A stretch of DNA of 64,000 nt from Sulfurimonas sp. (lineage in GTDB: Bacteria > Campylobacterota > Campylobacteria > Campylobacterales > Sulfurimonadaceae), in NCBI GenBank assembly GCA_027063505.1, contig JAMORO010000068.1:1-64000 (forward strand), given 5' to 3'. The number at the start of each line of letters is the position of its first letter. The first letter of the stretch is position 1. The notes under the pieces are model-generated. The model did no database searches. It saw nothing but the letters and a program-made list of their open reading frames with translations, and was not told where the DNA came from. The position numbers were made by a program, and so were the translations under genes. This document shows positions 1 through 64,000 of this stretch, piece after piece.

Positions 1-71
1 CAGAAGCTAAGCCCCTCTTCGCTGATAATACTTATCCTTTCAGGATTGGAAACGTAGGTCGCTGCCTAGTT
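1..71 (+). rRNA. rrf: 5S ribosomal RNA, 3' part (truncated by window start)
   Basis: Sequence CAGAAGCTAAGCCCCTCTTCGCTGATAATACTT...GGAAACGTAGGTCGCTGCC matches the conserved 3' two-thirds of bacterial 5S rRNA; followed by a T-rich tract. Confidence 0.9.
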
Positions 72-481
72 GGTTGTTTTTACTCTTTATCCCTCTTTTA
101 CTTTATTATCTATCTGTTGACTTTTATCTTTTGCATTACTACTCTATTTCCCTTTATTTAGCACTTTATTATATAATATCATCTTTTTAAGTATAAGATT
201 TTTTTATTTTATTACTCTTGGAGTGAATATATTGTGATAATTATGTTACTATTATTCACACTGTGTTAAATTTATCACAATAGCTTACTAAAGCTATTTG
301 AAGAGAAATATAATAAATAATATTACTATTTATTAAAAAGAGCACTAAAATGTACTTTAGATGATTAGTTTCTTATAATAGTTATATATTAATCTGATAA
401 TTTCATTCAAACCTATTAAAATCATCATAGAATCTTATATACCTAACTTTTATTTTAAGTTTTATTTAAAAATAACTCTCA

Positions 482-487
482 TATAAT
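482..487 (+). promoter_or_regulatory. Putative sigma70 -10 box (TATAAT) upstream of the FadL-like gene
   Basis: CTCATATAATGTTC about 55 bp upstream of the ATG; similar CTCATATAAT element before the 1905 gene. Confidence 0.5.
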
Positions 488-543
488 GTTCACAGTCGAG
501 ATGGAAAATTCTATTTCAATATTTATTACTCTGAGGAGAGAAA

Positions 544-1707
544 ATGAGAAAAACAATTAAATTAGCAGTAGTAGCTGCATTAGCTTTAGGTACAACATCT
601 GCATTCGCAACAAATGGTTCAAATATGATTTCAACTGGTGCAAAATCATCTGGTATGGCTGGTATTGGTATAGGTATGAGTCATGGTGCTGAATCAGCAT
701 TATCGAATCCTGCTTTAATTACATCAGTAAAAGGTAGTGAAGTGTCATTTGGTGGTACTTTCTTTATGCCAGATGTTTCTACTGATGGTGGTTCTGCTGG
801 TGTTATGTCAGATGATAGTGCTGCTGATATGAATGTTATTCCTACTGTTGCTGTAGCTACAAAAATAAATGAAAACTTTTTTGTTGGTGTTGGAATGTGG
901 GGAACTGCTGGTATGGGTGTTGATTACAGAGATGCTACAAATCCTGGTACTATGAATATAGTAACAAATCTACAACTTATGCAATTTGGTGTACCTCTAG
1001 CATATACAACTAATGGTTTTAGTATAGCTGTTACACCGATACTTCAGTATGGTTCATTAGATATGGATTTTAATGCTGATATTAATCAAGATGGTACAGT
1101 TACTCATAATGCTGCAGGTGTATCTCAAGATTTACAATTTGGTTACAACATAGGTCTTGCTTATGAAATCGCTGACATAACAATGGGTGCAACATACGTT
1201 GCTCAAATTGATATGGATTACACAGGTCAGCCGATGATTACTGAGTTATCGACTCCAGCTACTATAGGTGTTGGTGCATCTTATAAATTTGGTGAAAGTA
1301 CAATTGCATTAGATTATAAAAGTATTGCATGGTCTTCAGCAAAAGGTTATGAAGATTTTGGATGGGAAGATCAAGATGTAATTACAATAGGTTATGAGTA
1401 TGCAACTAAAACTTGGGCAGCTCGTGCTGGTTACAACTATGCATCATCTCCAATTTCTGATGCTGGATATGCAGGTACAATGAGCAATATGTTTAACTTA
1501 TTAGGTTTCCCTGCAATTGTTGAATCTCATATAGCACTTGGTGGTACTTATGCATTTAGTGAGCAAACATCAATGGATATTGCATATGTATATTCTCCAG
1601 AAGCTAGTGAAAAATTCGATATTGCAACTAGTGCAACTACAGTATCAACAATAGAGACAAAACATTCACAAACTGCATTAAGTTTACAACTTAACTACGC
1701 TTTCTAA
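544..1707 (+). CDS. OmpP1/FadL/TodX-family outer membrane transport protein
   Basis: Signal peptide, ATNGSNMISTGAKSSGMAGIGIG N-terminus and SNPA motif typical of FadL family; terminal aromatic residue (AF); RBS GAGGAG. Confidence 0.8.
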   Translation: MRKTIKLAVVAALALGTTSAFATNGSNMISTGAKSSGMAGIGIGMSHGAESALSNPALITSVKGSEVSFGGTFFMPDVSTDGGSAGVMSDDSAADMNVIPTVAVATKINENFFVGVGMWGTAGMGVDYRDATNPGTMNIVTNLQLMQFGVPLAYTTNGFSIAVTPILQYGSLDMDFNADINQDGTVTHNAAGVSQDLQFGYNIGLAYEIADITMGATYVAQIDMDYTGQPMITELSTPATIGVGASYKFGESTIALDYKSIAWSSAKGYEDFGWEDQDVITIGYEYATKTWAARAGYNYASSPISDAGYAGTMSNMFNLLGFPAIVESHIALGGTYAFSEQTSMDIAYVYSPEASEKFDIATSATTVSTIETKHSQTALSLQLNYAF

Positions 1708-1737
1708 TCTAAAAGAAATTCTCCTTTTCTTTTTACA

Positions 1738-1770
1738 GCATCGTCAGATTTCTGGCGGTGTTCTTTTTTT
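1738..1770 (+). terminator. Rho-independent terminator after FadL-like gene
   Basis: GCATCGTCAG-ATTT-CTGGCGGTGT stem (with G-U pairs) followed by TCTTTTTTT. Confidence 0.65.
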
Positions 1771-1823
1771 ACTTAGCTCTCTTAAAAATCTAGTTTAAAT
1801 ATAAAATTAATACACAAATCTCA

Positions 1824-1829
1824 TATAAT
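1824..1829 (+). promoter_or_regulatory. Putative -10 box TATAAT
   Basis: AATCTCATATAATTATG upstream of the 1905 gene. Confidence 0.45.
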
Positions 1830-1904
1830 TATGCTAGAATTGTTGCAGTTAATTTGTGACTATTTTTTGATAAATAGCTCTAATACTACCTATAAGGAAA
1901 CAAT

Positions 1905-2891
1905 ATGATAAAAAACATAATAAAATCTACACTACTGATGTCACTCGCTGCTTCAGTTTCGTTTGCTGCTCCCGCTTCACACTTCAATGTTATCGATGGT
2001 GATATGGAAGATAAATACGAAAAAGAGTTTCTTCCAGCACTTGAAGAGGCTACTGGGTTTTCTCTTTCTGATCCACATGAAAAAATTAATGATGCTTATG
2101 AGAAACGTTATGGTAATCCAAAAGATCCTGATTACGATAAAGCTTGGACAACAAACTTAGACAACTTAGGTTTCTTCTCTATCTCTAATGATGTTGCACT
2201 GAAGCCTATTTTAGAGTCTTCTCCTCAAGCAGCTGGTTTTCAGCCGTTTAACCTTCATATCTATAAGACAAAAGCTGAAAATGTAACTTATATTGGTCAC
2301 TTAGCTCCTGAAACTATGCTTGACGTAACTGGTGTTACAAATGAAGCTGATAGAAAAGCTTATATTGATATGTACAAACCTTTAGATGCTTATGTTACTA
2401 AAGAGTTCGGTGGTAAAGTTATTAACACTACTTTCTCAAAACTTCCAGCACAGCCAATGATGACTTTTGAAGTTGATGTTGATAGAAGTGGAGATGTTGT
2501 TGAGTGGGCTGAAGCTTTCCAAGAAGAGTTAGAAGCTGCATTTGAAGATAAGCACTACATTATCGCAGGATTTAAAAACTTTGTTGAGACTTATGAAGAC
2601 TTAGAGACTCCTATGAAAGGTTATGACCAGTTCTTCGTATATGGTTTATGTCACTTTACATTCTCTTATAACGTGTTTAACAAAGGTCGTCCTGATGCTG
2701 GTGTTTTTGCTCCTTGTGCTATGTACTTCTACATTAAAGAGGGTTCAAACAAAATGATAGTTGGTATGCCACGTCTTTCTGTATGGGGTGCTGTTATGGA
2801 GATCAAAGATCCAGTTAAAAATGAGTGGATTAAGAAAATTGATGATGAAATTATTTCAATTATGAAAGGTTTAGGAGCAAAAGAGATATGA
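1905..2891 (+). CDS. Exported protein with two DUF302-like repeats (paralog of the 33256 and 34389 genes)
   Basis: Signal peptide; C-terminal LCHFTFSY...APCAMYFYIKEGSNKMIVGMPRLSVWGA shared with two other proteins in the window; RBS AAGGAA. Confidence 0.65.
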   Translation: MIKNIIKSTLLMSLAASVSFAAPASHFNVIDGDMEDKYEKEFLPALEEATGFSLSDPHEKINDAYEKRYGNPKDPDYDKAWTTNLDNLGFFSISNDVALKPILESSPQAAGFQPFNLHIYKTKAENVTYIGHLAPETMLDVTGVTNEADRKAYIDMYKPLDAYVTKEFGGKVINTTFSKLPAQPMMTFEVDVDRSGDVVEWAEAFQEELEAAFEDKHYIIAGFKNFVETYEDLETPMKGYDQFFVYGLCHFTFSYNVFNKGRPDAGVFAPCAMYFYIKEGSNKMIVGMPRLSVWGAVMEIKDPVKNEWIKKIDDEIISIMKGLGAKEI

Positions 2892-3748
2892 GAAAACTAT
2901 TAGCACTTATTGCTTCAGTAGCAATACTTTCGTTTAGTGGATGCTCTTCTAGTGCTGTAGCACCAGAGAACACTTCATCTGGTCTTGAAGGAACAAAAGT
3001 AAGTACCTATTTAGTAGGTGCTTATGTTCCTGTTGATGAAGCAAAATCAAAATTAGAAAATGCTGGTTTTGAAGTTCTTGCAGCTTATGCATCTGTAAAA
3101 AAAGGTACAACAATTGTTTTTACAAATGAAGCACTTAAATCAGAAGCTGCAAAACCTGGTCGTGCTCATGCTGCCGTTATTCGTCTTTTTGTAGATGATA
3201 AAGAGAAAATGATAAGTTTTACTAACCCTGTTTATTTTGGAAAAGCATTTATGCAAGATGAGTATAATCATGCAGTATTTAACACTGCTTTAGAGAGTAT
3301 TAATACAGAGTTTTCTGATCTTAAAGGATCAAAAGATGAGTTAGAGTTTGATAAACTTGCAGGATACCACTTTATGATGAGTATGCCTTATTATGCTGAT
3401 GCAGATGCACTTGGAAAACCAAATGCTACAACTGAAGATGCTGTTAATAAAGCAAAAGCTTACAAAAAAGGGAAAGCTATAGTATTTGAACTTAAACTTT
3501 CTGAAACTAGTACACTTTTAGGTTATGACCTTGGTAAACGTACTAAGAAGTTTGTTAAGAAAATTGGTCGTGCTAATGCAGCTATCTTACCATACTGTGT
3601 AGCTATTGAAAATGGTCAAGCAACAGCATTAAATGCTAAGTATTATATTGCTATATCTTACCCTCTTTTAGATATGGGTGGATTTATGGGTATTGCAACT
3701 GTACCAGGTGCAATTACTAAAGATTTAGAGAAAGCTTTTAAAAAGTAA
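2888..3748 (+). CDS. Lipoprotein, DUF302-related with internal duplication
   Basis: Lipobox FSGCS; repeated GRAHAAVIRLFV / GRANAAILPYCV halves; 4-bp overlap with upstream gene. Confidence 0.55.
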   Translation: MRKLLALIASVAILSFSGCSSSAVAPENTSSGLEGTKVSTYLVGAYVPVDEAKSKLENAGFEVLAAYASVKKGTTIVFTNEALKSEAAKPGRAHAAVIRLFVDDKEKMISFTNPVYFGKAFMQDEYNHAVFNTALESINTEFSDLKGSKDELEFDKLAGYHFMMSMPYYADADALGKPNATTEDAVNKAKAYKKGKAIVFELKLSETSTLLGYDLGKRTKKFVKKIGRANAAILPYCVAIENGQATALNAKYYIAISYPLLDMGGFMGIATVPGAITKDLEKAFKK

Positions 3749-3853
3749 GTATTTAGATTTGATTTTTAGGGAAGAGATTCCCTGAAGATTAATTATTATA
3801 GTTCTACCACACTTACACTTTAGTGCAAGTGGTATCGGCATTTAATGCCAGAT

Positions 3854-4852
3854 CTATATCATTTTTGCTTCGCGAGTTCCCTCTTTAATCTCACCAATAA
3901 GATAAGATCCTTCTGCTTTTGCTAAGACTGTGTCAACATTTTTGTCTTCTACTACAAGTATCATTCCAACACCCATATTAAATGCTCTGAACATCTCTGA
4001 ACGCTCTACATGCTCACTCATAAGTTCAAAGATAGGAAGAACGCGAATAGCATCCTCTTTTACCTCTGCCATTAAGTTCTCAGGAAGTACACGAGGAAGG
4101 TTTTCTACTATACCTCCACCTGTGATATGTGCCATTGCTACTATCTCGTTTTTTAGTGCTTTAAAAGTCTTTACATAGATATTTGTAGGTTCTAAAAGAG
4201 TATCGATTAGAGTTCTACCATTAAAGTTATCTGAAAAGTTCATTTTCATTTTTTCAAAAAGAACTTTACGAGCTAGTGAAAAACCATTTGAGTGAAGACC
4301 TGAAGATGGAAGTGCTATAAGTTTATGACCAGCACGAACAAGACTAACTCTATCCATTTCAGATTTCTCAGCTACACCTACAGCAAAACCAGCAAGATCG
4401 TAATCATCTTCAGAGTACATACCTGGCATCTCCGCAGTTTCACCACCGATAAGAGCACACTCAGAGCGTTTACAACCCTCAGCTATACCTGCAACTACAT
4501 TAGTAGCATTCACTACATCTAGCTTACCTGTTGCATAGTAATCAAGAAAGAAAGATGGAGTTCCAAAGTTACAAAGAAGGTCATTGACACACATTGCTAC
4601 TAGGTCAATTCCTACAGTGTTATGAATACCGCTATCGATAGCAAGTTTTAGTTTTGTTCCAACACCATCAGTTGCTGCAAGCATAACAGGTTCTTTAAAT
4701 CCAGTTGGAAGTTCAAATGCACCAGCAAAAGAACCTATTCCGCCCATTACACCAGGAATTTTAGTTGCTTTTACAAGGGGTTTAATATTTTCAACGAAAC
4801 TATTACCAGCATCAATATCGACACCAGCATCTTTATAACTAATTTGACTCAT
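3854..4852 (-). CDS. purM: Phosphoribosylformylglycinamidine cyclo-ligase
   Basis: Starts MSQISYKDAGVDIDAGNSFVENIK; motifs GVGTKLKLA, CVNDLLC, GGETAEMPGMY, HITGGGI. Confidence 0.97.
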   Translation of the reverse strand: MSQISYKDAGVDIDAGNSFVENIKPLVKATKIPGVMGGIGSFAGAFELPTGFKEPVMLAATDGVGTKLKLAIDSGIHNTVGIDLVAMCVNDLLCNFGTPSFFLDYYATGKLDVVNATNVVAGIAEGCKRSECALIGGETAEMPGMYSEDDYDLAGFAVGVAEKSEMDRVSLVRAGHKLIALPSSGLHSNGFSLARKVLFEKMKMNFSDNFNGRTLIDTLLEPTNIYVKTFKALKNEIVAMAHITGGGIVENLPRVLPENLMAEVKEDAIRVLPIFELMSEHVERSEMFRAFNMGVGMILVVEDKNVDTVLAKAEGSYLIGEIKEGTREAKMI

Positions 4853-5051
4853 GTTTTACTTCCTCATCGTGGTGAATATCACACTTTTGAGTAATTGTAC
4901 AAAGAGGACAGAAGTTTACAAGACCTGCGATAAGAGGAATAACTCCTAAATAAAAGAAATTTATTCCTGTAACAACAGCTGTAATGATTAAAGCAATTCC
5001 AAGCACTATTCTGATTGGTTTACAAGTTTTTCTAATTTTATTAAAATCCAT
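4839..5051 (-). CDS. Small membrane protein, DUF2892/YgaP-like
   Basis: Hydrophobic hairpin IRIVLGIALI...LIAGLVNFCPLC; overlaps purM start. Confidence 0.6.
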   Translation of the reverse strand: MDFNKIRKTCKPIRIVLGIALIITAVVTGINFFYLGVIPLIAGLVNFCPLCTITQKCDIHHDEEVKHESN

Positions 5052-5156
5052 ACATATTACCTTTATGTTTTATAAATATTTCGTAATTATATCAATATTA
5101 AGTAAAAGTAAGCCAAAAGTGGTTAAAATCGCGGTAATAAATAAGGAATAATTAAT

Positions 5157-5705
5157 ATGAAAGATTTTATATATAATGAGATGATGGTACATGTTGGTGT
5201 ATGTACTAACAAAAAACCTGAAAATGTTCTTCTCATCAGTGATAATGTAGCTGATTTTGAAAATGAAATGAAAAAACATGATGGTATTGGTTACACTACT
5301 ATCAATGCAAAAATTGATGCACTTCGTGATGTGGCAGATGATTCTTGTGATGTTGTAATTTCTGAATTAAATGCAGATGCTGCTGTTCTTGCACACTATA
5401 ATCGTGTTTTAAAAGAGGATGGTCTACTCGTAACTACTATCCCTTCTTTAGACGATAACATAGATGAAAATAAACAAACTATGAGTATCTTAGGTAAATA
5501 TACAAAAGTTATTATGCCATTTCATATAGGTGGTGGAGAGAAAGCTCTTTTAGCATCTAAAGAGTATCATCCAACTGCAGATATTATTTTACATAGAACA
5601 GATATGTTAGATGGTTTAGAGTACTACAACTGTGATGTACATCCTGCTGCATTTGCAATGGGTAACTATATTCGTAAAGAGTACTTAGGAATTATTAAAA
5701 ACTAA
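5157..5705 (+). CDS. speE: Spermidine synthase-like protein, short (182 aa)
   Basis: YYNCDVHPAAFAMGNYIRKEY C-terminus and LKEDGLLVT resemble Campylobacterota SpeE, but the N-terminal domain is absent. Confidence 0.6.
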   Translation: MKDFIYNEMMVHVGVCTNKKPENVLLISDNVADFENEMKKHDGIGYTTINAKIDALRDVADDSCDVVISELNADAAVLAHYNRVLKEDGLLVTTIPSLDDNIDENKQTMSILGKYTKVIMPFHIGGGEKALLASKEYHPTADIILHRTDMLDGLEYYNCDVHPAAFAMGNYIRKEYLGIIKN

Positions 5706-6301
5706 TGGCTTATGAGTATGCTATAGCTTTAACTGGAAGTATTGCTACTGGAAAGAGTACTGTAGCATCACTTATCGCTCTCAATGGTATGCGTATTATT
5801 GATGCAGATACTATTAGTCATGAGATATTAGATGCTTCTGCCTCTTGGGTAGAAGAGGCTTTTGGAAAAGAGTTTTTACGCTTAGGAAAAGTTGATCGTC
5901 CTAAACTTGGTGAGTTAGTTTTTTCTAACGAAGAGGCTAAAAAAATATTAGAAGATTTTTTACATCCCAAAATTCGAGAAGAGATACTTAGACGTAGTGA
6001 AAAACAGGATAAACTAAAGTTTCCTTACCTCATAGATATTCCTCTCTTTTTTGAAAATAACAATTATGATATAAAAGATAGTGTGGTTGTATTTACTCCC
6101 GCTGAAGTTCAGTTAGAGCGTTTTATGAAACGTAATGGATATAGTAAAGAGGAGTCACTCAAACGCATCGCCACACAGCTTCCTATACAAGAGAAGAAGG
6201 AGAGAGCTACTTGGGTGATAGATAATTCAAAAAATCTTAAACATCTTCAACAAGAGTGTGAAGATTTTGTAGCTATGATTAAAGAAAAATATTTAAAGTA
6301 A
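5705..6301 (+). CDS. coaE: Dephospho-CoA kinase
   Basis: ALTGSIATGKSTVASL P-loop, DADTISHEIL, VVFTPAEVQLERFMKRNGYSKEE. Confidence 0.93.
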   Translation: MAYEYAIALTGSIATGKSTVASLIALNGMRIIDADTISHEILDASASWVEEAFGKEFLRLGKVDRPKLGELVFSNEEAKKILEDFLHPKIREEILRRSEKQDKLKFPYLIDIPLFFENNNYDIKDSVVVFTPAEVQLERFMKRNGYSKEESLKRIATQLPIQEKKERATWVIDNSKNLKHLQQECEDFVAMIKEKYLK

Positions 6302-6310
6302 GGAGTTCCT

Positions 6311-7069
6311 ATGCAACTTGCAAAATATAGTGCTAATGGAAATGACTTTGTACTGTTCTCTTCTGAAAAAAAAGAGCAGAGAGCAGAGTTAGCAAAAGTG
6401 CTTTGTCACCGCCAAGATGGTGTGGGTGCAGATGGGCTCATCGTTGTTGTTCCTCATGAGACTCTCGACTTTGAGTGGGAGTTTTATAATGCAGATGGAA
6501 GCCATGCAGATATGTGTGGTAATGGCTCCAGGGCTTGTGCACACTTCGCATTTAACCATGGATTTGCAAAAGAGAGTATGTCTTTTATGACTGGTGCTGG
6601 TGTTATAAATGCAAGAGTAAAAGATAATAGTTCAAAATCTGGAATGGTTTTAAGTGAACTGACTCCTCCTGAGATAATAGATAAAACTATAGAGTTTAAT
6701 GGAAAATCTTGGTGGCTTTTAAATACTGGTGTTCCTCATTTAGTTTGTTTGCAAGGTAATGTAGATGAATTTGACTTAGAAGAGGCACGAGAACTGCGCC
6801 AAAAATATAATGCAAATGTAAATATTTGTGCACTTGATGGCGAAAACTTGAGAGTAAGAACTTATGAACGTGGTGTAGAGAATGAAACATTAGCTTGTGG
6901 AACAGGAATGGCTGCCTGTTTTTATAAAGTATTGCAAGAGAAAAAAGTAAAAGAGAATATAGAAGTTTATCCTACAAGTGGTGAAACACTTTTCTTAGGT
7001 GTAAATGATAGAACTATTACATTTGAAGGTAGAGTTGTAAATACATTTAATACTGAGTGGGAAGTTTAA
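6311..7069 (+). CDS. dapF: Diaminopimelate epimerase
   Basis: KYSANGNDFVLF, ADMCGNGSRACAHF, ERGVENETLACGTGMAA. Confidence 0.97.
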   Translation: MQLAKYSANGNDFVLFSSEKKEQRAELAKVLCHRQDGVGADGLIVVVPHETLDFEWEFYNADGSHADMCGNGSRACAHFAFNHGFAKESMSFMTGAGVINARVKDNSSKSGMVLSELTPPEIIDKTIEFNGKSWWLLNTGVPHLVCLQGNVDEFDLEEARELRQKYNANVNICALDGENLRVRTYERGVENETLACGTGMAACFYKVLQEKKVKENIEVYPTSGETLFLGVNDRTITFEGRVVNTFNTEWEV

Positions 7070-7095
7070 AAAGAGGTTGTTGAAGGCTGCTGAGA

Positions 7096-8163
7096 CTAAA
7101 GTCCAGCTGCTTCAACAATTTTAGCTTGATTATCTGCGATAAGAGGTTCGATTACTTCAAGAAGTAACCCACCACTCATTATCTCATTTAAACGATAAAG
7201 TGTAAGATTGATACGGTGATCACTCATACGGTTTTGTGGGTAGTTATAAGTACGAATGCGTCCAGATCTATCTCCACTTCCTACTTGTGCTGCTCTCTCT
7301 GCTGCATTTTCAGACTGTTGTTCTTGCATCTCAAGGTCATAAAGTCTAGCTTTAAGAACTTTCATCGCTTTTTCACGGTTTTTATGTTGTGATTTTTGAT
7401 CTTGGTTGGTTACTACTAATCCTGTTGGCAGGTGAGTAATACGTACAGCCGAATCGGTAGTATTTACCGACTGACCACCACAACCAGATGAACGCATAAC
7501 GTCTATCTTTAGATCTTTATCTTCAATAACTACTTCAACATCATCAACTTCAGGCATTACTGCTACTGTAATTGCTGATGTATGAACTCGTCCTTGAGAT
7601 TCTGTTTGTGGTACGCGTTGTACACGGTGAGTACCACCCTCATATTTCAACTTACTATAAACCTGTTCACCTTTTATAAGTGCAGTTACCTCTTTGTAGC
7701 CACCAGCATCGCTTGGACTAGTTGAGATAAGCTCTATTTTCCAACCTTGAAGGTCTGCAAAACGAGTATATGCATCAAAAAGATCTCCAACAAAGATAGC
7801 AGCTTCATCACCACCAGCACCAGCACGAAGTTCCACGATGATATTTCTATCATCATTTGGATCTTTTGGTAGAAGAAGTGTTTTGATCTCCTCTTCTAGT
7901 AGTGGTTTTTGTGGTTCAAGCTCTTTGAGCTCCTCTTTTGCCATTTCGCCCATTTCAGCATCACTAAGCATCTCTTTTGTATCAGCAATATCTGCGATTA
8001 AAGATTGATACTCTTTTGCTTTTTCGACTATTGGTAAAAGATTTGATTGTTCTCTTGAAAGATCTGTCATGCGTTTGATGTCAGAAGTTATGTCAGGTGA
8101 ACTCAGCAATTCGCCGAGTTCGTTATAGCGGTTGATAAACGGTGTTAGTTTATCTGCAAGCAT
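7096..8163 (-). CDS. prfA: Peptide chain release factor 1
   Basis: [20 protein letters not shown] motif and [17 protein letters not shown]. Confidence 0.97.
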
Positions 8164-8178
8164 TAAATTATGCTCAGA

Positions 8179-8439
8179 TTATATAGCGTTAACAGCTTTA
8201 TGTAAGCGGCTCACTTTTCTAGCAGCAGTCTCTTTTTTAAGAATACCTTTGCTTACAAATTTATGAATTTGTTGGTTAGCAACTTTTAATGTAGCAGTTG
8301 CTTCTTCTTTGTTTCCTGCATCGATTGCAGTACGAACATCTTTAACGATGTTTTTAAGACGAGTTCTGTAAAAACGGTTACGCTCTGTACGAACGATTGT
8401 TTGACGAATTCTCTTTATTGATGACTTGTGATTTGCCAT
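8179..8439 (-). CDS. rpsT: 30S ribosomal protein S20
   Basis: [29 protein letters not shown]. Confidence 0.97.
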
Positions 8440-8563
8440 TGTGAGTCCTTTTTGGAATTTAAGTGCGCAATAATAGCTTAAAGATAATTAAAATTAAGTT
8501 AAAGGGTGGTAAAATACCTGAAATTATAAACAATGTTTACTAAAAAAGTGGGGAAATGAGATT

Positions 8564-9904
8564 ATGAAACTATTTGGAACAGATGGTGTCCGTGGGGAAG
8601 CGGGAAGTTTTTTAAGTGCTGAAGTTGCGATGCGTGTTGCTATGGCAGCAGGTATTTATCTAAAAGAGCAAGCAGTTACAAACCGTATACTAGTAGGAAA
8701 AGACACACGAAGAAGTGGCTATATGATAGAGAATGCTATCGTATGTGGACTTACTGCAGTTGGATACGATGTAATTGAAATTGGGCCAATGCCAACACCT
8801 GCTATCGCATTTATAACAGAAAATATGCGTTGTGATGCGGGAATAATGATATCAGCATCACATAACTCTTTTGAAGATAATGGGATTAAGCTTTTTGATG
8901 GAAAAGGGGATAAGTTTCCAACAGAGATAGAAAAAGAGATAGAGAATATCTATTTTGATGATGAGAAGATTCAAGAGGCACAAGAGATAGGAAAGGCTAT
9001 TGGTAAAGCTAAGCGTATTGATGATGTAATAGGGCGTTATATAGTACAGTTAAAAAATTCATTTCCTCGTCATCTCTCTTTACAAGGAATGCGTATTGTT
9101 TTAGATACAGCTAATGGAGCTGCTTATAAAGTAGGACCAACAGTACTTGAAGAGCTTGGGGCTGATGTAATTGTTTTACATAATAAACCTGATGGTTTTA
9201 ATATTAATGAAGGGTGTGGTGCACTACATCCTAAAAATGTAAGTGAAGCAGTTATACAGTATAGAGCAGACTTAGGTATCGCTCTTGATGGTGATGCAGA
9301 TAGACTTGTAGTTATAGATGAAAAGGGTGAAGTCGTTGATGGGGATCAACTTCTTGGTGCACTTGGAGTACATCTTAAAGAGCAAGGTGTCCTCAAAGGA
9401 GATGGTATTGTTGCTACTGTTATGAGTAACGCTGGCCTAGATGATTACATGAATGCAAATGGATTGAAACTTTGGCGTTCAAATGTTGGGGATAAACATG
9501 TTCTTGATATTATGAAAAAAGAGGGCATTAACTTTGGTGGTGAACAGAGTGGACATGTGATTATGCATGATTATGCTAAAACTGGTGATGGTTTGGTAAG
9601 TGCACTTCAAGTTTTAGCACTTATACTAGAGAAAAAAGATAAGGCTTCTAAACTGCTTCGTCCTTTTAAACTTTATCCTCAAAAACTAGTTAACTTAAAT
9701 GTTAAAGTGAAGAAACCTTTAGATAAGATAGATGGTTTAAGTGCAATACTAGACTCTTTAGAAAAAGAGAATGTTCGCCATTTAGTACGTTACTCTGGAA
9801 CAGAAAATAAACTTCGTGTACTACTTGAAGCAAAAGATGCAAAATTGATGAATAATCGAATGGATACATTAGTCACATTTTTTGAAAAAGTATTAAATGC
9901 CTAA
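8564..9904 (+). CDS. glmM: Phosphoglucosamine mutase
   Basis: [39 protein letters not shown]. Confidence 0.97.
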
Positions 9905-10373
9905 TCATACACTCCGTTTAGCTGCTGTATTACTCTTTAGTCTAGGAGGAATTTTTATAATTGATCAAAATATAAAAATGCTTTTTGTCGATGGTTACCG
10001 TTATTATGGTGAATATATGGATCTTATTCTTGTCTATAATAGAGGAGTGGCATTTAGTATGTTCTCTTTTCTAGCAGAGTATCTAAAGTATATACAGCTT
10101 TCTCTTGTAACGGCTGTATTGATATATGTTTTTTATCTTAAAAAGATCTGTTTCGCTCTTCCTGTAGGGATTTTACTTGGAGGAGCATTTTCAAATATTT
10201 ATGATAGGTTTATTCATGAGGGGGTGGTTGATATGTTCTATTATCATGCATGGCCTTACCCGATAGCGGGACAAAATGGATTTGCAGTATTTAATTTTGC
10301 AGATATCATGATTGATTTTGCTGTAGTCTGGCTACTCATCTTAAATTTTAAACCCCATTTGTGTAAAAGATAA
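9897..10373 (+). CDS. lspA: Lipoprotein signal peptidase II
   Basis: [38 protein letters not shown] motifs. Confidence 0.95.
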
Positions 10374-10459
10374 AAGCTAATTAAAAGCAGATTTTCGCTA
10401 ATATTAGCCAAAATAATAGTTATATAGCTATATAAAGAATTAAAAAATAAAGGAAATTG

Positions 10460-11752
10460 ATGGAAATCAAATCAAATAAAATCGACACTGCTAATGCTGA
10501 AATTACAGCTACAATCTCAATGGATGAGGTAAATGCTAACATAGAAAAAATTGCTAAACAATTAAGTAAAACTGCTAATGTTCAAGGTTTCCGTAAAGGT
10601 AAAGTTCCTGTTGCTATTGTTAAAAAACAGTATGGTCAAAAACTAGTAGAAGATGCTGAAGCTGAAGCACTTCGTGGTGTTTTATCAGAAGGTCTTAAAG
10701 AGTTAGAGATCTCAAATGAGTCTTTAATTGGTGAGCCAAATATTACTAAGTTTGATAAAAGTGAAGATAAAATTGAAGTAGCTGTAAAAGTTGCAATGCG
10801 TCCTTCAATAGAGCTTGGTGATGTAGCTGCTAATGTACCTGACTTTAAAAAACCAGAAGTTGCAACAAAAGATGTAACAGCACGTATTACAGAGATCGCA
10901 CAACAGCAAGCTCCTTTAGTTGATATCAAACGTAATCGTATGATGAAAAAAGGTGATACTGCAGTTATCGACTTTGAAGGTTCTGTTGATGGTGAGCTAT
11001 TTGAAGGTGGTGCTGGAAAAGATTTCGCACTTACTTTAGGTAGTGGTCAGTTTATTCCAGGTTTTGAAGATCAACTTATCGGTGTAAAGCGTGATGAAGA
11101 AGTTACTATCAAGGTTACTTTCCCTGAAAATTATGGTGGAGACTTAGGTGGAAAAGATGCTGAGTTTAAAGTAAAAGTTAATCAAATTCAAGTAAAAGAA
11201 GATGTAGAGATTAACGATGAGTTAGCCGCGAAACTTATGCCAGGTGAAGAGACTCAAACTGTTGAAGAGTTAACTGCTCAAGTTACAAAACAGTTAGAGG
11301 GTGAAGCACTTGCTAAACTTTATAATGAAGATTTAAAACCTAAACTTCTTGAGACTTTAGTTGATACACTTACATTTGACTTACCAGAGTTTGTTGTTGA
11401 ACAAGAGATTGATATGGCATTAAATAAAAAAGCTGGAACTATGAGTGAAGATGAGATTAAAGAGCTTCGTGAAAATGCAGACAAACTTACTGAACTTCGT
11501 GAAACTTTCCGTGAAGAAGCAGCAAGAAGTGTAAGAGCTACATTTATTATTGATGCTTTAGCACAAGAAAAAGGCGTAAAAGTAGAAGAGCAAGAAGTAA
11601 TGCAAACTATCTACTATGAAGCGATGCAAATGGGTCAAGATCCTCAAAAAGCTTATGATCAGTACAAAGATGCAGGGTACCTTCCAGCGATTCAAATGTC
11701 AATGGTAGAAGATAGAGTACTCTCTGGTCTTTTAAACGATAAGATAGCATAG
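10460..11752 (+). CDS. tig: Trigger factor
   Basis: NVQGFRKGKVP, GDTAVIDFEGSVDG...F.PGFEDQLIG; ORF-track start is TTG 10457, ATG at 10460 preferred. Confidence 0.96.
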   Translation: MEIKSNKIDTANAEITATISMDEVNANIEKIAKQLSKTANVQGFRKGKVPVAIVKKQYGQKLVEDAEAEALRGVLSEGLKELEISNESLIGEPNITKFDKSEDKIEVAVKVAMRPSIELGDVAANVPDFKKPEVATKDVTARITEIAQQQAPLVDIKRNRMMKKGDTAVIDFEGSVDGELFEGGAGKDFALTLGSGQFIPGFEDQLIGVKRDEEVTIKVTFPENYGGDLGGKDAEFKVKVNQIQVKEDVEINDELAAKLMPGEETQTVEELTAQVTKQLEGEALAKLYNEDLKPKLLETLVDTLTFDLPEFVVEQEIDMALNKKAGTMSEDEIKELRENADKLTELRETFREEAARSVRATFIIDALAQEKGVKVEEQEVMQTIYYEAMQMGQDPQKAYDQYKDAGYLPAIQMSMVEDRVLSGLLNDKIA

Positions 11753-11755
11753 GTT

Positions 11756-12346
11756 ATGAGTTATATTCCATATGTAGTAGAAAAAACGGGACGTGGTGAG
11801 CGTTCTTATGATATCTACTCACGTCTGCTTAAAGATAGAATTGTAATGCTAAGTGGAGAAGTAAATGATCAAGTTGCTTCTACAATAGTTGCACAGTTTC
11901 TGTTTCTTGAAGCAGAAGATCCAGAGAAAGACATCTATTTTTATATAAACTCTCCGGGTGGTGTTGTTACTGCTGGAATGGCTATTTTTGATACTATGAA
12001 CTATATTCGTCCAGATGTTGCTACTATCTGTATAGGGCAAGCAGCTTCTATGGGTGCATTCCTTCTCTCCTCTGGTGAAAAAGGAAAACGCTATGCTTTA
12101 CCTCATGCTCGTATTATGATTCACCAACCTCTTGGTGGTGCACAAGGACAAGCTACTGATATTCAGATTCAAGCAGAAGAGATTCTTCGTATGAAAGCTG
12201 AACTCAATGGAATCCTCGCTGAAAATACAGGACAAACTGTAAAACAGGTAGAAAAAGATACTGATCGTGATAACTTTATGAGTGCAACTGAAGCGCAAAA
12301 GTATGGTATGGTTGATGAAGTATTAATTAAAAACGATAAGAAGTAA
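11756..12346 (+). CDS. clpP: ATP-dependent Clp protease proteolytic subunit
   Basis: [28 protein letters not shown]; catalytic [11 protein letters not shown] and [11 protein letters not shown]-type motif. Confidence 0.98.
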
Positions 12347-12355
12347 GGGGTTATA

Positions 12356-13423
12356 ATGGGTGGTACATTAAGAAGTAGAAATCGTAGAAATATTGATGAT
12401 ACTCACGATGTGAGTGGTGCTTCTTCAAGAGCAGGTATAGAATCTTTAACACTAGATACTCCAACAAGTGATATAGAGATTTATGCTAAAGAAGTTCTTC
12501 ATGCCCTCATAGCAGATAATCTTCCTCCAACTCCAAATAACTTTTCACTCTATTTTGATAGACTCTTGGAAGAAAAAAGCGAAAATCTTCGTAAGCAGAT
12601 ACACTCTATGTTAGAGCTTGAAGAGAGTAATGATGCTGAAAATACTATTTTACTAGAGCAGAGTTTAAAACAGGGTTTTGGAAGTATAAAAAATATTTTA
12701 AATGTAACGGCAAATTTATATAAAAATATGTCTTTAATGACAAAAATTTTAGATAAAAGAAAAAGAGAGTTAGGTGAAAAACCTGAAATTCAAGAGGCAG
12801 TTGGTATTGTGGCTACACTTGAAGGTGATGTAAGTAAGTTAAACTCTATTTTAAAAACTCAAAGTTCTCAGATGAAAGGTATTTATGATGAGACAGCTAA
12901 GATTATTAAAAATGTAGAGCATGAGACTATTTTTGATAATCAATTTGGTGTTTATAATAAACGCTATCTTCTACGCAAGGTTGAGCAAGAGATAAAGCTT
13001 TTAAATGAATTTAAACACAAAAGTTCATTAATAATGATAGAGTTATGCCGTGATCTTAGAAAAAGTGTCAAAAATGATAAAGCGATTATTCTTATGACAA
13101 GAACAATTGCTAGATTACTTTTAAAAACTTCCAGACGCAGTGATATTGTTGCACACTATGGGAATGGCGTTTTTTCAATGCTTCTTAAACATACTGATAT
13201 TGAAAGTGCAAAGAAAGCGAGTGAGAGACTTATTGATCTTGTATCAAACTCTAACTTCTTTTTAGCCGATCGCGAGATTCAGTTGAAAATCTCTATTGGT
13301 GTGACATCGATTGAATCTACTTCATCAGTAGAAGAGATTATAGTGAATGCAATGGATGGTATAGAGAAAGCTTATTCACATAAAGATACAGACTATTCTG
13401 TAACACTAAGATCAGCAAAATGA
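12356..13423 (+). CDS. GGDEF-domain protein with degenerate active site
   Basis: VYNKRYL...VAHYGNGVFSMLLKHT...LKISIGVTSI; signature site reads GNGVF instead of GGDEF. Confidence 0.75.
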   Translation: MGGTLRSRNRRNIDDTHDVSGASSRAGIESLTLDTPTSDIEIYAKEVLHALIADNLPPTPNNFSLYFDRLLEEKSENLRKQIHSMLELEESNDAENTILLEQSLKQGFGSIKNILNVTANLYKNMSLMTKILDKRKRELGEKPEIQEAVGIVATLEGDVSKLNSILKTQSSQMKGIYDETAKIIKNVEHETIFDNQFGVYNKRYLLRKVEQEIKLLNEFKHKSSLIMIELCRDLRKSVKNDKAIILMTRTIARLLLKTSRRSDIVAHYGNGVFSMLLKHTDIESAKKASERLIDLVSNSNFFLADREIQLKISIGVTSIESTSSVEEIIVNAMDGIEKAYSHKDTDYSVTLRSAK

Positions 13424-13941
13424 AATTAACGATCGTTGAGTATCCAGATAAGAGACTTCGTTTAAAATCAAAAGCAGTTGTCTCTTTTGATAAAAAACTG
13501 CATGACCTTTTAGACTCAATGTATCCTATAATGATAGATACAAATGGTATTGGTCTTGCAGCTATTCAGGTTGCACACCCTATTAGAGCTCTTATTTTAA
13601 ATATTCCTGATGAAGAGGGTGAACAGTCTGATGAGAATCTCCTTGAGATTATTAACCCTGTGATAACAGATAAAGCGGGGGAAACAGTCTACCAAGAGGG
13701 ATGCCTAAGTGTTCCAAAATTTTATGAAGATATAAAACGTTTTGATACACTTTCTCTAAACTATCAAGATAGAGAGGGGAACACAAAATCTCTCGAAGCT
13801 GATGGGCTCTTAAGTATTGCAATCCAGCATGAAATAGATCACTTAGAGGGCATACTGTTTATTGATAAGTTATCTTACTCTCGTCGTAAAAAGTTTGAAA
13901 AAGAGTATAAACGAATGCTTAAAGAGCGCAAAGAGTCTTAA
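13420..13941 (+). CDS. def: Peptide deformylase
   Basis: GIGLAAIQVA, EGCLSVP, IAIQHEIDHLEGILFID. Confidence 0.97.
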   Translation: MKLTIVEYPDKRLRLKSKAVVSFDKKLHDLLDSMYPIMIDTNGIGLAAIQVAHPIRALILNIPDEEGEQSDENLLEIINPVITDKAGETVYQEGCLSVPKFYEDIKRFDTLSLNYQDREGNTKSLEADGLLSIAIQHEIDHLEGILFIDKLSYSRRKKFEKEYKRMLKERKES

Positions 13942-13944
13942 AAG

Positions 13945-13968
13945 TATGGCAATTTGCCATATTATTTC
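13945..13968 (+). terminator. Terminator-like hairpin after def
   Basis: TATGGCA-ATT-TGCCATA followed by TTATTT. Confidence 0.5.
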
Positions 13969-14022
13969 CCCTTTCTTTACAATCCAGATACTATTAACCA
14001 CTTGAAATAAAGGTGGAAAATA

Positions 14023-15531
14023 ATGAAAACTTTACTCTGTGCTACCTATGAAGGGCTTGATGCAAAAGTTGTTGCAGTTGAGAGTACTCTCACAAAAGGC
14101 TTACCCTCTTTCTCTATTGTAGGGATGGCATCTACTGCTATAACAGAGTCAAAAGAGAGAGTAAAATCTGCACTTTTGAGCAATGATTTTTCCTTTCCTC
14201 CTAAACGCATCACTTTTTCACTTGCTCCAAGTGAGCTTTCAAAATCTGGTTCACAATTTGATCTAAGTATGGCACTTCTTATTTTACTTAACACTGAAGA
14301 GATAGAGTTACATGAGTGGTTTGTCTTTGGAGAGTTGGGACTTGATGGAAGAGTTAAGGAAAATATTCAACTCTATCCACTTATTTTATCTTTAGCAAAT
14401 CAAAATAAAATCCATAAAGCGATTGTTCCAAAGGAGTCTCTGCCTAAACTCTCTAAGATTCCTAATGTAGCATTTTATGGAGTGGAGAGTATGAACGAAG
14501 CTGTTACACTTTTAAAAAACCAAGAACATGCAATACCTAGCTTAAGTAGTAGTGATATTGGGTATCCCTCTTTTACTGTAAAGGGTGAAAAATATTACTA
14601 TCTTAAAGAGTATGAAGAGGACTTTTTAGATGTAAAAGGTCAAGAGATTGCAAAAAGAGCAGCCCTTATCGCAGCTGCAGGGTTTCATAACATCATTTTT
14701 GAGGGGAGTCCAGGTTGTGGTAAGAGTATGATAGCAAGTAGACTTCGTTATATTTTACCACCAATGAGTACTAGTGAGATTTTAGACTTAGCAAAATTAC
14801 AAGTTTTAGATGCAAAAGAACCAACATTTAAACCCCATAGAAATATGCAATCAGTGCATCATACTTCTACGAGTGCAAGTGTATTTGGAGGTGGCAGTTA
14901 TAGAGCAAAAATAGGAGAGGTTGGGCTCTCTCATAATGGGATACTCTTTTTTGATGAACTCCCACACTTTAGTAAGAGTGTTTTAGAGTCTCTTCGTGAG
15001 CCAATGCAAGATAAAAAGATACGTATCTCAAGAGTAAACTCCAAAGTTGAGTATCCAGCCTCTTTTCTTTTTATAGGAGCTATGAACCCTTGTCCTTGTG
15101 GAAATCTACTTGATGAATCAAAAGAGTGTCGCTGTAATGAACTTGAGATACAGAGATATAAAAATAGGCTAAGTGATCCTTTTTTAGATAGGATAGATTT
15201 GAATGTAGTGATGCAAAATGTAACTATTAGTGACAGACCTAGTCTCTCTTCAAAGGAGATGCATAAAGAGATAGTTTCTGTTCATATTCTAACTAAAGAG
15301 AGAGGGCAGGTAGGTTTTAATGCAAATCTAAATGATAAAGAGATAGAGAAGTTTTGTCTCTTAGATAGTGAAGCAAAAGAGGTTTTAGATATGGCAACTA
15401 CTCGTTTTACACTCTCATTTAGAAGTATTAAAAAAGTGCAAAAAGTGGCACGAACTATCGCTGATTTGGATGTAAGTAAAATGATTTTAAAGAAGCATCT
15501 ACTTGAGGCTTTGAGTTATCGTAGAAGATAA
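14023..15531 (+). CDS. comM: YifB/ComM-family Mg-chelatase-like AAA+ ATPase
   Basis: GLPSFSIVGMASTAITESKERVKSAL, GSPGCGKSMIASRLRYILPP, NPCPCGN. Confidence 0.93.
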   Translation: MKTLLCATYEGLDAKVVAVESTLTKGLPSFSIVGMASTAITESKERVKSALLSNDFSFPPKRITFSLAPSELSKSGSQFDLSMALLILLNTEEIELHEWFVFGELGLDGRVKENIQLYPLILSLANQNKIHKAIVPKESLPKLSKIPNVAFYGVESMNEAVTLLKNQEHAIPSLSSSDIGYPSFTVKGEKYYYLKEYEEDFLDVKGQEIAKRAALIAAAGFHNIIFEGSPGCGKSMIASRLRYILPPMSTSEILDLAKLQVLDAKEPTFKPHRNMQSVHHTSTSASVFGGGSYRAKIGEVGLSHNGILFFDELPHFSKSVLESLREPMQDKKIRISRVNSKVEYPASFLFIGAMNPCPCGNLLDESKECRCNELEIQRYKNRLSDPFLDRIDLNVVMQNVTISDRPSLSSKEMHKEIVSVHILTKERGQVGFNANLNDKEIEKFCLLDSEAKEVLDMATTRFTLSFRSIKKVQKVARTIADLDVSKMILKKHLLEALSYRRR

Positions 15532-15542
15532 CTCAGAAGCTA

Positions 15543-18500
15543 TTAGACATTATAGTAAGTAGCATTTGGATGGTAGACTACAAGTGCTGAGGTAGATTGC
15601 TCAGGGTGAATTTGGAATGTTTCACTAAGTTCTATACCAAACTCTTCAGGTTTGAGCAGATCAAAAAGTGGACGGTTAAGTTCTAAGTCAGGACAAGCAG
15701 CATATCCAAATGAGTAGCGACTCCCTTGGTACTTGTTCATCTGTACATCTGCAAGTGTTGCTTTCTCTCCATCGGCTATGTTGAGGTCAAGACGTATCTG
15801 CTTATGTGCTATCTCAGCAAGGGCTTCGGCAAGTTCAACACCAAGACCGTGAAACTGGTAGTACTCAGTATAGTCGCCTCTCTCATAAATCTCTCGCTCA
15901 ACTTCACTTAGCTTTGCACCAGCACTTACACAAGTGAGAGCTATAACATCATGTCTATCAGCATGAAAAAAGTCACTGAGTGCACGGTGTGGTGCTTTTC
16001 TTTGACGTGGAAAACTAAACTCTTTAATAGCATTTTTTTTGACATCTTCAAGTAATTGTCTATTTATCTCACTCTCACTAAAGTAACCTTCACTCTCATC
16101 AAATATAAGTAGTTTATTATCATCAGAACGACAGGGCCAATAGCCGTAAACAATTGTTGGTTCAAAAAGCACTTCATCAAGAAATCGAGCTTTGAGTTTT
16201 TCATAAGCAGGCCAAACTACTTCTTCAAGCTGTTTCTCATAAGCCTCTTTTGTCATCCCTTTTGAACTATATCCCCAACGAGATTTAAAAAGTATCTTAT
16301 GATTTATCCAATCAAATGCCATCTCTACTTGCTGTTGTGTAAGTTTTATCTCACGGCGACCCCAAAATGGAGGTGTCGGAACATTTACATCTCGAGAAGG
16401 CATTTTTAACTCTTCAAAAGGTGGAATAATAACCTCTTTCTTCTTAACTCTTTCGATTTTTGGAGCATCAGGGTGGAGGTTTGTGTTCATATTTCCAGCT
16501 TCTATACGACTCATAGCTGTTACTCCATCAAAGGCATCTTTACAGTAAAAGATAGGACCATCATATGCAGGACGACAGAAGTCATCTATAAAGTTACGAG
16601 TGAGTGCTGCTCCTCCTAGAAGTATAGGAATGGTAATACCTTTCTCTTTGAGTATTCCAAGATTTTCAAGCATAACCTGTGTTGATTTTACTAGTAGACC
16701 ACTCATCCCAAGTGCAGAGACATGACCTTTTTCCATATCGGCAAGAAAACTATCAAGATCTACTTTAATACCAAGATTATTAACTTTATAGCCGTTATTT
16801 GAGAGGATAATGTCTACAAGGTTTTTTCCAACATCGTGTACATCTCCTTTTACTGTTCCAAGGCTGAGAGTTGTGTCAACCTCTTTTTCTACTTTTGGAA
16901 GATAAGGATTAAGATGATCTACAGTTTTCTTCATAGTCTCTGCTGATTGGAGGACAAAAGGGAGTTGCATCTGTCCACTTCCAAAGAGTTCACCAACAAC
17001 CTTCATGGCATCTATAAGAATCTCATTTACAATTACTTCAGGTTTTATTGTTTTACGAGCCTCTTCTACAAGAGGGATCATTCTCTCCTTATCTCCATCC
17101 ATAAGAAGTTTAGCAATTTTTTCCTCATCACTCATGGCTAGATAAGCCTCATCTACCGCATCATTATCTACAGCTTCTTTAGAGGAGAAGTGTTCTATAA
17201 ATCTAAAGAGAGCTTCACCATTTGGCAGGCGATTAAAGATTAAATCATCACAAATTTTTTGATCTTCCTCTGGAATTTTATTAAGAGGAATAATATGTTT
17301 TACATTGATGATAACAGAGGTTAAACCTGCTTGTACACAGTGATGTAAAAACATAGAGTTAAGATATGGTCGTGCATCTTTATCTAGTCCAAAAGAGATA
17401 TTTGAGAGTCCTAAAATAGCTCCAACTTCAGGGTGCTTTTTACGGAGTTGTCTAATAGCTTCGATAGTATTGATACCAGCTTCAAAATACTCTTCATCTC
17501 CTGAACCTAAGGTAAAGGTAAGTACATCAAAAACTAAATCCTCTTTTTTTATACCGTGGCGGTTTGTAGCAAGGTCGATAATTCTATCGGCAACTTTAAG
17601 TTTATCTTCTATACTTTTAGCCATTCCCACTTCATCGATAGTTAAACAGACTAAACTTGCACCATATTTTTTAGCTAACTGACAAACTGCATCAAATTTA
17701 GGTTCACCATCTTCAAGGTTGACAGAGTTAAGAATAGCTTTCCCACCTATATGTTTGAGTGCAGTCTCTAGCCCTTTTGTTTGAGTAGAGTCTGGCATCA
17801 GTGGTAGTGCAATTTTCTGTGCATACATAGCCATAACTTCAGTCATATCTTTGGTCTCATCACGACCAGCAAAACCGACATTTACATCCACAACATGAGC
17901 ACCAGCACGAACTTGTTGCTGTGCTACAGAGAGAGTCCCCTCGTAGTTCTCATTAAGGAGGAGTTCACGAAAGGCTTTTGAACCTGTAGCATTTGACCGC
18001 TCACCCACAAGTAGAGGTGCAGGCTCTTGCATAAGAGGCACAGTGTTAAAGAGTGAAGCTATAGAGTTCTCATGTGAACCTGTTGGTGCTTTTGGCATTT
18101 TATTTGTGACAGCGTTTACAAGTGCTCGTATATGTTGTGGAGTAGTTCCGCAACAACCCCCTAGAAATGAGACACCATCATAGTTTAAAAACTTCTCTTG
18201 TTGCGCTACAAACTCATCTGGTCCCATTGGGTAGTAAGTATAGCCTCCTCTGTTTTGAGGAAGCCCTGCATTTGAGTGAACACTAATTGGCTTATGCCAA
18301 AGTTCAGAGAGTGTTTTTACATGTTTTAAAACTTGTTCAGGACCTGTTCCACAGTTAAACCCAAGACTTAAAATATCAAAAGGCTCCATAATAGTTGCAA
18401 TAGTTTGAGCATCTGTACCGATGAGCATAGTTCCACTCAGCTCAATAGTAACAGAAACCATGATTGGAAGCTCAGTTTTCATCTGTCGGTTTGCTTCTTG

Positions 18501-19031
18501 ACAAGCATGTAGGGCCGCTTTTATCTGAAGAGGATCTTGACAAGTCTCTAGTAAAAATATATCAGTTCCACCCTCGATAAGTGCCTTACAAAAGTCAGTA
18601 TATCCTTCAAACATCTCATCATAAGTGATATGCCCTAGTGATGGAAGCTTTGTACCAGGTCCTACACTTCCTAAACAAAAACGAGGATGCTCAGGTGTAC
18701 TAAAGGCTTCACACTGGCGTTTTACAAGTGCAGCTCCTGCTTTTGTCAGTTCATAGGCTCTATCACCTATCTGATACTCATCTAAAACCCATGAAAAGGA
18801 TCCAAAAGTATTTGTGGTTATAAGGTCAGCACCTGCTGTAAGATAGGCTGAAAATATCTCTTCCATAATATCAGGAGCTGTAACATTTAGGATTTCATTA
18901 CACCCTTCATTCCCTTCCCAAGCTTCTTTTGAAATTTTATCATCGCGCTGCTGGAGCTGTGTACCCATAGCTCCATCAATAATGAGAGGACGTTTTTTTA
19001 TTGTCTCTAAAATATAATTTTTAGTATTCAT
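15543..19031 (-). CDS. metH: Cobalamin-dependent methionine synthase
   Basis: DGAMGTQLQ, GGCCGTTPQHI, LGTVKGDVHDVGKNLV (B12-binding), SRWGYSSKG/GYAACPDLE activation domain. Confidence 0.97.
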   Translation of the reverse strand: MNTKNYILETIKKRPLIIDGAMGTQLQQRDDKISKEAWEGNEGCNEILNVTAPDIMEEIFSAYLTAGADLITTNTFGSFSWVLDEYQIGDRAYELTKAGAALVKRQCEAFSTPEHPRFCLGSVGPGTKLPSLGHITYDEMFEGYTDFCKALIEGGTDIFLLETCQDPLQIKAALHACQEANRQMKTELPIMVSVTIELSGTMLIGTDAQTIATIMEPFDILSLGFNCGTGPEQVLKHVKTLSELWHKPISVHSNAGLPQNRGGYTYYPMGPDEFVAQQEKFLNYDGVSFLGGCCGTTPQHIRALVNAVTNKMPKAPTGSHENSIASLFNTVPLMQEPAPLLVGERSNATGSKAFRELLLNENYEGTLSVAQQQVRAGAHVVDVNVGFAGRDETKDMTEVMAMYAQKIALPLMPDSTQTKGLETALKHIGGKAILNSVNLEDGEPKFDAVCQLAKKYGASLVCLTIDEVGMAKSIEDKLKVADRIIDLATNRHGIKKEDLVFDVLTFTLGSGDEEYFEAGINTIEAIRQLRKKHPEVGAILGLSNISFGLDKDARPYLNSMFLHHCVQAGLTSVIINVKHIIPLNKIPEEDQKICDDLIFNRLPNGEALFRFIEHFSSKEAVDNDAVDEAYLAMSDEEKIAKLLMDGDKERMIPLVEEARKTIKPEVIVNEILIDAMKVVGELFGSGQMQLPFVLQSAETMKKTVDHLNPYLPKVEKEVDTTLSLGTVKGDVHDVGKNLVDIILSNNGYKVNNLGIKVDLDSFLADMEKGHVSALGMSGLLVKSTQVMLENLGILKEKGITIPILLGGAALTRNFIDDFCRPAYDGPIFYCKDAFDGVTAMSRIEAGNMNTNLHPDAPKIERVKKKEVIIPPFEELKMPSRDVNVPTPPFWGRREIKLTQQQVEMAFDWINHKILFKSRWGYSSKGMTKEAYEKQLEEVVWPAYEKLKARFLDEVLFEPTIVYGYWPCRSDDNKLLIFDESEGYFSESEINRQLLEDVKKNAIKEFSFPRQRKAPHRALSDFFHADRHDVIALTCVSAGAKLSEVEREIYERGDYTEYYQFHGLGVELAEALAEIAHKQIRLDLNIADGEKATLADVQMNKYQGSRYSFGYAACPDLELNRPLFDLLKPEEFGIELSETFQIHPEQSTSALVVYHPNATYYNV

Positions 19032-19173
19032 CTGTTTTAATCTTTTATGCTAAATTAATTTATATATCTTACCATTTTTGTGCATAAAGAATTCTGTAGA
19101 AATTTTTATGCTTTAAAGAGTACCATAATGATTTATGGCTATAATGTAAGTAGAAAATTATAAAGGAGTTTTT

Positions 19174-20199
19174 ATGTTTAAAACTATTTTAATGAGTGGA
19201 TTGTTAAGTTCTATGCTTCTTCTCTCGGGGTGTGGGGATGACAATAACGAAGGTGAGTCTAGACTCGAAACACAACAGATGTTGGATAATGGTGACTTTG
19301 CAGGGGTAATCTCTAAGCTAGAGTCTACGGCAACTACAAGAGATGATTATATCAACTTAGCTTCTGCTTATATGGGGAAAGCTGGCTTAACACTTACTCG
19401 CATTATTACTTCCATTACAAGTAGTGATGACACTGAAGATAATGGATTTTCGAGTTTTGTAAAAGGCATCTCAGAATCCTCTTCTCCAACAGCGATTTCT
19501 GACCTTGGAAAAGCAAATGATTTTTATAGAAAAGTTATAGGTGATAGATGTGTCTTAAATCGAACTTTAAGTGCTTCAGAGCGTGATGTTTGTCTCTATG
19601 TTGGTCTTGCAAATACAAGTCGTGCTGCAGTAACCATTGACTTGATTACTGAAGATATTGCTTCATTCGGTATTGAAGGTGATGGTGAAGAGGATTACAA
19701 ACTGAAGGCTTCTGCTTGTGCTTTAGAGTTTGCATTTAATGGAAATACTGGTGAGGACTGTAATATTACACAGGATGGTAATGTGACCTTTACAGTCTTA
19801 AATAGAACATATGACAAAATAAATATCGATGTTAATGGTACAGTTGAGCAGTTTCAGTACTTAATTGATAATAATCGTACCGTTCTTACAAAAGGTTACT
19901 GCTCTAATACAGATTTTTCTACAAGAACAGAAAATACTGTAAATGGCTATTATGTATGTCCAATTAATGAGTCTCCAAATGAAGAAGATATAACTACAAC
20001 AGGTGTACTTGTTGAGGTTCTCAATGGTGGTTTAAGTGCTCTTAACGGTGCAGCTACTGATGATATTAAAAGTGATATTGATGAGTTTAAGTGTGAAGTT
20101 CTTGGTGGTACATACGAGAATGAAGACTGTAATATAAGTTTAGATACACAGATTGATGAGCAGAGTATCATTGATTATCTAAATAAAGAAAATAAATAA
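19174..20199 (+). CDS. Hypothetical lipoprotein
   Basis: Lipobox LLLSGC; RBS AAGGAG; precedes TraF-like OM protein. Confidence 0.6.
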   Translation: MFKTILMSGLLSSMLLLSGCGDDNNEGESRLETQQMLDNGDFAGVISKLESTATTRDDYINLASAYMGKAGLTLTRIITSITSSDDTEDNGFSSFVKGISESSSPTAISDLGKANDFYRKVIGDRCVLNRTLSASERDVCLYVGLANTSRAAVTIDLITEDIASFGIEGDGEEDYKLKASACALEFAFNGNTGEDCNITQDGNVTFTVLNRTYDKINIDVNGTVEQFQYLIDNNRTVLTKGYCSNTDFSTRTENTVNGYYVCPINESPNEEDITTTGVLVEVLNGGLSALNGAATDDIKSDIDEFKCEVLGGTYENEDCNISLDTQIDEQSIIDYLNKENK

Positions 20200-20215
20200 A
20201 CTAAGTGAGTAAAAA

Positions 20216-21388
20216 ATGAAACAAAAAATATTATTAAGCACTCTCCTTGGTGCTACAACTTCTTTAATGGCTCTTGGTGCTGAACAGGCTTTTCTTTACA
20301 AAGACCCTAGAATAATGGGAATGGGTGGAGCAAATGTTGCTGTTGGTTCATACTCAACATCAGTTTTTTCAAATCCTGCAGGACTTGCAACTCTGAAGAA
20401 GGATGATGGGTTTGTTGTAGATCTTCTTGGTTTATCAGTTTCTGCAACGGGAGATATCGCTGATTTTGCAGATGATATTGGAAATGCGGATACCGATGAT
20501 GAGATGACGGCTGTCTTAGAAAAATATGCAGGACAGCATTTCCATATAGGTGTTGATAACTATTCGGCTATTTCGAAAAACTCAGATGCTTTTGCTTGGA
20601 GTGTTGGTCTTTTAGCTGCATCAGATGTAAATCTTCAAGCACACCCAAATAGTGGACCAGATGGTGTTCTCGCTTCAAGTTCAAGAGGTTATGCTGGGCT
20701 TGTTGTAGGTGCTGCTAAACCTTTTACAACTAAGTATGGTCGAGTAGATGTTGGTGTGAGTGTAAAATATATAACACAACAGTCTTACGAGGGCTCTTTA
20801 CTAGTAAGTGATCTTACTGATGATGACAACGATATTGGAGAAACACTTCAAGATAAGTATGAGAAAACATCTTCTGGAATAGGAGTTGATTTAGGTGTGA
20901 CATATCACCCTTTTGAAAATAATTATTGGCATCCAGCAATAGGTATGAGTATCTTAAATATCGGTAGTATGGATATGGATGACAACTATGGTGGGCAACC
21001 AATGACACTGAATTTTGGTGCATCAATTACCCCAGAAGTTCCCTATCTTGATAAACTAGTTGTTGCCGTGGATTATGTAGATGCACTTAATAGCAATGTT
21101 ATTAGAGATTATACATACTCTGATAGTGGAGACGTGACATATGAAGATTTTGATGATACTGATGTAATGAAACGTTTACGTCTGGGGGTAGGTCTTGGAC
21201 TCATTGATAATTCATACTTTGGAACGACAGTTAATGTAGGAATGTATCAAGGAGCATATACTGCAGGTCTTGATATGAGACTTACATTAATTAAGCTTAA
21301 TATTGCTACATATGAAGAAGAAGTAGGGACTGGAAGTGTAGAAATACCTGATAGAAGATATATGGTACAGCTAGGAATGGGCTGGTAA
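20216..21388 (+). CDS. TraF-like conjugal-transfer family / FadL-like outer membrane protein
   Basis: Signal peptide, DPRIMGMGGANVAVGSYSTSVFSNPAGLA, terminal W, beta-rich. Confidence 0.6.
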   Translation: MKQKILLSTLLGATTSLMALGAEQAFLYKDPRIMGMGGANVAVGSYSTSVFSNPAGLATLKKDDGFVVDLLGLSVSATGDIADFADDIGNADTDDEMTAVLEKYAGQHFHIGVDNYSAISKNSDAFAWSVGLLAASDVNLQAHPNSGPDGVLASSSRGYAGLVVGAAKPFTTKYGRVDVGVSVKYITQQSYEGSLLVSDLTDDDNDIGETLQDKYEKTSSGIGVDLGVTYHPFENNYWHPAIGMSILNIGSMDMDDNYGGQPMTLNFGASITPEVPYLDKLVVAVDYVDALNSNVIRDYTYSDSGDVTYEDFDDTDVMKRLRLGVGLGLIDNSYFGTTVNVGMYQGAYTAGLDMRLTLIKLNIATYEEEVGTGSVEIPDRRYMVQLGMGW

Positions 21389-21408
21389 AACTGTTACAAA
21401 ACAATCAC

Positions 21409-21445
21409 ATAAATTATTCTAATGATAATAATTAGAATAATTTAT
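21409..21445. promoter_or_regulatory. 14-bp perfect inverted repeat containing Fur-box-like core, upstream of ccoG
   Basis: ATAAATTATTCTAA-TGATAATAA-TTAGAATAATTTAT; core TCTAATGATAATAATTAGA. Confidence 0.55.
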
Positions 21446-21512
21446 AATATTTAAACTAAATCAAAGTGAACCCTTAGCTATAATATAGAAAATAAAATAT
21501 GGAGTGCTTATT

Positions 21513-22955
21513 ATGAGTGAAAAAAAACAAGCTTTAAAAATACCTACCCCGTGGAGAATTAAGCGTTACTATGTATATGTAATAGCAACAATTATTTCCC
21601 TTTCTCTTCCTTGGATTATTATAGACGGGAATCACTTCTTCTTACTCTCATTTGATAAGATGAAGCTTCACTTAGCATTTGTTCAGTTTGATATGCAAGA
21701 GTTATACCTAATGCCTTTCTTATTGATGCTAATGTTTTTAGGAATCTTTGGTATGACTGTTGTAGGTGGTCGTGTGTTTTGTGGATGGGTCTGTCCTCAA
21801 ACAGTTTTTCGTGTTATCTATCGTGATCTTATAGAGACTAAAATTTTAGGTCTTCGTGGACGTATAAAAAACAAACAGAAAGAACCAGATATGTCTAAAC
21901 CTGAAAACAAGGTAAAGAAAGTTATCGCAGTCCTTATGTGGTCTGTTCTTGCGGTTATTGCTGGTGCTGACTTTATTTGGTACTTTGTACCACCAGAAGA
22001 TTTTTTCAACTACTTGAATAATCCAGCTGATCACATGACTATGATTGGATTTGTTCTTGGTGTAGCAGCATTCCTAATTTACGATATCGTTTTCTTAAAA
22101 GAGAATTTTTGTATCTATGTTTGTCCTTACTCTCGTGTTCAGTCAGTTCTTTATGATGATCACACTGTTATGGCACTTTACGATATGCACCGTGGTGGAG
22201 ATATTTATGAGGGTCATGAGAAAAAGTTTACAAAACAGAAAGAGCTTCAAGCATTTGAACCTACTGCAGAGTGTACAACTTGTGAGCAGTGTGTGACAGT
22301 ATGTCCGACTCATATTGATATTCGTCAAGGATTACAGCTTGAGTGTATTAACTGTTTAGAGTGTGTTGATGCTTGTACTACAGTTATGGGTAAACTTGGT
22401 AAGCCTTCTCTTGTAACATGGTCAAGTGACTATGAAATAGTGGATCAAAAAGGTAAAACGAAGTACTTTAGACCAAAAGTTCTAGCATACATAGCACTTT
22501 TAGTTGGTATTAGTATTATTCTTGGAATGATGGGTAGCACAAAAGAGCATATGCTTTTAAACATCAACAAAGAGACTAGACTTTACTCTACAAAAGCACT
22601 TAATGATGGAAGAGTAAGAGTTGATAACTCATATGTATTCTTACTTCAAAACACTGAAAATGAGAAGATGAAATTTTACTTTGATATTATTCCTCCAAAA
22701 GGTATGGAAGGTAAGATTAAAATTATAAAACCAAGTAAACCATTTATGGCAACACCTGGTGCTAAAAAGAAAAAAGTTGTTACACTAAGAACAACAGAAG
22801 TATTAGTATCGGATCCTAGAAAAGATACTATTATCCCTATCACTATTCATGCTTATGCATTTGATAAAGATGGTAAGAAAAGTGAAAAAGTTTCTGTAAT
22901 CAGAAAATCAACATTTATCTTTCCAAAAGAGAGTATTTTAAAGGCGGCTAAATAA
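21513..22955 (+). CDS. ccoG: Cytochrome c oxidase accessory protein CcoG (RdxA/FixG)
   Basis: VVGGRVFCGWVCPQTVFR, CTTCEQCVTVCPTHIDIRQGLQLECINCLECVDAC; ATG 21513 preceded by GGAG favoured over GTG 21504. Confidence 0.95.
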   Translation: MSEKKQALKIPTPWRIKRYYVYVIATIISLSLPWIIIDGNHFFLLSFDKMKLHLAFVQFDMQELYLMPFLLMLMFLGIFGMTVVGGRVFCGWVCPQTVFRVIYRDLIETKILGLRGRIKNKQKEPDMSKPENKVKKVIAVLMWSVLAVIAGADFIWYFVPPEDFFNYLNNPADHMTMIGFVLGVAAFLIYDIVFLKENFCIYVCPYSRVQSVLYDDHTVMALYDMHRGGDIYEGHEKKFTKQKELQAFEPTAECTTCEQCVTVCPTHIDIRQGLQLECINCLECVDACTTVMGKLGKPSLVTWSSDYEIVDQKGKTKYFRPKVLAYIALLVGISIILGMMGSTKEHMLLNINKETRLYSTKALNDGRVRVDNSYVFLLQNTENEKMKFYFDIIPPKGMEGKIKIIKPSKPFMATPGAKKKKVVTLRTTEVLVSDPRKDTIIPITIHAYAFDKDGKKSEKVSVIRKSTFIFPKESILKAAK

Positions 22956-23011
22956 TTCACTTTTAACATGAAATAAGATAAACTTCATAGATATATTCTA
23001 TGGAGTTTTTC

Positions 23012-26000
23012 ATGTGCTTTTTCTGTAAAAAATTTCTTTTTTTTACCCTTCTTCTTTATACTATCTTAGGATTTTTCCTTCTTCCTTTACTTCTAAAACC
23101 ACAAATTATAAAGAGTGTCGATGAGAGTTTAAATGCTCATATCTCTATTGAAAACATCTATTTTAACCCTTTTATCTTTAAGTTCTCACTAATCGATGTA
23201 ACCCTACTTGACTTAGAAGAGAGACCTCTTCTCTCATTTGATGAGTTTTTTATAAACATAGACCCGAGCTCTCTCTTTTATGATGCACTACATATCAAAG
23301 AAGTTTCTCTCTCTTCACCACATATTTATCTTAACAACTCAAAGGAGAAAGGGATAAATCTTTTACATATTCTTAAACCCTCTGATAAGCTTCAAGAGGA
23401 GAAAAGTGAATCATCTCTTCCTCGTGTAATCATTGAAAAAGTCTCTATGATAGATGGGAGTGTAGCTATAGAGGATAGAACAAGAGAGAAGCTCTTTAAC
23501 TTTACTGTAGAGGGTATAGGTTTTATGCTTGAGAACATAGATACTCAAGAGTTAGATACTCAAGATGCAAAGCTTCGCTTCTACTCTCATTTAGGAGATG
23601 GTGGTTTTATAGATTTTAAAGCAAATATTGTTGGTCTTGATCCTTTCAAAGTAGAGGGAAGTCTAGATTTTCAAGCGAGTCAGCTCTATACAGAGTATAG
23701 ATATATTCAAGAAGATTTAAACCTTGAAGTAGCCGATGGTAAAATCTCTTTTCACACCCTCTATAACTTCAATGCAGCAGATATAAATAGCACAGCAGTG
23801 AAGAATTTAAAAATGAGTCTATCAAACCTCCGTATAAAACCAAAAAACCAGACTAGAGATGTACTTACACTCAAAGAGTTTTTTATTGATGATGCAGTTG
23901 TTTATCCATTTGCACAAGAGGGGAAGATAGAGAGTGTAGGAGTATCGCAACTTCATATAGATGCTAAACGGGATACTCTTGGGATAATAGACTGGTTAGA
24001 GTTTATAAAAGTAAAAGAGAAGGGTAATACTCTAACAAATGAAAAAAATAGAACAACAGAGACTAATAACTGGCAATTTCGAGTAGATAAGCTTGTTTTA
24101 GAAAAGATATCACTTCTTTTTGAGGATAGTGCGGTGACACCGGCTGTAAAAACAGACATAAGAGAGTTTGATTTTTATGCGAAAGATATAACACTTGCAG
24201 GGAAAAGTGCTATATCTTATAGTGTAAAACTTGATGCAAATGAGAATTTTCACTGTCAAGGGGAGGGAAGTCTCATACATAAAAAGCTAAATCTTACTTT
24301 TAATGGTAGCTGTCGAGATTTAGATTTAGTGCACTATAAACCCTATATAGATAAAGCTGCTAAAGAGAGTTTATCTGTATATGATGTAGTGTTACAAAGA
24401 GCTACTGCTGGAGTAGCGTTTCATCTACAAGTAGAGGAGGGAGAGAACAATAAAACGAACATTTTACTCAAGGATACCTCTCTTACTCTTGATGGCTTAA
24501 AAGTAGCTAAAAGAACTACTTCTGAAAAGCTAATAACACTCAAACATATGGGGGTTGAGGGTATCTCATATGAGAGTAGTAAGAGTGATGTAGAAGTTGG
24601 ACTTTTCGAGATAGAGGCATTAAAAGTAGATGCAAAACGGTATAAAGATGGGAAGCTTAACTTAGAAAATCTCGTAGTAGCATATCCTGAGAAAAAGAAG
24701 AAAAAGAGTGAGAAGAGTCAAGAGAAAGCTCTTACATTTTTACTAAAGAAGTTCTTAGTGGCAGATACAGAGATTGTATTTGAAGATAACTTCTTAGAAA
24801 AGAGAGTAAAAAATAGGATACAAAACATAGCATTTCGTGCAAATAATATCTCTCTTGAAGAGGGGACATGGTTTGATTATCGTGTATCAATGCTTGTAAA
24901 CAAAAAGGGAAAAATTAGTAGTCGTGGAAAAGTGAAACATACCCCTCTACAGCAAAAAGGTCGCTTTAGCATCACAAACCTTGGACTCGTTCCTTTAACT
25001 CCTTATCTCCAAGAGAGCAGTTATGTAGCTATCGAAGATGGTAGAGTTTCATTAAAAGGTAAAGTCTCTTATGCACCTTCAAAAAAGAGTCCCGATGTAC
25101 GAGTTGAGAGCTCCTTTTTGTTAGAGTCTCTTTTTATAAATAACTCTAAAGATAAAACGACACTTCTCTCTGTAAATGATGTTAAAACAGATCATTTTAC
25201 ACTCGAACTCTCTCCAAATCGTTTTTATATTAATGAGTTGGATGTAAACTCTTTTTATGTCAATGCTCTCATCGATCAAAATAGAACGATGAACTTTCAA
25301 AAACTGATGAAAAAGGGTAAAAATACTACTCCATCAAAACAAAAAGAGAAGAGTGAACCCTTTCCTGTAAAGGTTTTAAAAGTGAATGTTAAACTCGGAA
25401 GTGCAAAGTTTGCGGACTACTCTATTCCTCTTCATTTTTCTACACATATACATAACTTAAATGGTGTTTTATATTCACTCTCAAATGTAAAAAAAGAGAC
25501 TACTTATGTAGATATAGTGGGGGATGTTAATGAGTATGGTTCAACTTCACTCAGAGGAAGTTTTGATGGCTCAGATCCTTTTCTTTACACTGACTTAGCA
25601 TTTAGCTTCAAGAACTTAGATATGCACTCTTTAAGTGGTTACAGTGCATCTTTTGCAGGGCATGAGATAGATGATGGAAGGCTTTATTTAGATTTAGGGT
25701 ATGAGATACTGAACTCTGAACTGCTTGGTAGTAATAGTATTATCATGAAAAAAGTAGTACTAGGAAAAGAGATAGAGGATGAGAATGTTACTATCCTTCC
25801 TTTAGGTTTTGTCTTTGGACTTCTTGAAGATAGTGATGGAGTTATAGATATAGATATGCCAGTAGAGGGCAATGTAGATAACCCTGACTTTAAGTATGGA
25901 GCTCTTGTTTTAAGTACTATAGGCGGCCTTGTTGCAAAAGCGGTAACATCTCCTTTTAAGTTTTTAGGTAAAGTGATGGGCTTTGATGCAGAGGCTATAG

Positions 26001-26548
26001 AGTTTGTTCTTTTTGAACCAGCTCGAACAGTTATCTCTCCTCCAGAGAGAGAAAAACTAGACCAAGTCTATAAAATAATGCTCAAAAAACCAAAAATATC
26101 ACTCGCTATTAGGGGTAGTTATGATGAGGTTCTCGATACAAATACTCTGAAAATTGATGCTCTGATAAATAGAGTGATGAAGAAGAGTGGCATTAAAAAT
26201 AGAGAAGATCATGAGAGTGCTATGAGTACCTCACTCCTTGAAGATATATATGAAGATATGCGAGATGATGATTACCTTGATAGACTTCAAGAAGAGTTAG
26301 AGAAAGAAGATAGTAAAGATTTTGACCATAGATACCATAATAAACTTCTTGAACACTGTATAGAGATACAGCCTATAGCCAAGAGTACTCTTCTAGCTTT
26401 AGCTGAGAGTAGAGCAGATGCAATGGTGAATTACTTAGTAAAAGAGAGAGGTATCGCAGCCTCTCGTGTTATAAAACTAGTACCAAAAAGTTCACAGAGT
26501 GAGGGTGGAAAGATGGTAAAAGTGCTTATGCGAATAGAGGTAAAATAA
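23012..26548 (+). CDS. Large DUF748 (AsmA-like) envelope protein
   Basis: N-terminal TM, repetitive beta domains, C-terminal ...FVLFEPARTVISPPEREKLDQVYKIMLKKP...ESRADAMVNYLVKERGIAASRV; start at 23012 (RBS GGAG) favoured over 23000. Confidence 0.75.
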   Translation: MCFFCKKFLFFTLLLYTILGFFLLPLLLKPQIIKSVDESLNAHISIENIYFNPFIFKFSLIDVTLLDLEERPLLSFDEFFINIDPSSLFYDALHIKEVSLSSPHIYLNNSKEKGINLLHILKPSDKLQEEKSESSLPRVIIEKVSMIDGSVAIEDRTREKLFNFTVEGIGFMLENIDTQELDTQDAKLRFYSHLGDGGFIDFKANIVGLDPFKVEGSLDFQASQLYTEYRYIQEDLNLEVADGKISFHTLYNFNAADINSTAVKNLKMSLSNLRIKPKNQTRDVLTLKEFFIDDAVVYPFAQEGKIESVGVSQLHIDAKRDTLGIIDWLEFIKVKEKGNTLTNEKNRTTETNNWQFRVDKLVLEKISLLFEDSAVTPAVKTDIREFDFYAKDITLAGKSAISYSVKLDANENFHCQGEGSLIHKKLNLTFNGSCRDLDLVHYKPYIDKAAKESLSVYDVVLQRATAGVAFHLQVEEGENNKTNILLKDTSLTLDGLKVAKRTTSEKLITLKHMGVEGISYESSKSDVEVGLFEIEALKVDAKRYKDGKLNLENLVVAYPEKKKKKSEKSQEKALTFLLKKFLVADTEIVFEDNFLEKRVKNRIQNIAFRANNISLEEGTWFDYRVSMLVNKKGKISSRGKVKHTPLQQKGRFSITNLGLVPLTPYLQESSYVAIEDGRVSLKGKVSYAPSKKSPDVRVESSFLLESLFINNSKDKTTLLSVNDVKTDHFTLELSPNRFYINELDVNSFYVNALIDQNRTMNFQKLMKKGKNTTPSKQKEKSEPFPVKVLKVNVKLGSAKFADYSIPLHFSTHIHNLNGVLYSLSNVKKETTYVDIVGDVNEYGSTSLRGSFDGSDPFLYTDLAFSFKNLDMHSLSGYSASFAGHEIDDGRLYLDLGYEILNSELLGSNSIIMKKVVLGKEIEDENVTILPLGFVFGLLEDSDGVIDIDMPVEGNVDNPDFKYGALVLSTIGGLVAKAVTSPFKFLGKVMGFDAEAIEFVLFEPARTVISPPEREKLDQVYKIMLKKPKISLAIRGSYDEVLDTNTLKIDALINRVMKKSGIKNREDHESAMSTSLLEDIYEDMRDDDYLDRLQEELEKEDSKDFDHRYHNKLLEHCIEIQPIAKSTLLALAESRADAMVNYLVKERGIAASRVIKLVPKSSQSEGGKMVKVLMRIEVK

Positions 26549-26603
26549 CTTTTTGGTATAATTGCATTTCTGATTTAAAACTATTCTAATATAAAGGATT
26601 TAG

Positions 26604-27614
26604 ATGTTAGATATATCTAAATATAAAACATACACAAAGGGTTTACTTGCCAGTATTGCAGTAGCTATTGTCGCTAGTATCATTACTCACTTTATCTCTT
26701 TTAGTACAGCAACTGTAGCGATTATTCTCGGAATGATAGTAGGAAACAAATTTTACAACACTTTTCATGCAGAAGATTCTAAATTTAAAAGTGGTGTAAA
26801 GTGGGCGGAAAAAGACCTTTTGATGTTTGCTATCGCACTTATGGGGATAAACCTTAACTTTACTATGCTCGCAAACTTAGGGGTAAAGACTATCTTGATT
26901 ATCGTTTTTGGGATGATGTTTACTATCACTATGGGTATAGTTCTTGGGAAACTCTTTAAACTAAATCCGAAACTCTCTCTAATGATAGGTATAGGAAATG
27001 GTGTCTGTGGTAGTTCTGCCATCGCTGCAACATCAGGTGTAGCAAAAGTACAAAGTAATGATATCGGTATCAGTATAGCACTTGTAAATCTTATGGGAAC
27101 AATAGGTATATTTTTAGCACCATTCTTGGCACATCTCTTAGGGTTCACAGATATTCAAGCAGGAATTTTCACAGGAAATACTCTTCAAGCTGTTGGTCAA
27201 GCAGTTGCTGCTGGTTTTAGTATCTCTGATGAGGCTGGGCACTATGCGACAGTTGTGAAGATGGGAAGAGTTTTACTTCTTGTGCCTCTCGTACTTATCT
27301 TAATCTATGTAGCAAAAAGAGAGAACAAAAAAAATGGTGAAGAGATAGAAGCGAAAGGAAAAGTAGGTGTTCCTTCGTTTATTCTTTGGTTTGTAGGTTT
27401 CTCTGTTGTCGCTTCACTTGGATGGTTACCAAAAGAGGTGGAGACAATTATAGGGACTGTAAGTCACTACATCACGCTTATAGCTATGAGTGCTATCGGT
27501 TTAATGATACACTTTGGAACTATAGTAAAGAGTGCAGGAACAGCATTTAAAGTCTCTTCACTTCTCTTTGCACTACAACTTATGTTTAGTGCTTTACTTA
27601 TAAGTCTATTATAA
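26604..27614 (+). CDS. YeiH/PSE-family putative sulfate exporter
   Basis: FSTATVAIILGMIVGNKFYN, GNGVCGSSAIAATSGV, GNTLQAVGQAVAAG. Confidence 0.85.
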   Translation: MLDISKYKTYTKGLLASIAVAIVASIITHFISFSTATVAIILGMIVGNKFYNTFHAEDSKFKSGVKWAEKDLLMFAIALMGINLNFTMLANLGVKTILIIVFGMMFTITMGIVLGKLFKLNPKLSLMIGIGNGVCGSSAIAATSGVAKVQSNDIGISIALVNLMGTIGIFLAPFLAHLLGFTDIQAGIFTGNTLQAVGQAVAAGFSISDEAGHYATVVKMGRVLLLVPLVLILIYVAKRENKKNGEEIEAKGKVGVPSFILWFVGFSVVASLGWLPKEVETIIGTVSHYITLIAMSAIGLMIHFGTIVKSAGTAFKVSSLLFALQLMFSALLISLL

Positions 27615-27622
27615 TTTTATGG

Positions 27623-27717
27623 TATGATATCTGCGAAACATTGTTTACATTCGCAGGTTGATTACCTGCATGTGGGAATGAAAGCTCAACTGTATTTTAC
27701 AGTTGAGCTTTTTTTTT
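27623..27717 (+). ncRNA. Candidate small RNA (about 85 nt) with own promoter and terminator
   Basis: Extended -10 GGTATGATAT (27621-27630), overlapping hairpins 27631-27656 and 27653-27669, 14-bp perfect terminator stem 27681-27711 plus T-tail. Confidence 0.55.
27681..27717 (+). terminator. Strong Rho-independent terminator
   Basis: AAAGCTCAACTGTA-TTT-TACAGTTGAGCTTT followed by TTTTTT. Confidence 0.9.
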
Positions 27718-27838
27718 GCTAAATTTTTAGTGAAATTGTGGGTTGTACTGGATGGGATCTCTCATAGAGGAGGTACTTGGCTACTTAGCCAAGTTGTTTT
27801 AGCATAAGGAGAGGGTTAATCGCCTCTCCTTATTTTTC
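27718..27838 (+). ncRNA. Second structured RNA candidate ending in a terminator
   Basis: CTTGGCT-ACTT-AGCCAAG (27776-27793), GCTAAA/TTTAGC closing pairing, TAAGGAGAGG/CCTCTCCTTA terminator. Confidence 0.35.
27805..27838 (+). terminator. Rho-independent terminator
   Basis: TAAGGAGAGG-GTTAATCG-CCTCTCCTTA then TTTTT. Confidence 0.8.
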
Positions 27839-27920
27839 ATACTATATACTTATACACTATCAAGTTCTACATAAGGGTGATTGAAGCTGTATTTTTTCTT
27901 TATCATTTTGTAATTTGTAA

Positions 27921-29413
27921 TTATTTTTTTAGAAAAAAAATCGGGCTTACTTTCAGTAAGCGAAGAGCAAGAGATAAAGAGTGCCAATTCTGGTATGAAA
28001 GCAGAAGATGCTAATAAGATAGCTGAAGCATACACTAAGGGTGGAGAAGAAGCTGCTAAGAAGATGGCAGAGTCGTTAAGTGAGGGTGCTAAGCTAGATA
28101 TGAATTTGAGTGCTATTGATGGTGCAGGGATTTTGTCAGGGACTATGGCAGGGGCTAAGACGGCTAGTGATTTAAAAGCGGTTGATGCTCACGGGGGTTC
28201 TGAACAATATATTTCTGATAAGTCTGGTTCCACATATAGTAAAGAAATCACAGAGGCTACTGCTGCTCAATCTTTTGATAAGCCGGATATGATGAATAAA
28301 AAAGCTGGAATAATTATTGAAAGCAGAAGATCTGCAATGGGGGATGCTGCTGCTGAAAAAATAACTGCATCAATGGTGGAGCAAGGGATACTAGAAGAGG
28401 GATCAACATCCAAAGATTTTACAGCCACTACTGGTGATAAAGCAAGAAAGGCTTATGCTCAATCTAAAGCAGGAGCAATGGAGTCTGATGAAAAACTGAT
28501 GATTGATGATAGCAAGGTAAATGTTTCTCAAAATCTAACTAGCGGTAAAGGTGTAGCTACTTTTGATTCGGCTAACACATCCGTAACAGGTACTCAACAT
28601 ACATCTAAAGTGACTGATGCAGCAACAAAGAATTTACAAGATAGTGCAGAAGCAAATGGTTTAAGTCCAGATGAAATCAAGCAGCAGATGGAACAAACAA
28701 AAGCTAATGTAAATGTTGCGAATAAGCTAGAAACAGGATTAGCTGCTACAGTCATTAATGGAAGAGTCGGTAAAGATGGAATCGTAGCATCGGAAGAGAA
28801 TGGAGGAACTAAAGATAGCTCATTCTTAGCCGAACACATTGACGAGATGGCTATTGCTACAGGTGCTACGATGCTAGGTGCAACTGGATTGGCAGGACTA
28901 AATAAATACTCAAAAATCGTGCAACCAGAAAAAATTGCAATGTCTGAAAAAGATATGACAAGCAGAGGTTTTACCCCTAATGAAAATGGTGATATGGTTG
29001 GAAAGAATGGAAATATTGTAACTCAAAAAGATGGCAAGTTTTATGATGAGAGTGGTGATGTAATGAAAAAAGATAATCCAAAATATCAAAATGGCATAGT
29101 TAAGAGAGGATATGATGCGAGCGTTAGTAAGACAGGAGATTTACTTAGTAGTGTTTCTCCATTTACCAAGACCAAAGAACCCTTGGATGGCTCCACTGAT
29201 AGCACCAATCAAAATCAAAATGGCAAAAGCAACGACAGTGGACAAGATAGCCCAAATAATAAAGTTCATAATGACTCCTCAAAAGATAATATTGAAGGAA
29301 AGTCTCCTTCTAAAGATAGTATATCAAAAACGCCAAAAAGTCGCAAGTCTACTTATAACCCTGCAAAACTAATTGAGGCACAGGGGAAAGTAGAACTTTG
29401 GAATGAGTGGTGA
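27921..29413 (+). pseudogene. Probable 5'-truncated remnant of a TraG-like (conjugation mating-pair stabilisation) C-terminal region
   Basis: Open frame extends upstream of ATG 27995 (LFFLEKKSGLLSVSEEQEIKSANSGM) to a stop at 27918; no RBS at 27995; Ala/Ser/Gly/Lys-rich helical C-terminal composition. Confidence 0.4.
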
Positions 29414-29506
29414 GTGAAATCAGAGGAACTAAAAACCTCCTTTAAGGGCACTATGACATAAAAGATTATATAATTTACTAAAATAGTTTTAAAGGAGTTA
29501 AACACT

Positions 29507-29974
29507 ATGTCAAATCTGCCTAGTACACTTAACTCCTTTTGGCTTTGGCGAGAAGTATCCTCTAAGCTTGGTGTCTCAAATCCGGCTTATAAGTACTGGA
29601 AAAACACACCAAATATGAAACTAAACAACAAGTATGTTTTTATACAAAAAGAGACCCTCCCCCCTAAACATCTTCACATAGAAGAGATTTTGACAGACCT
29701 CTCTGGACATCTTCCTATAAAGTTTGCTTCTGATCAACTTCATGTAAATGAACATCTTTTTTCATCAGAGAAGATGCGACTCCATAAAGAGTTTGAGTAT
29801 AAGTTTGTAGAGGATGTAAAGTTTGTAAACATCAAGAAGTTTTTTCGTGAAAATGGTATCAAGGTAACAAAAAATTCTCTTGTTCAGCTTGGAAAAATGA
29901 GAGATTTAGAGTTCTCTATAGACTCTACATTTTATCGTTTAAAAGATGATTATGGTGTGGTGGTTTACGACTGA
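29507..29974 (+). CDS. Hypothetical protein
   Basis: RBS AAAGGAGTT; coupled (4-bp overlap-like) to downstream TPR gene. Confidence 0.6.
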   Translation: MSNLPSTLNSFWLWREVSSKLGVSNPAYKYWKNTPNMKLNNKYVFIQKETLPPKHLHIEEILTDLSGHLPIKFASDQLHVNEHLFSSEKMRLHKEFEYKFVEDVKFVNIKKFFRENGIKVTKNSLVQLGKMRDLEFSIDSTFYRLKDDYGVVVYD

Positions 29975-31017
29975 TGAATTCTTTTTTTATAGAGTTTAGA
30001 GATCCTCTTTTCTCGATTATCACTTTTTTTCTTATCATCTTCATTATCTCTTTTTTCTCCTACTGGTACAGTAAGTACAAAAACAGTGAAGACTCAAAGT
30101 ATCTCGATGAGTTTCTAAAACAGTTCCGTACACTCCCCTCAAAAGATGAACTTCAAGTTCTCATTAGTAGTGGAGAACTCTCTGAGAAGTCGTGGCTACT
30201 TCTTGCCCACTCATACTCTAAAAATGGAGATTATGAGAAGAGTATAGAGATCTATAATGAACTTTTAAAGATAAACAGTGCAAATAAAAGAGAGACTATG
30301 TTTCTCCTTGGAAAGACCTACTTTAAAGCGGGTTTTTTAGAGCGTTCTAAGCAGATATTTTTAAGTATACTAAAAACAAACCCTAGAACACCTCAGGCAC
30401 TTAACTACTTGCTTCTAGTCTATGAGTATATGAAAGACTTTCAGGCCGCACAAGATGTTTTAGAGCCCCTTGATGAGCTCAAAAAAGATATTAGACTCGA
30501 TAGTACATACTTAAAGACACTCGCTCTTTTAAATGAGCCGAAGATAGACCCAAAAGAGAAAGCCGTGCAGCTTCTTAGTGAGTATAAAAACCATCATCAT
30601 TTAGCACATATGATTTATGAGTATATTTTTCGAGTAGATCCCGCTTTAGCTTGGGAAAACTTTGACAGCTCAAAGAGCGAGTACCTGAGTGATATCCTTT
30701 GGAATTTGGATTTAAAAGATTTGAATTTAGATATAATTTCACAAAATGGTTATCTTAGAGAGCTCTACAGTGCCAAATCCTATGTCTCAATGGCAGAGGG
30801 TAGTTCTGTGTTTGAGTTTGATGTACTCATAAAGCTTCAAGGCAAGTCAAATGCTACTTTGAGTTTTGAGTATATCTGTGACAACTGTAAGGTAGTGTAT
30901 CCTTTTGTTTTTAACCGCTGCTCCTCCTGTCATGCTATAGATACAGCACGGGTTGAGTGGAGCTTGACAAAAGATTACTATAAAGATTTTAGTGAAGAAA
31001 ATAACTCTTTTCAATAA
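29974..31017 (+). CDS. Membrane-anchored TPR protein with C-terminal zinc-ribbon-like CxxC pair (LapB-like)
   Basis: N-terminal TM, TPR repeats, FEYICDNCKVVYPFVFNRCSSCHAI. Confidence 0.75.
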   Translation: MNSFFIEFRDPLFSIITFFLIIFIISFFSYWYSKYKNSEDSKYLDEFLKQFRTLPSKDELQVLISSGELSEKSWLLLAHSYSKNGDYEKSIEIYNELLKINSANKRETMFLLGKTYFKAGFLERSKQIFLSILKTNPRTPQALNYLLLVYEYMKDFQAAQDVLEPLDELKKDIRLDSTYLKTLALLNEPKIDPKEKAVQLLSEYKNHHHLAHMIYEYIFRVDPALAWENFDSSKSEYLSDILWNLDLKDLNLDIISQNGYLRELYSAKSYVSMAEGSSVFEFDVLIKLQGKSNATLSFEYICDNCKVVYPFVFNRCSSCHAIDTARVEWSLTKDYYKDFSEENNSFQ

Positions 31018-31050
31018 TTATAAAAAGACTCACGATAAAGAGGAAAAAAA

Positions 31051-31731
31051 ATGAATAAAAATATAGAGATACTAGAGAAACAGCTTGATTATGAATTTAA
31101 AGATAAATCGCTGATTATCGAAGCGCTGACACATAAAAGTTATAAACAGCCCTACGATAATGAGCGCCTTGAGTTTCTTGGTGATGCAGTACTAGACCTT
31201 ATAGTAGGGGAGTACCTTTTTGTAAAGTTCAGAAAGTCAGATGAGGGAAAACTCTCAAAGATTCGTGCTTCACTTGTAAATGAGACAGGCTTTGATAAAC
31301 TTGCTCGTGCACTCCACTTGGGAGATTATATTTTACTCTCAAATGCAGAGGAGAACAATGGTGGTCGAGAGAAGTCTTCACTCCTCTCAAATGCTTTTGA
31401 AGCAGTTATGGGGGCTATCTATCTTGAGGCTGGACTTGATATTGTAGGTAAAATAGCTATAGACTTGATAGAGTCAAATCATGAGGATATCTCACTTGAC
31501 TCTCTCTTTAGAGATTTTAAAACAACACTTCAAGAGTTAACACAGGCTCGTTTTGGAATAACACCAGAGTACATAGTCCTCTCAAGTCGTGGACCTGACC
31601 ATCTTAAAGAGTTTGAAGTTGGTGTTTTTATAGAGGGTAGAGAGTATGCTCGTGCTCTTGGAAAGAGTAAGAAAATAGCACAACAAGAAGCAGCAGAGAT
31701 AGCAGTGCAGATGCTAAAAGAGGAGAAGTAA
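31051..31731 (+). CDS. rnc: Ribonuclease III
   Basis: NERLEFLGDAVLDL, FEAVMGAIYLE, C-terminal dsRBD. Confidence 0.97.
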   Translation: MNKNIEILEKQLDYEFKDKSLIIEALTHKSYKQPYDNERLEFLGDAVLDLIVGEYLFVKFRKSDEGKLSKIRASLVNETGFDKLARALHLGDYILLSNAEENNGGREKSSLLSNAFEAVMGAIYLEAGLDIVGKIAIDLIESNHEDISLDSLFRDFKTTLQELTQARFGITPEYIVLSSRGPDHLKEFEVGVFIEGREYARALGKSKKIAQQEAAEIAVQMLKEEK

Positions 31732-32804
31732 TGAATAGCTTTGGAATGAAACTGCGTTTTAGTACTTTTGGAGAGTCTCACGGAAAGGCACTCGGTTGTC
31801 TTCTTGATGGAGTTCCAGCAGGTCTGGAGATAGATGAAGCATTTATTCAAAGTGAACTTGATCGCCGTAAACCGGGAAAGAGTGAGTTTGAAACAGCACG
31901 AAAAGAGGCTGATAAAGTAGAGATACTCAGTGGTGTTTTTGAGGGGAAGAGTACGGGTACTCCTATCGCTATGATCATTTTTAACACAAACCAAAAGTCT
32001 AAAGATTACACAAACATTAAAGATGTGTTTCGTCCTGGGCATGCAGACTTTACTTACTTTCATAAGTATGGTATTCGTGACTACCGTGGTGGTGGGCGTA
32101 GCTCTGCTCGGGAGACTGCGGCTCGCGTTGCAGCTGGTGCTATCGCTAAGCTTATGTTACAAGAGCTAGGGATTAGTGTTAAGAGTGGTATCTGTGAGGT
32201 GGCTGGAATTAAAAGTGAAGCTTTTGACTATGAAGCTGCCAAAGGGAGTCTCATCTATGCACTTGATGCAAAGGTTGAGGATGCTCAAAAAGAGGCTATC
32301 TTAAAAGCTAAAAATGAGCATGACTCTGTTGGTGGTGTCTCTCGTGTACTTATAGAGGGTGTGCCAGTAGGGCTTGGTCAACCTCTCTACTATAAACTTG
32401 ATGGTGTCTTAGCAGATGCTATGATGGGTTTAAACGCTGTAAAAGCAGTAGAGATTGGAGATGGCGTTTTAAGTGCTCGCTCATTGGGCTCACAAAACAA
32501 TGATGCAATTCGTGCTGATGGTTTTGAGTCTAATCATTCTGGTGGTATTTTAGGTGGAATAAGTAATGGAGATGATATAGTAATTAATGTATATTTCAAA
32601 CCGACTCCTTCTATCTTTAAAGAGCAACACACTGTAACTACGACAAATGAAGAGGTTGACTTCTCTTTAAAAGGGAGACATGACCCTTGTGTTGCGATTC
32701 GTGGAACTGTTGTTTGTGAGTCTATGGCTGCATTAGTAGTGGCGGATATGTTACTACTCAATATGGGTTCTCATATGGAAGGTGTAAGTAAATATTATAA
32801 CTAG
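31731..32804 (+). CDS. aroC: Chorismate synthase
   Basis: RFSTFGESHGKALGCLLDGVPAG, RGGGRSSARETAARVAAGA, GRHDPCV. Confidence 0.98.
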   Translation: MNSFGMKLRFSTFGESHGKALGCLLDGVPAGLEIDEAFIQSELDRRKPGKSEFETARKEADKVEILSGVFEGKSTGTPIAMIIFNTNQKSKDYTNIKDVFRPGHADFTYFHKYGIRDYRGGGRSSARETAARVAAGAIAKLMLQELGISVKSGICEVAGIKSEAFDYEAAKGSLIYALDAKVEDAQKEAILKAKNEHDSVGGVSRVLIEGVPVGLGQPLYYKLDGVLADAMMGLNAVKAVEIGDGVLSARSLGSQNNDAIRADGFESNHSGGILGGISNGDDIVINVYFKPTPSIFKEQHTVTTTNEEVDFSLKGRHDPCVAIRGTVVCESMAALVVADMLLLNMGSHMEGVSKYYN

Positions 32805-32813
32805 GAGATAGAG

Positions 32814-33230
32814 ATGTCTAGAGTTTATAAAGATAATGTAAGTGATGAGTGGTATTTTCCAAGTGATGGATATATCCTGAGTGAAACAGATGCTAATGGA
32901 ATTATTATATATGCGAATGAACTCTTCTGTGAAATGGCAGGCTACACTTTAGATGAACTTATTGGAGAGCCACATAATATCGTGAGACATCCTGATATGC
33001 CTCGCATAGCGTTTAAAGGTCTCTGGGATGATGTACAGTCAAAAGGTTTCTGGACAGGTATAGTAAAAAATATACGAAAAGATAGAGGTTACTACTGGGT
33101 TCATGCAACTGCACTACGACGTGTACATAGTGATGGAAGTGTTACATATCTCTCTGTAAGACGTGTTCCAAATAGAGAAGAGGTCTCTAGCTGTATTACT
33201 CTTTATGCAGAGCTTAAGTCTCAAGAGTAG
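32814..33230 (+). CDS. Stand-alone PAS-domain protein (Aer/CetB-like)
   Basis: ILSETDANGIIIYANELFCEMAGYTLDELIGEPHNIVRHPDMP. Confidence 0.85.
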   Translation: MSRVYKDNVSDEWYFPSDGYILSETDANGIIIYANELFCEMAGYTLDELIGEPHNIVRHPDMPRIAFKGLWDDVQSKGFWTGIVKNIRKDRGYYWVHATALRRVHSDGSVTYLSVRRVPNREEVSSCITLYAELKSQE

Positions 33231-33255
33231 CTCTTGAGAGTCTACTTTTAGAAAA

Positions 33256-34278
33256 TTATTTTGCTAAAAGTGGATTTATATTTTCTGTATCTATACCACC
33301 GAGTGAGTGTATAATAGCAGGGATCTCTGTATCTAGTTGATGGATTTTTTCAAGTTTATCTGCATCAGTGATATTAAGTGCTGCAGCCCAAGCACCTAGT
33401 GTTGGCATACCAATAACTATCTTATTCTCACCCTCTTTTATATAGGCATACATTGAACATGGTGCAAACATCGCAGCTTTAGGAAGTGGGTTCTTTCCAT
33501 CAAAAATAGTATACGAGAAAGGGATATGACAGAGTGACCATACAACATAAGCACTATATCCAGGAAGAGCATCCTCTTCACTGTTGAGACTCTCTTTCAT
33601 GTTATAAAAACCAGCAATGATGTAGCCTTTTGTTTCAAATGCTGACTCATATCTCTCCTGAAAATCATCAAAAAAATCATCAATATCTTCAGGCTCATCA
33701 AACGCTATCTCAAAGTTCATCATAGTCTTCTTAGCATAGCCTTGAAGTTTTGTGTATGACTTAGTCGCTTTTGGGTACTTACTCTCAATAGCTGCATCAA
33801 GAGGAATAAACATCTCTGTAAATTTTGCTCTTACATTTTTATCTTCTATCTGTAAGATATCTAGTGCTGCTTGAGGATAGATATGTGTGATGACTGTTTT
33901 ATGATCTGCTTTTTTTCTATAGATAACAAGATTAAAAGGAGTAAAACCACCAATACGAGGATCTGTGTTAAAAAGCTCTCTCGCTTTAGAGTCATTGACA
34001 AGTGAAGAGAAAGAGAGTTGCTCTAGCTTCGTCTCTCCTACCTGTTGTACATAAACATTTTGAACATTATGGTGTGGATCATTAAGAAAGAAACCAGTTT
34101 TTTCTACTGGTTCTTTTGTAAACTCGAAAAAGTCTTTATCAAACTCCGTAGTAGCTGTATCTATAGTATACTCTACAGCTAGTTTAGTGTTGTTACTTGG
34201 AGTAAATTTTGCACTCAGAGGTGTTAAAAGTAGACTAGAAAGAGTAGCTAAAATAAGTGTTTTTTTGAGAAGTTGCAT
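33256..34278 (-). CDS. Exported double DUF302-like protein (paralog of the 1905 gene)
   Basis: Signal peptide; FTPFNLVIYRKKADHKTVITHIYPQAALDI and LCHIPFSY...APCSMYAYIKEGENKIVIGMPTLGAWAA. Confidence 0.65.
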   Translation of the reverse strand: MQLLKKTLILATLSSLLLTPLSAKFTPSNNTKLAVEYTIDTATTEFDKDFFEFTKEPVEKTGFFLNDPHHNVQNVYVQQVGETKLEQLSFSSLVNDSKARELFNTDPRIGGFTPFNLVIYRKKADHKTVITHIYPQAALDILQIEDKNVRAKFTEMFIPLDAAIESKYPKATKSYTKLQGYAKKTMMNFEIAFDEPEDIDDFFDDFQERYESAFETKGYIIAGFYNMKESLNSEEDALPGYSAYVVWSLCHIPFSYTIFDGKNPLPKAAMFAPCSMYAYIKEGENKIVIGMPTLGAWAAALNITDADKLEKIHQLDTEIPAIIHSLGGIDTENINPLLAK

Positions 34279-34388
34279 TTGTTTCCTTACGGGTGAAGTA
34301 GATTAAAAAAAGTCTAAACTTTGAAAAGTGTACAATTTTTTTAATATGTTTAGACCACCATAGTGGTGGCCTAAAAAATAGTTAGAGA

Positions 34389-35372
34389 CTACTCAGTCAT
34401 ATCAGTGATGATAGCTTCGATATAGCCTTGAGCTTCACGAAGTTTTTTAGTACCCTCTTCATCTTCTGTCATGCCAATCGTAGTGATCCAGTTGTCAACA
34501 GATAAGAATCCCATGTACATTTTGTTTTCGCCAACTTTTTTATAAAGATAGAAAGAACATGGAGCCCAAGCACCTGCTTCTGGATGATCTTTAGATACAG
34601 GATAGATTACATCAAATTTACAGATAGAGTAAGTATGGTAAAAGTCATAAACACCAGTATACCCTTGGTCATCAAAAATCTCTTCTTGAACATTTGTGTA
34701 GTTAGGAAGTAAGAAACCTAAAGGCTCCATTTCACCTTCAAATTCAGCTTCAAAATCTTCGATAAACTCTTCTGCAGTTTGATCATCAAGTTCAACTTCC
34801 ATAGAGAAGTTAGTTGCTAAAGATTTGTTAGGGAATTTAACTGTGTGGTTTAACTCTTTAAATGAACCATCAGGCATTGCAGTTTTAAGTCCTTTTTTGA
34901 TTAAAGCAGCATATGCCATTAAGTCTGGATCAGTTACAGGAATGTTAGTCGCTCTAGCCATACCGTTGATAGTAAGAGTACTGATATTCATACAACCCTC
35001 TTTACCTTCCCAAATAGACATAGTAAGTGGTGTTAATGCACCAAAACTTGGATACTTTTTGATAAGTTTGTATGTTAGTTCATTGTTTACATACATAGCA
35101 AGGTTATACACTTTGTAGTGTAGTTTACCAAATCTTGTACCAAATGGTTTATTCATATCGTTGTTACCAGGAACACTTAAACCTACTGAGTCAAAAGCTT
35201 TTTCAATAGACTTTGCAGTGATTTTACCATCAGCATTTGGTGTAGAGAATACCTGTACATCTTGTATTCTCTTAGGTTTTTCAACAACAGGAGCACTTGG
35301 TGCTTCATTGTTACAACCAACAATAGACATTGCTACTAATGCAGCGAGTATCAGAGAGTATATTTTTTTCAT
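34389..35372 (-). CDS. Lipoprotein, double DUF302-like (third paralog)
   Basis: Lipobox SIVGC; ICKFDVIY...APCSFYLYKKVGENKMYMGFLSVDNW. Confidence 0.6.
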   Translation of the reverse strand: MKKIYSLILAALVAMSIVGCNNEAPSAPVVEKPKRIQDVQVFSTPNADGKITAKSIEKAFDSVGLSVPGNNDMNKPFGTRFGKLHYKVYNLAMYVNNELTYKLIKKYPSFGALTPLTMSIWEGKEGCMNISTLTINGMARATNIPVTDPDLMAYAALIKKGLKTAMPDGSFKELNHTVKFPNKSLATNFSMEVELDDQTAEEFIEDFEAEFEGEMEPLGFLLPNYTNVQEEIFDDQGYTGVYDFYHTYSICKFDVIYPVSKDHPEAGAWAPCSFYLYKKVGENKMYMGFLSVDNWITTIGMTEDEEGTKKLREAQGYIEAIITDMTE

Positions 35373-35432
35373 CTGAATTCCTTATTTTTAATTATTCTTG
35401 TCGATTTTAGCATTATTAACATATAAAATATA

Positions 35433-35885
35433 TTAATAGTTTAAAATTTCTACTTTATCATCTAGCACTATTTCAGAACTTCCCTCAATGACTCTAGCAA
35501 AGATCCCACGATCATTTTTGAGTAGTTTAGGAAGTTTAGAATTTACTGTTGATAATCCCTTACAGAGTGTACAGTGTTGTGTGATTTCAAGAATTGTATC
35601 TCCAATCTTGATCTTATCACCATGTTGCAAAGTATATGGATTTATATCAATAAGAATATTTTCTCCTAAAGAACCAGTTTGTAATTTTATGCCATTTTTT
35701 ATGGAGAGTTCGTAGCTCTCTTTAGATGTAATTAAAATTGAACGCATTGGGTCTTTAGAGTAAAACTTATCATTGAGTATGCCATTAGGGTCTACTTTTA
35801 TACCTGTTACACTCTCTCTGCCTTTAGATTTATCTGCATCTGTTATGAAGAGCTCTAAGACTTTTCCTTCTGATTTAGTTCTCAT
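35433..35885 (-). CDS. MOSC-domain protein
   Basis: GSLGENILIDINPYTLQHGDKIKIGDTILEITQHCTLC. Confidence 0.85.
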   Translation of the reverse strand: MRTKSEGKVLELFITDADKSKGRESVTGIKVDPNGILNDKFYSKDPMRSILITSKESYELSIKNGIKLQTGSLGENILIDINPYTLQHGDKIKIGDTILEITQHCTLCKGLSTVNSKLPKLLKNDRGIFARVIEGSSEIVLDDKVEILNY

Positions 35886-36399
35886 GTTTTCTCGGATCTA
35901 TTATTTCGTTATCTTGACTTTTCTGAAAGCCTATCTTCTCTTTATAAGTATCTAGTTTCATAGAGCTATTAGAATGGCTATAAATATAGTGTAGAATGAC
36001 TAAAAACTCTGACTCATCGTTATAGCCTACACTTGCATACTTAATATCACCACCATCATCTAAAAAAAGTGCAGAGGGGTAGAAGTCATAACCGATTCTT
36101 TTGGCAAGACATATACCACCACTCTTCTCTCCTTTATAGATATACGTATCTTTATGTGAGATATTTATCTGTATAACTTGAAAGTTATTCTCTAAGTACT
36201 CTGCGACATCATCATCTTCAAGGGTAAACTCCTGCATACTATTACAGTAGCTACAGCCAACTCTATGGAGATATAGCATTACTTCTTTGTTAGAATTATG
36301 TGCATTTTTTAAGATTTTGTCTATATTGATTTCGTTTGAGAGTAGAGAAGTTTGAAGAAGTGCAAGTGCAAAAAAAGTCTTAAAAAGTTTTTTTAGCAT
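35875..36399 (-). CDS. Periplasmic thioredoxin-fold protein (SoxW-like)
   Basis: Signal peptide; VMLYLHRVGCSYCNSMQEFT CxxC motif; within sox gene string. Confidence 0.75.
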   Translation of the reverse strand: MLKKLFKTFFALALLQTSLLSNEINIDKILKNAHNSNKEVMLYLHRVGCSYCNSMQEFTLEDDDVAEYLENNFQVIQINISHKDTYIYKGEKSGGICLAKRIGYDFYPSALFLDDGGDIKYASVGYNDESEFLVILHYIYSHSNSSMKLDTYKEKIGFQKSQDNEIIDPRKHEN

Positions 36400-36444
36400 C
36401 TATTGCACCGAAATAAAGTTATAAATAACTAGCAAAAATGCTAA

Positions 36445-36753
36445 TTATTTAATTTTACCTTTACCTTTACCAGTTTTACCTTTACGGTCAGTCCATGACA
36501 TTAAAAGTTTGTCACCTTTTTTGAAACCATCTGCTTTAAATTGGAATTTAAAGATAGGGTTTTTAGAAAGGAACTGAGAAGTAGACATGTCAAAAACAGT
36601 CTCTCCATTTACAGTACCAGTTAGGTGAAAAATAAAGTTAGCGTTTTCACGATCACCAGTTTTTTTCTCCATCATGTTAAATGTAGACATTTCGTGTTTA
36701 GCCATAGCTTTAACTTTTATAACACCATTTTTTAATTTTGCTTTTACTTTCAT
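36445..36753 (-). CDS. soxZ: Sulfur-oxidation carrier protein SoxZ
   Basis: MKVKAKLKNGVIKVKAMAKHEMSTF; adjacent to soxY. Confidence 0.93.
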   Translation of the reverse strand: MKVKAKLKNGVIKVKAMAKHEMSTFNMMEKKTGDRENANFIFHLTGTVNGETVFDMSTSQFLSKNPIFKFQFKADGFKKGDKLLMSWTDRKGKTGKGKGKIK

Positions 36754-36799
36754 AATATACCTTTATTAATTAATTTTTATAGTTAAGGGAGGAAAGGGA

Positions 36800-37252
36800 T
36801 TAACCTTCACATCCACCAAGTGCAACATCTAAAGATTGTTTAGCTGCATATAATTTACCATCTGTACCTTCAGCAACGACAGTAATAGCACCTGATTTAC
36901 CCATTTTAATTTTAATAGAGTATTTGTTAATAGAGTATTTGTTTGTAGTAATTGCACATACAGCAGCTTCAGGGTTTGCATCTTGAAATACTGCGATAGA
37001 TTTAATATCTTTATCACAAGAAAAATCAACAGGGATTGCACCACCATTACTCGCTACTTTTGGAGCTGTTAAAGAAACACCTTCCATTACTAAATCAGTA
37101 GAACCGTACATTGCTTTGATAGCATCATCAACAGTGTGAGCTGACCAAACAGCTGGTCTAGTTTTTCTATAATCTTCTGCATTTACACTAGCAGGTACAG
37201 CAGCTAAAGCTAATGCACCTAGAGTTACGTTTAAAAAATTTCTTCTTTCCAT
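36800..37252 (-). CDS. soxY: Sulfur carrier protein SoxY (atypical C-terminus GGCEG)
   Basis: Tat signal MERRNFLNV; NGGAIPVDFSCD; C-terminal ALGGCEG. Confidence 0.9.
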   Translation of the reverse strand: MERRNFLNVTLGALALAAVPASVNAEDYRKTRPAVWSAHTVDDAIKAMYGSTDLVMEGVSLTAPKVASNGGAIPVDFSCDKDIKSIAVFQDANPEAAVCAITTNKYSINKYSIKIKMGKSGAITVVAEGTDGKLYAAKQSLDVALGGCEG

Positions 37253-37266
37253 AATTATTCCTTTTG

Positions 37267-38412
37267 TTATTTTACTTTACCAGTAGTGATGTAATCAACT
37301 ACAGTTTTAAAGTTAGCATCTGAAAGGCTTGTTCCACCTTTAGCAGGCATACCACCCTCTGTTCCATGAATAGCGTTTGCATAAACTTTATCCATACCCT
37401 TAGTTAAGTATCCAGCCCATTCAGCTGAACCTGGAGAGAGGTAAGATGAGTGACACATAGCACAAGAATTTTTATACTCTTTAACTGGGTCTACTTTTAC
37501 CTCTTTTTCTACAGGTAAGTTTCTAGTACTATCCATTGGAGGTAAGAAGTCTTTAATCCCACCATTTTGAATATATCTAACTTTTACACTATCTTTTTGA
37601 CAATCTTTTAGACAACGATCTTCGTATTTTACTTTAAGTGCACCAAAGTTAGTTGGATTAGCATAGTAAGCACGTACATTGTCACGACCATTTGGTCCAT
37701 CAATATTTGGTTCAAAACCATCTACATTTGGCATTTTAACTTTAAGAAGTTTTGCACGATCGAGTACATACTCATCATCAACTTCTTCACCATCAATCTC
37801 AAACTCATTAATATTTAAAATATATGCAGTAAGTGCATAAGTCTCATCAGTACTTAATGATTTACTAAATGGGTGAGGCATACCATCTTTGATGTACCAG
37901 AAAAGTGTACTTACTTGTGGCCAGTATGAACCAAATACACGTACCGGACCATCTGCTTCAGGATCTTTCCATCTGTTGTTAGTAAGTGTTTTCTGCATCT
38001 CTACAGCGTTTCCTTTAGAGAGTGATGGATAACCACCACCACCTGAACCAAAGTCACCGTGACACATAACACACTGTGCTTCATAAAGCTCTTCACCATC
38101 TTCAACTGAACCACTACCTTCTGGTAAACCTGTACCATCTGGCATAACATCTTTATTCCAAGCTTTTAGTTCATTAGCAGTTGGCACACGACCATTGTTA
38201 ATATTTGCTGGAATGTTAGTGTTTACATAGTAAGGACCAGTTTTATCATTTACAACAGGATAAACAACACCACCATCGATAGTTACTTTGCCATTTAATG
38301 TATTTGTAGCAGTTGAAGTATTCGTGTTTCCACCACCACAACCTACAGCAAATAGTGCAACTGTTGCTGCTACAGAAGCAGAAATAATTAATTTACGATC
38401 TAATTTGAACAT
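37267..38412 (-). CDS. soxD: Dihaem cytochrome c, SoxD-like
   Basis: CVMCH and CAMCH motifs; overlaps soxC; lipobox-like FAVGC. Confidence 0.85.
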   Translation of the reverse strand: MFKLDRKLIISASVAATVALFAVGCGGGNTNTSTATNTLNGKVTIDGGVVYPVVNDKTGPYYVNTNIPANINNGRVPTANELKAWNKDVMPDGTGLPEGSGSVEDGEELYEAQCVMCHGDFGSGGGGYPSLSKGNAVEMQKTLTNNRWKDPEADGPVRVFGSYWPQVSTLFWYIKDGMPHPFSKSLSTDETYALTAYILNINEFEIDGEEVDDEYVLDRAKLLKVKMPNVDGFEPNIDGPNGRDNVRAYYANPTNFGALKVKYEDRCLKDCQKDSVKVRYIQNGGIKDFLPPMDSTRNLPVEKEVKVDPVKEYKNSCAMCHSSYLSPGSAEWAGYLTKGMDKVYANAIHGTEGGMPAKGGTSLSDANFKTVVDYITTGKVK

Positions 38413-39688
38413 GGTTTACCTCTCCTGTCTCTGTTACTTCCCAAGTCTCTACCGCATTTCTGTGGTAAACTGATTCAACACCCATTACACTAACCTCTTG
38501 GTCAATTGTAGGTTGAATATATCCAGCATCATCCATAGCACGAGAAGTTAGGTAAAGTTTATCACCTTTCTTGTATGTATGCATGTAAGACCAACGAGTC
38601 CATGATTTTGGAAGTACTAGACCTTTAAGTTTAGCAGCTTTATAGTTGTCTCCACCATCAAAAGAGATGTCAACAGCAGTAATAGTACCCATACCTGACC
38701 ATGCAAGTCCTTCGATCTCAACAACATCACCATCTTTAAGATGTGACCAGTCAATCTCTGGAGATGGAGAAGTGACAGTTGAGTTAACTTCATTTGCATA
38801 GAAATGCTGAATAGCTTTACCAGTTGGTTTTAGTGCAGTATATTTAGAAGTCTCTTCTTTAGCATACCATGGCTCAGCAGAAAAATCTAAACGCTTTAAC
38901 CATTTAACACATAAGTTCCCTTCCCAACCTGGAAGAAGAAGTCTTACTGGGTAACCTTGTTCTGGACGAAGTGCTTCACCATTTTGTCCCCAAACGATCA
39001 TAGCATCATCAAGAATCTTATCAATAGGAACAGAACGTCCCATTTCAGAGTTATCAGAACCCTCTGCAAGCATCCAGTTCGCTTCATCTTTAAGACCTAA
39101 ATCTTCTAAGATAGTTTTGATGTAAACACCAGTCCACTCAGCACAAGACATAAAACCTTTTGCAAATTGGATAGAGTTGAACTGTGGTCCACGCCACTCT
39201 TGTCCACCATTAGCAGGACACTCAATAAAGTGAGTACGAGTTACAGATGGATAGCGTTTTAGTTGCTCTAAAGTAAGAACGATAGGCTTCTCAACAAGAC
39301 CATGAATCATTAAACGGTATTCATTTGGATCTACATGTGCAACACCACCATGTGAACGTGAGAAAAACAGACCATTTGGTGTAATGATTCCCATTGACTC
39401 TTGTATAGGTGTTACTGCGATTGATGCTCTAAAGTTCCCTGAAGCAAGAAGTTTAGTATTTCTTCTTAATACATTATGCTCGTATTTTGAAGGTACACCA
39501 TAACGGTTTTTTGTTACTGGATCACCCCATTTTTGGCCCCATGAGGGATGGTGCATGATTGCTGGGTCATCAGCTCTAGCATTTGATGATACAAGAGATG
39601 TTCCAGCAATAGCAGTTACTGACATAGCAGCTGTTTTTCTGAAAAAATCTCTTCTATCAATTTCTTGATTAGATTTTTTATTATCCAA
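38393..39688 (-). CDS. soxC: Sulfur dehydrogenase molybdenum subunit SoxC
   Basis: Tat motif RRDFFRK; FSRSHGG, FIECPANGGQEW, sulfite-oxidase family; next to soxDYZ. Confidence 0.93.
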   Translation of the reverse strand: MDNKKSNQEIDRRDFFRKTAAMSVTAIAGTSLVSSNARADDPAIMHHPSWGQKWGDPVTKNRYGVPSKYEHNVLRRNTKLLASGNFRASIAVTPIQESMGIITPNGLFFSRSHGGVAHVDPNEYRLMIHGLVEKPIVLTLEQLKRYPSVTRTHFIECPANGGQEWRGPQFNSIQFAKGFMSCAEWTGVYIKTILEDLGLKDEANWMLAEGSDNSEMGRSVPIDKILDDAMIVWGQNGEALRPEQGYPVRLLLPGWEGNLCVKWLKRLDFSAEPWYAKEETSKYTALKPTGKAIQHFYANEVNSTVTSPSPEIDWSHLKDGDVVEIEGLAWSGMGTITAVDISFDGGDNYKAAKLKGLVLPKSWTRWSYMHTYKKGDKLYLTSRAMDDAGYIQPTIDQEVSVMGVESVYHRNAVETWEVTETGEVNHVQIRS

Positions 39689-39892
39689 ATTGTCTCCTTT
39701 GAAAGATTATTATTGCTTAGATTTATAAATAAAATAAACTGTTTTAATAGTTAAAACTTTTAAGCTTTTACCTCCACATTATGCCATTTTATGCTTAAGT
39801 GAAAATATATGATTGGAGCTAATAGGGTGTTTAATGAGATAAAAATGTGATATTCGAGAATAATCTCATATAAGGTGTTACCAAATGAAACT

Positions 39893-40174
39893 TTACTGGG
39901 AAATTTCTTTTGGTAAGATATTTAAAATGAGGTATTGGTCATGTTGTGTGTCTATGAAAAATACAATAGTGAAATTCTCGTGAGGAATATCTTTTATATT
40001 ATCATCATCAAAGTAGATTGACTTTTTATACTTCGTTGCTTTTGTTGGTATATTAACAATTATAGTATCAAGATAGAGTTTGAACTTTTTTGTTGCTGCA
40101 AAGTCCTCTTTGATGAACTCATCTAAGATACTCTTGAGACTGTTTTCAAAAAGTTCACTACATAAAATATTCAT
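39893..40174 (-). CDS. ParE/RelE-family toxin-like protein
   Basis: SIYFDDDNIKDIPHENFTIVFFIDTQHDQYLILNIL typical of RelE/ParE fold; start at 40174 overlaps upstream stop by ATGA (ORF track uses 40207). Confidence 0.65.
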   Translation of the reverse strand: MNILCSELFENSLKSILDEFIKEDFAATKKFKLYLDTIIVNIPTKATKYKKSIYFDDDNIKDIPHENFTIVFFIDTQHDQYLILNILPKEISQ

Positions 40175-40317
40175 GAGTGCAACTTTTTGGCTTGTTCTTG
40201 AAGCCATGTGGAGATCTCTTTCATACTTGAAAAGTAAAGTTTTGCTTTAAAACCATTAGTTTTGTACTCTTCTAAGGCTTTTTGCATTACTGCTACTTGT
40301 TGTTCTCTATCTTTCAT
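40171..40317 (-). CDS. Small 48-aa putative antitoxin partner (not in ORF track)
   Basis: ORF MKDREQQVAVMQKALEEYKTNGFKAKLYFSSMKEISTWLQEQAKKLHS* ; RBS AGAAGAG; stop overlaps toxin ATG (ATGA). Confidence 0.55.
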   Translation of the reverse strand: MKDREQQVAVMQKALEEYKTNGFKAKLYFSSMKEISTWLQEQAKKLHS

Positions 40318-40319
40318 GG

Positions 40320-40934
40320 TTACTCTTCTGCTTCCTCATCATCTTCATCATCATCTTCAACTGGTGCAGTGATTCCATAAAGAGCATTTACCTCTTCATC
40401 AAGCATCTTAATATCATCAATAGCATCTTCAAAAGCTTCTATTTTTGCTTCATCTTCTTCTTCCTCTTCTGCAGTAGCTACAGCTTCGTTGAGTGAGTCC
40501 ATTATCATGTATGATTTAAAAGGTGTTCCGTGGTTATATACTAGCTCTCCACCCATTTTCCCTTGAAGAAAAGTTGTAGCTGTTGCACCAAGAAGAGCTA
40601 TGATAGCTGCAGTTTCGATAAGACGTTTTCCTAGTTTACATCCAATCATCTGAACAATAGCAATAATACTCATCGCAATAGCAAGATAGAGACCAAGGTT
40701 TTTATGAGAGATAAGAGTTGCTTGACCTGCTTCGCTTAGGTAGTCATATATCTGTGGTCCTGCTTGGCTTCCTGTGTACCAAACACCAATCATAGCAATC
40801 GCTGCTAAAAGAGTTAGGCGTGCTGCAATCTTTGAGAATAGTTCACCTTTTTTTGTAAGGTAAATTAGTCCAAAAGCAGAGGCAACGACTGGTAAAACCA
40901 TTGCAAAGTGAGCTGTAGCTGGGTGTATCATCAT
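40320..40934 (-). CDS. DUF2231-like membrane protein with very acidic C-terminal tail
   Basis: MMIHPATAHFAMVLPVVAS, 4 TM-like segments, tail EEEEEDEAKIE...DDDEDDEEAEE. Confidence 0.7.
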   Translation of the reverse strand: MMIHPATAHFAMVLPVVASAFGLIYLTKKGELFSKIAARLTLLAAIAMIGVWYTGSQAGPQIYDYLSEAGQATLISHKNLGLYLAIAMSIIAIVQMIGCKLGKRLIETAAIIALLGATATTFLQGKMGGELVYNHGTPFKSYMIMDSLNEAVATAEEEEEDEAKIEAFEDAIDDIKMLDEEVNALYGITAPVEDDDEDDEEAEE

Positions 40935-41014
40935 AGAAGAGTCCTTTTTTTCGAATTATAGTTAAAGCATTATATCAGAGATCTTATTAAATATAATAAA
41001 TAATTATATTTAAG

Positions 41015-42055
41015 TTACTTTTTATCCATTGCATCTTTGGCAGATTTGAGTGCTGTTCCAAGTGCTTCTTTGGCAACACCAAAGGCTTGAATACCCATAC
41101 GTTTTGCCTCTTGTGCTTTTGGAGACTTGAGTGCAATGTCTGCTCTTTTAACCGCCGTTTTTGCAAAGTCTGAAAATCTATCTTTGAGAACTTCCGCAGT
41201 CTCTTTAGAGATATGTACTAACTCTTCAAGATCATAAGACATAGCTTTGTTGAGATCGAGAAGAATTTTTCTTGTTGTTTGTGTACTCTCACCAGCTTGT
41301 GTTGCTACCACTTGTGAGAAGAGTGTATCTGTCTGATTTAAGTCAGAGATAATAGTGTCATAATCTTCTATAAGTATATGTTTTGCTTCCATAGGCATAA
41401 ACTCAAGACGTTTTTTAAATCTGTTTATAGATTTTATAAGACCTCCACGCATACCTTTGAGTGTTGCACTTAAAATCTGCTCAGCTCTTGTTGGTGTCGC
41501 TTCTGCTACATCAATAGCACTAACAAGTATTGTAGAGAGAATTTTACGAACACGAATAGTATTTAAAGAACCCTCTTTTATAGACTCATAAGTCATCTCT
41601 TTAATAACTTCTGTCGTTGATTCTGAAATATCTCCTTCACTATCTTTCTCTAAAGCGGTAATAATAGCAGACTCGACCATCTCACTTAAAATATCATAAA
41701 GGTCTATAGATTGAAGTTTTACTTGATGGAGTTTTGAGAGAGCTGAAGGTGTCTCCATAAACTCATCTTCTAAAGCATTAAAGATCTCATATTTTGTATC
41801 TTGAAGCTCTTCAGATTTTTTCTCTAAGACTCTCTCTATCGCTTCTTTTTGACTCATAAGTGCTTGAAGATCCTCTTGGAGTGTTTTTGTCTCTAGCTCA
41901 ACAATAGTAGTAGCGAGTTCACGCATCTCTTGGAGTGTTAATGAACTTGCCTTTATGTCACTCTCATTTACAGCAGTAGTAACACGTTTGCCTATACTTT
42001 TATATCTTTTAGAGTAGTTCTCTTTTAAAGTTTCTTGTATTGTATTATTTGACAT
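41015..42055 (-). CDS. Hypothetical helical protein (DUF6781-like)
   Basis: Long alpha-helical/coiled-coil composition; RBS AAGGAAATCC. Confidence 0.5.
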   Translation of the reverse strand: MSNNTIQETLKENYSKRYKSIGKRVTTAVNESDIKASSLTLQEMRELATTIVELETKTLQEDLQALMSQKEAIERVLEKKSEELQDTKYEIFNALEDEFMETPSALSKLHQVKLQSIDLYDILSEMVESAIITALEKDSEGDISESTTEVIKEMTYESIKEGSLNTIRVRKILSTILVSAIDVAEATPTRAEQILSATLKGMRGGLIKSINRFKKRLEFMPMEAKHILIEDYDTIISDLNQTDTLFSQVVATQAGESTQTTRKILLDLNKAMSYDLEELVHISKETAEVLKDRFSDFAKTAVKRADIALKSPKAQEAKRMGIQAFGVAKEALGTALKSAKDAMDKK

Positions 42056-42073
42056 AAGGATTTCCTCTTAGTA

Positions 42074-42343
42074 TTAGAGAACCATCTTTATATCTTGATG
42101 GCGTTTAAGTGCATCAAAGATAAAAGTACGGTCATCTTCATTGTGAACAAGTATATCGAGATTCATACTGATATACTTACCTGTTTTAGACTTGTTTGAT
42201 GATTCTAGTGAATGATCTCTCTCATCTATTACATCACGGATTGCCTGCTCTAGTGCTGCTCTCTCAGTTGCTATAACTTTGTAGCACCAGTTACACGGAT
42301 ACTCTATAACTACTTTCTGTTTGCTATCGTTGATAGTCTCCAC
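42074..42343 (-). CDS. DUF493 (YbeD-like) protein
   Basis: [27 protein letters not shown]...[28 protein letters not shown]. Confidence 0.85.
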
Positions 42344-42794
42344 TTTTGCCTCCTGATTTTGTTTCTAGTTGTACATGGCGGATAACCATTCCTTTATCTA
42401 TGGCTTTAACCATATCATAGATAGTAAGCAACCCTATACTTGTTCCTGTAAGGGCTTCCATCTCTACACCTGTTTGACCAGTAAGTTTTGCTGTTACTAT
42501 TAACTTAAATCCTGGAAGTTCAGGTAACTCTTCAACATCACAGTTAATTCCACTGAGGTTTAAAGGGTGACACATAGGAATCAGGTCACTTGTTTTTTTA
42601 ACTCCCATAATAGCGGCAATTACAGCTGTCTGAAGAACAGGACCTTTTTTTGTTTTTTCACTTACAATAGTGTCAAAAGCATCTTGGCTCATCTCTATAA
42701 TACCACTTGCTACTGCTACTCTTGTAGTCTCTTGTTTATCACTTACATCGACCATCTTAGGTCTTAGGTTATCGTCTAGGTGTGTTAAGTTCAT
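42324..42794 (-). CDS. moaC: Cyclic pyranopterin monophosphate synthase
   Basis: [45 protein letters not shown]. Confidence 0.97.
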
Positions 42795-42844
42795 AGTTAT
42801 ATTCTTTGTAATTTTTGTATATTATAGCAAAGAGGTGTTAATAA

Positions 42845-43420
42845 TTAGTTAGGGAGTAATTTAAGAGCTTGTTGATACTCATGTGGATGGTTGAGATTTA
42901 AAAAAATTGTTTCATCGCTAAAGGGTATGAAAGCTGTATTTTTATTTTTGAGTAGATAGCCTAATCTATGTTGCTCTGTCTCTAGCATCTTAGTAAAGTC
43001 ATTGAGAAGAGATTTATGATAGATACCACAGAGTGGCTGTATACCTAATGGTGTTTTAGCAACGGTTGCATCATTAGTAGGGATGTCATGTGAAAAGATT
43101 GTTTCTATAGTGGGTAGATCTATAAAGGGTGCATCTACGCTAATGGCGAAGAAAGTTTCACAGTTAAGTTTTTGAAAAGTAGTTACGAAGCCGAGAGTTG
43201 GTGCATAAGTCTCATCGATAGGGATATCATAAACATATTTTGCAGGAAAATTAAATTTTGTATCTTCTTTACATGAGATGTAAACATCTGTAAAAAATTT
43301 AGAAAGTCTTCTGTATTGAAATTCAATAAGAGTATCATAACCAGCGAAGGGGAGGAGTGCTTTATTCTCACCCATTCGCGAGCTTTTTCCCCCTGCAAAA
43401 ATGATGCAAGGAGTATCAAT
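42845..43420 (-). CDS. mobA: Molybdenum cofactor guanylyltransferase
   Basis: CIIFAGGKSSRMGENKALLPF; start at 43420 just after the ompA stop favoured over 43486. Confidence 0.9.
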   Translation of the reverse strand: MDTPCIIFAGGKSSRMGENKALLPFAGYDTLIEFQYRRLSKFFTDVYISCKEDTKFNFPAKYVYDIPIDETYAPTLGFVTTFQKLNCETFFAISVDAPFIDLPTIETIFSHDIPTNDATVAKTPLGIQPLCGIYHKSLLNDFTKMLETEQHRLGYLLKNKNTAFIPFSDETIFLNLNHPHEYQQALKLLPN

Positions 43421-43424
43421 CATC

Positions 43425-44675
43425 TTAGTTTCTTGTGAGTTCAGCTTCAATTCTTCTGTTCTTTGCACGACCTTCAGCCGTATCATTTGTTGCGATTGGA
43501 TCTACTTCACCTGCACCTTTTGCGATAACTCTTGAAGACTCTACCCCATTGTTGACAAGGTATTTAGCTACTGCATCTGCTCTTTTTTGAGAAAGTTTTT
43601 TGTTGTAACTAGCACTTCCTCTACTATCTGTATAACCAACAATTTTAGCACTGTAGTTTTTGTTTTTATTTAAAAAAGCACTATACTTTTGCATTTGAGG
43701 GAGAGACTCTTCTTTAATCTCTGCAGAGTTCGTTTTAAAAGTTACATCTAATGTAATAATTTTTGGACATCCATCACTATTTACTTCAGTATCAAGTGGT
43801 GTGTTTGCACAGAGGTCTTTCTCATTTAAAACACCATCATTATCTGTATCAGCATTACATCCCTTTGCATCAACGGCGATGTTTTCAAGAGTATTTGGAC
43901 ATGCATCAGCAGCATTTAAAACGCCATCGTTATCTGTATCTACATTACACCCTTTAGCGTCAACCTTGATTCCCTTTAGAGTATTAGGACAACTATCTGC
44001 TTTATTTAAAACACCATCTTTATCATCATCTTTCTCTACAACAGCTACTACGACAGGCGCAACTACTGGTTCAGCTTCCTCTACTACTGGTTCAGGAGTT
44101 GGCTGGGATGCTGGTGCTGACTTTGTATTGTCTCCACCAAATGAAAAAGTTAACCCAACCATAGTGATGAGGTTACTATCTGCCATACCTGTATTGTTTG
44201 TTCTTAGTTTAGCCATATAGATAGCTTCCATTTTAAGTGCTAAATGGTCAGTAAAAGGGATTTTAGCTCCCGCTCCTGCATCTAAGAAAAAACCATCATC
44301 AAGCTCATTACTCGGATTTTTTACAGCTTCAAAACCAGCACCAAGTTTTGCAAAAGGTTGGAACATATCCATAGTGTCAAAAGTATATACACCATTAAAT
44401 GCTACACGAACAACACGTGTATCTTGACCAGCAATCGAGCTACCATTGTCATAATCAACACCATCTGAGTATAGTAAAGAGAACTCTGGGCTTATCTTTG
44501 AATCTGGAGTGTTAAATTGAATCTCAAGACCACCCACTGGGTAACCATTGTTTTCTACACCGAAGTTACCTTCCGCAAAATCATATCCTATCATTGGAGA
44601 GATCTCAAACTTATGTTGTTGTGCAAGTGCTAAACTTCCAGCAAGAAGAGCTGGAATAAGAAGAAGTTTTTTCAT
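43425..44675 (-). CDS. OmpA-family outer membrane protein with thrombospondin type-3 repeats
   Basis: Signal peptide, beta-barrel, three DxDxDGVLNxxDxCxNT repeats, C-terminal GYTDSRGSASYNKKLSQKRADAV. Confidence 0.92.
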   Translation of the reverse strand: MKKLLLIPALLAGSLALAQQHKFEISPMIGYDFAEGNFGVENNGYPVGGLEIQFNTPDSKISPEFSLLYSDGVDYDNGSSIAGQDTRVVRVAFNGVYTFDTMDMFQPFAKLGAGFEAVKNPSNELDDGFFLDAGAGAKIPFTDHLALKMEAIYMAKLRTNNTGMADSNLITMVGLTFSFGGDNTKSAPASQPTPEPVVEEAEPVVAPVVVAVVEKDDDKDGVLNKADSCPNTLKGIKVDAKGCNVDTDNDGVLNAADACPNTLENIAVDAKGCNADTDNDGVLNEKDLCANTPLDTEVNSDGCPKIITLDVTFKTNSAEIKEESLPQMQKYSAFLNKNKNYSAKIVGYTDSRGSASYNKKLSQKRADAVAKYLVNNGVESSRVIAKGAGEVDPIATNDTAEGRAKNRRIEAELTRN

Positions 44676-44741
44676 GGGTATTTATCCTTAAATCATATAA
44701 TGCTGAAATAGTAGCACACAGAAGTGAGAATCTAGTGACTC

Positions 44742-46001
44742 TTATCTAGGGTCTGTAATGTAACCTGTAATAGCAGAGATAGCAGCAACGGCAGAGTTTG
44801 CTAAGTATACTTTAGATGAGCGACTCCCCATACGACCAACAAAGTTTCTATTTGTTGTAGAGATTGCTACTTCATTGTCTCCAAGTATTCCCATATAACC
44901 ACCAAGACAAGCACCACATGTTGGATTACTCACAACACCACCAGCCTCGACAATAATATCAATATAACCTAAGTGATTCGCTTCACGTAAGATTTTTTGT
45001 GTCCCTGGTGTTACGATAAGACGAACATCTTCATGTACTCTTTTACCTTTTAAAATTTCAGCTGCAACTTTTAAGTCAGCTAAACGTCCATTTGTACATG
45101 AACCGATAAATGCTTGATCTACTTTGATCTTATCTGCCTCAGCCTGAACTACAGAGTGACCATTTGATGGTAAGAAAGGATAAGCGATAACTGGGTCAAG
45201 GTTAGCAACATCAATCTCTATAACTTTTGCATAAACTGCATCTTCATCTGAGTAGTGCTCTTTAGGTTCACGTGCAAGGTTCTTATCTGCTAAAAACTCT
45301 CTCGTGATATCATCTACCGCTACGATTCCAGATTTTGCACCTGCTTCTATAGCCATGTTACACATAGAGAATCTATCATCAATAGTAAGATGTTCTATAG
45401 TTGAACCTGTGAATTCTAAAGTTCTATAAAGTGCACCATCAACACCAATCATACGGATAATCTCTAAAATGATATCTTTTCCTGTTGTATGAAGTCCTGG
45501 TTTTCCCGAGAGAACTACTTTGATAGACTCAGGAACTTTAAACCAGTTGCCTCCGCTTATCATTGCGAATGCTAAGTCTGTTGAACCCATACCTGTTGAG
45601 AATGCTCCAAGAGCACCGTGTGTACATGTATGTGAATCTGCTCCGATGATTACATCACCAGGAACAACAAGTCCTTTTTCTGGTAAAAGAGCATGCTCTA
45701 TCCCCATATCTTTTTCATCAAAAAAGTTTTTAAGTTTATGTTTTTTTGCAAAGTCACGACTAATTCTTGCTTGATTTGCTGATGCAATATCTTTTGCAGG
45801 AATAAAGTGATCAAGTACGATAGAGAAACCATCTGGATTTGCGAGTTTCTCTGCACCACTAAGGTTAAATGCTGAGATAGAGATAGGAGTTGTAATATCG
45901 TTTCCGATAACCATGTCGATGTTTGAGCGGATGATTTCACCAGCGAAAACTTCGCGGCCTACATGCTCTGAAAATATTTTTTCTGTAATAGTTTGAGCCA
46001 T
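44742..46001 (-). CDS. leuC: 3-isopropylmalate dehydratase large subunit / homoaconitase family
   Basis: GADSHTCTHGALGAFSTGMGSTD, GSCTNGRLADL, NPTCGACLGGYMG. Confidence 0.92.
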   Translation of the reverse strand: MAQTITEKIFSEHVGREVFAGEIIRSNIDMVIGNDITTPISISAFNLSGAEKLANPDGFSIVLDHFIPAKDIASANQARISRDFAKKHKLKNFFDEKDMGIEHALLPEKGLVVPGDVIIGADSHTCTHGALGAFSTGMGSTDLAFAMISGGNWFKVPESIKVVLSGKPGLHTTGKDIILEIIRMIGVDGALYRTLEFTGSTIEHLTIDDRFSMCNMAIEAGAKSGIVAVDDITREFLADKNLAREPKEHYSDEDAVYAKVIEIDVANLDPVIAYPFLPSNGHSVVQAEADKIKVDQAFIGSCTNGRLADLKVAAEILKGKRVHEDVRLIVTPGTQKILREANHLGYIDIIVEAGGVVSNPTCGACLGGYMGILGDNEVAISTTNRNFVGRMGSRSSKVYLANSAVAAISAITGYITDPR

Positions 46002-46052
46002 AAAATGAACCTCTTATAAGTATATTAATTGCGTGATTATAGCGTAAGAGGT

Positions 46053-46727
46053 TTAATCTAGCTTTTTAATTCTGTTTTGAATGTAGTGTGCAACTGATTT
46101 TAACTCGATGTCATTATATCTTTTACCCCATGCAGGCATATCTGCTTTATCTGTGCCCCAAAATTTCCCGCCATATTTAGCAAATAGAAAAATTTGATTT
46201 TCATTAAGAAGTGTTCTTGTGAGATTGTAAGGATAAATAAAAGCATGTCGCCCTTGTGAGTTTTTGGTATATTCACTGACTGCATCACCTTTGATTCCAT
46301 GACATAGAGCACACGATTTTTTGAAGATCTTTTCACCAACTAGCATACGGTTTTGAAGCTCTTGTGTTGAAAGTGGGGTACTTTGTGAGAGAAGATCTCT
46401 TGTTTTTATCTCTATGTTTTTATTAAAAGTTTGGCTGACATAGTGTGCAAGAGAGTAAATCTGTTTATCACTAAGTAGATACTTAAAGGCAGGCATAATA
46501 TCGGAGTGTGCACCCCAGAAGTGTGCCCCCTCTTTAATGATGGCAAAGGACTGCTTTTGATTTAAAATAGTACGATCTAGTTTTCTTGGTTTTACAAGTA
46601 ATTTTATCTCTTGATTTGTTTCACCTGAATCAGAGTGACAGCTGATACAAGCTTTTTTGTAGAGCTCTTCTGCCTCTGATGAGAGAAGAAGAACAGAACT
46701 TATCCAAAAAATTAAAAGATATCTCAT
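46053..46727 (-). CDS. Dihaem cytochrome c
   Basis: CISCHSD and CALCHGIKG motifs with distal Met segments. Confidence 0.85.
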   Translation of the reverse strand: MRYLLIFWISSVLLLSSEAEELYKKACISCHSDSGETNQEIKLLVKPRKLDRTILNQKQSFAIIKEGAHFWGAHSDIMPAFKYLLSDKQIYSLAHYVSQTFNKNIEIKTRDLLSQSTPLSTQELQNRMLVGEKIFKKSCALCHGIKGDAVSEYTKNSQGRHAFIYPYNLTRTLLNENQIFLFAKYGGKFWGTDKADMPAWGKRYNDIELKSVAHYIQNRIKKLD

Positions 46728-46733
46728 ATCTAT

Positions 46734-47042
46734 TTATTTTGTAACTTTAACTTTAATAAGCATGTTAGGATGAATAGCACACTCAATGTTAAACTCCCCT
46801 TCCTTTTTTATTTTTACAGATTTTGTAGTTCCTGTAGCTTGCATACCGATGTCAAACTCATTATCTTCATCATCAGTATAAGCATTGTGAGAGAAGGGAT
46901 CTGAGTTTTTAAAGGTGATGGTATCTCCTACTTTTACATTAAGTGTGCCTGGTATAAATGTTTTATCTTTTTGGTCAACAATTATCTCTCTTGCGAAGAG
47001 TGAACCTGTGAGTGTTAAGAGTAGTAAAATTACTGTTTTCAT
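46734..47042 (-). CDS. Cupredoxin (plastocyanin/pseudoazurin-like)
   Basis: DTITFKNSDPFSHNAYTDD and FNIECAIHPNM type-1 copper ligand pattern. Confidence 0.87.
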   Translation of the reverse strand: MKTVILLLLTLTGSLFAREIIVDQKDKTFIPGTLNVKVGDTITFKNSDPFSHNAYTDDEDNEFDIGMQATGTTKSVKIKKEGEFNIECAIHPNMLIKVKVTK

Positions 47043-47053
47043 ATCTATCCTTT

Positions 47054-48070
47054 TTATTGTGGAAATTTTTTTGGAATAATTATATCTAAGTCTGGACCAG
47101 TTAATGTTTTTGTAAATGAGACAATTTGGTCAATCTCTTGTTCGTTGAGTTCTCTATCTTTCATTGATGTAGATTTATTCTTTACATCCATTTCGTAACG
47201 GCCGCCAGAAGCACAGAGTGCAGTTGCTTCTTTAAGTGTTTGAACACTTCCATCATGAAAGTATGGATAAGACTTTGTTACATCTCTTAAGGTTGGTGTT
47301 TTCATTACACCATACCAAGCGGCACGTTTTTTGACATTATAACGGCCAAGCTCTTTGCCCTGCAGCTCTCCATCATTAAGACCAATATTATGAAAACTTC
47401 CATCTGTAAAGTTAAAACCATCATGACAATCAGTACAGTGTGCCTTATTTTTAAAGAGTTCAAACCCCTTAATAGCATTAGGACTCATAGCCTTTTTATC
47501 ACCCTTTATATATCTATCAAAAGGAGACTCTGTCGAAACAATCGTTCTCTCAAAACTAGCGATAGCTTTTGCTAAAGACTCTTTTGTTAGACCCTCATTT
47601 GGATATGCAATTTTGAAAAGTTTTACATAACCGCTAATAGCGTTTAACTTAGGAATGAGAGTTGAGAGTGGCATATTCATCTCAATATCTGCTTCTAGTG
47701 GTCCAAGTGCTTGTTCTTCTAATGTTTTGACTCTTCCATCCCAAAACTGTCTGTTCTGATAAGCAACATTGAGTAGTGTAGGAGAGTTTCGTGGACCTCG
47801 TTTTTTCTTAAACCCTAAAGCCTTTGTAACAGGAACTAAGTCTGTCCAACCTCGTTTTGGATGATGGCAAGTAGCACAGGAGATAGTGTTGTCACGAGAG
47901 AGACGCACATCAAAGAAGAGAAGTTTCCCAAGTTCAATACGCTCTTGTGTAAGTAGGTTGTCTTGAGGCACTGGAACAGTAGTAGGACGTAGCCACTTTT
48001 GTATCTCAGATGCAGACAATGAGCTGACACTCAGTATGAAAAATAGAAAAATTAATAAAAACTGTTTCAT
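47054..48070 (-). CDS. Dihaem cytochrome c peroxidase (CCP/MauG family)
   Basis: CATCHHPKRGWTD, CTDCHDGFNFTDGSFHNIG, TPTLRDVTKSYPYFHDGS. Confidence 0.93.
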   Translation of the reverse strand: MKQFLLIFLFFILSVSSLSASEIQKWLRPTTVPVPQDNLLTQERIELGKLLFFDVRLSRDNTISCATCHHPKRGWTDLVPVTKALGFKKKRGPRNSPTLLNVAYQNRQFWDGRVKTLEEQALGPLEADIEMNMPLSTLIPKLNAISGYVKLFKIAYPNEGLTKESLAKAIASFERTIVSTESPFDRYIKGDKKAMSPNAIKGFELFKNKAHCTDCHDGFNFTDGSFHNIGLNDGELQGKELGRYNVKKRAAWYGVMKTPTLRDVTKSYPYFHDGSVQTLKEATALCASGGRYEMDVKNKSTSMKDRELNEQEIDQIVSFTKTLTGPDLDIIIPKKFPQ

Positions 48071-48079
48071 AAATATTCC

Positions 48080-48583
48080 CTAAATAGTGTACTTAAGCGC
48101 TTTTTTTGTAAACTCTGTAGAGCAGAAAAACATTGCTATAAAGATAGGATTTAATTTTACCTCGTCATCACTAACCATATCAAATACTTTAAAGTTAAAT
48201 CCAGCACCATCATTTTGATTCTGTGGTGTTACAGTAAATTCGATAGGAGAGAGCGTTCTAATAACATTTAAAATAAGTTTTCTTTTTTTCTGATTTGGCT
48301 CACTTAAAATGTTGAAATCTGGCTCTTCAGCACTTCTGTGAACTGCAAGAATCGTCTCTATTACATCTACTTTATCCTGAAAAACAACTTTGTTCCATTT
48401 GATGATAGTATTGTTTGAAGAGATTTGACATGCTTTAAAAGAGAGTGGACTTGGTTTTTTACTTCGCATCGCCTCTATAAGTGCTAAAAGAAAGTTTGTT
48501 CCACCAACATTTTCAGCTGCTTTTGTCATAAAAAGATGGACAAGGGCCTTAGTATCTTCATTTTGTTTATTAAAATTACACAT
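48080..48583 (-). CDS. Hypothetical protein in CCP gene string
   Basis: ORF lies 1 nt from upstream stop and 9 nt from CCP gene. Confidence 0.55.
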   Translation of the reverse strand: MCNFNKQNEDTKALVHLFMTKAAENVGGTNFLLALIEAMRSKKPSPLSFKACQISSNNTIIKWNKVVFQDKVDVIETILAVHRSAEEPDFNILSEPNQKKRKLILNVIRTLSPIEFTVTPQNQNDGAGFNFKVFDMVSDDEVKLNPIFIAMFFCSTEFTKKALKYTI

Positions 48584-50143
48584 TTATTTTTTTTCCTCTT
48601 TGGTATATAGGGTTACCTGATTTTTACCGTTTAGTTTTGATTTGTACATCATATTATCTGCATATTTTACAAGGTCTATAGTCTTTCTTGCATGATCAGG
48701 ATAAATAGATATTCCAATACTTGCACCTATGTGTACAACTTTGTGATTTACAATTATATCTTTATTTAGCTCATTAATGATTACTTGAGCTACTTTTTCT
48801 GCTTCTTGGATATTTTTAATGTCTGGTAGAATAACTGTAAACTCATCTCCTGAGAGGCGAGAGGCAATATCTGTTTTTCGAATAGAACTTGTTAAAATAT
48901 TAGCAACTTTTTTCAGGAGTTCGTCTCCTGCTTGATGTCCGTAGGTATCGTTAATAGCCTTAAATCCATCAAGATCTATAAACATAAGTGCTACACGGTA
49001 ATTATATCGAAAAGCACGGTTGAGCTCATTTTGAAATTCAATGTTAAAGAGAGTTCTATTTGGTAGTTTTGTAAGTGTGTCATAGAGTGCAAGGTTTTTG
49101 AGCTTTTCACGGTTTAAGATAACATAGATAGAGAAAAAATAGAGAAGTATAAAGACTGTAAGAAAGAGAATTTTTAAATAGTTATGTTCTATCTCTATAT
49201 TACTGAGGTAATCAGACTCTGTATAGGTTACAATATATGCTGCATTCCTATTATTTTGTACCCCTTTAAGTGGTAGAAATGTCAAGATAATATTTTGATA
49301 GTTATAAATAATGGCAATTGAGAAGGGTTTCTCTTCCTTAATTTTTTGTTGTATTTTGTACCTTAGCTCTGGTGTTGCTATCTTATCGTAGAGCAGTTGA
49401 TCATTTATCCGTTTATGTGTGATACTCTCTATATAGTACTCTGTACTCTCCCAACTATTTTGATAATTAATAAGATAATTCTCCTCTATAATAGTATTTT
49501 TGGCAATGTTCTTAGATACTAAAATATGGGCATCATATACAAATTCATCTGTAATGTTTTTAAGAATATAAGCAGTGGAGAATCCTATCTCTACACTTCC
49601 TAGATGCTCTCCCTCTGCTGTTATAAGTGGATAGACAAAGCGTAATCCAACCATAAACTTACATGCTTCAAAAGCATTCTGCTCTTGGAGTGTTCTATTG
49701 GCTAGAACAACAGATGGTTCTATTTTACTAAGATCATCTCCAAACTCTGTAGGTTTATACATTCTTAAGAAGCTTTTATTATCTGGTGTGTGAAAATGTA
49801 TTTGGGAGATTCCCATATGTTTGAGTCGTTTATAGTTTCGTTTGAGCAGATTGTAGGCTTTCTCTCTTGCCGCTCTTTTTCCTATTTCATCTGAATCTTT
49901 GGCTTTTTTTAGTGTATCCATAAGTTTATGATTATGTGTGTACATAGTATGAATATCATCAGACATAATCTTTAAGTATCTGAAAACTGATTTGTACTTT
50001 ACATGAAGAATCTCACTCTGAACAGTAAGGTAATACTCTTTTTTATCAGTAATCAATTTATCGATCAGAAGTGATCCCACAAAAAGAAGCAGTGAAAAAA
50101 TAATAGTAAGTAAAATAAGTTTATCTTTTTTATTATTGAGCAT
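48584..50143 (-). CDS. Membrane diguanylate cyclase with periplasmic sensor domain
   Basis: Two TM segments; DTLTKLPNRTLF, FIDLDGFKAINDTYGHQAGDELL, RLSGDEFTVILP. Confidence 0.92.
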   Translation of the reverse strand: MLNNKKDKLILLTIIFSLLLFVGSLLIDKLITDKKEYYLTVQSEILHVKYKSVFRYLKIMSDDIHTMYTHNHKLMDTLKKAKDSDEIGKRAAREKAYNLLKRNYKRLKHMGISQIHFHTPDNKSFLRMYKPTEFGDDLSKIEPSVVLANRTLQEQNAFEACKFMVGLRFVYPLITAEGEHLGSVEIGFSTAYILKNITDEFVYDAHILVSKNIAKNTIIEENYLINYQNSWESTEYYIESITHKRINDQLLYDKIATPELRYKIQQKIKEEKPFSIAIIYNYQNIILTFLPLKGVQNNRNAAYIVTYTESDYLSNIEIEHNYLKILFLTVFILLYFFSIYVILNREKLKNLALYDTLTKLPNRTLFNIEFQNELNRAFRYNYRVALMFIDLDGFKAINDTYGHQAGDELLKKVANILTSSIRKTDIASRLSGDEFTVILPDIKNIQEAEKVAQVIINELNKDIIVNHKVVHIGASIGISIYPDHARKTIDLVKYADNMMYKSKLNGKNQVTLYTKEEKK

Positions 50144-50269
50144 TAGACTCCAGTAAAAGTTATCTTATCTATATTATACATCACTCAATGCTGTTTTAAT
50201 TCTTAAAGCATATATGAACTTAAATTTCCTTAAGCGAATCATAATCACAAAGCTATTATGATGTCGTAA

Positions 50270-51547
<1,278 letters not shown>

Positions 51548-51590
51548 ATAGAAAATTAAACAAATTTAAAAGTAAAAAAAAGGAAAACAG

Positions 51591-52571
51591 ATGGCAAAAG
51601 CAGACATATTAGGCGACTCTCTTTGGGACGCATACTCTGATAAAGTAACAACTCTTATGAATAACCCTCAACATCAAGGGGAACTTTTCCAAGGAGAAGT
51701 TGAAAAACGTGGTAACAAGCTTATTGTTGCTGATTTTGGTGCAGAGTCTTGTGGTGATGCAGTGCGTTTATACTGGGAGATTGACCCAGCGACAGACACT
51801 ATTGTAAACTCAAAATTTAAATCTTTTGGTTGTGGTACTGCTATCGCATCATCTGACGTAATGACTGAACTTTGTATCGGTAAAACAGTACAAGAGGCTG
51901 TTAAAATTACAAACATTGATGTTGAGTTAGCACTTCGTGATACTCCAGATGTTCCAGCTGTGCCACCTCAAAAAATGCACTGTTCAGTAATGGCTTATGA
52001 TGTTATCAAAAAAGCTGCAGGTCTTTACATGGGTGTTGATGCTGAGAGTTTTGAAGAGGAGATTATCGTATGTGAGTGTGCTCGTGTATCTCTAAACACT
52101 CTTAAAGAGGTTATTAAACTTAATGATCTTCATACTATTGAAGAGATTACTGACTACACAAAAGCGGGTGGTTTTTGTAAGTCTTGTATCAAACCAGGTG
52201 GACATGAAGCTCGTGAGTGGTACTTAGTAGATATCTTAGCTGACACTCGTAAAGAGATGGATGAAGAGAAGATGAAAGCTGCTGCTGATGCTCAGGCTGC
52301 AGGTGGTGGTAACTTTGAAGAGATGACTCTTGTACAACAGATCAAAGCTGTTGATGCTATCATCGATGAGAATGTACGTCAGTTCTTAATCATGGATGGT
52401 GGTGATATGGAGATTATCGACATCAAGAAAAATGATGGATATATTGATATTTATATTCGTTACCTTGGTGCTTGTAACGGTTGTGCTTCAAGTGCAACTG
52501 GTACACTCTATGCGATAGAGTCTACTCTTAAAGAGAAACTCTCAAGCAATATTCGTGTTTTACCTATCTAG
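51591..52571 (+). CDS. nifU: Fe-S cluster scaffold NifU
   Basis: FGCGTAIASSD, HCSVMAYDVI, CECARVS...GGFCKSC, C-terminal YLGACNGCASSATGT. Confidence 0.96.
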   Translation: MAKADILGDSLWDAYSDKVTTLMNNPQHQGELFQGEVEKRGNKLIVADFGAESCGDAVRLYWEIDPATDTIVNSKFKSFGCGTAIASSDVMTELCIGKTVQEAVKITNIDVELALRDTPDVPAVPPQKMHCSVMAYDVIKKAAGLYMGVDAESFEEEIIVCECARVSLNTLKEVIKLNDLHTIEEITDYTKAGGFCKSCIKPGGHEAREWYLVDILADTRKEMDEEKMKAAADAQAAGGGNFEEMTLVQQIKAVDAIIDENVRQFLIMDGGDMEIIDIKKNDGYIDIYIRYLGACNGCASSATGTLYAIESTLKEKLSSNIRVLPI

Positions 52572-52590
52572 TCTCATAGTAGCTAGTTTC

Positions 52591-52623
52591 TCTAGACTAA
52601 AAGTATAATACTTTTAGTCTAGA
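52591..52623. repeat. Perfect 33-bp palindrome (16-bp arms, 1-nt centre)
   Basis: TCTAGACTAAAAGTAT-A-ATACTTTTAGTCTAGA between convergent nifU and MCP genes. Confidence 0.9.
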
Positions 52624-52707
52624 TGCTCTCTTTATCCACAACTAAAACACCTATATGTGAACTGTTTATAAGTTGATTTGTCCAGTGTATATTTTTTTCA
52701 TAAATCT

Positions 52708-53826
52708 TTAGTTAGCATGTCTTATTGATTTTTCTTCTTCTAACATACTATTTAAAGTACTTATAACCTCTATAGACGCTTTTTCAGCTGCACCAAAATA
52801 AGTCATAACATTTTTGGAGTGCTCTGTACAAGTACCTTCTTGTACACATTTTACTGCTTTTTGAATGTTTTTATGTACTTCTTTGTGGGGTGCTGCCATT
52901 TTATTATAACTCGGAACCTTTCCAAATTTTTCTTTTCCATTACCTTCTAAATACCATTTGCCAAGTCTACATTCACTATCTGTTGCAAAATTCCCCGTTA
53001 CTTCTCCTGTAAAAACTGTTTTATATCCATTTGCTTTAAATAGTAGATGGTCAAGTTTACTTAGAACCATAAAAACAGCATAGGTAATATCTTTGTTCTC
53101 TTGGGAAATAATTTGAGAATTACTCGAGAGGAGAGACATCTGTTCTTGAAAAATATCCATCTGTTTATTTGATTGATTAGATAACTCCTCCATTGCTTGA
53201 GAGTGTTCATGAACTTCTTGAGTGTTTTGTTTTAGGGATGAAACGGATATTTCCACTTCACTTGTTGCTTTTTGTGTTCGTTCGGCAAGCTTACGTACTT
53301 CATCTGCAACAACTGCAAAACCACGACCATGTTCCCCTGCACGTGCTGCTTCTATAGCTGCATTAAGTGCTAAAAGGTTTGTTTGGTCTGAAATATCTTT
53401 GATAAGGGTAATAACATCAGTAATACTATCAACATTAGAGTTAAGAGTATTTACCTGTTCATAAGTACTGGTAATATGCTCTAAAAGAGAACTCATAGTT
53501 CCTGATAGTGTTACGATTTCAGATGAACACACCATAGTATGTTTATTGTTTTCACTATTTCTTACATCTACATCTTTTAAAGCTTGAAGATTGTTCTCTA
53601 AATCCTTTTGAATTATAGTGAGATCTCTATCGCATCCATCTGTTAAAGCATGAGTTAACGACTTAATAAGTTCGTTCATAGTTTTGTTAGATTCTGCATA
53701 TCGAGCTTGCTTTTCTAACTCACCTTTTTGTTCTTCTATCAGTTGTATCTGCTCTTTTAGAGTAACAATTTCTCTCTTTTGAGCATCTAATTCATCTTTG
53801 AGCTTTGTATCGTTCGAAAAAAACAT
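52708..53826 (-). CDS. Soluble methyl-accepting chemotaxis protein with C-terminal CZB zinc-binding domain
   Basis: [59 protein letters not shown]...[12 protein letters not shown]...PHKEVHKNI; no TM segment. Confidence 0.9.
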
Positions 53827-53912
53827 TTACTTCCTTTTGTCCAAGCATGTTTAATAGTAACTTAATTATAAACAATAGAGGAAAGTTTATAGTTTTTTGA
53901 TAGAATGATGTC

Positions 53913-54506
53913 ATGAAAAAAGTATATTACTCTGAGATTACTGATGCTCTTGTATCTGATGGATATATTGTTGTGAAAAATGCTTTTAGTGAAGCATACT
54001 GTAAAAATTTATTGGATTTAGCTCTTGATGAATCAGAGTATAAAAAAGCGGGTATTTCAAGTAGTGAAAAACTTCATATAGACTCTACAAAGCGTCGTGA
54101 TAAAACGCTATGGATAGATGAAGATGGAGCAACCTTAAGTGAGTACTTATCCTTTTGTAGAGGACTTCAAGAGTATTTAAACCGCTCACTCTATCTTGGA
54201 CTCTCCTACTACGAGGCACATTTTGCTATCTATGAAGAGGGTGATTTCTATGAGAAACATTTGGATGCTTTTAAGGGGAGTAAAAACAGAGTTGTAACTA
54301 CAGTTTTGTATCTAAATGAAGGGTGGAGTGAAGAGGATGGTGGTGCACTTATAGTTTATGATGAAGATGATAAAAAGATAAAAAAAGTAGTGCCAAACAT
54401 GGGAACTCTAGTCGTTTTTCTAAGTGATAAATTTCCACATGAAGTCCTCCCTACAAATAAAAAACGCCACTCTATTGCAGGGTGGTTTCGGGTAGATAAG
54501 AGATGA
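53913..54506 (+). CDS. 2OG-Fe(II) oxygenase (prolyl 4-hydroxylase/SM-20-like)
   Basis: FYEKHLDAFKGSKNRVVTTVLYLNEGWSEEDGGALIVYD...FPHEVLPTNKKRHSIAGWFR (HxD...H...R). Confidence 0.87.
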   Translation: MKKVYYSEITDALVSDGYIVVKNAFSEAYCKNLLDLALDESEYKKAGISSSEKLHIDSTKRRDKTLWIDEDGATLSEYLSFCRGLQEYLNRSLYLGLSYYEAHFAIYEEGDFYEKHLDAFKGSKNRVVTTVLYLNEGWSEEDGGALIVYDEDDKKIKKVVPNMGTLVVFLSDKFPHEVLPTNKKRHSIAGWFRVDKR

Positions 54507-55381
54507 AAGATATAAATTATTTAGCACTTGGTGGTACTCTTTTTATCCCTGCTTCTCATAGCTCTTTAAACGCTATTGTTAATGAGCAGAAGTATAGTGG
54601 GCTTAAGAGTGTGGTGATTGACTTTGAAGATGGACTGGAGAGTAAAGTGTTTGAAAACGCTATGAATACTTTAGATAGCGTTTTAAAAAACATCTCAACT
54701 CTCTCTCCTTATGTTTTTCTTCGGGCAAGAGATAGTGAACACTTAGAAGAGCTTCTACTTTTAGACTCTATCTCTACTGTTACTGGTTTTGTGTTAGCAA
54801 AGTTCTCTTTACTTAATGCAGATACTTACTTAGCATTACTACAAGATAAAGAGTTCTATATGATGCCGAGTATAGAGGGGTCTGAGCTTTTTAATCATCA
54901 AGAGCTACAGGAACTTAAAGAGAAGATACTCACTAACAAACAGAATGTTTTGTTAGTTCGTTTTGGACTTGAAGATATGTTACGACAGCTTGGAATGCGC
55001 CGAAAATGTGATGAGTCCATTTTTGACTTTAGTAGTACCTCTGTTGTAGTTGGTAACTTTATAGCCACTTTTAAGAGTGCTGGATTTGGAGTGAGTGGTG
55101 GTGTTTATCCCTGTTTTAAAGATAGAGAAGGGTTTACTCATGATGTGCAGAGAGATCTCAAAGAGGGGCTTTTTTCTAAGACTATTATACACCCAAGTCA
55201 AATTGAGATTATTAATAGTCTTTATTGTGTTACTAAAGAGGAGTTCGATGAAGCTACAGATATCCTCTCTGCAACATCTACTCTCTTTGCACAAAATGAT
55301 AAAATGGCTGAGGTAATTACGATGGAGCCTCATTCAGAGATGATTTTACAAAGAGCGAGTCTCTATGGAGTAAAGGATTAA
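54503..55381 (+). CDS. CitE/HpcH-like C-C bond lyase
   Basis: TLFIPASHSS...SVVIDFEDGLES...PSIEGSELF...IIHPSQIEIIN. Confidence 0.75.
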   Translation: MKDINYLALGGTLFIPASHSSLNAIVNEQKYSGLKSVVIDFEDGLESKVFENAMNTLDSVLKNISTLSPYVFLRARDSEHLEELLLLDSISTVTGFVLAKFSLLNADTYLALLQDKEFYMMPSIEGSELFNHQELQELKEKILTNKQNVLLVRFGLEDMLRQLGMRRKCDESIFDFSSTSVVVGNFIATFKSAGFGVSGGVYPCFKDREGFTHDVQRDLKEGLFSKTIIHPSQIEIINSLYCVTKEEFDEATDILSATSTLFAQNDKMAEVITMEPHSEMILQRASLYGVKD

Positions 55382-55382
55382 C

Positions 55383-56579
55383 ATGCATGAACATATAGCA
55401 ATTCTACTTATCACTCTTGTGATTTTAGGGTATGGATATATCTCAAAACTTTTAGAGAGATTTAGTATCTCAGGGCCTATGGTTTTTACCACTATAGGTA
55501 TTTTACTCTCATCCTTAGTCTCTGGGGTAGTTGATGCTAAACCGAGTACAGAAGTCATAACCATTATCGCTGAAATTGCTTTAATTATTGTTCTTTTTTC
55601 AGATGCTTCAACACTAAATCTTAAAGAGCTTCGATGGGGAATCCCCTCTCGGTTACTGTTTATTGGACTTCCTTTAACTATCGTTTTATCTACACTCTGT
55701 GCAATGTATATCTTTCCTCAAGAGAGTATTTTGTACCTATTTTTGATGGCACTGTTACTCGCTCCAACTGATGCTGCACTCGGCAAGGCTGTTGTTTCAG
55801 ATAGAGATGTCCCTTTAAAAATTCGTTCAGCTATTAATGTTGAAAGTGGACTTAATGATGGGATAGTTTTTCCTATCATTCTTGGGGCATTAGTCGCTAT
55901 AAATCAGTCTATAGATAATGTGAGTGGAACATACTGGCTTGTGTATGTTTTGCAACAAATTAGTGTTGGTGCTATAATTGGGAGTTTTATTGGCTATCTA
56001 AATGCTAGATTGTCTCTTTTTTTCATTAAAAAAGGAGATATGGGAAGTGCTTATAAAAACCTTTTACCCTTAGCTATAGCCATTTTTGCTTACTATGTGG
56101 CAGAGTATCTTGGTGGGAATGGTTTTATCGCTGCATTTTTTGCAGGACTTCTTTTAGGAAACTATAACGAGAGTTTAAAAGAGAATGTGAATAACTTTGC
56201 AGAGAGTGAGAGTGAACTTCTACTTCTTATGAGTTTTATGGTCTTTGGTTTTACTTTTGTTCCCTATGCAGTAGAGTTTTGGGATGTTCGTGTTGTAGTT
56301 TACTCTCTCTTAAGTCTTACTTTTTTAAGGATGATTCCCGTGGCTTTGAGTCTTATTGGGACAAAGCTTGATATGGCAACACTTCTGTTTATCGGTTGGT
56401 TTGGTCCAAGAGGTATCGCTTCTGTTTTATATATTCTCATTGTCGTTGATAAGATAGAGGGTGTAAAGGGGCATGAAACTATCTTTAGTGTAGTAACTTT
56501 AACAATTTTAATGAGTATCTTTTTACACGGTATAACAGCAAAACCTTTCGTTTCTCTTTATGGTAAAAACCATCATTAA
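55383..56579 (+). CDS. CPA1-family Na+(K+)/H+ antiporter
   Basis: APTDAALGKAVVSD, NVESGLNDGIVFPIILGAL, GWFGPRGIASVLYI. Confidence 0.9.
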   Translation: MHEHIAILLITLVILGYGYISKLLERFSISGPMVFTTIGILLSSLVSGVVDAKPSTEVITIIAEIALIIVLFSDASTLNLKELRWGIPSRLLFIGLPLTIVLSTLCAMYIFPQESILYLFLMALLLAPTDAALGKAVVSDRDVPLKIRSAINVESGLNDGIVFPIILGALVAINQSIDNVSGTYWLVYVLQQISVGAIIGSFIGYLNARLSLFFIKKGDMGSAYKNLLPLAIAIFAYYVAEYLGGNGFIAAFFAGLLLGNYNESLKENVNNFAESESELLLLMSFMVFGFTFVPYAVEFWDVRVVVYSLLSLTFLRMIPVALSLIGTKLDMATLLFIGWFGPRGIASVLYILIVVDKIEGVKGHETIFSVVTLTILMSIFLHGITAKPFVSLYGKNHH

Positions 56580-56632
56580 AGCAAAGAAAATGTATAATTT
56601 TTACTACTTAAACATTAGTCAAAAGAGAATTT

Positions 56633-57916
56633 ATGAAACAGTTTGATAAAGAGCACATCCTCCACCCTTATGCCCCCTCACAACCCTTAGCCGAGATGCA
56701 ACTTGTAAAGTCTGCTCATGGCGTTTACTTAGAGCTTGAGAGTGGTGAGCGAGTCATTGATGGGATGAGCTCTTGGTGGTCAGTTATACATGGCTATAAT
56801 GTACCTGAGTTAAATGATGCAGCAAGCAAGCAACTCTCTAAAATGAGTCATGTTATGTTTGGTGGTTTAACTCACGAACCTGCAATTAAGCTTGCTCAAA
56901 CGCTACTAGAGATTACAGATGAGAGTTTAGAGCATATCTTCTTTAGTGATAGTGGAAGTGTGAGTGTTGAGGTGGCATTGAAGATGGCGTTTCAGTATCA
57001 CAACTCACAAGGCAATAGAAAAAAAATAAAGATTTTAGCCTTTGAGAAGGGGTATCACGGGGATACTTTTGGAGCGATGAGTGTCTGTGATCCTGTTACT
57101 GGAATGCATACGGCATTTGAGGGAATACTCCATAAAAACATCTTCACAAAAGCACCAGAACCCGCTTTTAGTGAGAGTTGGGATGACTCTTATATGAGTG
57201 ACTTTAAGAGTAAACTAGAATCACATCATGAAGAGATTGCTGCTGTTATACTTGAACCCATAGTGCAAGGTGCTGGTGGTATGCGTATCTACTCGCCACA
57301 CTTTTTAAAGCGAGTACGAGAGCTCTGTAGTGAGTATGATGTACTGTTTATCTTAGATGAGATTGCAACGGGATTTGGTCGGACTGGAAAGCTCTTTGCC
57401 TATGAGCATGCAGGTGTAAGACCTGATATACTCTGTGTAGGAAAAGCACTAACTGGTGGTTATATGTCACTCGCAGCAACACTTACAAGTAAAAAAGTGA
57501 TGCAGGGAGTAGAAGAGGGAGGTAATGTTCTTATGCATGGCCCAACCTTTATGGCAAATCCTCTCGCATGTGCTGTGGCAAATGCCTCTTTAGAGCTCCT
57601 TTTAAACTCCCCTTGGCAAGAGCGAATCCAAGCAATAGAGCTACAGTTAAAAGAGGAACTAGGTAGATGTGAAGCACTTGAAATAGTAAAAGAGGTTCGT
57701 GTTATCGGGGCTATTGGGGTTGTCGAGCTTACAAAACCAACAGACTTGGCACTGCTTACTCCGATGTTTATACAACATGGCGTTTGGGTCAGACCATTTT
57801 TAAATCTTGTTTATATTATGCCGCAGTATGTTATAAGCAAAGAGGAACTCTCTCATCTAACAGAGGCGATATTTGAAGTTATAAAAGAGTTTGAAAAGAT
57901 AGAGGGAGAGAGATGA
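56633..57916 (+). CDS. bioA: Adenosylmethionine-8-amino-7-oxononanoate aminotransferase
   Basis: DKEHILHPYAPSQP, DGMSSWWSVIHGYNVPELN, ILDEIATGFGRTGKLFAYEHAGVRPDILCVGKALTGG. Confidence 0.95.
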   Translation: MKQFDKEHILHPYAPSQPLAEMQLVKSAHGVYLELESGERVIDGMSSWWSVIHGYNVPELNDAASKQLSKMSHVMFGGLTHEPAIKLAQTLLEITDESLEHIFFSDSGSVSVEVALKMAFQYHNSQGNRKKIKILAFEKGYHGDTFGAMSVCDPVTGMHTAFEGILHKNIFTKAPEPAFSESWDDSYMSDFKSKLESHHEEIAAVILEPIVQGAGGMRIYSPHFLKRVRELCSEYDVLFILDEIATGFGRTGKLFAYEHAGVRPDILCVGKALTGGYMSLAATLTSKKVMQGVEEGGNVLMHGPTFMANPLACAVANASLELLLNSPWQERIQAIELQLKEELGRCEALEIVKEVRVIGAIGVVELTKPTDLALLTPMFIQHGVWVRPFLNLVYIMPQYVISKEELSHLTEAIFEVIKEFEKIEGER

Positions 57917-58833
57917 TGAAAGATAATATAGTAAAGAGTGAAATACAGTATCAAGAACTCCCAAATGCTAAACCAAGTGAAGCGGATATTCTCATTCAGA
58001 GAGTAGCATTTGGTGGGGCTGTGAGTGGAGAGAGTGGAACAGAGAGAGCACCTGATGCTATCTTAGAGATAAGTGAGCAGTTGGAGTACTATGATGAAGA
58101 TTTAGAGTGGTCTCCTATGAAGTATATGTCTGTTTGTGTGAGTGAGTCTGTGAGTAAATATAGAGAGATAAAACCCTCCACAAAAGCACTGCTACAAGGG
58201 GAAAATCAACTCCTTATCTCTCTAGGAGGTGACCACTCTATAACACCTCAGATAACACGAGGTTTGTTAGCCTCTCCCTCTACTATCGTTTTCTTAGATG
58301 CACATGCAGATCTCAGAGAGAGTTATATGGGTGATCCATACTCACATGCTACACCGGTGCATCATCTTTTGTGCGATGGGCATAGAGTTATTATGATAGG
58401 GATTCGCTCTATCTATGAAGAGGAAGCGATCCGTATAAAAGAGGATGAGATGATAGAGTTTTATGGGGATAGAATGCTACGAGATGAGAGAGTCAAACAG
58501 AGACTCTTTGAGAGAATCCGCTCTCTAGAGGGGGATATCTATCTGAGCATAGATATGGATGCTTTTAATCCAGCTTTCGTTCCAAGTGTAGGAACACCAC
58601 AACCGGGTGGACTTGACTACTACTTTGCTACCGATATTTTAGAAGCACTCTTTTTAAACTCAGATGCAAAAGTTTTAGGGGCTGATCTTGTAGAGCTTAT
58701 TCCCGAAGCTTCAACAGTCTCACAAACTTTTACAGCGAAAATTCTCCAAAAAATCATCAGCTATTGGGGAAAATCTCAGGGGTTTGAGCATCGTGAGATG
58801 TGTGGCTCTCAGATGCAAGTAGAGTATGACTAA
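57913..58833 (+). CDS. speB: Agmatinase/ureohydrolase family protein
   Basis: SLGGDHSIT, FLDAHADLRESY, YSHATPVHHL, SIDMDAFNPAFVPSVGTPQPGG metal-ligand motifs. Confidence 0.92.
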   Translation: MMKDNIVKSEIQYQELPNAKPSEADILIQRVAFGGAVSGESGTERAPDAILEISEQLEYYDEDLEWSPMKYMSVCVSESVSKYREIKPSTKALLQGENQLLISLGGDHSITPQITRGLLASPSTIVFLDAHADLRESYMGDPYSHATPVHHLLCDGHRVIMIGIRSIYEEEAIRIKEDEMIEFYGDRMLRDERVKQRLFERIRSLEGDIYLSIDMDAFNPAFVPSVGTPQPGGLDYYFATDILEALFLNSDAKVLGADLVELIPEASTVSQTFTAKILQKIISYWGKSQGFEHREMCGSQMQVEYD

Positions 58834-59958
58834 GTGCTTAGTTTAACAGAGATAGCACCACTTGAACTCTCCTACTTTGAGCAGATGGGATTTAGTTGGC
58901 ATACAGACAGCACAAGACCCTATGTTGTAAGAGATAAGATGTTAGCACTTACCCATACTGAAGTGGATGCTTATGTAAACGCTACAAGTGAACTCTACCG
59001 TATGTATGAAGCGGGTGCAGAGTATGTGATAGAGAATAATCTTTTTGATGCATTAGATATTCCTAAAAATCTTATCGAGAGTATAAAAGAGAGTTTTGAG
59101 AAAGAGAGAGACAACCATCTTTATGGTCGTTTTGATCTGAGTGGAGGGATAGATAACAGGCCTATAAAGCTTATAGAGTTTAATGCCGATACCCCGACAC
59201 TTTTAGTAGAGTCTACTCTTATTCAGTGGATGATGTTACAAAAGAGTGGCCTCAAAGAGTGTGCACAGTTTAATGCAATCTATGAAGGCATACAGAAGAA
59301 GTTTATAGCAATAGCCTCTTCAAAAAAAGGGAGCTTTTCTAAGTTTCTCTTTAGTAGTATAAGTGGAGTGGATGAGGAGATAGAGACCGTTAAACTGCTC
59401 CAAAATATGGCAAAAGATGCAGGGCTTTTAACACACTTTACCTACCTTGAAGAGATGGCATTTAGTGAGGATGCTGTTTTAGATGAAGAGGAGAGAGCCT
59501 ATGAGTTTTGGTTTAAACTTTTTCCTTGGGAGGAGATGCTTGCATTTGAGGGTGGATTAGAGACATCTCTTTTAAATCCGGCATTTACACTACTCTATCA
59601 GTCTAAGGGGATGTTAGCGATTCTTTCACAACTTTTTCCAGACTCTCCCTATCTTCTTGAGAGCTCATTTGAACCACTACAAGAGAAAAAGTATGTGAAA
59701 AAAACTATGTTTGGGAGAGAGGGTGCAAACATAGATATCGTAGCTAATGGTGAAACTCTTAAGAGTACAGAGGGTGCTTATGGGGAGTACAAAGTAGTCT
59801 ATCAAGAGTATGTTGATTTCGTTCGTGATGGTGATGGTGAGTACTATCAGGCGGGTGTTTTTTACTCAGGAGAGCCTTGTGGAATAGGCTTTCGTAGAGG
59901 TGCAGAGATACTAGATAATATGAGTCAGTTTATAGGACATTATGTTAAAAGTGTATAG
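58834..59958 (+). CDS. Glutathionylspermidine synthase-like ATP-grasp ligase (GTG start)
   Basis: YGRFDLSGGIDNRPIKLIEFNADTPTLLVESTLIQW and KKTMFGREGANIDIV. Confidence 0.88.
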   Translation: MLSLTEIAPLELSYFEQMGFSWHTDSTRPYVVRDKMLALTHTEVDAYVNATSELYRMYEAGAEYVIENNLFDALDIPKNLIESIKESFEKERDNHLYGRFDLSGGIDNRPIKLIEFNADTPTLLVESTLIQWMMLQKSGLKECAQFNAIYEGIQKKFIAIASSKKGSFSKFLFSSISGVDEEIETVKLLQNMAKDAGLLTHFTYLEEMAFSEDAVLDEEERAYEFWFKLFPWEEMLAFEGGLETSLLNPAFTLLYQSKGMLAILSQLFPDSPYLLESSFEPLQEKKYVKKTMFGREGANIDIVANGETLKSTEGAYGEYKVVYQEYVDFVRDGDGEYYQAGVFYSGEPCGIGFRRGAEILDNMSQFIGHYVKSV

Positions 59959-61084
59959 TGACTTTCGTTCCCTCTCCTAAAGTAGAGTCTATCTCTATTT
60001 TAAAGTTATACTCTTTAACAATGCTATCAACGATGTTTAGTCCCACCCCAAAACCACCTGCATAACTATTGGCTCTTACAAAGCGTTTAAATATCTCATC
60101 CAGTTTATCTTTAGCTATCCCTATACCCTCATCGGTAATTGTAAAACTTTTGGCTGTTGTTTTAATCTCTATATTTGTATTTGGTGTGGAGTATTTGATA
60201 GCATTTGTAAGAAGATTGTTGATAAGCATTTTTGCTTTTGTTGGTGCGATGGTAATATTACACTCTTGAAGCTCTGAGCTGATTTTTATATTTTTTTTCT
60301 CTAAGAGTTCACTCATGTAGTTTATATCCTCTTGGACTACTCTGTGAAATGCTAGAAGTTCTGCCACTTCACTCTTGTTGTCAAAACTTAAAAAACTCAG
60401 AGAGGCATAGATATCATAGAGCTGTTTTGTGCTAATGCTAATGTTTTTTGTAATCTTTTCATCATAAAGTTTTTTTGTTTTCAGTCTTGAAGTACTCATC
60501 ATAAGTGCAGTGATGGGGGTGTTTAGTTCATGTGTTGTATCTTTTACAAACTGCTCTATCTCCTGCATCTTATCTCTGAGGGGTCTTAAAAACATATAGG
60601 ATAAAAAGACAGAGATGATGACAATAAAGAGGGCCGTTAAGATAACTGTATAGGCGACACTATTTTTAAGGCTTGCCACATTATGGTTACACTGGCTACT
60701 CTGAACTACAACATACTCTACACCAAGGTGTCCTGAAGCATGTTTAGAGACAAGTGTAAAACCACCATCTTTCATATAAAAATCTTTTGAGAAGTCTACA
60801 TTTTGGTTTAGTTTTCCTTGAAGTATAGTTTTGTTTGCATCAAGGAGTGCTACAGAGGTGTTTGGAAATGACTCAAGGGTATAGTTTTTATGCATCATAT
60901 GGGCTTGAATCACTTTTGAACTTACTGTATCTGCTACTTGTGTCATACGGTAGAAGTTATTGTTCATCTCCATGGAGACCTGTGAGGTGAAAAACCAGTA
61001 TGCAGCGAGTGCAAGAAAGATAAAAGAGCTTATAAGATAGAGGGCTAAAAATGAGTAGAAGCTTTTTTTGGTTATCTTATTCAT
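59945..61084 (-). CDS. Sensor histidine kinase
   Basis: FVKDTTHELNTPITALMMSTSRL H-box, NNLLTNAIKYSTPNT N-box, DEGIGIAKD, FGVGLNIV. Confidence 0.92.
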   Translation of the reverse strand: MNKITKKSFYSFLALYLISSFIFLALAAYWFFTSQVSMEMNNNFYRMTQVADTVSSKVIQAHMMHKNYTLESFPNTSVALLDANKTILQGKLNQNVDFSKDFYMKDGGFTLVSKHASGHLGVEYVVVQSSQCNHNVASLKNSVAYTVILTALFIVIISVFLSYMFLRPLRDKMQEIEQFVKDTTHELNTPITALMMSTSRLKTKKLYDEKITKNISISTKQLYDIYASLSFLSFDNKSEVAELLAFHRVVQEDINYMSELLEKKNIKISSELQECNITIAPTKAKMLINNLLTNAIKYSTPNTNIEIKTTAKSFTITDEGIGIAKDKLDEIFKRFVRANSYAGGFGVGLNIVDSIVKEYNFKIEIDSTLGEGTKVTIHF

Positions 61085-61730
61085 AGATATACCCTGAGCC
61101 TCTAAGTGTTGTAATCTTCTCTTTTCCTATGATGTCTCGGAGTGTTCTGATGTGAGAGCGAAGTGTTGCATCGCTTGGTGTTGTGTCGAAGTCCCATACA
61201 TTCTGCATAAGTTCTTCGCTTGAGAGTACTCTCTTTTGGTTTGCTAAAAAGTAGCTCAGAAGTAGACAATCTTTCGCTCCTAAGGAGAGCTTCACCCCAT
61301 CCTTTGTAATCTCTTTAAACTCTTTGCAAAAGCTTATCTGCTCTGTGATTTTTATCTCTTTAGTTGTATCTATGTTAAAGAGGCGTTTTGTGTTTTCTAT
61401 GCGAACATTGAGCTCTTCGAGTTCAAAAGGTTTTTTTATATAGTCATGAGCCCCTAAATCAAATGCTTTTTTTAAGTAGGCTGTATCTGTATAGGCAGTG
61501 ATGAAGATAGTGGGTGTTGTATCGCTGTAGGCTCGAAGCTCCTCTAAAAGTTCAAGTCCATTAAGTCCTGCAACATTAATATCGAAGATAAATATATCAA
61601 ACTTTTGACTCTCTAAATGTTTGTAGACATCATCTGAGTTAAAAGCATACTCTACACTGTAATTCTCGCGTAAAAAATCAAGAAGTATGTCGGAGAGGAC
61701 AGCATCATCTTCCATTAAGAGTATCTTCAT
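61077..61730 (-). CDS. OmpR-family response regulator
   Basis: MKILLMEDDAVLSDILLDFL...FDINVAGLNGLELLEELR...KKPF; winged helix; start at 61730 favoured over 61781. Confidence 0.93.
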   Translation of the reverse strand: MKILLMEDDAVLSDILLDFLRENYSVEYAFNSDDVYKHLESQKFDIFIFDINVAGLNGLELLEELRAYSDTTPTIFITAYTDTAYLKKAFDLGAHDYIKKPFELEELNVRIENTKRLFNIDTTKEIKITEQISFCKEFKEITKDGVKLSLGAKDCLLLSYFLANQKRVLSSEELMQNVWDFDTTPSDATLRSHIRTLRDIIGKEKITTLRGSGYIYE

Positions 61731-61812
61731 AAAAAACCTTTTTATCGATGTTAGTCTATTTACAAGAACTATTTGATACAATTATATCAGAAGAAAAAGA
61801 GGAAACTATAAA

Positions 61813-63042
61813 ATGCAAAATATCTATATAGGTCGTCAGCCTATTATTGACTTAGAAGATAATCTTTGTGCCTATGAAGTTCTATATAAAGGCTCTAAAG
61901 CTGTACAGAGCCGTTATAGTAGTGCTTCAATTATTAATAATGTTCTCAATAAGTTTGGTACAAAAAGCCTTCTTGGAAAACGAAAAGCATTTGTAAAAGT
62001 GGATGAAACCTTTTTGATGCATGATATTATTTTTAGTATACCAAATAACTTTTTTATTTTTTCTATTCAAGCTGATGTTCTTATGAGTGAGAGAGTTGTA
62101 GAACGGATGCAAAAGCTTTCAGAACTTGGGTACCATCTCTCTGTTGATAATGTTGTTTTTACACAAGAAAATAGCTATAAGTATGAAGATGTTTATGCAC
62201 AACTCTCTTTTATAAAAATAGATATAGCAAAAAGTAAAGAGAGTGTTTTAAAAAGAGTTATTCCTAGTTTAAAAAGTGCATCTATCAGAGTTGTCGCAGA
62301 TTATATTAATGATGAAACGGCACATAAAGAGGCTAAAGCAGTTGGCTGTGAATGGTTTCAAGGTTACTTTTTTGCTGCACCAAAAATAATTGAAAATGTA
62401 GAGAGTGAGCCCTCTCGACAAGCAGTTTTTAAACTCTATAACTTACTGCTTCAAGATGTAAACATTGATGAGATTACCAATGAGTTTGAGCGAAACCATG
62501 AACTAAGTGTACAGCTCTTACAGTTTATAAACTCGGGAGCTTTTCACTTCAAAAAAAGAATCTCTAGTATTCATCATGTACTGACTTTAGTAGGTAGAAT
62601 TCCCTTATCTCAGTGGTTAATGCTGATGATTTACTCGAAATCTATGTCAACAGAGCAAAAGTCTCCACTTATGCTTATGGTAAAACAGCGCACACAACTA
62701 ATGCAAGATATCTTAAAAGCTATAGAGCCAAATGTGGGGACAAATATGCTTGGAGAAGCTTATTTTGTTGGAGTTCTTTCATTAATAGATACTGTCTTTG
62801 GAGTACAACTTACGACTATTTTAAAACATATAAATATCTCTGATGAGGTGAGAGTAGCACTCCTTAAACAGGAGGACGTTTTAGGTGAAATCTTTACTCT
62901 TGTTCGTGGTGTAGAGGCCTTTCATACAGAGGATTTTCATCTATTTGAGAAGCAGTACTCTCTTAGTAGTGGTGCAATAGAAAAAATAGTTATACTTGCT
63001 ATGGAAGAGTTAAACTACTTTGAAGAGCCTATCGCGTCATGA
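61813..63042 (+). CDS. EAL-like/HDOD signalling protein (YuxH-like)
   Basis: IYIGRQPIIDLEDNLCAYEVLYKG; HDOD segment LLQFINSGAFHFKKRISSIHHVLTLVGRIPLSQWLML. Confidence 0.85.
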   Translation: MQNIYIGRQPIIDLEDNLCAYEVLYKGSKAVQSRYSSASIINNVLNKFGTKSLLGKRKAFVKVDETFLMHDIIFSIPNNFFIFSIQADVLMSERVVERMQKLSELGYHLSVDNVVFTQENSYKYEDVYAQLSFIKIDIAKSKESVLKRVIPSLKSASIRVVADYINDETAHKEAKAVGCEWFQGYFFAAPKIIENVESEPSRQAVFKLYNLLLQDVNIDEITNEFERNHELSVQLLQFINSGAFHFKKRISSIHHVLTLVGRIPLSQWLMLMIYSKSMSTEQKSPLMLMVKQRTQLMQDILKAIEPNVGTNMLGEAYFVGVLSLIDTVFGVQLTTILKHINISDEVRVALLKQEDVLGEIFTLVRGVEAFHTEDFHLFEKQYSLSSGAIEKIVILAMEELNYFEEPIAS

Positions 63043-63824
63043 TAAAGCAGATACAGAACATAGATATTCCCGAGTTAGAGATATATAGCTCTCTACGTGA
63101 ATCTGCCTTTCGAGAAGATGGAAGTTTTATTGCAGATAGCCCAAAGGTAGTCAATCTTCTTTTAGAGAGTGACTTAGAGATAAAAAGTATGCTTGCAACG
63201 GCCGAGTACTACGAAGAGTTTACTGCACTTGTAAATGCTAAAAATATTCCTCATAAATACCTCACAACAAAAGAGGAGATGAAAAAGATAGTAGGGCACA
63301 AAATACATCATAACTGTATGATGCACGGTATTCGTCCTGCTGATACCCCTTTAGATGCTCTTGATGACACGATACTTATCTTAGATGGTATTACATCGGC
63401 TGAGAATGTTGGCTCTATTGTACGGAGTTGTGCAGCACTTGGCGTTGGGTCACTCATCTTTGCAAATGAGACACCACACCCTTTTAATAGACGGGCACTG
63501 CGTGTCTCAATGGGTCACTCACATCTTATAAAAACACATGTTCATAGAGATATAAAAGAGACCATTCTCTCTCTTCAAGCCAAAGGGTATAGCGTTTTTG
63601 CTGCGGAAGTAACGGTAGACTCCGTTCCATTAAGTCAAGCAGAAGTACCTAAAAAATGGGCACTCATTATGGGACATGAGGGGAGAGGTATCGCTGATGA
63701 TATTTTAGAACTCTGCGATAGTGTCGTGACTATCGAGATGCAAGAGGGGATAAAGAGTTTTAATGTGGGTGTTGCAGCTTCAATAATGATGTATAGCTTT
63801 AAGAATAAGGGTATAATTTCATAA
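63039..63824 (+). CDS. TrmH/SpoU-family RNA 2'-O-methyltransferase
   Basis: LDGITSAENVGSIVRSCAALGVGSLIF, IMGHEGRGI, IEMQEGIKSFNVGVAASIMMY. Confidence 0.93.
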   Translation: MIKQIQNIDIPELEIYSSLRESAFREDGSFIADSPKVVNLLLESDLEIKSMLATAEYYEEFTALVNAKNIPHKYLTTKEEMKKIVGHKIHHNCMMHGIRPADTPLDALDDTILILDGITSAENVGSIVRSCAALGVGSLIFANETPHPFNRRALRVSMGHSHLIKTHVHRDIKETILSLQAKGYSVFAAEVTVDSVPLSQAEVPKKWALIMGHEGRGIADDILELCDSVVTIEMQEGIKSFNVGVAASIMMYSFKNKGIIS

Positions 63825-63837
63825 AAAGATAACATTA

Positions 63838-64000
63838 TGAACTTTTCACAACTCCCTCTCTCAAAAGAGATGCTTACAACACTCGACTCTCTAGGCTATA
63901 AAAACGCTACTGAAATTCAATCTCAAACACTTCCTCTTATACTTGATGGTAAAGATATCATTGCTGAGGCGAAAACTGGGAGTGGAAAAACAGCTGCTTT
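63838..64000 (+). CDS. DEAD-box RNA helicase, 5' part (truncated by window end)
   Basis: MNFSQLPLSKEMLTTLDSLGYKNATEIQSQTLPLILDGKDIIAEAKTGSGKTAA (Q motif and Walker A). Confidence 0.92.

Follow-up and report, generated by a model that had tools for sequence, protein, structure and literature searches.

A small RNA gene from a Sulfurimonas species very probably encodes the antitoxin of a type I toxin-antitoxin family, in which the antitoxin lies upstream of its toxin and on the same strand. Judged by sequence comparison, the family belongs to the Campylobacterota and was previously unrecognised and apparently undescribed. The gene was found in a window of 64,000 nucleotides (contig JAMORO010000068.1), between a yeiH-type gene (26604-27614, Pfam Cons_hypoth698) and a frame that is open from about 27914. 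Coordinates of its parts, and of the damaged toxin unit that follows it, are collected in Table 1.

Table 1. Features of the sRNA gene and the adjoining remnant of the putative toxin unit, in window coordinates
Feature	Position	Strand	Basis or remark
Extended -10 promoter element of the sRNA (TGG-TATGAT)	27620..27628	+	Sequence
Arm A of the putative antitoxin sRNA	27631..27652	+	Its ends form stem 1 of the sequence-only reading
Hairpin P2 (GCAGGT-TGATT-ACCTGC)	27653..27669	+	
Arm B	27670..27679	+	Complementary to B' (27758-27765), one mismatch
sRNA intrinsic terminator, hairpin and T9 (27709-27717)	27680..27717	+	Stem covariation
Conserved G-rich stretch GTGGGTTGTACTGGATGGGA in the putative toxin 5' UTR	27738..27757	+	Family form GTGGGTWGTGTTGGGTGGGA (alignment A1)
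B' (TCTCTCAT), partner of arm B	27758..27765	+	Sequence comparison; one U-U mismatch with arm B
Remnant of the toxin Shine-Dalgarno (SD) sequence, AGAGGAGG	27766..27773	+	Alignment with 14 GYL-family loci
Toxin ORF remnant, codons VLGYLAKLF and stop	27773..27802	+	Matches the C-terminus (...ILGYLTKLF, stop) of relatives
3' hairpin/terminator of the toxin unit, loop GTTAATCG	27804..27833	+	Fold, loop analysis

The sRNA gene and its fold

The sequence TGGTATGATAT (27620-27630) carries the extended -10 element that a sequence-only reading of the window had placed after yeiH, with the -10 hexamer TATGAT at 27623-27628. Given where this hexamer ends, transcription presumably starts near 27634-27636, a position that agrees with the one given in that reading. 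From promoter to terminator, the segment 27620-27717 is a gene for an sRNA of about 80 nucleotides, to judge from its sequence, and is presumably transcribed. The 87-nucleotide RNA is predicted to fold at -34.1 kcal/mol, compared with -15.3 kcal/mol in shuffled sequences (z = -7.2), and it ends in the perfect 14-bp terminator stem with a T-tail that had been described.

Conservation and covariation in relatives support the earlier view of an sRNA gene that runs from promoter to terminator and has a conserved structure. Of 63 intact relatives, 62 have a listed -10 hexamer in this position, which in 39 of them is TATAAT, and T9 follows the sRNA terminator in 62 of 63. The stems have a covariation score of 0.912 against 0.225 when shuffled, and 17 of 19 pairs have changed on both sides, which are the compensatory changes that the earlier reading looked for in homologous loci. 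Specifically, both partners have changed in relatives at all six pairs of P2, where 91.6% of cells are paired, and at 11 of 13 pairs in the terminator stem. Among all fetched loci, hairpin-preceded runs of nine T residues are common (99) and runs of ten or more are nearly absent (1). Because of this scarcity, T9 seems to be the longest run tolerated rather than a special conserved signal.

The sequence-only reading had gone further and proposed a switchable leader or regulatory RNA whose two hairpins exclude each other. Each of the stems can be drawn as described, stem 1 from CTGCGAA (27631-27637) and TTCGCAG (27650-27656), and stem 2, our P2, from GCAGGT (27653-27658) and ACCTGC (27664-27669). 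They have GCAG in common and so cannot coexist, but only stem 2 proves to be a real alternative. In the fold ensemble its pairs form with a probability of 0.97-0.99, as opposed to 0.003-0.03 for stem 1, and forcing stem 1 costs 4 kcal/mol. Moreover, given a -10 hexamer ending at 27628, transcription is expected to begin inside the 5' strand of stem 1, which removes at least 3 of its 7 nucleotides. Inverted repeats of 7 bp occur in the same part of only 2 of 63 relatives, which is chance level when compared with 3.8% of shuffled sequences. A switch of this kind is therefore scarcely credible, since stem 1 is improbable, overlaps the start site and is not conserved. A riboswitch or leader of a larger downstream gene was likewise rejected, as no adjacent ORF is served.

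A family of paired sRNA and putative toxin units

When 135 genomes from the genus were searched at the DNA level, partial matches were returned. These were compared side by side, and 16 sequences (alignment A1) were used to build a covariance model, R1. This model matches 86 of the 135 Sulfurimonas genomes at E <= 0.01, in up to 8 places per genome, some of them tandem. Across the phylum it matches 32 of 397 genomes, in 14 of 68 genera, at E <= 1e-4; on inspection, these include genuine members from at least two further families as well as some chance terminators, which is what L144, L158, L159, L163 and L166 look like. Five members (L155, L157, L160, L161 and L164) lie in another family of the order, where the ORFs encode peptides of 28-31 residues of the MDSLNLFIAVIAVLITLFREEIREILLKLKK type. 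Neighbouring copies of the element at L089, L106, L061 and L082 lie between roughly 110 and several hundred nucleotides apart, each with arms of its own.

Members share a common anatomy. The 5' part has TATAAT and an arm A that varies, then a hairpin whose loop is of the TGATTAC type, arm B and a terminator with T9. The 3' part comprises GTGGGTWGTGTTGGGTGGGA, stretches that complement B and A, a very small ORF and a further hairpin. We read an intact unit as a promoter, an sRNA (arm A, P2, arm B, terminator), the G-rich stretch, B', a segment A' that would lie over the SD and start codon, the ORF and a 3' hairpin, all on one strand. Hairpins aside, the G-rich stretch is better conserved than any other part, in the window and in all relatives, and an exact-match genome scan for it returned mostly Sulfurimonas. 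Viral contigs contain no exact match to this motif and plasmids no match to the window copy, and phage or plasmid cargo was rejected on this ground. No covariance model in Rfam 15 matches the window or eight relatives at gathering score, and weak sub-threshold miRNA and CRISPR matches were taken as chance; one of these, to CRISPR-DR41 at 27848-27876 (26.2 bits against a cut-off of 36), is probably such a case.

In 63 of the 77 fetched matches, the sRNA terminator is followed by a hydrophobic ORF of 16-23 codons. Applied to shuffled tails, the same criterion gives an ORF in 14%, and on the reverse strand it gives none. Some of the 14 matches that lack it are terminator-only chance matches (e.g., L071 and L072). 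The peptides fall into three groups, MLLKxxILLLILGYLTKLF, MYNKLVLIMLILMFVFSIRLY and MFxKLIVVFLIIMVFAPxLH, and in all three it is codon position 2 that varies least (diversity 0.154, 0.145, 0.087). This pattern points to coding selection on a small hydrophobic ORF, as is expected of a type I toxin, and the peptide may well be a membrane-damaging one. The earlier statement that no coding gene is served thus does not hold for the family, and the ORF that was served is broken in the window.

The peptides have no above-threshold match in Pfam or NCBIfam, which also suits an sRNA that regulates a conserved small membrane protein without toxicity. We consider this quite unlikely, because the size, hydrophobicity, and multi-copy and tandem occurrence of these ORFs are typical of type I toxins, as are the layered control of translation and the repeated loss of the ORF while the RNA is kept.

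The case for an antitoxin includes complementarity that is specific to each pair. In relatives, arm A is antisense to the SD and start codon or to codons 2-8 of the putative toxin mRNA. Its duplex with the toxin start averages -23.3 kcal/mol for cognate partners and -14.1 kcal/mol for non-cognate ones; 50 of 63 such duplexes cover the SD or start codon, and the others lie mostly over codons 2-8. Similarly, the duplex between arm B and B' reaches -10.2 kcal/mol in cognate against -5.2 kcal/mol in non-cognate pairings (59 loci), and the longest Watson-Crick run between the P2 loop and the 3' hairpin loop is 5.5 nucleotides against 4.0. For each of the three contacts, none of 20,000 partner permutations reaches the observed mean, in a test that ignores the relatedness of the loci. 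Whole-RNA cofold energies ranked cognate pairs poorly because self-structure interferes, and arm-level duplexes were used in their place.

Shared descent alone is unlikely to have produced this covariation, given how many independent types of pair occur. At least six have changed together (TGATTA/TAATCA, TGGTTA/TAACCA, TGGTCA/TGACCA, TGATGA/TCATCA, TAACTA/TAGTTA and GGTGAC/GTCACC), and the two sides of TGGTTA/TAACCA are swapped in L060 and L097. The sRNA is thus complementary to the candidate toxin mRNA, as a type I antitoxin should be, and would be expected to pair with it in vivo.

An additional pairing, between the ORF start and the mRNA tail behind the 3' hairpin, is present in 28 of 28 loci from two peptide groups and absent from the GYL group, to which the window copy belongs; its absence there weighs against the antitoxin reading. 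The mRNAs of hok and aapA have a long-distance 5'-3' interaction (PMC6733600), and by analogy the pairing in these two groups is as expected of a full-length toxin mRNA that is inert for translation (PMC6733600).

The window copy as a probable orphan antitoxin gene

Alignment with 14 relatives reveals a single gap of about 40 nucleotides between AGAGGAGG and GTACTTGGC in the window, by which the start codon and first codons of the toxin ORF are gone. An ATG at 27752 would read MGSLIEEVLGYLAKLF and lacks an SD sequence. Retained are the promoter, P2, arm B, the terminator, the G-rich stretch, the SD sequence and the 3' hairpin, whose loop still complements the P2 loop (GATTA, five Watson-Crick pairs, and longer with G-U pairs). 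The best downstream duplex of arm A has only -14.7 kcal/mol, the non-cognate level, its target having been deleted, so that arm B and the loops provide the sole remaining contacts. Arm A includes AAACAT, which complements AUGUUU, and shares this with those relatives in which the ORF begins AUG-UUU; it would therefore still appear to be an anti-start segment. From these comparisons, the window seems to hold an antitoxin gene orphaned next to a dead toxin, which lacks its start and N-terminal half.

This state is not confined to the window. The ORF has been lost and the sRNA kept, with promoter, P2 and terminator, at L047, L048 and L054. The same genome also has a second, intact pair, L070 (contig C16 of G000, 3335-3446, minus strand), with the peptide MITKLIVVFLVFMVFTPYIY and an arm A duplex of -22.5 kcal/mol. 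Downstream of the toxin remnant, the open frame 27914-29413 has its first ATG at 27995, encodes 472 residues from there and has no Pfam match; it is possibly the 3' part of a gene truncated at its start.

An orphan antitoxin has a precedent in the phylum, NikS/IsoB (PMC8322730). As an extension of the antitoxin reading, the window copy might similarly have become a trans-acting regulator of other genes, a view favoured by the survival of promoter, P2, arm B and terminator when the toxin was lost. We regard this as unlikely. A genome search for targets of arm A (TAAACAATGTTTCGC) with at most two mismatches returned 7 sites, its own locus included, against 9 for the control, and an intact cognate toxin elsewhere in the genome was rejected since nothing exceeded the control. 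Furthermore, a single genome cannot show that the copy has been retained by selection.

Proposed mechanism and relation to known systems

Between the sRNA terminator and the toxin SD sequence, 55 of 63 loci have no listed -10 hexamer, and in four loci T9 runs directly into the G-rich stretch. Because such a hexamer is so seldom present, we favour read-through of the terminator from a shared sRNA promoter as the source of the toxin mRNA, and give this arrangement an even chance. The toxin could instead have a promoter that is weak, non-sigma70 or otherwise unrecognised.

We propose that the sRNA and the toxin mRNA would first meet through the P2 loop and the loop of the 3' hairpin, after which arms A and B would pair across the start of translation and keep a membrane-damaging peptide from being made. 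An mRNA arising by read-through could pair with itself through the same contacts and would therefore be born silenced, to be translated only after processing or loss of the sRNA. On balance, the chances are about equal for and against the fuller picture in which termination of the toxin's own transcript in its leader yields the antitoxin, silencing may operate both in cis and in trans, the arrangement is widespread in Campylobacterota, and the window copy has been reduced to a free-standing antitoxin RNA.

Could the RNA act in cis alone, as an attenuator of a small-protein mRNA whose pairings all form within one transcript? The two parts share a strand and a single recognisable promoter, and every contact could form in cis. 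However, promoter, P2 and terminator persist in the copies that are without an ORF (L047, L048, L054 and the window), and wherever the ORF is present a strong terminator with T9 stands in front of it. Arms combined with a loop-loop contact are also what antisense RNAs usually employ in trans. A leader without trans function is thus very unlikely, and we retain the antitoxin as the preferred reading.

Among type I systems of E. coli, ibs/Sib, tisB/istR-1 and zor/orz resemble the present family in their short hydrophobic peptides and translation-blocking antitoxins. The Ibs peptide has about 19 residues, and the Sib antitoxin is encoded antisense or divergently. Those of tisB/istR-1 and zor/orz are likewise antisense or divergently encoded (PMC4147584), unlike the sRNA described here, and no Rfam or Pfam match links the loci to them.

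In the par system of pAD1 (Fst; RNA I/RNA II), the antitoxin kisses the 3' terminator loop and binds two 5' repeats over the translation start (PMC7472228). The present loci are like par/Fst in combining a predicted 3' loop contact with predicted start-covering contacts and a small hydrophobic peptide (PMC7472228). In contrast, par has convergent promoters, a common bidirectional terminator and direct repeats, whereas here both units lie on one strand, each with a separate terminator, the matching segments are inverted repeats and the peptides have no Pfam match. The aapA/IsoA system of Helicobacter pylori shares with these loci the phylum, multiple chromosomal copies, a hydrophobic peptide and, as predicted for two of the peptide groups, a 5'-3' interaction in the mRNA (PMC6733600, PMC8322730). 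IsoA, however, is encoded on the strand opposite aapA, and the RNA described here lies upstream on the same strand rather than antisense to the toxin gene; the peptides have 16-23 residues, against about 30.

Type III toxIN is arranged on one strand as one promoter, an antitoxin RNA, a terminator with limited read-through and a toxin gene (PMC4147584), and the likeness is in gene order only (PMC4147584). ToxI is a repeat RNA that binds ToxN, a ribonuclease protein, whereas here the RNA has no tandem repeats, is complementary to the toxin mRNA and accompanies a tiny ORF for a hydrophobic peptide.

Among the open-access papers listed on type I toxins with Sulfurimonas, Sulfurovum or Arcobacter, none describes such loci, which is weak evidence of novelty; in the literature found, only aapA/IsoA and relatives are described as type I systems in the phylum. 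The family would add a large, multi-copy set of toxin-antitoxin loci to the Campylobacterota and would join the gene order of type III systems with the base pairing of type I. It makes testable the question of whether one terminator sets the ratio of antitoxin to toxin. Finally, the natural series of orphan antitoxins offers material on how an antitoxin outlives its toxin.
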